The position numbers and the translations under genes are program-made. Positions 1 through 25,914 of a DNA stretch of 25,914 nt are shown here, in pieces. The DNA lies in IMG/VR virus record IMGVR_UViG_3300021961_000563, positions 1 to 25,914 of that record; one strand, written 5' to 3'. Below the pieces are notes generated by a model that saw nothing but the letters and a program-made list of their open reading frames with translations, made no database searches and was not told where the DNA came from. Position 1 is the stretch's first letter; the number at the start of each line of letters is the position of its first letter. Origin of the DNA: a virus.

Positions 1-1309
1 TTGGAGATAAAGTTGTACCTAAATCTATTACATTTGTAATCTTATAATTACCAAATAATGCTGTTCCAGTTGGATGTATATACGACTTTATTAAATCTTT
101 ATAACTAGAAAGCAGTTCGTCAATTCTGATTTCATACGAATAAGCTTGATAATATCTACTATCCTGAATAAAGATAGCATCTGAAATAAACCCATCGTTT
201 TTGGAATAGTATCCTGGATATGTGTTAACTGCTCCAGTATAAAACTTTAAAGTTGCAATATTATTAGTATCAGAAATAAATGTATACGAATCTGTAAATC
301 CACCTAAAACTGTTCCTGAATATAATGCATCTGAATAATCTGTTTCCCAATAGTTTGGATTAATAATATATCCAGCTTCAGAAACTCCTTGAGTATACGT
401 ATTACTTGGAACATTAAATTGTTCAACACCATTTCGAGATACTGAAATTGGAGAAGGATCGATAAACGATGCTAAAGTTGGATTTAAGTTTACGGTAAAG
501 TTACGTACGTACCCATATCCGAAAGCAATAATTTTATATTTTTGTATTGCGCCAGAAGAAGAAACTTGTGTTATTTTAAGTTTAGCTCCTGAACTCTCTG
601 ATGAGTTTATATCAAAAATTTGACCAACGGTAAAGTTTGCTCCCGCATTTAATATTTCAGAACGAACAATAGTTCCCAATAAAGTACCAACAAACGTAGT
701 AGAGTATTTTAAGGTATCTCCTATTGAAACAGTGCCTGTATATCTTTGTACAAAAACTTCATAAATTCCAATATTTGTTTCTACAACTCGTTCAACAAAG
801 GTTGTTACGATTAGTAATCCATCAGAATTATAAACATCAACCATCTTACCAACTAAGCTAAAAGGATCGCCTGTAGTTAAACTAATATAAAAAGAAAGAT
901 CTTGTTGCCACTTTCCATCTGAAACTCGTAAAATTGATTCAGAAGGATAATAAATTTCTACCTCTTTACCATATAAAGCTCTAAACAAAAACTTATATGC
1001 AGCTTCACTACCTTTAGCAGAAAAGTACTGCTTGGCTTTTCTTATGATGGTTTCTTTTTCATTTAGATTAACATAGTTTGGAAAAGACTGTTCAGCAAGT
1101 ACATTTAACTCGTTTTTAAATTGCTGAATAAAACTATCAACAGTTTCATCTAAATTTCTATAATCTTCAATGTTTCTACCATTATAATTGGCGTCCAAAT
1201 ATGCATAGTAAGCTTCAACGAATGAAACAAATGAAGGGTATTCATCCCGAATAAACTCAGGAAGTTGCCTTGCTACAATCGTCGATATATTTGGTTTAAT
1301 TGTCGCCAT
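1..1309 (-). CDS. Baseplate wedge / virion structural protein at the gp7 position (partial, 3' end outside window)
   Basis: The frame is open from an ATG at 1309 to the window edge, giving about 436 residues with no stop, so the C-terminus is missing. The start overlaps the gp6 stop codon as TAATG, indicating translational coupling. The N-terminus (MATIKPNISTIVARQLPEFI, then a Tyr-rich VEAYYAYL segment) matches what I recall of a virion protein family found just after gp6 in marine T4-like phages. The rest is beta-rich with many Thr, Ser, Tyr and Asn. In T4 the gene after 6 is 7, a wedge protein of over 1000 residues, so position suggests a gp7-like role in the baseplate wedge. I see no motif that proves it; a different wedge or virion protein is possible. 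The coding region is certain, the name is an inference from synteny. Confidence 0.72.
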   Translation of the reverse strand, partial: MATIKPNISTIVARQLPEFIRDEYPSFVSFVEAYYAYLDANYNGRNIEDYRNLDETVDSFIQQFKNELNVLAEQSFPNYVNLNEKETIIRKAKQYFSAKGSEAAYKFLFRALYGKEVEIYYPSESILRVSDGKWQQDLSFYISLTTGDPFSLVGKMVDVYNSDGLLIVTTFVERVVETNIGIYEVFVQRYTGTVSIGDTLKYSTTFVGTLLGTIVRSEILNAGANFTVGQIFDINSSESSGAKLKITQVSSSGAIQKYKIIAFGYGYVRNFTVNLNPTLASFIDPSPISVSRNGVEQFNVPSNTYTQGVSEAGYIINPNYWETDYSDALYSGTVLGGFTDSYTFISDTNNIATLKFYTGAVNTYPGYYSKNDGFISDAIFIQDSRYYQAYSYEIRIDELLSSYKDLIKSYIHPTGTALFGNYKITNVIDLGTTLSP

Positions 1310-3144
1310 TATGATCTACTGGTTGTAAACGTGTAGTTTGTTCCGCCGCCTGTATTACCAAGCGAGAAGGAGTCAGTAATTACACTGACTGTTATCTCGT
1401 CATTTAATATAACTGAGATTTGATTGCGAGCAGTTACAACATCGTAAGAAGAAGGTTTAATAAAGAACTTAAACTCAGTAACTCCAATTCCAAGAGTAGT
1501 AATGTTTAATGTTGGAACATTAATTGTTCCTGTTGAGTAAGTAACAGTTCCTATATTGTTATTAACATAATTTCTTTCTGTTGCGCTTACTAGATAATAT
1601 AATCTTAAATTTCCCTTACCGTCATCATCAATATAGTATTCATTATCTGCATCTCCATGCATATAAAACGGAGTTGTAGTAATACTATCTTCTGGTTGTC
1701 CAGAACTGTATATTGGGTTAATAATGTTAAACTTGTACTGTGAATCTACGCCATAAACTGGAGAAATTGGTTTGTGAAGAGTTACTTTTGTAATATTGCT
1801 TACTATTCCTGGATCGCTTGCATCTATTAGTCTGCTTAGTTTTGAAATTCTAAATACACTATCAAATTTTTCTAAATCTGTAGTATTATAATCTTGTATA
1901 ACTCCTTCTACAATAGCCTTAATATCTGCAGCTGAGCGAGTAGTTAATCTTGGGTTATAGTAAACTGCTGAGTTTACAGCTACGTGAATATACTCTGGGT
2001 CAATAATTTCTGGAGTAATAGAAACAACATTTCTTGGTTTTAGTACCTCAGTAATTATTTGAGACTTTTGTACTGCGGTAAGTGCAGTAGCTCCTACTGG
2101 TTTAATCGAACAGTATACCTTACCATAAACTGGAGGATCATTATCTTCTCCTCCCCAAACACTAACAGCTTCAACATTAGAAACTTCTTCAGTAATTAAA
2201 CTCTTATAATCTTCACTAGTAACTCCTCTGTTTTGTGTTGAGTAATGTCGAGGAGCATTAAATCGAACACTTTCTATGTCTTCAATATCTGTTCCACCCG
2301 AAGCCGCAGAAACAGTACTAGCTGTTACAGTTCCACCGATTAGAGAAGCACCAGTATATGTAAATAATTTTGCGCTATTAGCTGCATCTTTATTTGTTAC
2401 AATATAATTTAAAGTTATCACATTACCATTTGATAGTGCTTTACCAATAGTTCCGTCACCGAAAACTACTTCATATAATTCATTTTCTATTTCTTTTACA
2501 AAATAAACTTCGCTGGTTGATGTTAGACCTAATATATTACTACCTTCGCTGTATGTTCTATATAAACCTGTAGCTGCTGATTCTTGAACTTGAACAGTTA
2601 GTGTTGCTAAATCAGCTCCTGCGTTTGGTATAATATATCTTTGTCCTGCCGCAGCAGTATATTTAAAAGAAAGTTGTGTGCCTTCTCTAATATTTACATT
2701 TTGGAAAAGATATTGAGATCCATCCAAATATGTTGTATAGTCCTCAATAGTATAAAAAGTGTAGGACTGTCCAGATATAGTAGTAGTAAAGGTGGAATAT
2801 TTTGGAAGATTTAATGTTGCAGGTGTAGAAGAGGTAGAAGTAACTCTAACGTCTACAACAGCTCTTGGTGCAGTGGCAGAGCGAGGAGTATACCCCAAAG
2901 ATTTTGCAATAGAAACTACATTACTTCGTTTAGAAGCTGAATCTAAAAAAGACTCATTAACAGCTAAGTTAGTATATAGAGCATTATAATGTGTATTATA
3001 TGCTAATACGTCTAATAATACTGATAGTCCTGATCCCTCAAAGTTATAATCAGAAAATTCAGATTGCCCTTCCATAAATGATTTTAGATTACCTCTAATA
3101 TCATCGAAACTTAAATCAGCGACATTTATTCTTTTATTAGCCAT
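1309..3144 (-). CDS. 6: Baseplate wedge protein gp6 (baseplate J family)
   Basis: 611 residues, close to T4 gp6 (660). The N-terminal segment carries the features I recognise from gp6: FEGSGLSVLLDVLAYNTHYN near residue 36, followed by NESFLDSASKRSNVVSIAKSLGYTPRSATAPRA (listed here as a region, residues 63-95), which is the most conserved block of this family. A central Gly-rich stretch (SAASGGTDIEDIESVRFNAP) and the RHYSTQNRGVTSEDYKSLI block near residue 300 are typical of baseplate J-like proteins. gp6 dimers form the inner ring of the wedge and join neighbouring wedges. The start overlaps the gp25 stop (TAATG) and the stop overlaps the next start in the same way, so 25-6-7-like are one coupled unit. 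No oddity is seen. Confidence 0.93.
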   Translation of the reverse strand: MANKRINVADLSFDDIRGNLKSFMEGQSEFSDYNFEGSGLSVLLDVLAYNTHYNALYTNLAVNESFLDSASKRSNVVSIAKSLGYTPRSATAPRAVVDVRVTSTSSTPATLNLPKYSTFTTTISGQSYTFYTIEDYTTYLDGSQYLFQNVNIREGTQLSFKYTAAAGQRYIIPNAGADLATLTVQVQESAATGLYRTYSEGSNILGLTSTSEVYFVKEIENELYEVVFGDGTIGKALSNGNVITLNYIVTNKDAANSAKLFTYTGASLIGGTVTASTVSAASGGTDIEDIESVRFNAPRHYSTQNRGVTSEDYKSLITEEVSNVEAVSVWGGEDNDPPVYGKVYCSIKPVGATALTAVQKSQIITEVLKPRNVVSITPEIIDPEYIHVAVNSAVYYNPRLTTRSAADIKAIVEGVIQDYNTTDLEKFDSVFRISKLSRLIDASDPGIVSNITKVTLHKPISPVYGVDSQYKFNIINPIYSSGQPEDSITTTPFYMHGDADNEYYIDDDGKGNLRLYYLVSATERNYVNNNIGTVTYSTGTINVPTLNITTLGIGVTEFKFFIKPSSYDVVTARNQISVILNDEITVSVITDSFSLGNTGGGTNYTFTTSRS

Positions 3145-3536
3145 TAACGTGTTCTCTTAAGAGTAAAAGTTATAGTTACTGGTGATTCTGTATTAATTAC
3201 TTTAAATACGATATAGATATTATACTCATTCCCATCAATATTTGGTGTAACTGTTACAGAAATTAATTGAGCTCTTGGTTCAAAGTTAGCTATTACGTTT
3301 TCTATAGATCTTTGAATCATAATAGTTGTTTGAGGTCCAGCAGGCTCAAACAACGAAGCTAAAACCTGAGATCCTACTTCACTATGAAAAGGTCGCTCGT
3401 AGTTTTGCGTTAGTATTAAATTACGTACAGATTGCTTAATCGCTGCTTCATCATACTTTATAGCTACGTCTCCCGTAACTGGATGAGCAGTAAAATTAAG
3501 GTCTATATCTTTAAAAGTTCTAGTGTTGCGTGCCAT
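3144..3536 (-). CDS. 25: Baseplate wedge protein gp25 (gpW/gp25 family)
   Basis: 130 residues, against 132 in T4. The N-terminus MARNTRTFKDIDLNFTAHPV is the standard opening of marine T4-like gp25. The middle holds IKQSVRNLILTQNYERPFHS, ending in the ERPF motif of the gpW/gp25 family, followed by a Gly-rich turn and LFEPAGP. This small sheath-initiator-like wedge subunit links the wedge to the sheath and is conserved in contractile tails and type VI secretion systems (TssE). There is no Shine-Dalgarno before the ATG; instead a perfect late promoter box TATAAATA ends 5 nt upstream, so its mRNA may have almost no leader. The gene overlaps gp6 by 1 nt. Confidence 0.94.
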   Translation of the reverse strand: MARNTRTFKDIDLNFTAHPVTGDVAIKYDEAAIKQSVRNLILTQNYERPFHSEVGSQVLASLFEPAGPQTTIMIQRSIENVIANFEPRAQLISVTVTPNIDGNEYNIYIVFKVINTESPVTITFTLKRTR

Positions 3537-3541
3537 TTAGT

Positions 3542-3549
3542 TATTTATA
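3542..3549 (-). promoter_or_regulatory. T4-type late promoter box TATAAATA before gp25
   Basis: The + strand reads TATTTATA, so the minus strand has an exact T4 late box TATAAATA. It ends 5 nt before the gp25 ATG (TATAAATAACTAAATG). In T4 the start of transcription lies about 6-7 nt after the box, which here falls at the start codon. gp33, the co-activator that such promoters need, is encoded in this window. Confidence 0.65.
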
Positions 3550-3550
3550 T

Positions 3551-3853
3551 CTATTCTATGAAACTATTGGGAGAACCCTGCCCACAAGCATCTCCACAAA
3601 CAATATCGTCTCCAATTCTAGCAGCTAGATTTCCTTCTATATAAGTCTTTCTAGCTCCGCTAGATGGAGATCTTTCTTCCTCTGAATGTGTTACTAAGCC
3701 ACAAGTATGGGCTACATACTGACATTCTGAATTTATTACTCCAGCTAATTTACCATTAAAATATGTCTTTTGCACAGGAGTAGACTCTAAAAGAGTTGGC
3801 GAGTAACACCCATGTCCTGTTGAAGTATCTCCTATTCGTATAACTGCTGGCAT
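3551..3853 (-). CDS. PAAR-repeat tail tip protein (T4 gp5.4 position)
   Basis: 100 residues, the usual size of a stand-alone PAAR protein. It begins MPAVIRIGDTSTGHGCYSPT and contains a second half with ARIGDDIVCGDACGQGS, the repeated pattern of a small cone built from turns with His and Cys metal ligands (visible: H14, C16, then C and H pairs in the middle, and Cys in VCGDACG). PAAR proteins cap the gp5 beta-helix spike and form its sharp tip. The gene lies two genes after gp5, where T4 has gene 5.4. No Shine-Dalgarno is seen; a CCTAAATA box ends 5 nt before the ATG and a second box (CATAAATA) lies 20 nt further upstream. Confidence 0.85.
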   Translation of the reverse strand: MPAVIRIGDTSTGHGCYSPTLLESTPVQKTYFNGKLAGVINSECQYVAHTCGLVTHSEEERSPSSGARKTYIEGNLAARIGDDIVCGDACGQGSPNSFIE

Positions 3854-3858
3854 AGTTT

Positions 3859-3866
3859 TATTTAGG
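3859..3866 (-). promoter_or_regulatory. Late promoter-like box CCTAAATA before the PAAR gene
   Basis: The minus strand reads CCTAAATAAAACTATG, with the box ending 5 nt before the PAAR start codon. A related CATAAATA lies at 3879-3886. The variant CCTAAATA recurs upstream of three other genes or gaps in this window (9863, 20748, 24089), which supports a real phage signal. Inference from pattern only. Confidence 0.5.
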
Positions 3867-3948
3867 TTTATACAAACATATTTATGTAAAATACAAGACT
3901 ATTTTAACAAAGTCTCAAGTGAAGTTTTTATCTGTTTAATATCGTTTT

Positions 3949-4380
3949 TTATAGAATCAATTTAACATACGATTTCAATAAAAATTTTCCAGTATCCCAA
4001 TCATTATTAATAGTTATTGTATATGTTTTAGATTGTCCATCTGCAGTAGCCAAATAACTATATGTTCTGCTGGTTGCAGAATCTGGAATATAATAAATCA
4101 TTTCACTTAACTTGTCTAAATCTATATCGCTAAAACTAGTAACATCTACAAAAGTATCATTTATGGTTCTATATTGTATAGTGTCTGTAAATACATTATC
4201 ATAATATCCTGTTATGGTAGCTGGATCATCATTCGACAAAGTCAACGTAGTAGGATCTGTTTGCTGTGGTGTTAATGTAACTGTATAACTAGTGCCACCA
4301 TCGGTATAAGTTATAGTCTCAGAAACATCTGACAACTCATTATAAGTTCCTAAATTTGTGTCTGTCGGTGACCAAGCCAT
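3949..4380 (-). CDS. Hypothetical tail-associated protein between gp5 and PAAR
   Basis: 143 residues, not recognised. It is rich in Thr, Ser, Tyr and Asp with short alternating beta-type segments (VTLTPQQTDPTTLTLSNDDP; SATSRTYSYLATADGQSKTY) and ends in a basic, hydrophobic tail (FLLKSYVKLIL). There is no signal peptide or membrane segment. It starts directly after the gp5 stop (1 nt gap) and is followed by a gap of about 95 nt before PAAR, so it is probably translated with gp5. T4 carries small genes 5.1-5.3 here, but I see no clear likeness. The all-beta composition and position fit a minor spike or baseplate protein; this is inference. Confidence 0.75.
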   Translation of the reverse strand: MAWSPTDTNLGTYNELSDVSETITYTDGGTSYTVTLTPQQTDPTTLTLSNDDPATITGYYDNVFTDTIQYRTINDTFVDVTSFSDIDLDKLSEMIYYIPDSATSRTYSYLATADGQSKTYTITINNDWDTGKFLLKSYVKLIL

Positions 4381-4381
4381 A

Positions 4382-6823
4382 TTATGTTATCAAAGTAAAT
4401 GTTCCAAAATCTGACACTCGACTATGGTCTCTCATAGTAAAGTGCTGTTTTCTTATTCCTTTGGTAATAAAAGATATGTGAATCCAAACAGTAGTCGGTC
4501 CAGAATATTCTAACAATAATTGATCGTAAGGAACTAACTGTTGTATTTCTTGAATTGCTTCGTAGTGTTCTGTCCTACTAAATCCTCCTAAAACAATATC
4601 AGCTGCCTGTCCTTTATAATGTTGAGAAACTTTAGAGGAAGCTGAAACGTCTCCAGGTTTTCTAAATGCATTGGTAATAATCATATTTGGCCAACGTTCT
4701 TTTATAGGATCTAATACGTTTACGCATAAATTTCTAAGGTTACAAACAATATCTTGTGGAGTAAGTCCAAATTGATTACATGGTTTTCTAGTCCAATTTG
4801 AAGTTACTTGCCCAAGATTAAAATATTTTGACAGAACTAAAGAAGAACTAAACTTGCTAGTATCCATATTTCGGATAAAATCACAATCTGTTTCCTCTGG
4901 TACTAGATTATTTTCTATTGGACCAGTTGAAGAAACTATTTCTCCAGAATTTAATTCATCAGAAGCTATATTTCCACGCTCGAGCTGTCTTGCTATGAAG
5001 CTAGATGGATCTCCTTCTTCTGGAGTTTCATATGTTTGCGATGTAGAAAGTGAACGATTAACTGTTGTCAACTTACTAAAAGTTTTTTCAGTTATTTCTT
5101 TAACAGCTTGAGGAGCTGACAATCCACTAGAAGCAGCACCAGTACCAAAATCTCCACGAACATAATCTACTGCAAAATTTCCTCCTGCTTTAATGTCAAT
5201 ATTTCCAGTAGTTTCCATTTTAATAGAAGCAGCTCTTAATGCATATTCTCCACCAACTGACATCTTAGCGTTACCACTAACATTAACTGTAGCATTGTTG
5301 TAAATGTTTATAGTAGTTGCACCATCAACTTCTAAATCTAACGCATTTTTAACTTTAACCTTTTGTGAACCTTCAATCGTAACATACTGAGATCCTATAA
5401 TATGGACGTATCCATTACGTTCTAATATCTCATAGCCATCACCTACTATACGATTTACTCTAGTTCCATTTGCATCTATTTCACTAAAAGTTCCTGATTT
5501 GTGATGTAAATTTATTCTTTCTGAATTTGGAGTATCATCAAACTCAAATATATGGCCAGATTCGCTACAATAAACATGGTTAAATGGATACTGAGCATTA
5601 TATGGATTTGGAGATTGATCCCAAGTTTCTGTAGAATTTGCTATCTCAACAGATTTATCTCTAGAAGCATCTTTTTTAAATACAATTGTATTGGTGATGT
5701 CTTCGTTTCTAGCTAATTTGTGCGTATCAGGCTCATTTGTATATAATGGATATTTACCTGTAGGATCTCTAAATCCATATTGCGAGGAAGAACCTTGATT
5801 TGATAATCCAGTTGATCTTTCAATGGTATTGCCTTTGGAATCAGTATAAGATTGTCCAACAGGAACTTGCTCTTGTGCTACTGGTGTTAATCCACCAGCT
5901 ATATTTGGTATTCCATCACTTAAAAACAGAGCTCGTTCAGCATTCCTTCTAGTTACTAATCCTTTTAAAACTTTTCCTCCAGCCTTTACCCAATCATTAA
6001 ATCTTGCTGCAGCATTTTCATAATTGCCTGCATTTAATTCTGATAAGAGAGTTGAGTTTTTAAGATTACCGTTACCAAGATTATAAGCAAAACAGCAAAG
6101 CGCATCTACCATAGATTGTGATACAAGAGCTTTTACATCTCTTTTTACTCCTGGCAAAAACTGTTTTTTTAAATCTTCTAAAAGATATTTTTCAGCTTCT
6201 TCTTTTGTAATTCTTCTGTTTGCTTGAACAGCAACACCATTTATGCGTGTAGTTCCATAACCTACTGTCCAAACTCCAACTGAATCTTGATATGCTTCTA
6301 ATTCTAATCCTTCGAATTGTTTTATTAGAGCTATACCCTTAGAACTAACTTCTGAAAAGTCTCTAACTGGTCTTAAACCAGAATAATCTGGTGTGGTAGA
6401 TTGTTCTTGTGGTTCTCCAACATCGCCTGATGATAAAATAGTTCCGCTTGCATCGGTTGTAACTTGAGTTCCGTTTTTAGCAACTCCATAATCGTCTTTC
6501 AACAATAAGCTAAGATCATCTTCATCAATCGATCCAAACTCTTGTGGAATTCCACCCACTGTTCCGAGAATAACAGGTTGTTGGTTATCTGGATAATCTC
6601 TAAAATAAATTACTACCCATGTTCCTTCAACTGGTCCAGTTGGACTAAATCCTATTCCACTAATCGCAGCAGAATTTAATGGTTGCATTGGATGTGCCCA
6701 TGGCAAATCTTCTGTTGGTAAGTCTGCTTTTAAGTGCGTGTGAACACCAACAACTCTAACTTGACATCTGCCAAGTTTAAGTGGATCCATTCTGTTTTCA
6801 ACACAACCTGTATATAATTGCAT
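4382..6823 (-). CDS. 5: Baseplate hub / cell-puncturing protein gp5 with lysozyme and M15-type peptidase domains
   Basis: 813 residues, longer than T4 gp5 (575). Domains in order: an N-terminal OB-fold (about 1-95); a T4-type lysozyme (about 155-301), where E171, D180 and T186 keep exactly the spacing of the T4 lysozyme catalytic E11, D20 and T26; a linker; a beta-helix needle (about 415-555) with short alternating repeats such as YVTIEGSQKVKVKNALDLEV; a low-complexity linker; and a C-terminal domain (about 690-790) like zinc peptidases of the M15 type, with SQHYKGQAADI giving H735 and D742, and WIHISF giving H782. The needle pierces the outer membrane and the enzymes open peptidoglycan during entry. 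The extra peptidase domain is absent from T4 gp5. It follows the gp27-like hub gene, its expected partner. Confidence 0.92.
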   Translation of the reverse strand: MQLYTGCVENRMDPLKLGRCQVRVVGVHTHLKADLPTEDLPWAHPMQPLNSAAISGIGFSPTGPVEGTWVVIYFRDYPDNQQPVILGTVGGIPQEFGSIDEDDLSLLLKDDYGVAKNGTQVTTDASGTILSSGDVGEPQEQSTTPDYSGLRPVRDFSEVSSKGIALIKQFEGLELEAYQDSVGVWTVGYGTTRINGVAVQANRRITKEEAEKYLLEDLKKQFLPGVKRDVKALVSQSMVDALCCFAYNLGNGNLKNSTLLSELNAGNYENAAARFNDWVKAGGKVLKGLVTRRNAERALFLSDGIPNIAGGLTPVAQEQVPVGQSYTDSKGNTIERSTGLSNQGSSSQYGFRDPTGKYPLYTNEPDTHKLARNEDITNTIVFKKDASRDKSVEIANSTETWDQSPNPYNAQYPFNHVYCSESGHIFEFDDTPNSERINLHHKSGTFSEIDANGTRVNRIVGDGYEILERNGYVHIIGSQYVTIEGSQKVKVKNALDLEVDGATTINIYNNATVNVSGNAKMSVGGEYALRAASIKMETTGNIDIKAGGNFAVDYVRGDFGTGAASSGLSAPQAVKEITEKTFSKLTTVNRSLSTSQTYETPEEGDPSSFIARQLERGNIASDELNSGEIVSSTGPIENNLVPEETDCDFIRNMDTSKFSSSLVLSKYFNLGQVTSNWTRKPCNQFGLTPQDIVCNLRNLCVNVLDPIKERWPNMIITNAFRKPGDVSASSKVSQHYKGQAADIVLGGFSRTEHYEAIQEIQQLVPYDQLLLEYSGPTTVWIHISFITKGIRKQHFTMRDHSRVSDFGTFTLIT

Positions 6824-6828
6824 AATCT

Positions 6829-8115
6829 CTACCTATTCTTATCCATAACTAATGAATCTTTAATTAACTCCATATAACAAGTATGGGTATCTCTTCCAAT
6901 GTAATGGTTTATTGCTGATGTTACATATTTTCCTGAGAAGAGATTATCTATGGTATCAGTTTCTCCTTTAGAAACTGGACTCATCTTGTATAACTTAAGA
7001 TTAACAGTTCTTCCTACAGTATAATCTATTCTTCCAGGAACGGTAATGTTTATTTTTTGATTTTCTGCTTGCTGTAGCAAAGAATTTCTTCTTTGTATTG
7101 TTCCTGTGCCAGAGGAATCGAAAACACCAGTAAAATTATTTTTAGAAGAAGGTTTTACAAAAATCTTAGAGCCAGCTCTGTGTATATAATCTTTAGAAAT
7201 TGGAGAATTTTGGTTCAAATGTCCCTCTTTCTCAAAATCATTTTCTGAGAAATAGTTTTTATTGATATATTTTTTTGTAACTAGATCGTGAGTTATCATT
7301 TGAGAAGAATATTTTCCCAATTTAATATCATCAATATAATCAAAAATTTCTGGTATAGAAATTTCTTCTACTCGTTTGTAATCTTCATTTATATCCTTCA
7401 CAGCTTGCCCCATATTAATAGCTCTCACATAATTATCTGCTACAAAATCTTGTATTTGTGGTTCTCCATATATAGACTCTAATGTTCTAAAATTTAATCC
7501 ATCTCTATTTTGATAGAATAAAAATGAAGAAACTGAATTTATATTCATAGATTTTGAAACTGCATAATTTATTGCTTGGGTAGGATTCCAGTAGTTGGAT
7601 ACAAATTTGAAGGAATTAGAACTTTCCTCAAGCACCAATTTCTTTTTGGAATTTAATCCTCTAGTAGAACTAACTATTTCTGAAACAATATCAGATCCAC
7701 GACCAGAAAAAGCTTTAGTTATTCTTGTATTTAAATCAATTATGGCTTCTACACTTATAAAGTGTAATCGGTATGTTATTTTTTTATCTCCAAGTTTTTC
7801 TCTATTTGAAGATTTGTATATGTAAAAGGTATCTTCAATAATTCCAGTTTTTGTATTTTTCTGTTGATCAAATGTTGGAGTGTTTATCTTTATATTTACA
7901 AACTCTTCTCCAGTTAGTGGAAATAAATTCATTAAATCCAAAGTATCACTAACAATCAAAACTCCTGTTGTAAATGGAGAAAAAAGATCTTCATATACTT
8001 CTATGGCTATACACTGACCAGTTATGTCTTGACCAAATCCTGATGTGTTAACTATCTCTACCTTTTGAATAGTTACATCACCAGCCTGTCGTATTTCATT
8101 ATTGGATGAAGCCAT
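6829..8115 (-). CDS. Baseplate hub protein, gp27-like
   Basis: 428 residues, close to T4 gp27 (391). It lies directly upstream of gp5 and overlaps the gp53 stop by 1 nt (TAATG). Its N-terminus (residues 12-50, QAGDVTIQKVEIVNTSGFGQ then AIEVYEDLFSPFTTG) and the later SGRGSDIVSEIVSS and NYWNPTQAINYAVSKSM segments are those I associate with the hub protein of marine T4-like phages, which binds gp5 as gp27 does. The C-terminus has a small barrel-like part (INITVPGRIDYTVGRTVNLK). The hub forms the ring that connects the tail tube to the spike. Name from position and remembered family likeness; a gp27 identity was not tested by structure. Confidence 0.68.
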   Translation of the reverse strand: MASSNNEIRQAGDVTIQKVEIVNTSGFGQDITGQCIAIEVYEDLFSPFTTGVLIVSDTLDLMNLFPLTGEEFVNIKINTPTFDQQKNTKTGIIEDTFYIYKSSNREKLGDKKITYRLHFISVEAIIDLNTRITKAFSGRGSDIVSEIVSSTRGLNSKKKLVLEESSNSFKFVSNYWNPTQAINYAVSKSMNINSVSSFLFYQNRDGLNFRTLESIYGEPQIQDFVADNYVRAINMGQAVKDINEDYKRVEEISIPEIFDYIDDIKLGKYSSQMITHDLVTKKYINKNYFSENDFEKEGHLNQNSPISKDYIHRAGSKIFVKPSSKNNFTGVFDSSGTGTIQRRNSLLQQAENQKINITVPGRIDYTVGRTVNLKLYKMSPVSKGETDTIDNLFSGKYVTSAINHYIGRDTHTCYMELIKDSLVMDKNR

Positions 8116-8615
8116 TACATTATTTCTTCAAAAGACTTTAAGATATTTTGTAAAAATTTACTTGAAATTAATTTTATTCTTCTTTTCGATTCATTTTGAG
8201 AATCTTCATAGGAATAGTTTGAAACTGAGGTTGCCTCAGCGTTGTCAGAATCAACTTCAAATCCATTAGAATCAATGTAGTGATGTGTAGCATATTCATT
8301 TCCAGAGCCATATTTTTGCGTTACATATCTGTCTAATTCTGGTTGTGCCATAGGATAATCATTTATCCAATCATATCTTAAGTTACACAACATCACCACC
8401 CAATGATATTCTGCAGATCCATAAACTTTCTCAGCAATTATTTCTGGAGTGTCTCCATATCTCATATCATACTCATCATACAATGTTATGTTTGAAAGAA
8501 TTTCATTTCGCAATCTTACATTTTTAGTAATGTCTGCTACTAATGTTAATGTTCTTTCTCCATTTCCATCAATATCAAAATCATATATAAAATTATTAAA
8601 CTTTTGAAAATACAT
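8115..8615 (-). CDS. 53: Baseplate wedge protein gp53
   Basis: 166 residues, against 196 in T4. Recognisable blocks are the short N-terminus (MYFQKFNNFIYDFD), DITKNVRLRNEIL, the DMRYGDTPEIIAEKVYGSAE segment and YHWVVMLCN, which together mark gp53-family wedge proteins (a LysM-like fold region). It stabilises the wedge and is needed for wedges to join around the hub. A Shine-Dalgarno AGGATATAAC precedes the ATG. The next gene starts on its stop codon. Order 48-53-hub-5 is close to the T4 order 53-5. Confidence 0.9.
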   Translation of the reverse strand: MYFQKFNNFIYDFDIDGNGERTLTLVADITKNVRLRNEILSNITLYDEYDMRYGDTPEIIAEKVYGSAEYHWVVMLCNLRYDWINDYPMAQPELDRYVTQKYGSGNEYATHHYIDSNGFEVDSDNAEATSVSNYSYEDSQNESKRRIKLISSKFLQNILKSFEEIM

Positions 8616-8627
8616 GTTATATCCTAA

Positions 8628-9833
8628 TTAAAATTTATATGCATCGATATTTTCTTTAGTAAGAATGGCGAGCTCTTTAAATGTTAATGTTACATTAATT
8701 TGCGTTGGCATACCACCCTCAAATGTAGTAAACTGTCCCTGGGGAGTATAATTTACATTCATAGAAGTTAAGACGCAAGAAGTGTGCCTGTGTATATTCA
8801 TATTTTCTTCATCTTTGTGGTAATACACAATATCAAATTCCGATGGATAAAGAAATAGCCAAGCGCCATCATCTTTATACTCAGGATGCATATGAAGTTT
8901 AAATTGATTGATAATGTTTTTTACATTTTTTGCTTCATTTACATTTCTAGGATAAAATTGATAATCGAACGTAAAGGTTCTAAAATCAACTCCTTTAAAT
9001 AATTGTTCCTTCTTTGGGTTTGGAGCTAATCCCGCAGAAGCTTGAACTGCATTAGGTAGTTTAGAAATTCCATAAGCTGCTATTGCTCCAGAGCTTCCAG
9101 CCAATCCTGTTGTCCAAGCATCTGAAGCTTGATTAATAATTGCATCAAGTCCCTTAGTAATATTATCTCCCAACGCTTTAGCTTGATCTAAAGCAAATCC
9201 TGCTGCTTGCAGTGCTGCCTGACCTGCCATAGTATCTTCCTCAGAATACTGTGTGTTGTAGGATATATTTAAAGTATTTGGAACATGCAGTGTTATTACG
9301 GACTTCAACCTCTTTACACCTCTACTAACTGCTGGAAGTTGACTAGCTACTATGTCTCCAACAGCATATCCGAGACCTGCACCAATACCAACTTGAGTAA
9401 GAGCTCCACCAGGAAGTCCTTTAGCCGCATTTGTTACAAGAGCTGCTCCTCCTCCACCAGCAGCTCCAATTACTGTAGCTACTGCTTTAATCTGAGATGC
9501 ACCATATTTTTCATTTGCTATCGCAGCTCTTCTTGCTGATGGTACGATTTCATTTACTGTTTCTGTTTCTGGTTTTTTCAGCAACTTTGAATCTTGCTGA
9601 ACATTTATGTAAAAAACAACATAATTATTTCCATACTCTGGATTGTTTATATCGATCGGATAGGAAAATCCTTCAGATTTATATTTGTTTTGATCGTACT
9701 TACCTGCGCTTTTAAATCCCTCATTGGCTGCAATTTCTTCTTCAATTGCTATTCTTCTATTTTCTGATTCTAGTTGTCCATCTCCAACAGTAGCGGTGGC
9801 AGCAGGATGATTAATCATACCGTTATATGGCAT
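8628..9833 (-). CDS. 48: Baseplate tail tube cap, gp48-like
   Basis: 401 residues, against 364 in T4 gp48. The C-terminal half carries the tail-tube-related part: FLYPSEFDIVYYHKDEENMN, then SCVLTSMNVNYTPQGQFTTF and INVTLTFKELAILTKENI, which I recall from gp48 of marine T4-like phages. Residues 115-166 are an unusual Gly/Ala-rich hydrophobic insert (VIGAAGGGGAALVTNAAKGL onward). The protein caps the baseplate hub and starts the tail tube together with gp54. It is the first gene of the leftward baseplate operon; AAGGA lies 7 nt before the ATG, and a perfect TATAAATA box lies 54 nt upstream. gp54 is the main alternative name. Confidence 0.75.
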   Translation of the reverse strand: MPYNGMINHPAATATVGDGQLESENRRIAIEEEIAANEGFKSAGKYDQNKYKSEGFSYPIDINNPEYGNNYVVFYINVQQDSKLLKKPETETVNEIVPSARRAAIANEKYGASQIKAVATVIGAAGGGGAALVTNAAKGLPGGALTQVGIGAGLGYAVGDIVASQLPAVSRGVKRLKSVITLHVPNTLNISYNTQYSEEDTMAGQAALQAAGFALDQAKALGDNITKGLDAIINQASDAWTTGLAGSSGAIAAYGISKLPNAVQASAGLAPNPKKEQLFKGVDFRTFTFDYQFYPRNVNEAKNVKNIINQFKLHMHPEYKDDGAWLFLYPSEFDIVYYHKDEENMNIHRHTSCVLTSMNVNYTPQGQFTTFEGGMPTQINVTLTFKELAILTKENIDAYKF

Positions 9834-9862
9834 CGAAATTCCTTGTTTTGCTAGGTTAGTTA

Positions 9863-9870
9863 CCTAAATA
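9863..9870 (+). promoter_or_regulatory. Late promoter-like box CCTAAATA driving the gp4 operon
   Basis: CCTAAATA lies 26 nt before the gp4 ATG in the 63-nt divergent gap. It faces right, back to back with the TATAAATA box at 9888-9895 that faces left. The stretch between it and gp4 is A/T only except for two G and one C, with no clear Shine-Dalgarno. Confidence 0.5.
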
Positions 9871-9887
9871 TGCTTATTATTTTGTAA

Positions 9888-9895
9888 TATTTATA
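9888..9895 (-). promoter_or_regulatory. T4-type late promoter box TATAAATA driving the leftward baseplate operon
   Basis: The + strand TATTTATA gives an exact TATAAATA on the minus strand, 54 nt upstream of the gp48-like ATG, leaving a leader of about 48 nt with a proper Shine-Dalgarno (AAGGA). It overlaps the region just before the gp4 start, so the two late transcription units start from crossing sites. Confidence 0.65.
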
Positions 9896-9896
9896 T

Positions 9897-10334
9897 ATGT
9901 TCCACAAAAGAAAATATAAACCTATAAATCCCCAAAAATATAACGGAGACTCCTCAAATATTATAATGAGAAGCTCTTGGGAGACCAGATTTGCGGTTTG
10001 GTGCGATAAAAATCCGCAAGTCTTGAAGTGGCAAAGCGAGGAAACCGTTGTTCCTTACCGCTGCCCGACAGACAATAAAATTCACCGCTATTTCATAGAT
10101 TTTAGGATTCAAATACAAAATAAAGAAGGTCTGCTCAAGACTTATTTAGTTGAAATAAAGCCAGAAGAGCAAACAAAACCACCAAATTATCCAGGAAAAA
10201 GGACTAGAAAATATCTAACAGAATCCTTTTATTTTATCAAAAATCAAGCAAAATGGAAAGCTGCAAGCAATTTTGCTAAAGATAGAGGGTGGGATTTCAT
10301 AATTTTAACTGAAAAACACCTTGGAATTAGCTAA
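9897..10334 (+). CDS. 4: Head completion nuclease gp4
   Basis: 145 residues, against 150 in T4. The block NIIMRSSWETRFAVWCDKNP followed by VLKWQSEE, then HRYFIDFRI and TYLVEIKPEEQT matches the gp4 head-completion family. It has a PD-(D/E)XK-like set of residues: E29, D68, E86 and K88. gp4 acts after packaging, when full heads are made ready for tail joining; a nuclease role for the family is established by fold. First gene of the rightward operon, behind the late box at 9863. Confidence 0.9.
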   Translation: MFHKRKYKPINPQKYNGDSSNIIMRSSWETRFAVWCDKNPQVLKWQSEETVVPYRCPTDNKIHRYFIDFRIQIQNKEGLLKTYLVEIKPEEQTKPPNYPGKRTRKYLTESFYFIKNQAKWKAASNFAKDRGWDFIILTEKHLGIS

Positions 10335-10341
10335 ATAAATA
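10330..10341 (+). promoter_or_regulatory. Late promoter-like box fused to the gp4 stop codon
   Basis: GCTAAATAAATA contains the gp4 stop codon TAA (10332-10334) and an AATAAATA box (10334-10341) that ends 4 nt before the next ATG (AATAAATAGAATATG). There is no Shine-Dalgarno for that gene. The same arrangement, AATAAATA-4 nt-ATG, occurs at 24633 on the other strand. Confidence 0.4.
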
Positions 10342-10345
10342 GAAT

Positions 10346-10939
10346 ATGGCGACCAGTTTACTTAAAATATTCGAGCAAAACCAATATAACCTAGAAGCAG
10401 CTAAACAGCAGTCTAGATCATGGTTTGATCAACAGGTTTTGCTTTTGAGAAAGAAAAGATATACTGTAAAACAGGTTTTAAGAGATAATCCAGCTTCCCT
10501 AACTCAAAAAATCCTTTTAGGTAGGCTGTATATGTTTGTTTACGACGCTAAAACTAAGGAAGAACTACCTTATTGGGACAAATTTCCGTTAGTTTTTCCG
10601 TTTAAAAGCTTATCAAACGGATTTTTAGGTATAAATTTACATTATTTACCGTATTATATGAGAATTAGGTTATTAGATCGGCTTATGATGTTTGCATCTA
10701 ACAAAAAAATGGATGAAAACACCAAATTAAGAATGACATGGAGTATGTTAGAAGGTTCTACCAAATTTGCAGCGGTAAAACCTTGTGTAAAACACTATTT
10801 GAGGTCAAATATTAAAAGTTTATTTAAAGAAGTGCCTGCTAAAGACTGGACAACAGCGATGTTACTTCCTGTAGAACAATTTACAGGAGCTGTTTCAGTA
10901 CAAGTTTGGGCAGACTCTAGAAAAATAGGAAGATTTTAA
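10346..10939 (+). CDS. Conserved T4-like virion structural protein (function unassigned)
   Basis: 197 residues. Segments such as GRLYMFVYDAKTKEELPYWD, FPLVFPFKSL, FLGINLHYLPYYMRIRLLD and FAAVKPCVKHYLRSNI are familiar to me from a virion protein family of marine T4-like phages located beside gp4. T4 has gene 2 (DNA end protector) next to 4, so that role is a possible alternative, but I see no motif proving it. The protein is basic, with no signal peptide or membrane segment. It lies 11 nt after gp4 with no clear Shine-Dalgarno and shares its last base with the start of the next gene (TAATG). Confidence 0.72.
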   Translation: MATSLLKIFEQNQYNLEAAKQQSRSWFDQQVLLLRKKRYTVKQVLRDNPASLTQKILLGRLYMFVYDAKTKEELPYWDKFPLVFPFKSLSNGFLGINLHYLPYYMRIRLLDRLMMFASNKKMDENTKLRMTWSMLEGSTKFAAVKPCVKHYLRSNIKSLFKEVPAKDWTTAMLLPVEQFTGAVSVQVWADSRKIGRF

Positions 10940-11565
10940 TGGCAGAGAATATATCAAGACCTTTAAGCGACTTTATTGCTTTAGTAAAGCGTAACGGTAT
11001 CGCTAGAACTAATAGATTTACGGTAAATATTACCCCCCCTGCAGTATTGTCTCTGTACCCGCCAGAAGGTCAAAGTCTAAGAGATATGACTCTACTGTGT
11101 GATGCAACTCAGCTTCCAGGAATAAATATTTCTACAACACAAGCTCGAATATTCGGTGAATTTAGAGAAATGCCGTATGAGAAATTATATGATCAATTAA
11201 CGCTATCTTTTTATGTTGATTCCAATTTAAATATTAAGAAATTTTTTGACGATTGGCAAAATAGTATTCAAAAGACAGATGTTAATGGAAACAGAACAAT
11301 GGAATATTATGATAGATACACGAGTATTATACAAATAGGTGTTCAAGACGTATCAGAAGAGTTAATCTATACGTGTACTTTGTACGAAGCATATCCTAAG
11401 ACAGTTAATGCGATTGCTTTAGACTATTCTTCCAAAGAAGCTATGAAGCTTTCTGTAAGTTTTATATATAAATACTGGGCAAATAAAGAAAAACGAGTAG
11501 TTGCTGATACCTCGCCCACATCACCAACTAAGACGCAACCACCTATTGGATGGATAGTAGGCTAA
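10939..11565 (+). CDS. Tail-tube-fold protein, gp54 or gp19-like
   Basis: 208 residues. The segments LRDMTLLCDATQLPGINIST, FREMPYEKLYDQLTLSFYVD, NIKKFFDDWQNSIQ and VNAIALDYSSKEAMKLSVSF IYKYW are typical of the T4 tail tube fold (N-terminal strands, a helix with the FxDWQ motif, C-terminal beta-sandwich strands). T4 gp19 (163) and the tube initiator gp54 (320) share this fold. The position between a virion protein and gp16, far from the sheath genes, favours the initiator gp54, but the length is nearer to gp19. It overlaps the preceding gene by 1 nt. Fold is well supported, exact name is not. Confidence 0.72.
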   Translation: MAENISRPLSDFIALVKRNGIARTNRFTVNITPPAVLSLYPPEGQSLRDMTLLCDATQLPGINISTTQARIFGEFREMPYEKLYDQLTLSFYVDSNLNIKKFFDDWQNSIQKTDVNGNRTMEYYDRYTSIIQIGVQDVSEELIYTCTLYEAYPKTVNAIALDYSSKEAMKLSVSFIYKYWANKEKRVVADTSPTSPTKTQPPIGWIVG

Positions 11566-11574
11566 TACAATTTT

Positions 11575-11997
11575 ATGAAAATGAATGATAAATTATCTGA
11601 AGTGTTTGATGTTGAAATAATTCCTGAAGAAAAATCGCTGGTTCCTGAGATAGTTGAAGAACCTGAGATATCCAGTGGGAATCAAAAGATAGAAACAGAT
11701 TATGATGCATCTAGAAAAAATTTACAAATACTTCTGGTACAAGGTGAAGATGCATTAACAAATGCTCTAGAAGTTGCTAAACAAAGCGAGCATCCAAGAG
11801 CATTTGAAGTAGTGGGAAATTTAATTAAGCAATTGGCAGATGTAAATCAACAACTAATGGATTTACATAAACAAAAGCAAAACTTAGATAACCCAAAGGG
11901 ATCAAAAACTGAAAAAAACGTGACCAACAATTCAATTTTTGTTGGAAGCACCGCTGAGTTGAATAAGTTAATTTCGACTATGAATAAAGGAGAATAG
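11575..11997 (+). CDS. 16: Small terminase subunit gp16
   Basis: 140 residues, against 164 in T4. The central block runs from about residue 44: DYDASRKNLQILLVQGEDAL, then ALEVAKQSEHPRAFEVVGNL, then a coiled-coil helix VNQQLMDLHKQKQNL. This DASR...SEHPRAFEV pattern identifies the gp16 small terminase of T4-like phages, which forms rings and regulates DNA packaging by gp17. The acidic N-terminus (many Glu) and flexible C-terminus are also usual. The large terminase gp17 is not in this window. It is placed inside a tail gene group. ATG at 11581 is an alternative start only two codons in. Confidence 0.88.
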   Translation: MKMNDKLSEVFDVEIIPEEKSLVPEIVEEPEISSGNQKIETDYDASRKNLQILLVQGEDALTNALEVAKQSEHPRAFEVVGNLIKQLADVNQQLMDLHKQKQNLDNPKGSKTEKNVTNNSIFVGSTAELNKLISTMNKGE

Positions 11998-11999
11998 TA

Positions 12000-12713
12000 A
12001 TGGCATTACCGATTCAAAGTGCACCAAAATATAGCGTAACAATTCCTTCAACTGAAGAAACTGTAAATTTTAGACCATTTATAGTTAAAGAACAAAAGTC
12101 TTTGTTATTGGCTCAGCAGAGCGAAAAGCAAGGAGTTATGATAGACACATTAAAAGATGTAATTTCAGCGTGTACTTTCAATAAAATTGATGTTTCCAAC
12201 TTAGCATTATTTGACTTAGAATATCTTTTCACACAAATAAGAGCTAAGTCTGTTGGAGAAACTGTAGAACTAGTTATAAAATGCAATACGTGTACTGATG
12301 AAAAGGCTAGAGCAAAAGTATCTTACGACTTAACAAATATAGAAGTTAAAAAAGACGAAAACCACAATAAAAAAATACCTTTGTTTGACGATGTTGGAGT
12401 TATGATGAAATATCCAAACTTTGACATGATAAGAGGATTTGAAAATATACAAGATGGAGATGTCGAAGAATTATTTGGAATGGTTTCTAAGTGTATAGAT
12501 TACATATACAATACAGAAGAAGTATTTCACACAAAAGACCTAAGCAAAGAAGAAGTTGATGAGTTTTTAAACAACTTAACGCAAGATCAATTTAGTAAAA
12601 TACAGAACTTTTTTGAAACTTTGCCAAAAATATACACTGATCTAGATTACATTTGTCCAGTGTGTGAAGTTAAGCAGCAAACAAGAGTTGAGGGTATAAA
12701 CAGTTTTTTTTAA
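12000..12713 (+). CDS. 26: gp26-like baseplate hub / tail assembly chaperone (zero-frame product)
   Basis: 237 residues, against 208 in T4 gp26. It has FRPFIVKEQKSLLLAQQSEK near the N-terminus, as in gp26 of marine T4-like phages, and two Cys pairs: C95/C98 (KCNTC) and C219/C222 (ICPVCE), likely one zinc ribbon. GGAGAATAGTA gives the Shine-Dalgarno. The gene ends in a run of eight T (12704-12711) immediately followed by the stop TAA; the -1 frame stays open for 60 more codons, down to the tape-measure gene. Position just before the tape measure and this slippery end look like the G/GT or E/E+E' tail assembly chaperones of other phages. Confidence 0.85.
   Translation: MALPIQSAPKYSVTIPSTEETVNFRPFIVKEQKSLLLAQQSEKQGVMIDTLKDVISACTFNKIDVSNLALFDLEYLFTQIRAKSVGETVELVIKCNTCTDEKARAKVSYDLTNIEVKKDENHNKKIPLFDDVGVMMKYPNFDMIRGFENIQDGDVEELFGMVSKCIDYIYNTEEVFHTKDLSKEEVDEFLNNLTQDQFSKIQNFFETLPKIYTDLDYICPVCEVKQQTRVEGINSFF
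12704..12711 (+). promoter_or_regulatory. Candidate programmed -1 frameshift site (run of eight T)
   Basis: In the gp26 frame the codons are AGT TTT TTT TAA. Slippage by -1 on T-TTT-TTT re-pairs both tRNAs perfectly and continues as TTA ATT AAC CTT, joining gp26 to the 60-codon downstream frame. The zero-frame stop follows directly. Polymerase slippage on the T run could give a similar outcome. Confidence 0.6.
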
Positions 12714-12892
12714 TTAACCTTTGTCATGAAGATTTGATTGGTTATTACAAAGTAAATTTTGGATTAATGCAACACCACAAATATACTTTGACCGAACTTG
12801 AGGAAATGATTCCATTTGAAAGAGAAATATATGTTTCTATGTTATTGCAGCATTTAGAGGAAGAAAAACGAAAATTAGAAGGACAAAAATAA
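12710..12892 (+). CDS. Frameshifted extension of gp26: GpE'/T-like tail chaperone domain
   Basis: This frame is open from 12692 and is read in full only by a -1 shift at 12704-12711, giving a fusion of about 297 residues. The 60-residue extension runs LINLCHEDLIGYYKVNFGLM, then QHHKYTLTELEEMIPFEREI, then a helical, charged tail. The T-L-T-E-L-E-E-M-I-P-F-E-R-E pattern resembles the short T/E'-type tail chaperone parts (hydrophobic-S/T-E-L...M...E-W/F-R-E). A stand-alone product could start at ATG 12767 (41 residues), but no good Shine-Dalgarno precedes it and the residues before it look conserved, as far as I recall from relatives. T4 has gene 51 in this place. The ORF ends 3 nt before the tape-measure ATG. 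Confidence 0.65.
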   Translation, partial: LINLCHEDLIGYYKVNFGLMQHHKYTLTELEEMIPFEREIYVSMLLQHLEEEKRKLEGQK

Positions 12893-12895
12893 TAA

Positions 12896-15250
12896 ATGGA
12901 TAATTCATTTACACTCCTATTAGATGAGCAAAAAATAACCAATTCTTCTATGGAGAAGGTTAGAGAATTGCTCATCTCAGTAGATTCTAAATCCGCAATA
13001 ACAAATAATATTCTAAACTCAATTGCTGACTTGATGCGAACTGCATTCTCTTTAGACGGCAGAAAGAGTGGTGGTGATGCACAAAATCCTGTACTTGGTC
13101 AGGCAAAAGAGGATCAGTTTGAAAACATAAAACGCCAAGATAGAATGATAACGTTGTTAGAAGAAATCAGGGATAAACTATCAGGAAAGCCTGTTGTAAA
13201 AGAAGAAGATACTAAAACTGACTTTGCAGAAAGTTCAGGTATTGGAAAACTATTTTTAGCTCTTGGAGTTGCAGTAGGTGCAGTAATTGGACTAATTGGA
13301 GCTCAACTAAAAACAATAAAATTCTTTTTAGGTGGAGCTTTTTCAAAACTACTGGTACTAGCAAAAAAAGAATTAGATATCATAAGATTCATATTTTCTG
13401 AAAAATTTGCGCAAATAGGAAAAGTAGCAGGAAGATATCTAACTGGAATAAGAAATTTATTTTCTGAAAAACTTATGGCTATAAGAGTTGGAATACGAAT
13501 GATTTTTGATTCATTCGTTTCTAAACTCAAGGTGTTGTCCAATAACAAATACATAGGTCCAATCTTAACAAGACTGACCACAGCAATAAGATCAATCTTC
13601 CAACCAATTATCAATTTTACTAAAGCATTAAAAACTGAAGGTACCATAGCAAGGGTTATGACAGGTATTGGTAATGGCATAACAAAAATGCGAACCTTTT
13701 TTACCAGTATTGGAAGTAAATTTTCCAAAGTTCTTGGATTTTTCAAAAAAACAGAAGATGGCGTTTCAGCATTTTCAAAAATATTTCCTAAAATATCAGG
13801 ATTTTTTGGAAGTATTGGAAAAGCCTTTAGTGGATTCGGGAAGGCATTTGGGTTAGTAGCAAATTTCGTAAAACGGATTGCATATCCAATACTGATAATA
13901 ATGACAATATGGGATACAGTAAAAGGTACAATAGCAGGATTTGAAAAGGGTGGCATAATTGGAGCAATTGGAGGAGCAATTAAGGGATTCTTCAACTCAC
14001 TGATAACAGCCCCACTTGATATGTTAAAGGGTGCTGTATCTTGGATATTAAATTTGTTTGGGATGAAAAACGCCAGTAAATGGCTGGACTCATTTAGTTT
14101 TACAGATATCTTTAATGGCTTCGTCGACAGCATAACTGGTATGTTAAGCTCGGTTGTAGATTATTTTACTTCTGCGTGGCAAGAAGGTGGATTGCTTGGA
14201 GTAATTGGAGCAGCATTAAAAGGAATCATAAAAACATTAGTTATGATGCCAGCAGATATTTTAAAGAGTGGAGTTTCTTGGATACTAGAAAAATTTGGAT
14301 TTGAAAACGCCAGTAAATGGTTAGACTCTTTTAGTTTCAGTGATTTGTTCGATAAGATGATTACTGGCATATCCGATATGCTAGGCTCTATACCAGAATA
14401 TCTTGGTAAAGCATGGGACTGGGTTAAAGAAACCATATCTGGAGTGTTTACTGGGATGTGGGGACTATTCAAAGAGTGGATTATTGATCCAATATGGGGA
14501 GGACTAGAGTATATTGGAGATCTAATAAAAGAATATATTTACGAACCATTTAAGGAAGTATTTGATCCAGTAATAGAATGGTTTAAAAAGATAAAAGATA
14601 AGGTATTGGGTTTCTTTGAAAACTTTGGTATACCAGAAATAGGATTTAGTGTTTTCGGTAAAAAGTTTACTGTTGGACCATGGTATCCATTTAAGTCAGA
14701 TCAACCAGAAAGCAATGCTGATGAGAGTAGTAGTGGTGTAGACAGAATTAGTGGAGAAGGGTTTAAGGCAGAAAGATCTGCTTCTGGTGAGGGAGTTATT
14801 CAATATCAAGATCCAACCACTGGTGAAATAATAACAAGAATGGTATCTGATGATGTTTATGATAAAGTAAAGAAAAATGTAGAAAGTGGTATTGATGGTA
14901 GTTCCATGGTTGCTGATGTTATAGCTGAAGAAAAGGCATACGATCAGTTAAGTTGGTTTGATAAAATGAAAGTTAATTTTACTGATTCTAAAGCAACTGA
15001 TTTGTTACAAGAAAAAAACTATGGATCTTCGCAAACTGGGAATACTTTACAGGCTATATCTACTGATAATGATATGAAAAAATTAGAGATGAATATACCT
15101 AAAACTACAGCAAATGTAGTTACAGATGCAAGAACTTTAAATACTGTTAATAAAAATCAAAATGTTACAGTTAGACAAAATACTAGAGATAACAGTTCTT
15201 CTTTACGAAGGTATAATGAAAGAAGCACTGATTTCGCTTATCCAGGATAA
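12896..15250 (+). CDS. Tail tape measure protein (gp29-like by position)
   Basis: 784 residues, against 590 in T4 gp29. The N-terminal 110 residues are helical and hydrophilic, followed by a hydrophobic segment (about 118-137, FLALGVAVGAVIGLIGAQL), a long Lys/Phe/Ile-rich helical middle with several more hydrophobic stretches, and a hydrophilic Ser/Thr/Asn-rich C-terminus. Residues 350-428 and 429-507 are a tandem duplication: NASKWLDSFSF occurs at 392 and again at 471, each preceded by GG-hydrophobic-G-I/V-G and SWIL motifs. Large size, helical composition with membrane-like segments, and the place directly after a frameshifting chaperone pair point to the ruler that sets tail length. No Shine-Dalgarno stands out (AGAAGGA lies 14 nt upstream). 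Confidence 0.8.
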   Translation: MDNSFTLLLDEQKITNSSMEKVRELLISVDSKSAITNNILNSIADLMRTAFSLDGRKSGGDAQNPVLGQAKEDQFENIKRQDRMITLLEEIRDKLSGKPVVKEEDTKTDFAESSGIGKLFLALGVAVGAVIGLIGAQLKTIKFFLGGAFSKLLVLAKKELDIIRFIFSEKFAQIGKVAGRYLTGIRNLFSEKLMAIRVGIRMIFDSFVSKLKVLSNNKYIGPILTRLTTAIRSIFQPIINFTKALKTEGTIARVMTGIGNGITKMRTFFTSIGSKFSKVLGFFKKTEDGVSAFSKIFPKISGFFGSIGKAFSGFGKAFGLVANFVKRIAYPILIIMTIWDTVKGTIAGFEKGGIIGAIGGAIKGFFNSLITAPLDMLKGAVSWILNLFGMKNASKWLDSFSFTDIFNGFVDSITGMLSSVVDYFTSAWQEGGLLGVIGAALKGIIKTLVMMPADILKSGVSWILEKFGFENASKWLDSFSFSDLFDKMITGISDMLGSIPEYLGKAWDWVKETISGVFTGMWGLFKEWIIDPIWGGLEYIGDLIKEYIYEPFKEVFDPVIEWFKKIKDKVLGFFENFGIPEIGFSVFGKKFTVGPWYPFKSDQPESNADESSSGVDRISGEGFKAERSASGEGVIQYQDPTTGEIITRMVSDDVYDKVKKNVESGIDGSSMVADVIAEEKAYDQLSWFDKMKVNFTDSKATDLLQEKNYGSSQTGNTLQAISTDNDMKKLEMNIPKTTANVVTDARTLNTVNKNQNVTVRQNTRDNSSSLRRYNERSTDFAYPG
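13943..14416 (+). repeat. In-frame tandem duplication of 79 codons inside the tape measure gene
   Basis: Copy 1 is about 13943-14179 and copy 2 about 14180-14416, an offset of 237 nt. The best-kept stretch is AACGCCAGTAAATGG at 14069 and 14306, encoding NASKW followed by LDSFSF. Outer parts have diverged but keep glycine and hydrophobic positions. Confidence 0.75.
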
Positions 15251-15273
15251 AAAGGGGAGCCAAGCTCCCCTTT
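15251..15273. terminator. Bidirectional rho-independent terminator
   Basis: AAAGGGGAGC-CAA-GCTCCCCTTT is a perfect 10-bp stem with a 3-nt loop, lying 1 nt after the tape measure stop and 5 nt after the gp32 stop on the other strand. Rightward reading gives CTTTTT after the stem, leftward reading gives TTTTT. It separates the two converging operons. Confidence 0.9.
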
Positions 15274-15277
15274 CTTT

Positions 15278-16165
15278 TTACTCGTCTTCGTCAGCTATCT
15301 TTTGAAAGTATGATAACATTCCGTCGTCATCATCTCCAGAAGCAGTTACTGCAGCTTTAGGTCTAGGACGATCTTCTTCAGCTAGATCCGAAGCAGATGG
15401 CATTGGCTCACCGTCGCCCAAAACATCAGACAACTTCTTAGATAATTGATCAAAAGACTTGAAGTATTTGTCTCTATCCAAAAACTCAGCAAGTTTATAT
15501 TGCTGACCAACAACCTCTAGCAGTTTCTGTTCTTCACCACTATAAAGTGCTGAAGGCTCGTTAAACTGAGATTGATCGTAGTTTGCATATCCATCAACCT
15601 TACGCATACGCAACTTAAAGTCAGCTCCTTCCCATAGATCAAAAACATTAACTGGCTTCTCATCCTCAAAGGTTGGACGAGCTTTATCCATAATCTTATC
15701 AAAGATCTTTTTACCAAACTGGAACAAGAATACCTTGCCCTCGTTTTCTGGATGTTTAGGATCGTTAACGATAAGAATATTAGCAATATAAGAAAGTCTA
15801 CGTTTCTGCTTTCTTGCCAATTCTTTGTTAGCTTCTGAACCAGAGTTCCACAGACGGCTGTTGAGTTCGCCCACAGGATCTTTCTCACCAAAAGTGGTCA
15901 ATGAGTTCTCAATATACCAGCGTCCAGTTGGACCTTGGAAAGAGTGTTTAAAAACTCTAACCCATGGTAACTCATCACCCTCAACCCTTGGAAGAAATCG
16001 AATGGTGGCGGTAGCATTACCTGCTTTATCTTGTTCTAGTTTCCAGAACCGCTCGTCTGCATAAGACTTTGATTCTGTAGTGGTGGGGGTTGCGATCTTA
16101 TCAAAAGCTTTGGCAATTTCACCAAAGTCTTTATTACGCATATTTCGTAAAGTATTAATATCCAT
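15278..16165 (-). CDS. 32: Single-stranded DNA-binding protein gp32
   Basis: 295 residues, against 301 in T4. The OB-fold core is recognised from FWKLEQDKAGNATATIRFLP, WVRVFKHSFQGPTGRWYIEN, SRLWNSGSEANKELARKQKR, RLSYIANILIVNDPKHPENE and GKVFLFQFGKKIFDKI. The C-terminus is strongly acidic (GDDDDG... ADEDE), the usual tail for contacts with replication partners. The positions that hold zinc-binding cysteines in zinc-type relatives are here S88, D96 and G99 (IENSLTTFGEKDPVGEL), and the protein has no cysteine at all, so it should not bind zinc as T4 gp32 does. gp32 coats single-stranded DNA in replication and repair. A good Shine-Dalgarno (CGGAGACAAAT) precedes the ATG, and the gene is last in its operon, with 59 and 33 upstream as in T4. 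Confidence 0.95.
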   Translation of the reverse strand: MDINTLRNMRNKDFGEIAKAFDKIATPTTTESKSYADERFWKLEQDKAGNATATIRFLPRVEGDELPWVRVFKHSFQGPTGRWYIENSLTTFGEKDPVGELNSRLWNSGSEANKELARKQKRRLSYIANILIVNDPKHPENEGKVFLFQFGKKIFDKIMDKARPTFEDEKPVNVFDLWEGADFKLRMRKVDGYANYDQSQFNEPSALYSGEEQKLLEVVGQQYKLAEFLDRDKYFKSFDQLSKKLSDVLGDGEPMPSASDLAEEDRPRPKAAVTASGDDDDGMLSYFQKIADEDE

Positions 16166-16191
16166 ATTTGTCTCCGTATAAAAGTGTATTA

Positions 16192-16374
16192 TTAATTGTC
16201 GTATTGTTTAGTATATTCTTCTTCATAATTAAAGTCAATGTTGTCTTCATTATAATCCTCATCAACATATTTATTTATGATTTTCATGCTCTTTTTACCT
16301 TTACGATTTTCTGAGAATTTATTGTCCCAGTCGTCGTACCGATTAAAAGTCTCTCTCTTAAAAGTACGTCCCAT
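16192..16374 (-). CDS. Small charged hypothetical protein between gp59 and gp32
   Basis: 60 residues, highly charged: basic first half (MGRTFKRETFNRYDDWDNKF, RKGKKSMK) and acidic Tyr/Asn-rich second half (VDEDYNEDNIDFNYEEEYTK). It starts 2 nt after the gp59 stop with no clear Shine-Dalgarno, suggesting translational coupling. Small proteins with the same MGRTF- start next to gp59/gp32 exist in marine T4-like phages as I recall; no function is known to me. Probably real given the tight packing. Confidence 0.65.
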   Translation of the reverse strand: MGRTFKRETFNRYDDWDNKFSENRKGKKSMKIINKYVDEDYNEDNIDFNYEEEYTKQYDN

Positions 16375-16376
16375 GG

Positions 16377-16997
16377 CTAAAGTACATCTAACTCCTTTTT
16401 AAAATTTAAAAACAACGGTTCAATACGAGCTTTGTCATATTTTACGAACCGCTTACACTTCTCGATTCTTCTGCGTTCACCGTCCCATAACAAAGCCAAA
16501 GAATCGTTTAGTTTCCATTCGGTGAGGTAATTATCAAAATCATCTAAAATCCTCATTGTTTCCAGCGTTATATGCTTTCCAATGTAAAGTTTTAGTAACT
16601 CAGGATAATCGCCACCAACAAATGAATACAATCTGTTTTTATCCAGTCTTTCCTTTTCGCAGTGATCCAATATCTTCATTGTATCTTCACGGAAAATATA
16701 TGCAATACTTTCTCTACGTTTAACCCAAGTTACATAATTCTTTTGAGCTTCTTCTTGCTCCCAAATCATTCCTGGATTTCCGTAGGCAAAGTTTGCCACA
16801 TAATATTGAATCAGCTTTTTATCTTCTGATATTTTATGTGCTATGTTTTCGAAATGGAAGCGATCAGATCTACGCTTAAATGCATCAACAGATCCCTTGA
16901 CCTTGCCTCCAGTATCGAAAACATTATACTTGTCCGTTGTGAAGTGTAGTTTCACTGCCATATAATATTTGTAAGCTTTAAAACCGTTCACTGTCAT
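16377..16997 (-). CDS. 59: DNA helicase loader gp59
   Basis: 206 residues, against 217 in T4. The start MTVNGFKAYKYYMAVKLHFT, followed by YNVFDTGGKVKGSVDAFKRR SDR and later YSFVGGDYPELLKLYIGKH ITLETM, matches gp59 of T4-like phages. It places the gp41 helicase on gp32-coated DNA at forks and recombination intermediates. The protein is basic and mostly helical, as expected. It lies between gp33 and gp32, as in T4 (33-59-32). GGAT is the only Shine-Dalgarno-like sequence, 2 nt before the ATG. Confidence 0.9.
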   Translation of the reverse strand: MTVNGFKAYKYYMAVKLHFTTDKYNVFDTGGKVKGSVDAFKRRSDRFHFENIAHKISEDKKLIQYYVANFAYGNPGMIWEQEEAQKNYVTWVKRRESIAYIFREDTMKILDHCEKERLDKNRLYSFVGGDYPELLKLYIGKHITLETMRILDDFDNYLTEWKLNDSLALLWDGERRRIEKCKRFVKYDKARIEPLFLNFKKELDVL

Positions 16998-17002
16998 ATC
17001 CG

Positions 17003-17218
17003 TTAGACGTCAAGTTTTCCTTGTTTAGGAAGATAATTTAATTCTCTGAATTCTAACTCCAACTTATCTTTTAAATTAGAATTGATAAAGTTAGTTACAT
17101 CAGATGGTTCAAGATAGTTTTCCTTACAGTATTCTAATATAGCATCCATGTAAGGAACTTTTTTATCTCTAACAATCTGTTCAATGTAGAGCGAGAACTC
17201 ATTTGCATTGTTGAACAT
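17003..17218 (-). CDS. 33: Late transcription co-activator gp33
   Basis: 71 residues, shorter than T4 gp33 (112). The core SLYIEQIVRDKKVPYMDAIL EYCKENYLEPSDVTNFINSN LKDKLELEF (residues 9-57) has the helical pattern with the YMDAIL motif seen in gp33 of marine T4-like phages. gp33 links RNA polymerase to the gp45 sliding clamp and, with sigma factor gp55, activates late promoters of the TATAAATA kind that occur in this window. The start overlaps the peroxiredoxin stop by 1 nt (TAATG) and is followed by gp59. Confidence 0.82.
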   Translation of the reverse strand: MFNNANEFSLYIEQIVRDKKVPYMDAILEYCKENYLEPSDVTNFINSNLKDKLELEFRELNYLPKQGKLDV

Positions 17219-17751
17219 TATAATCCACTTATTCTTGAGATTTGATTGAAAATGTTTTCAGGAGAAGTTTCACCGTAAGGATCCAAACCACAGTTATCTT
17301 CTCTGTCTGGTTCAACAAACCATTTAACAATTTCTTTATTGTCTACAAGAACAGCGTAACGCCAAGACCTCATACCAAATCCCAAGTTATCCTTACAAAC
17401 TAACATACCCATAAGTCTAGTAAACTCACCAGAACCATCTGGAATTACCTTTACGTTTTGTAAGTTTTGAGATTTCGCCCAAGCATTCATAACAAACGAA
17501 TCGTTGACTGACATGCAGTATATGTCGTCTATTCCTTGTCCTCTAAATGCCTCATACATCTTTTCAAAATTAGGTAATTGAAAAGTTGAGCAAGTTGGAG
17601 TAAAAGCTCCTGGAAGCGAAAACAAAATAACTTTTTTATTGGTAAAGTAATCATCGGTGGTCATATCCTGCCAACGATAAGGATTATCTCCGCCAATACT
17701 TTCATCACGAACTCTTGTTTTAAAAGTTACGTTTGGAACACGATTAAGCAT
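17218..17751 (-). CDS. Peroxiredoxin (Prx5/PrxII type)
   Basis: 177 residues from ATG 17751. A TTG 12 nt upstream also opens the frame, but GGGAG lies between it and the ATG at Shine-Dalgarno distance, so ATG is chosen. The active-site motif LPGAFTPTCST gives P47, T51 and peroxidatic C54 in the P-x3-T-x2-C pattern; RSWRY (about 128-132) carries the conserved arginine. Other cysteines at 79, 119 and 154 could act as resolving residue. The length and G-A-F-T-P-T-C form fit the Prx5/PrxII group that reduces hydrogen and organic peroxides with thioredoxin or glutaredoxin. It is a metabolic gene placed directly before gp33 with a 1-nt overlap, so it is expressed with the replication and late-transcription genes. 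It could protect the cell from oxidative damage during infection. Confidence 0.93.
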   Translation of the reverse strand: MLNRVPNVTFKTRVRDESIGGDNPYRWQDMTTDDYFTNKKVILFSLPGAFTPTCSTFQLPNFEKMYEAFRGQGIDDIYCMSVNDSFVMNAWAKSQNLQNVKVIPDGSGEFTRLMGMLVCKDNLGFGMRSWRYAVLVDNKEIVKWFVEPDREDNCGLDPYGETSPENIFNQISRISGL

Positions 17752-17763
17752 TATATCTCCCAA

Positions 17764-18036
17764 TTATTTTTTATTAATATAGTATTCAGCTGTGTTTAAA
17801 CTCTTTGTGACTTTAGTATATTCATCATATTTCTTATGGTACAAGTTCCATATTGGAGTGTCTAACTCATCATAAGACATCTTCCGCTCAAACATAGTTA
17901 GATATTTTGACATAAACTTATCCAGTTCCATCTTGTAACTAACAAGTTGATTGCGTAGTTCTTTGAGTTCAGATTTCGTACCATAGTTGTACGCTGAAGC
18001 AATTTTTTTATCGATACCTGTCAAGTCCATATTCAT
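17764..18036 (-). CDS. Hypothetical helical protein upstream of peroxiredoxin
   Basis: 90 residues from ATG 18036. A TTG four codons earlier is part of its own Shine-Dalgarno (TTGGAG, 6 nt before ATG), so the ATG is preferred. The sequence is mostly helical with a likely coiled coil (SELKELRNQLVSYKMELDKF), a middle with SYDELDTPIWNLYHKKYDEY and a short end YYINKK. Soluble, with no membrane segment. I do not recognise a function. It ends 12 nt before the peroxiredoxin start and belongs to the same operon. Confidence 0.75.
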   Translation of the reverse strand: MNMDLTGIDKKIASAYNYGTKSELKELRNQLVSYKMELDKFMSKYLTMFERKMSYDELDTPIWNLYHKKYDEYTKVTKSLNTAEYYINKK

Positions 18037-18068
18037 AGTATACTCCAAGAGTGAATTAAAATAAAGTA

Positions 18069-18449
18069 TTAACGACGCATTTTTGCAATATCTTTAGCTT
18101 CGGTATCGTTAAAAATGGGAACAGCATTAGACTTATGCAAAGTTCCTATTCCTAAGATATTGGTTCCTGTGTAGGTTTTGTTTTCAGACTTAGTTGCAAC
18201 ACCCATGCCTGCAGTTCCACAGCTAGGATAGTGCTTTGCTGATTTTCTGCCGACAGGTGGTGTTAGTTTGTAACTTGTAAGTGGTACAAAGCTTGGAGTC
18301 TTTTTTGAATCTGCTCCGTGGCGTTTCTTTAGCTCTTCCCAATTTCTAAGGTTCTGTTCGTATTTTTGTTTAGCTTCTGCTGTACGAAACTTAGGCTTCC
18401 TCGGCTTTCTGTTCCGTGTCGTTGTAAACCACGCTGGCATCATTCCCAT
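18069..18449 (-). CDS. Conserved hypothetical basic protein of marine T4-like phages
   Basis: About 126 residues. Several in-frame ATGs are clustered at 18452, 18449, 18443 and 18440; AGAGG 5 nt upstream favours 18449, while relatives I recall begin at MPAWFTTTRNRKPRKPKF (18440). An upstream extension to 18524 lacks a ribosome site and lies inside the previous gene. The protein is basic at the start, with a Tyr/Pro-rich middle (SFVPLTSYKLTPPVGRKSAK HYPS) and a well-marked end (TGTNILGIGTLHKSNAVPIF, then KDIAKMRR). No function known. It overlaps the end of the upstream gene by about 50-60 nt in another frame. Confidence 0.72.
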   Translation of the reverse strand: MGMMPAWFTTTRNRKPRKPKFRTAEAKQKYEQNLRNWEELKKRHGADSKKTPSFVPLTSYKLTPPVGRKSAKHYPSCGTAGMGVATKSENKTYTGTNILGIGTLHKSNAVPIFNDTEAKDIAKMRR

Positions 18450-18642
18450 CATCACCTCTACATATAGTCGTAAAAGAAGGATATTCTGCTTCGTCAAAAA
18501 TAATATCGAAGTAGTTTTTCGCATCTATTACTGCATTATCACCCCAAAACTCTCTAGAAAGCCATTTCTGTTCTTCCTTACGCTTGTAAGAAACAGAAAC
18601 GCCATACTGAAGAGTTCCGCCGTTGCGCCAATCGTTAGACAT
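18391..18642 (-). CDS. Hypothetical small acidic protein
   Basis: 83 residues from ATG 18642. An ATG at 18654 reads through the Shine-Dalgarno (GGAG, 6 nt before 18642), so the second ATG is chosen. The sequence (SNDWRNGGTLQYGVSVSYKR, EFWGDNAVIDAKNYFDIIF, then an acidic tail) is not recognised. Transcription probably starts at the promoter at 18657-18685, leaving a leader of only about 10 nt. The last 50-60 nt also encode the start of the next gene. Confidence 0.65.
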   Translation of the reverse strand: MSNDWRNGGTLQYGVSVSYKRKEEQKWLSREFWGDNAVIDAKNYFDIIFDEAEYPSFTTICRGDDGNDASVVYNDTEQKAEEA

Positions 18643-18656
18643 AAGCAACTCCATAT

Positions 18657-18686
18657 ATTATACCACTTTGCCGAATTAAAGTAAAG
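18657..18686 (-). promoter_or_regulatory. Host-like (sigma-70 type) promoter, copy A
   Basis: On the minus strand, TTTACT (18680-18685) and TATAAT (18657-18662) are 17 nt apart, within CTTTACTTTAATT...GTATAAT. It lies in the 50-nt gap after the ClpP gene. A near-identical promoter with the same spacing is at 20777-20806. Likely used early or mid infection. Confidence 0.6.
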
Positions 18687-18704
18687 GGGTATAAGTCCTT
18701 GATT

Positions 18705-19265
18705 TTATGTGAGATCTTTAACATAGTCGCAGATACCCAGCTTTTTAGCTTCCAAAGCGGAAAGCCACGTGTCCTGTGGAGGCAATAATACCTCTCTAAT
18801 CTTCTTATCTGGCAATCCAGTGCACTTTCTGTAATGGTTTATCATTCTTTTGGTTGTTAAATCATATTCTTTAATCTGAGCAAATAACTCGTGTTCTTTA
18901 CCAAAGGCTCCCCAGCTATATTGATGAGAAAGAATACTGGTGTTGGGAGTTAGTATTCTCATTTTCTTATCACCTGCAATAAAAATTAAAAGTCCAGCAG
19001 AAGCAATTTGTCCTATACCAAAAGTTCTAATTGGTATTGCTGATCCTCTCATCACATCTATCACTGCAAACGCAGCATTCAAATCTCCTCCAGGAGAGCA
19101 AATAATAAGGTTTAATAATTCTGGTCTTTCTTCTGAAAAATTTGATTCAAATATCCAATCTATTGTTGATTTAGCAGAAGTATAATTAATTTCGTCCATC
19201 AGCAAGTAGAACGAATGAGCCATCTTTTGCCCTTCGGTTACTTGAAAGTTTAGTTTTTGTGCCAT
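18705..19265 (-). CDS. clpP: ClpP-like serine protease
   Basis: 186 residues from ATG 19265, chosen because AAGGATAAAAATA precedes it; an upstream in-frame start at 19298 has no ribosome site. Catalytic triad: S89 in GIGQIASAGLL, H114 in SILSHQYS, and D165 in PPQDTWLSALEA, with the Ser-His spacing of 25 equal to that of E. coli ClpP (S97, H122). CSPGG (56-60) and G-D-L near it form the oxyanion region. ClpP forms double heptamer rings that degrade proteins fed by Clp ATPases. The phage has no ATPase here, so it would need the host ClpX/ClpA/ClpC or act in assembly, perhaps for protein turnover. The first 80 nt overlap the end of the wall hydrolase gene in another frame. Confidence 0.92.
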   Translation of the reverse strand: MAQKLNFQVTEGQKMAHSFYLLMDEINYTSAKSTIDWIFESNFSEERPELLNLIICSPGGDLNAAFAVIDVMRGSAIPIRTFGIGQIASAGLLIFIAGDKKMRILTPNTSILSHQYSWGAFGKEHELFAQIKEYDLTTKRMINHYRKCTGLPDKKIREVLLPPQDTWLSALEAKKLGICDYVKDLT

Positions 19266-19839
19266 TATTTTTATCCTTATAAAATATGTGTTGCCCAATC
19301 TTCACTGTTTTAACTTTCATTTTTCTCCAACTGGGTGCAACGTAATCAGCATGGTACCAAAGTGCTCCACCAGTTATATCATAATTCAATTCTGAATTTA
19401 GAGCAATTTGTTTTGCCATCTTATAAATCGATTCATAAGCTTTCCTGTCATAAACTACATCTGGCTTACCATCACACCACCAAGAAAACTGACACTTGTG
19501 TTTAATCGGTACTATCTTGCCTGTGTTTTCTGTATGCCACTTAGAGACAATTCCTTGTTTTACTACACCGCAAATACTGTCAGGAAATCTAGGACTCTTA
19601 ACTCTATTTAAGGTCACCAGAGCAACAGCTTTTTGTCCGATGTATGGTTCACCAACAGCTTCAAAATACATATTATCAGCCAGACATTGTATTTCTTTTT
19701 TAACTCTGGGTAAGATTAAACTTGATTGAAATTCTTTTACCTCGATTTGAGGCGATGAAATATTCTTAGGATATGCTGTATAAGCAATAAGAAATACAGC
19801 AGTAAGCAAAGTAAATGAAAGAAATATTTCGTTCTTCAT
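19186..19839 (-). CDS. Cell wall hydrolase, SleB family, with N-terminal membrane anchor (probable endolysin)
   Basis: 217 residues. Residues 5-23 (IFLSFTLLTAVFLIAYTAY) form a hydrophobic segment after a single Lys, either a signal sequence or a signal anchor. The catalytic domain (about 50-195) is of the SleB/CwlJ type: CLADNMYFEAVGEP with the likely catalytic E60, VALVTLNRVKSPRFPDSIC, CQFSWWCDGKPD, and GALWYHADYVAPSW. This fold cleaves peptidoglycan glycan strands. With the anchor it could be a signal-arrest-release type endolysin, exported without a holin; no holin is seen nearby. A perfect Shine-Dalgarno (TAAGGAGGT) precedes the ATG and contains the stop codon of the upstream gene. The C-terminal 80 nt overlap clpP. 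Confidence 0.9.
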   Translation of the reverse strand: MKNEIFLSFTLLTAVFLIAYTAYPKNISSPQIEVKEFQSSLILPRVKKEIQCLADNMYFEAVGEPYIGQKAVALVTLNRVKSPRFPDSICGVVKQGIVSKWHTENTGKIVPIKHKCQFSWWCDGKPDVVYDRKAYESIYKMAKQIALNSELNYDITGGALWYHADYVAPSWRKMKVKTVKIGQHIFYKDKNNGTKTKLSSNRRAKDGSFVLLADGRN

Positions 19840-19850
19840 GTTATACCTCC

Positions 19851-20456
19851 TTAGGGATCCAGTTGCGCTTTTCTGTCAACATACAGAACTTCTTTAACAA
19901 CTGTGCCGTCCTCTTCTATTTTGTCAATAAAATTAAACGTAACACCTTTACCCTCTTCTTGGGAAAGACGTTTCCAAGATTTGCGCCATTCGCCCACAAA
20001 TTTTGGATTATAATTCGGTTTACCTTTTTCTACAAAATTATCTGTATAACTACCAATGTCCACATCAAAATAAGAATCACAACCGTAAATATCTAATTCT
20101 GTAAATCCTAAACGAATCATAGCATATGCTGCCCAATGACCAGAACTATAATAATTTCTTAATACATTTACTGTCCCCAAAACTTTTATAGTATTTTGTT
20201 CTAGAGAAAAAAATCTTCTGTGTTCTTTTATAGTTTCTGAGCTGGCTCTGTTTAGAACCACTTTATTAGTCAGCATCTTTACGTTGTCAGTTGCCCATAC
20301 TCTAATTACATCTCTATCAATTATAGACGTTGCGTCTACTGGCACTGGAGGAAAGTTACATCCCATAGTATAGAGACCATTTGGCTTATAGTGTTTCCAC
20401 CGTGGTCCATTACACAGGACATTACCCCTGCCCCTGTTTTTTGGAAGTTGATCCAT
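19851..20456 (-). CDS. Hypothetical protein with features of a GT42/DUF115-like fold
   Basis: 201 residues. The start region RGNVLCNGPRW and the later SSGHWAAYAMIRLGFTELD IYGCDSYFD are reminiscent of sialyltransferase-type (GT42) and DUF115 proteins, which have a G-N-G-P-S loop near the N-terminus and an S-S-G...A...LG..xIY-x-G-x-D motif. Here Ser of the first loop is Arg and the rest is not obviously catalytic, so this is a weak match. If right, the protein could modify a sugar. The ATG has no Shine-Dalgarno. It lies between a terminator hairpin (20500-20524) and the wall hydrolase, whose ribosome site overlaps its stop. The coding region itself is clear. Confidence 0.72.
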   Translation of the reverse strand: MDQLPKNRGRGNVLCNGPRWKHYKPNGLYTMGCNFPPVPVDATSIIDRDVIRVWATDNVKMLTNKVVLNRASSETIKEHRRFFSLEQNTIKVLGTVNVLRNYYSSGHWAAYAMIRLGFTELDIYGCDSYFDVDIGSYTDNFVEKGKPNYNPKFVGEWRKSWKRLSQEEGKGVTFNFIDKIEEDGTVVKEVLYVDRKAQLDP

Positions 20457-20499
20457 GTCTAAGATATTAGCCTATTGGTATCGCTTTCATAATCAAAAT

Positions 20500-20524
20500 G
20501 CCAGTTCTTTAAGGAAGAACTGGC
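20500..20524 (-). terminator. Hairpin terminator after the 28-residue peptide gene
   Basis: GCCAGTTCTT-TAAGG-AAGAACTGGC is a perfect 10-bp stem with a 5-nt loop. On the minus strand it is followed by ATTTTGATT, a weak T-tract. It lies about 40 nt downstream of the peptide stop and 45 nt before the next ATG. Confidence 0.6.
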
Positions 20525-20563
20525 AAGACCTACGTCAAATCAAAGTTTAACGTGGTTTGTGGA

Positions 20564-20650
20564 TTACCACCAACCTGTCGCATTACCTACTAGGTTTACT
20601 ACAACCATAACGACAGCAACATGTGCCGCAAGATTCCAATCCAATTTCAT
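20564..20650 (-). CDS. 28-residue membrane peptide
   Basis: ATG at 20650, stop at 20564-20566, 28 residues. A near-perfect Shine-Dalgarno (AAAGGAGATCCAC) precedes the ATG. The peptide begins MKLDWNLAAHVAVV, continues with a Val-rich hydrophobic core (residues 7-22) and ends in NATGWW, a single membrane span with aromatic residues at its end. It has its own apparent promoters (20748-20755 late box; 20777-20806 host-like) and a terminator hairpin after it, so it looks like an independently expressed gene. No family recognised; it does not look like a photosystem small subunit. Possible roles are in lysis or membrane modification, but nothing in the sequence decides this. Confidence 0.65.
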   Translation of the reverse strand: MKLDWNLAAHVAVVMVVVNLVGNATGWW

Positions 20651-20747
20651 GTGGATCTCCTTTTTAGTTGAAAAATGCAAATTGTTTCTGTTGACAAGTA
20701 CAATTTACAAAACTCCTTAAATGCTCCTTTTTATCAGAGCAGTTTAT

Positions 20748-20755
20748 TATTTAGG
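20748..20755 (-). promoter_or_regulatory. Late promoter-like box CCTAAATA upstream of the 28-residue peptide
   Basis: CCTAAATAATAAAC on the minus strand, about 98 nt before the peptide ATG. It lies just downstream of a host-like promoter, so the gene may be read at two times. The leader in between holds two further GGAG elements. Confidence 0.4.
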
Positions 20756-20776
20756 TTTTACCCCAAATTAGTATAA

Positions 20777-20806
20777 ATTATACTACTTTTTTTAATTAAA
20801 GTAAAG
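20777..20806 (-). promoter_or_regulatory. Host-like (sigma-70 type) promoter, copy C
   Basis: On the minus strand, TTTACT (20800-20805) and TATAAT (20777-20782) are 17 nt apart, within CTTTACTTTAATT...GTATAAT. The same words and spacing as at 18657-18686. The -10 region is part of a short palindrome (AGTATAA-A-TTATACT) that could bind a repressor; this is a guess. Confidence 0.6.
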
Positions 20807-20807
20807 C

Positions 20808-20963
20808 TTATCTTCCCTGCCCACGGTACTTTTTATAGCTTCTTTTTTTAGTCTTATTCATGGAACTGGTTTTAGGTCTTGGTCCACCAATAGAAGTTCT
20901 TTTGTGAACAGGCTCATGAATTTTTGCATTTACTGTAGTCTTTTTCGTTTTTGGCGCTGCCAA
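20808..20963 (-). CDS. 51-residue basic protein conserved in marine T4-like phages
   Basis: The start is TTG at 20963 behind a strong Shine-Dalgarno (AAGGAGATACTC), and the stop is at 20808-20810. The 51-residue product is full of Lys and Arg: MAAPKTKKTTVNAKIHEPVH, then KRTSIGGPRPKTSS, ending KKRSYKKYRGQGR. I recall very similar small proteins (KRTSIG.RPKTS...KKYRGQGR) throughout cyanophages. The high charge (about 18 Lys/Arg) suggests binding to nucleic acid or a virion role, but no function is established. It starts 11 nt downstream of the next gene's stop in the same direction. Confidence 0.78.
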   Translation of the reverse strand: MAAPKTKKTTVNAKIHEPVHKRTSIGGPRPKTSSMNKTKKRSYKKYRGQGR

Positions 20964-20973
20964 GAGTATCTCC

Positions 20974-21300
20974 TTATATTTGTTTATCAGAAGGATTTAT
21001 ACAACTATCCTTTATTAAATTATATACCTTTACTGGATCTTTCTCTTCCTTCATAATTAGTAACACTTCACGCATAATTTCTTGAGCCCAAGCTACTGCA
21101 ATTTCGGCTTCTTCTTCAGATTGAACATTAGGAAAGGCAAAATTAATATTTTGCGGATTTAGTCCATCATTAATACTAGATACTACATCTTTAGCAAGAC
21201 TTGCTTTAGTCAAGCAGTAAGGCGAGTCGTCTGCATTAGTTATAGAAGCCATAGCAATCATCAACGCTATACAAACTACTGCAATTACTAAGTACCGCAT
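20974..21300 (-). CDS. Exported hypothetical protein (signal peptide) 1
   Basis: 108 residues. Residues 1-22 (MRYLVIAVVCIALMIAMASI TNA) form a clear signal peptide with a short basic start, hydrophobic core and an Ala-x-Ala-like cut near TNA|DD. The mature part of about 85 residues is helical and acidic, with one Cys in YCLTK and one in DSCINP that could form a disulphide in the periplasm. GGGAGAATAAT is the Shine-Dalgarno, and the gene starts 1 nt after the stop of the next exported protein. Function not known; periplasmic phage proteins often modify host surface or block other phages, but this is an inference. Confidence 0.75.
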   Translation of the reverse strand: MRYLVIAVVCIALMIAMASITNADDSPYCLTKASLAKDVVSSINDGLNPQNINFAFPNVQSEEEAEIAVAWAQEIMREVLLIMKEEKDPVKVYNLIKDSCINPSDKQI

Positions 21301-21301
21301 A

Positions 21302-21733
21302 TTATTCTCCCTTATAGGTGCATATCTTACTAATATGCTCTGGTGTCATAAATGAAACTTCGTCCCAGAACATCCATTCTTCGGCTCCTGGAGGAATAAG
21401 AATAATCTTTATCATATGATTATCTATTGTTCCCAGAGCAACAGTGCTTAATGTTACTCGTGCTTTATCTGTGTCTGGAAAGTTTTCTGGGTGGCAGTCT
21501 ACAAAAAACTTCATCCTTCGCATATATACTTTAGCTTTAGAAGGATAATCGCCGTAGATATCCCAATATGCTTCTATTTTATTTGTGCCTCTTACTTTAT
21601 GAATCTCAGTTGGGTCAAATTTTAATTTATCTCGTTCTGCATTAACTTGCAAAACAGGATCAGCCAAATATTCTCTGTTTGCATAACTTAACCCAACAAG
21701 AGATATAAGAAAAGTAAATAATATTGTTCTCAT
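21302..21733 (-). CDS. Exported hypothetical protein (signal peptide) 2
   Basis: 143 residues. Residues 1-18 (MRTILFTFLISLVGLSYA) form a signal peptide with a likely cut at SYA|NRE. The mature part has a D-Y-P-rich block (IEAYWDIYGDYPSKAKVYMR), a Cys in FVDCHPENF and another near the end in KICTYKGE, so a disulphide is possible; it is mostly beta. I do not recognise it. AAAGGAGAATGT is the Shine-Dalgarno, placed directly after the CCA end of the upstream tRNA, so the mRNA is made from the same transcript as the tRNA. It is followed by another exported protein. Confidence 0.75.
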   Translation of the reverse strand: MRTILFTFLISLVGLSYANREYLADPVLQVNAERDKLKFDPTEIHKVRGTNKIEAYWDIYGDYPSKAKVYMRRMKFFVDCHPENFPDTDKARVTLSTVALGTIDNHMIKIILIPPGAEEWMFWDEVSFMTPEHISKICTYKGE

Positions 21734-21747
21734 ACATTCTCCTTTGT

Positions 21748-21821
21748 TGGTGCTCCCTGACAGAATCGAACTGCCAATAGATGATTACAAATCAACTGTT
21801 ATACCGTTTAACTAAGGGAGC
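21748..21821 (-). tRNA. tRNA-Thr (anticodon UGU)
   Basis: A full cloverleaf on the minus strand: acceptor stem GCTCCCT with AGGGAGC, discriminator A and encoded CCA; anticodon loop TTTGTAA giving anticodon TGT; T-arm GGCAG-TTCGATT-CTGTC. The anticodon stem GTTGA/TCATC has one U-U mismatch. It reads ACA, the A-rich Thr codon common in this AT-rich genome. It lies 1 nt downstream of the iscA stop and just before the exported protein's ribosome site, so it must be cut from an mRNA. Confidence 0.88.
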
Positions 21822-21822
21822 G

Positions 21823-22134
21823 TCAAACTGCAAAGCTTTTACCACAACCACATGTGGCTGTAGCGTTTGGGTTCCTAATTACAAATTGGCTACTCATGAC
21901 ACTATCTTCCCAGTCAATAATAGCTCCCTGTAAATACTGCATGCTCATTGAATCTACAATAATTCCGCCAACCTCAAAATCGTCTTCATCTTTATTTTCT
22001 TCAAAGGTGAATCCGTAATTAAAACCAGAACATCCACCACCAGTGACAAATGCTCTAACTTTAAAATCTGGATTGCCCTCTTCTTGTAAGAGAGCATTAA
22101 TCTTTTCCATTGCCTTTTCTGTAACTGTAATCAT
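21823..22134 (-). CDS. A-type iron-sulfur carrier protein (IscA/ErpA-like)
   Basis: 103 residues, the usual length. The conserved Cys are present: C35 in GGGCSGF and C95 and C97 in TCGCG, the pattern C-x42-60-C-x-C that holds an Fe-S cluster in IscA/ErpA/SufA. The remaining sequence ([35 protein letters not shown]) is typical. Such carriers pass clusters to target proteins; a phage copy could support host Fe-S or ribonucleotide enzymes during infection. The start overlaps the stop of the upstream gene (TAATG), with GGAAG as a ribosome site. Which member of the A-type group it is cannot be told here. Confidence 0.92.
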
Positions 22135-22364
22135 TACTGACTTCCGATTGTTAGTTTTATGTTATTTATTATAAAATCAACATCGTAAGCAGTTTCCATT
22201 GTTCTTTTAGATATTATGTTATTTTCTTCTAAGCTTTTGTTAAACTCTTCTAGAGTTAAACCACCACCAAATGCTAAAGTCCAGTTGTAGTGTAAGGTTT
22301 CCCACACCTCTGGTAACAATTTTTGTATTCTGTCAAAAGACTCTTGCGTTTTAGATATACCCAT
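22134..22364 (-). CDS. Hypothetical protein upstream of iscA-like
   Basis: 76 residues, not recognised. Helical and mildly acidic, with an aromatic-rich segment ([20 protein letters not shown]) then [23 protein letters not shown] precedes the ATG. Tight coupling to iscA (1-nt overlap) suggests a related or simply co-transcribed function; nothing more can be inferred. Confidence 0.7.
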
Positions 22365-22376
22365 AAATGTTCTCCA

Positions 22377-23033
22377 TTATATATTTCTTAGTTTTCTATA
22401 ATCTTCTCGTAACTCTATAAACTGCTTTATCCAATTGTCTCTCTTTTCTCTAAAGATAAGCGTCTCGGAATCATCTACTGCCATAATAATCATTAAATTT
22501 GCAACAGGAACTCCAGTCCTCTCTTCAAAGGCAACTGCATATGCAGAACACTGCATAAAATAATCATCTATATCTTTTTTACTCTTAACTCTTTTGGAAG
22601 TTTTAAAATCTATAACAGAAAGAGTTCCGTCATACTCAGCAATGCAGTCTACTGTACCTGCAACTTGAAGATGATCTGAATAAAGCTGAGTTTCTAATGC
22701 ATGTATATTATTTATTCTATCTAGTTCTGGACGTATATTATTCCACATCTCCAGATCAAACATATCTGGTTCGACTGCCTCGTTGCTCAAATAGGATTCG
22801 CAGAGAGAGTGAACTTTAGTTCCTCTTCTTGCTGCTCGAGTGGATATCTCGTTAGCAACTTTATCTCCAACTTTAGCACGCCAAGCTTTTATAATATCCT
22901 TTTTGAGTAGACCAGTTACAGAAGTAACTGATGGATACATTTTACCAGTTGGAGTTCTGTAGACACGAGAGCCATCATGGGCAGTGGCTCTCGTTATCTT
23001 TGTGTGGTCGTATGATATATGATTAAACTTCAC
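22377..23033 (-). CDS. PD-(D/E)XK exonuclease, RecB/Cas4-like
   Basis: 218 residues with a GTG start at 23033. Motifs in order: H75 in RRGTKVHSLCESYL, E114 in ALETQLYSD, D129 in VAGTVDCIAEY, and D142-F-K144 in LSVIDFKTSK, then Q in YFMQCSAYAVAFEE. This is the RecB-type nuclease core with the extra His. The family is commonly called exonuclease in marine T4-like phages and is thought to act in DNA processing, recombination or host DNA breakdown; the exact role is inferred. The ribosome site is weak: AGGA lies 13 nt before the GTG. It follows PhoH, transcribed in the same direction. Confidence 0.85.
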   Translation of the reverse strand: MKFNHISYDHTKITRATAHDGSRVYRTPTGKMYPSVTSVTGLLKKDIIKAWRAKVGDKVANEISTRAARRGTKVHSLCESYLSNEAVEPDMFDLEMWNNIRPELDRINNIHALETQLYSDHLQVAGTVDCIAEYDGTLSVIDFKTSKRVKSKKDIDDYFMQCSAYAVAFEERTGVPVANLMIIMAVDDSETLIFREKRDNWIKQFIELREDYRKLRNI

Positions 23034-23047
23034 AATAATATATTATC

Positions 23048-23809
23048 CTATTTTGGTTTCAACATATCCTGAGCATCCTCGAATTTTGTCTTGGCAAGAA
23101 TATAATCTTTCACCAAGCTACTTCTGACAATGTCATTAATAGTGAATTCAATTTTACTAAATGCTTTCATATGCATCGCTATATCTAAAAATTTTAAAAT
23201 ACCACTTACGTCATTCTTTCTTTTATTTAGATCTGTTTGGCGGTAGTCGCCACACCAAATAATCTTTGACCGATATCCCACTCGAGTCATCACCGTATCT
23301 ATCTCTTCAAAGGTTAAGTTTTGCATCTCATCAACTATAATAATCGCATCATCAAAACTCATACCTCTAATAAACGAAGTGGAAATAAATTCTATATGCC
23401 CCTGTTCTTCTAACCGTTGGTATGCATCTTTCCTTCCGAAAAGAGTATCGCATATTTGAACATAAGGCTGTCTATAGATTTCCATCTTCTCATCTATATC
23501 TCCAGGAAGGTGTCCAATATCTCTGGACTGCACAGCTGAGCGAACTATAATAATCTTACTAAAGGGATTGTCTTTTTCTAAGACTTCTTCTAAAGCTTTA
23601 TATAAAGCAATAAAAGTTTTTCCTGTTCCTGCCACTCCGTGTAGTGCTACAAAATATTCTTGCTTCTTATATAAATCAAAAAACTTTTTTTGATTGTCAG
23701 TTAAAGGATCAAAAGTTTTTAAATCATCTAATCTAATTTTTAGCCCATGATTTTTATTTTGTTTTTTGCCATCATTTATATCTAAAATGTTTTCTGCTCT
23801 TCTTGGCAT
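23048..23809 (-). CDS. phoH: PhoH-like ATPase
   Basis: 253 residues. Walker A is GVAGTGKT (residues 58-65) and Walker B is IIIVDEMQN with D160 and E161; RSAVQSRDIGHLPGD and WCGDYRQTDL are the other PhoH blocks. It is the short, single-domain PhoH form frequent in marine phages. PhoH-type proteins are NTPases related to superfamily 1 helicases; the role in phage is not established and the link to phosphate starvation is by host homology only. A good ribosome site (AGGAAG) lies 5 nt before the ATG. Directly upstream of the nuclease gene. Confidence 0.93.
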   Translation of the reverse strand: MPRRAENILDINDGKKQNKNHGLKIRLDDLKTFDPLTDNQKKFFDLYKKQEYFVALHGVAGTGKTFIALYKALEEVLEKDNPFSKIIIVRSAVQSRDIGHLPGDIDEKMEIYRQPYVQICDTLFGRKDAYQRLEEQGHIEFISTSFIRGMSFDDAIIIVDEMQNLTFEEIDTVMTRVGYRSKIIWCGDYRQTDLNKRKNDVSGILKFLDIAMHMKAFSKIEFTINDIVRSSLVKDYILAKTKFEDAQDMLKPK

Positions 23810-23832
23810 ATAAACTTCCTACCTTGTTGTTA

Positions 23833-24078
23833 TTATCGAATGTGGTCTTTTAGTCCTTTCGCTCCTGGAGCTCTTTCTGAGATTTTGTGTAGCACCTCCT
23901 TAAATCCGTTGTCGACTTTACGAATACCAAGACGCACAGGGTCTCCCAACGGTGGTGCGCTGCTATGGTGTCTTTGGTGTGTGGGATTTTCTGCTAGATA
24001 TGAATCTAGCTCAGAGATCTTCATGGACTTTTCGAAGATCTCATTATTTGAAGTGTCAATAAATTCGTATGTTGGCAT
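23833..24078 (-). CDS. Small conserved phage protein with FmdB-like N-terminus
   Basis: 81 residues. It begins MPTYEFIDTSNNEIFEKSMK, like the first strands of FmdB zinc-ribbon proteins, but lacks the cysteines, so no metal binding is expected. The later ENPTHQRHHSSAPPL and the end (KISERAPGAKGLKDHIR) are of a type seen in small proteins of marine T4-like phages, as I recall. There is no Shine-Dalgarno; a CCTAAATA box lies 10 nt before the ATG and overlaps the end of the gene upstream. Confidence 0.7.
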   Translation of the reverse strand: MPTYEFIDTSNNEIFEKSMKISELDSYLAENPTHQRHHSSAPPLGDPVRLGIRKVDNGFKEVLHKISERAPGAKGLKDHIR

Positions 24079-24088
24079 ATTGTATTTT

Positions 24089-24096
24089 TATTTAGG
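24089..24096 (-). promoter_or_regulatory. Late promoter-like box CCTAAATA before the FmdB-like gene
   Basis: The minus strand reads ACCTAAATAAAAATAC, and the box contains the stop codon TAA of the gene upstream (24092-24094). The following ATG is 10 nt after the box. Confidence 0.45.
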
Positions 24097-24628
24097 TTAT
24101 AAAGTGCGGCGTGTTTCTATTTTTCCAAGAAAACATTCGCTGTTTTGATCCATTATAGTAGTTGTGATATGATTTAATAGAGTCGCCAGCTACCTTGTAC
24201 TCGTCAGGCATAGCTGGAGTAGGTTGTGTAAATGGAACATCTTTAGGAATGTTGTTTGGAGGATTTCTGAGAAGGTGAGCAAGCATCACACATTTGTGAA
24301 TTTTCATATATCTGTGGATATACTCATCAGTTAGATCGAAAAACAACTTGTACAACCACTCATAGTTCTTGATAGATTGTCTCACCCAGACAGCGCTTGG
24401 ATGGTTGATATGAGTAGCCATGTACAAGACAGATTCACGATCATCAGGAAGACTGTAACGTATCCTTTTACGTCCATTAGCAGTACTCCCAACGTACTCA
24501 GTACCGTCAAGCACACGATGAGCAGTAGATAGTAGTTGTGCATATTCAAGTATCATCTTTACGCAATGTTTATCAACGTGCATTTCTGCACACTTTTTTG
24601 TATCATGATCTAAGTAAAATATATTCAT
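24092..24628 (-). CDS. Conserved phage protein of unknown function
   Basis: 178 residues from ATG 24628. The frame opens six codons further up at a TTG, but that would overlap the upstream stop; the AATAAATA-4 nt-ATG pattern marks 24628. Start NIFYLDHDTKKCAEMHVDKH CVKMILEYAQLL, then RKRIRYSLPDDRESVLYMAT HINHPSAVWVRQS: a His/Cys-rich pattern that I recall from hypothetical proteins in marine phages. His and Cys residues (H21, C22) near the front could bind metal. It contains no motif I can assign with confidence. A DNA-repair or glycosylase-like role has been suggested to me only by vague likeness, so I do not use it. Confidence 0.72.
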   Translation of the reverse strand: MNIFYLDHDTKKCAEMHVDKHCVKMILEYAQLLSTAHRVLDGTEYVGSTANGRKRIRYSLPDDRESVLYMATHINHPSAVWVRQSIKNYEWLYKLFFDLTDEYIHRYMKIHKCVMLAHLLRNPPNNIPKDVPFTQPTPAMPDEYKVAGDSIKSYHNYYNGSKQRMFSWKNRNTPHFIT

Positions 24629-24632
24629 ATTA

Positions 24633-24640
24633 TATTTATT
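24633..24640 (-). promoter_or_regulatory. Late promoter-like box AATAAATA
   Basis: The minus strand reads GTTAAATAAATATAATATG: the upstream gene's stop TAA (24636-24638) is inside the box, and the box ends 4 nt before the ATG at 24628, matching the layout at 10334-10341. Confidence 0.4.
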
Positions 24641-25007
24641 TAACAAATTTAGAAAAGTTTGGGGGAGTCCATCCTTCTGGTTTCAGAATCTTTCCATCGT
24701 CACGTTTGTGTATAGTATTTGTTATTGGGTCTATCTTTTTGTGATTAGAAATTTTACCTTCTTCCCAAATATCAATAGGATCCCAACCTCTTGAGTACAT
24801 ATATCCAATAATCACCCATATCATATCAAAGCAAGCATCAGCAATTTCTACATCATCTTTGTTTTTAAAAGCTTCTGTAAATTCACCATGCTCTTCATCG
24901 ATTAATGTTTTGTATAACTCTGCTTGTTTATCATCATTGTGTGTGGTTGCTTGATCGCCTGATTGCATAAACCAGAGAACATCAACCCATGGATTACAGA
25001 TTTTCAT
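24636..25007 (-). CDS. MazG-like nucleotide pyrophosphohydrolase
   Basis: 123 residues. The metal-binding motifs of all-alpha NTP pyrophosphatases are present: E38-E39-H-G-E42 in LIDEEHGEFTEAF, and E54-x-x-D57-x3-D61 in EIADACFDMIWVI. These enzymes cut (d)NTPs to monophosphates plus pyrophosphate; MazG-like proteins in phage may change the nucleotide pool or alarmone level. It overlaps the dCMP deaminase gene by 14 nt, fitting a nucleotide-metabolism pair. AGGAACTATCTATT is a possible ribosome site. The C-terminus ends in PEGWTPPNFSKFVK. Confidence 0.85.
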   Translation of the reverse strand: MKICNPWVDVLWFMQSGDQATTHNDDKQAELYKTLIDEEHGEFTEAFKNKDDVEIADACFDMIWVIIGYMYSRGWDPIDIWEEGKISNHKKIDPITNTIHKRDDGKILKPEGWTPPNFSKFVK

Positions 25008-25461
25008 AATAGATAGTTCCTATGTTGCATTTGTTTAAAAACTCTACACCTTCGTTGTTTCGATATTCATTCTTATAGTATACCTTAGAAATGCCTGCTC
25101 CGTAAATTAATTTTGCGCACTCAATGCAAGGATTGTGGGTTAGGAACATAGTAGCATCTTTACCCGACTCACCATCTCTTGCAAGTTTGGCAATAGCATT
25201 TGCTTCAGCGTGTATTACTTCTGGCTTAGTTCTCAGTTCTATAACATGATGTTGATGTGGGTTGGGGTATTTCTTTAAATGCTCGTTTTCAATTTCTATT
25301 TCACAGTTATTATCCCAACCAGCAGGAGTCCCGTTATATCCAAGACTAATAACTCTGTGGTCTTTTACTATTACTGCTCCAACTTTTAATCTTCTGGCTG
25401 AAGAAAGTTTAGCAGTTTCCTCAGCCAGTTTCATATAAAGGTTAATGAATTTGTTCTTCAT
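24994..25461 (-). CDS. cd: Deoxycytidylate (dCMP) deaminase
   Basis: 155 residues. Zinc and catalytic motifs: H84-A-E86 in EVIHAEANAIAKL, and P111-C112-I-E-C115 in LTHNPCIECAKLIYGAG, as in dCMP deaminases (T4 cd is 193 residues). The YNGTPAGWDNNCE motif (residues 42-54) is the substrate-binding part seen in the family. It converts dCMP to dUMP, feeding thymidylate synthesis. The start overlaps the end of the right-edge gene by 20 nt; no good Shine-Dalgarno is seen (AGAAG lies just before). It is followed by the MazG-like gene. Confidence 0.92.
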   Translation of the reverse strand: MKNKFINLYMKLAEETAKLSSARRLKVGAVIVKDHRVISLGYNGTPAGWDNNCEIEIENEHLKKYPNPHQHHVIELRTKPEVIHAEANAIAKLARDGESGKDATMFLTHNPCIECAKLIYGAGISKVYYKNEYRNNEGVEFLNKCNIGTIYYENL

Positions 25462-25914
25462 CTTCTAGATTTTCTTTATACCACTCATACCCATCATCTA
25501 GATTTCCAAATATAATTAATTCTTCTGGGATATGTTCTCGCCAATCCTCTTCAGAAAAATCATATTCATAATGGTCGTTTTCTAAATCAGAATAAGAACC
25601 AACAAACTGCATTCCTTCCTCAGAATATTGAGCACTTACATCCCAACCCTCATGTTCTAGATAAGTGTATAGTTCTATTGGAGGAGACCAAGCACTATCA
25701 AAGAATAATTGAATCGTATTGTCATCAACACGAGTGTAGTCCTCAATGTTTACATCCCACTTAGTTCCCCACTTTTCTATATTCCAGCTATACCACTCTT
25801 CATTTTTCTCTTCTGGTCTTGGTCTGAGATGGTTAAATGGTTCTGGATTTTCTTTCTCAAGTTCCTCTACCAGAGCATCTATTTTAGTACTGTCTTGATT
25901 AAAAAGAACTGCTT
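25442..25914 (-). CDS. Hypothetical acidic protein with YubB/Api92-like ferredoxin-fold features (partial, 5' end outside window)
   Basis: The frame is open from the right edge (first full codon GCA) to a TAA at 25442-25444, about 156 residues visible, with the N-terminus missing. It is very acidic and Trp/Tyr-rich: EEWYSWNIEKWGTKWDVN, then FFDSAWSPPIELYTYLEHEG W, and an end full of Glu, Asp and Tyr (DDGYEWYKENLEDEEQIH). The W-x-x-x-N/K-W-G-T-K-W-D motif is the mark of the YubB/Api92-like ferredoxin-fold proteins of plasmids and phages, function unknown. It overlaps the start of the dCMP deaminase gene. Confidence 0.75.
   Translation of the reverse strand, partial: AVLFNQDSTKIDALVEELEKENPEPFNHLRPRPEEKNEEWYSWNIEKWGTKWDVNIEDYTRVDDNTIQLFFDSAWSPPIELYTYLEHEGWDVSAQYSEEGMQFVGSYSDLENDHYEYDFSEEDWREHIPEELIIFGNLDDGYEWYKENLEDEEQIH

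Follow-up and report, generated by a model that had tools for sequence, protein, structure and literature searches.

How is the stretch read that lies between the gp26 homologue of a T4-like virus and its tape measure gene, where the upstream gene ends within a run of eight T residues and the -1 frame stays open almost up to the next start codon? Does it hold a small gene with a start of its own, or is it the end of a longer version of gp26 that only some ribosomes would reach? The locus belongs to a metagenomic virus record (IMG/VR record IMGVR_UViG_3300021961_000563), of which positions 1 to 25,914, the whole stretch of DNA analyzed here, are called the window. As argued below from comparison of sequences, the locus very probably encodes a single tail assembly chaperone that would be made in two lengths by -1 programmed ribosomal frameshifting, with a short form (TAC-N) and a long form (TAC-NC) carrying an additional C-terminal domain (TAC-C). 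The features on which the argument turns are the following:

12000..12713, plus strand: gp26 homologue, the putative short chaperone form TAC-N; 237 amino acids, stop codon within the coordinates
12690..12694, plus strand: GAGGG, a Shine-Dalgarno-like candidate stimulator; 10 nt from the end of GAGG to the heptamer
12704..12710, plus strand: candidate slippery heptamer T_TTT_TTT (U_UUU_UUU) in the gp26 frame, within the T8 run 12704-12711
12711..12713, plus strand: zero-frame stop codon TAA directly 3' of the heptamer, read from the sequence
12710..12892, plus strand: -1 extension, the predicted TAC-C domain of the long form; 60 amino acids plus stop, identified by its match to phrog_634
12896..15250, plus strand: tape measure protein gene, 784 amino acids, identified by PHROG matches; its product is the expected client of the chaperone

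The 3' end of gp26 reads GAG GGT ATA AAC AGT TTT TTT TAA, with the T run spanning exactly 12704-12711. In the -1 frame, a TGA at 12689-12691 is followed by an open stretch from 12692 to the TAA at 12890-12892, and the tape-measure ORF (phrog_1535, E 8e-14; phrog_58, tail length tape measure protein, E 1e-12) begins at 12896, i.e. 3 nt past the end of that frame, with the gp26 locus immediately upstream. A slip at T_TTT_TTT would place the ribosome on -1 codons from 12710 onwards and lengthen the 237-residue gp26 by 60 residues, yielding a predicted fusion of 297 residues whose peptide across the slip site is NSFFLINLCHED. The first possible starts after the slip in the same frame are TTG 12734 and then ATG 12767, the latter giving a 41-residue product. 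All of the coordinates in the initial annotation, which had proposed a fusion of about 297 residues ending 3 nt short of the tape-measure gene and had named the 41-residue product as its competitor, proved correct to the base when the sequence was re-read. The run itself stands out: TTTTTTTT occurs once on both strands of the 25.9-kb window against 11.4 occurrences expected from dinucleotide shuffles, meaning that T8/A8 runs are strongly avoided in the window except at the slip site. An intrinsic terminator making use of the T run was also considered and rejected, as a scan of positions 12500-13000 found no terminator-like site.

In the surroundings, a small-terminase gp16 homologue (PF11053, phrog_445; 11575-11997) separates gp26 from the tail tube gene, and a large gp5-like baseplate hub protein of 813 amino acids (4382-6823) combines an OB domain with a domain of phage lysozyme. 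Three host-like genes lie on the minus strand, encoding a peroxiredoxin (Redoxin, E 2e-26; 17218-17763), a ClpP-like protease (E 2e-27; 18705-19298) and an iron-sulphur cluster biosynthesis protein (E 2e-14; 21823-22134).

What kinds of protein do the two frames specify? The zero-frame product is a member of the T4 gp26 family by whole-domain profile matches above cut-off, both to PF12322 T4_baseplate (E 4e-63, 213.5 bits with a cut-off of 24.5) and to phrog_150, positions 5-232 of which are matched by residues 1-237 (E 9e-69). The N-terminal ~85 residues of its AlphaFold2 model (pLDDT 86) align with the PDB chains 3fgx (Z 7.7), 2ob9 (Z 7.5 over 84 residues) and 3klu (Z 7.1), all of these best scores staying below 8; next comes 5ir0 (Z 5.3), an uncharacterized protein encoded by a phage-inducible element, and the first chain that is clearly unrelated scores Z 4.4. 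Of these, 2ob9 is the HK97 tail assembly chaperone gp13, and 3klu is YqbN, which we take to be a prophage tail chaperone of the XkdN type. With Foldseek alone, 2ob9 received the top probability (0.69), albeit with an E value of about 1, and a sequence search of solved structures with the gp26 and the extension alignments retrieved no relatives. The predicted fold is thus suggestive, though not proof, of an N-terminal domain built like those of tail assembly chaperones with known structures, among them HK97 gp13. The -1 peptide matches positions 55-115 of the 121 in phrog_634 (E 2.7e-25), a family labeled 'baseplate hub assembly catalyst' that corresponds to the small gene which cyanophage annotations name gp51. 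A second match of this peptide, to the C terminus of phrog_150 (positions 227-279 of 282, E 7.5e-7), begins exactly where the match of the zero-frame product stops, which implies that phrog_150 already has members that unite both halves in one protein. The extension is predicted by AlphaFold2 to be all-helical (mean pLDDT 82.5), in keeping with the helical segment first noticed in its sequence; a fold search with this model returned low-Z rows alone (Z at most 2.4 among seven chains), and the TAC-C fold therefore argues neither for nor against the chaperone assignment.

If the T run is a slip site, its register should matter, and here the relatives are informative. With the window and four annotated phages added to the viral contigs, 234 gp26 loci were available, in 232 of which the second domain was found as well; some contigs were repeated between scans, leaving 181 distinct regions. 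Representatives less than 80% identical (n=107) and a smaller diverse set (n=53) were used for the finer comparisons, and the detail on stops and starts comes from the first 150 loci. A megablast of the window against the phage collection found no near-identical published phage. In every one of the 232 loci, the second domain lies at -1 relative to gp26, and in every one of them an X_XXY_YYZ heptamer stands in register, as TTTTTTC in 126, TTTTTTT in 105 and TTTTTTA in a single locus. This constancy refutes in practice the suspicion that the frame break is a homopolymer sequencing or assembly error, or the mark of a decayed gene. Homopolymers are indeed error-prone in some sequencing methods, and the window comes from a metagenome-derived record; yet the identical break at the identical codon recurs across all 232 loci, including isolate genomes from many laboratories, which reduces the probability of such an artefact to almost nothing.

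The codons point in the same direction. The first slip Phe is TTT in all 107 representatives (the background is 72% TTT; p 9e-16, a value that, like the other codon-bias p-value given below, ignores the kinship of the sequences and is indicative only), whereas none of the other conserved Phe columns of the gp26 alignment is TTT throughout. All 107 representatives have T at the third position of the preceding codon, and of the 34 with Ser there, 28 use AGT (19% AGT among Ser codons of the same genes), resulting in AGTTTTTT; it is possible that this codon (12702-12704 in the window) influences slippage. Such a freeze of codon choice at the exact slip register would be hard to explain otherwise than by slippage on these codons. 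Of 150 loci, 146 have the zero-frame stop 0-2 codons past the heptamer and the other four have it after 8 codons, and between the slip and the second domain no stop codon occurs in any of the 150.

Could it be the RNA polymerase that slips, generating a fusion mRNA from the T8 run, rather than the ribosome? Eight T, as found in the window, would in principle be enough. However, the conserved element is the codon register and not the length of the run, 126 of 232 relatives having six T followed by C and one having TTTTTTA, and this favors ribosomal over transcriptional slippage. The upstream Shine-Dalgarno-like element described below would moreover be left without a role. Transcriptional slippage is accordingly judged very improbable, and the expectation that the slip run would recur across T4-like relatives held true, with the qualification that its length varies.

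Another reading is that the -1 ORF is a separate gp51-like gene that initiates independently, at TTG 12734 or ATG 12767, by reinitiation after gp26, the T run being incidental. It is so annotated in many public records, e.g. those of Bellamy, HTVC008M and phiM7, and in some distant relatives TAATG or TGATG overlaps supply this frame with an ATG. What would such a gene look like? Its conserved residues should follow its start, but in the extension alignment near-invariant residues appear from position 6 counted from the first slip Phe, and the near-invariant positions 6, 8, 18 and 19 sit upstream of ATG 12767, bearing out the suspicion that residues ahead of this codon are conserved. The two starts of the window, TTG 12734 and ATG 12767, both fall within or past conserved residues. 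Diversity at the three codon positions of the -1 frame after the slip is 0.32, 0.29 and 0.58, which indicates coding constraint in that frame just past the slip. In 18 of the 53 diverse representatives, furthermore, the first 14 -1 codons after the slip contain no ATG, GTG or TTG, and there is no such codon upstream either; the slip codons are synonymously frozen, and the cyanophage records S-CAM4 and ACG-2014i have no annotated second gene. On these comparisons, initiation of the second domain in its own right is unlikely, and a separate gene as the general explanation of the locus is highly doubtful. Some relatives may nevertheless use reinitiation as well, considering the early -1 ATGs and the stop/ATG overlaps in Caulobacter phage Cr30 and others.

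Frameshifting by the ribosome thus seems the better account, and one may ask whether anything around the heptamer would stimulate it. At codon -5 before the slip, 73 of 107 representatives have Glu, and 46 of these 73 use GAG, against a GAG share of 25% in the rest of these genes (p 6e-12, again indicative only); the next-highest conserved Glu column of the gp26 alignment shows 41% GAG. Together with the near-invariant Gly that follows, this GAG creates GAGG or GGAGG, at 10-11 nt from the heptamer in 45 of 46 matches. Counted directly, GGAG or GAGG lies upstream of the slip in 48 of 107 representatives, as against a mean of 2.6% and a maximum of 15.9% at other offsets used as controls. Shine-Dalgarno stimulators of -1 frameshifting work at a distance of 9-14 nt upstream (PMC5009743), and the window, with GAGG at a spacing of 10 nt, falls inside this range and so contains the feature typical of dnaX. 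From the codon bias, the conserved GAGGG/GAGG is therefore a candidate stimulator of slippage. A downstream stem-loop or pseudoknot was considered too and is not claimed: 95-nt windows fold slightly more strongly than controls (mean z -1.45 versus -0.04 to -1.27), a weak excess overlapped by the control spread, and RNAalifold on 20 close relatives found no consensus pairs.

Taken together, the conservation of frame and heptamer, the loci without a usable start, the codon bias, the GAGG and the predicted N-terminal fold of gp26 make -1 frameshifting very likely. The frameshift-chaperone layout put forward by the initial annotation thus finds support in the 232 of 232 loci with their in-register heptamer, in the conserved residues that precede the starts, and in the matches of the gp26 model. 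Most ribosomes would terminate at the TAA at 12711, releasing the 237-residue TAC-N, while a minority would move one base back on U_UUU_UUU (12704-12710), pass the adjacent stop and append the 60-residue helical TAC-C to yield the 297-residue TAC-NC. By analogy with lambda gpG/gpGT, many copies of TAC-N and a few of TAC-NC would coat the neighboring tape-measure protein, and the TAC-C tail would recruit tube subunits. What is observed directly is the anatomy of the sequence, the conserved frame and slip site and the chaperone-like predicted fold of the N-terminal domain; we infer the slippage itself, its rate, the stimulation by GAGGG and the chaperone function.

How does this compare with known systems? 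In lambda, the slip site is G_GGA_AAG, whereas in the window it is of the form U_UUU_UUY with the stop immediately 3'. In P2, the E/E+E' pair is likewise produced by -1 frameshifting, at a T-rich slip site 5' of the tape measure gene, as was reportedly described by Christie and co-workers in 2002; the layout is like that of the window, although P2 belongs to a different phage group. The lambda layout is equally alike, gpG being a short chaperone and gpGT a minor long form that arises from a -1 shift close to the 3' end of a gene directly preceding that of the tape measure (PMC5009743). The TAC locus of Vandenendeviridae and Andersonviridae (phage Adele), where a -1 programmed frameshift is associated with a conserved GTTTTT motif and the second ORF is usually annotated separately (PMC12846349), resembles the window in layout too, in other virus families. 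As for the signals, among the classes of slippery tetramer in Escherichia coli U_UU.Y ranks second (PMC4066793), and E. coli dnaX has a Shine-Dalgarno-like element ~10 nt upstream of its slippery heptamer (PMC5009743), but also a strong downstream stem-loop, of which there is no clear counterpart in the window.

Is the arrangement general among T4-like phages? The heptamer is present at the equivalent place in distant groups as well, in Schizotequatrovirus, Emdodecavirus, Busanvirus, Menderavirus and Ishigurovirus, as well as in Caulobacter phage Cr30, Stenotrophomonas phage DLP6, Pseudomonas phage Milchi and Nitratidesulfovibrio phage SRB7757. No X_XXY_YYZ heptamer is found at the end of gp26 in the Ackermannviridae VAP7, YC and phiA8-29 or in Vibrio phage D533. 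In all four the -1 frame is open and a tetramer of the U_UUY type remains; TAATG overlaps in VAP7, YC and D533 would place an ATG in that frame, which suggests another route to the long form or to the C-terminal part.

In T4 and Serratia phage CHI14, the slip position reads TTC TTT and the heptamer is absent, the end of T4 gp26 being GAG TTC TTT GAG. T4 gp51, on the other hand, comprises a gp26-like N-terminal part (hhalign E 4e-6) and a C-terminal TAC-C domain (E 3e-5), and it matches phrog_150 in full length (13-280 of 282, E 3e-84), whereas T4 gp26 matches only the short part of phrog_150 (E 3.8e-17 to the gp26 alignment). Because T4 gp51 spans the profile of gp26 plus extension, the fusion has a counterpart in a real family of proteins, and because gp51 carries both parts and gp26 the short one, T4 has the two forms as two genes. 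Its long form is a separate, oppositely oriented in-frame gene, unlike in the window, where TAC-C is present solely in the -1 frame after gp26. The proposal that T4 gp26 and gp51 are themselves a frameshift pair hence stands in part: the profile matches fit a short and a long chaperone, but these come from separate genes with no frameshift.

The chaperone identity and the frameshift in other T4-like phages are already published: according to papers that cite the work, TAC-N and TAC-NC of T4-like phages were identified in 2022 (Vladimirov, Gautam and Davidson 2022, Virology 566:9-15, pmid 34826709), and the window locus has both the gene family and the idea in common with that work. It has been cited for polyT slippery sequences in the TAC-N genes of T4-like phages (PMC12846349) and for some T4-like phages having a short gene plus a long fusion gene in place of frameshifting (PMC10885494); a 2016 review had still listed T4 as the exception to G/GT frameshifting (PMC5009743). 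The part that may be new here is the dnaX-like internal Shine-Dalgarno element.

It is conceivable, with arguments about evenly balanced, that in Kyanoviridae-type phages the TAC-N:TAC-NC ratio is set by a dnaX-like frameshift, with a Shine-Dalgarno element 10 nt 5' of U_UUU_UUY and a stop usually no more than two codons further on, that T4-type phages dropped this device for a second gene, and that some Ackermannviridae perhaps moved to stop-restart coupling. The family would then offer a natural experiment on how a chaperone ratio is kept in evolution, by frameshift, by separate genes or by coupled restart, and the Shine-Dalgarno-like element would be a testable and possibly undescribed control point. 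The small cyanophage genes called 'gp51' or 'baseplate hub assembly catalyst' would be the C-terminal portion of a chaperone made by frameshifting, in many cases lacking their own start codon, and such annotations should become a joined coding sequence. Marine T4-like phages would thereby be tied to the rule of tail-length assembly that holds for lambda and P2.
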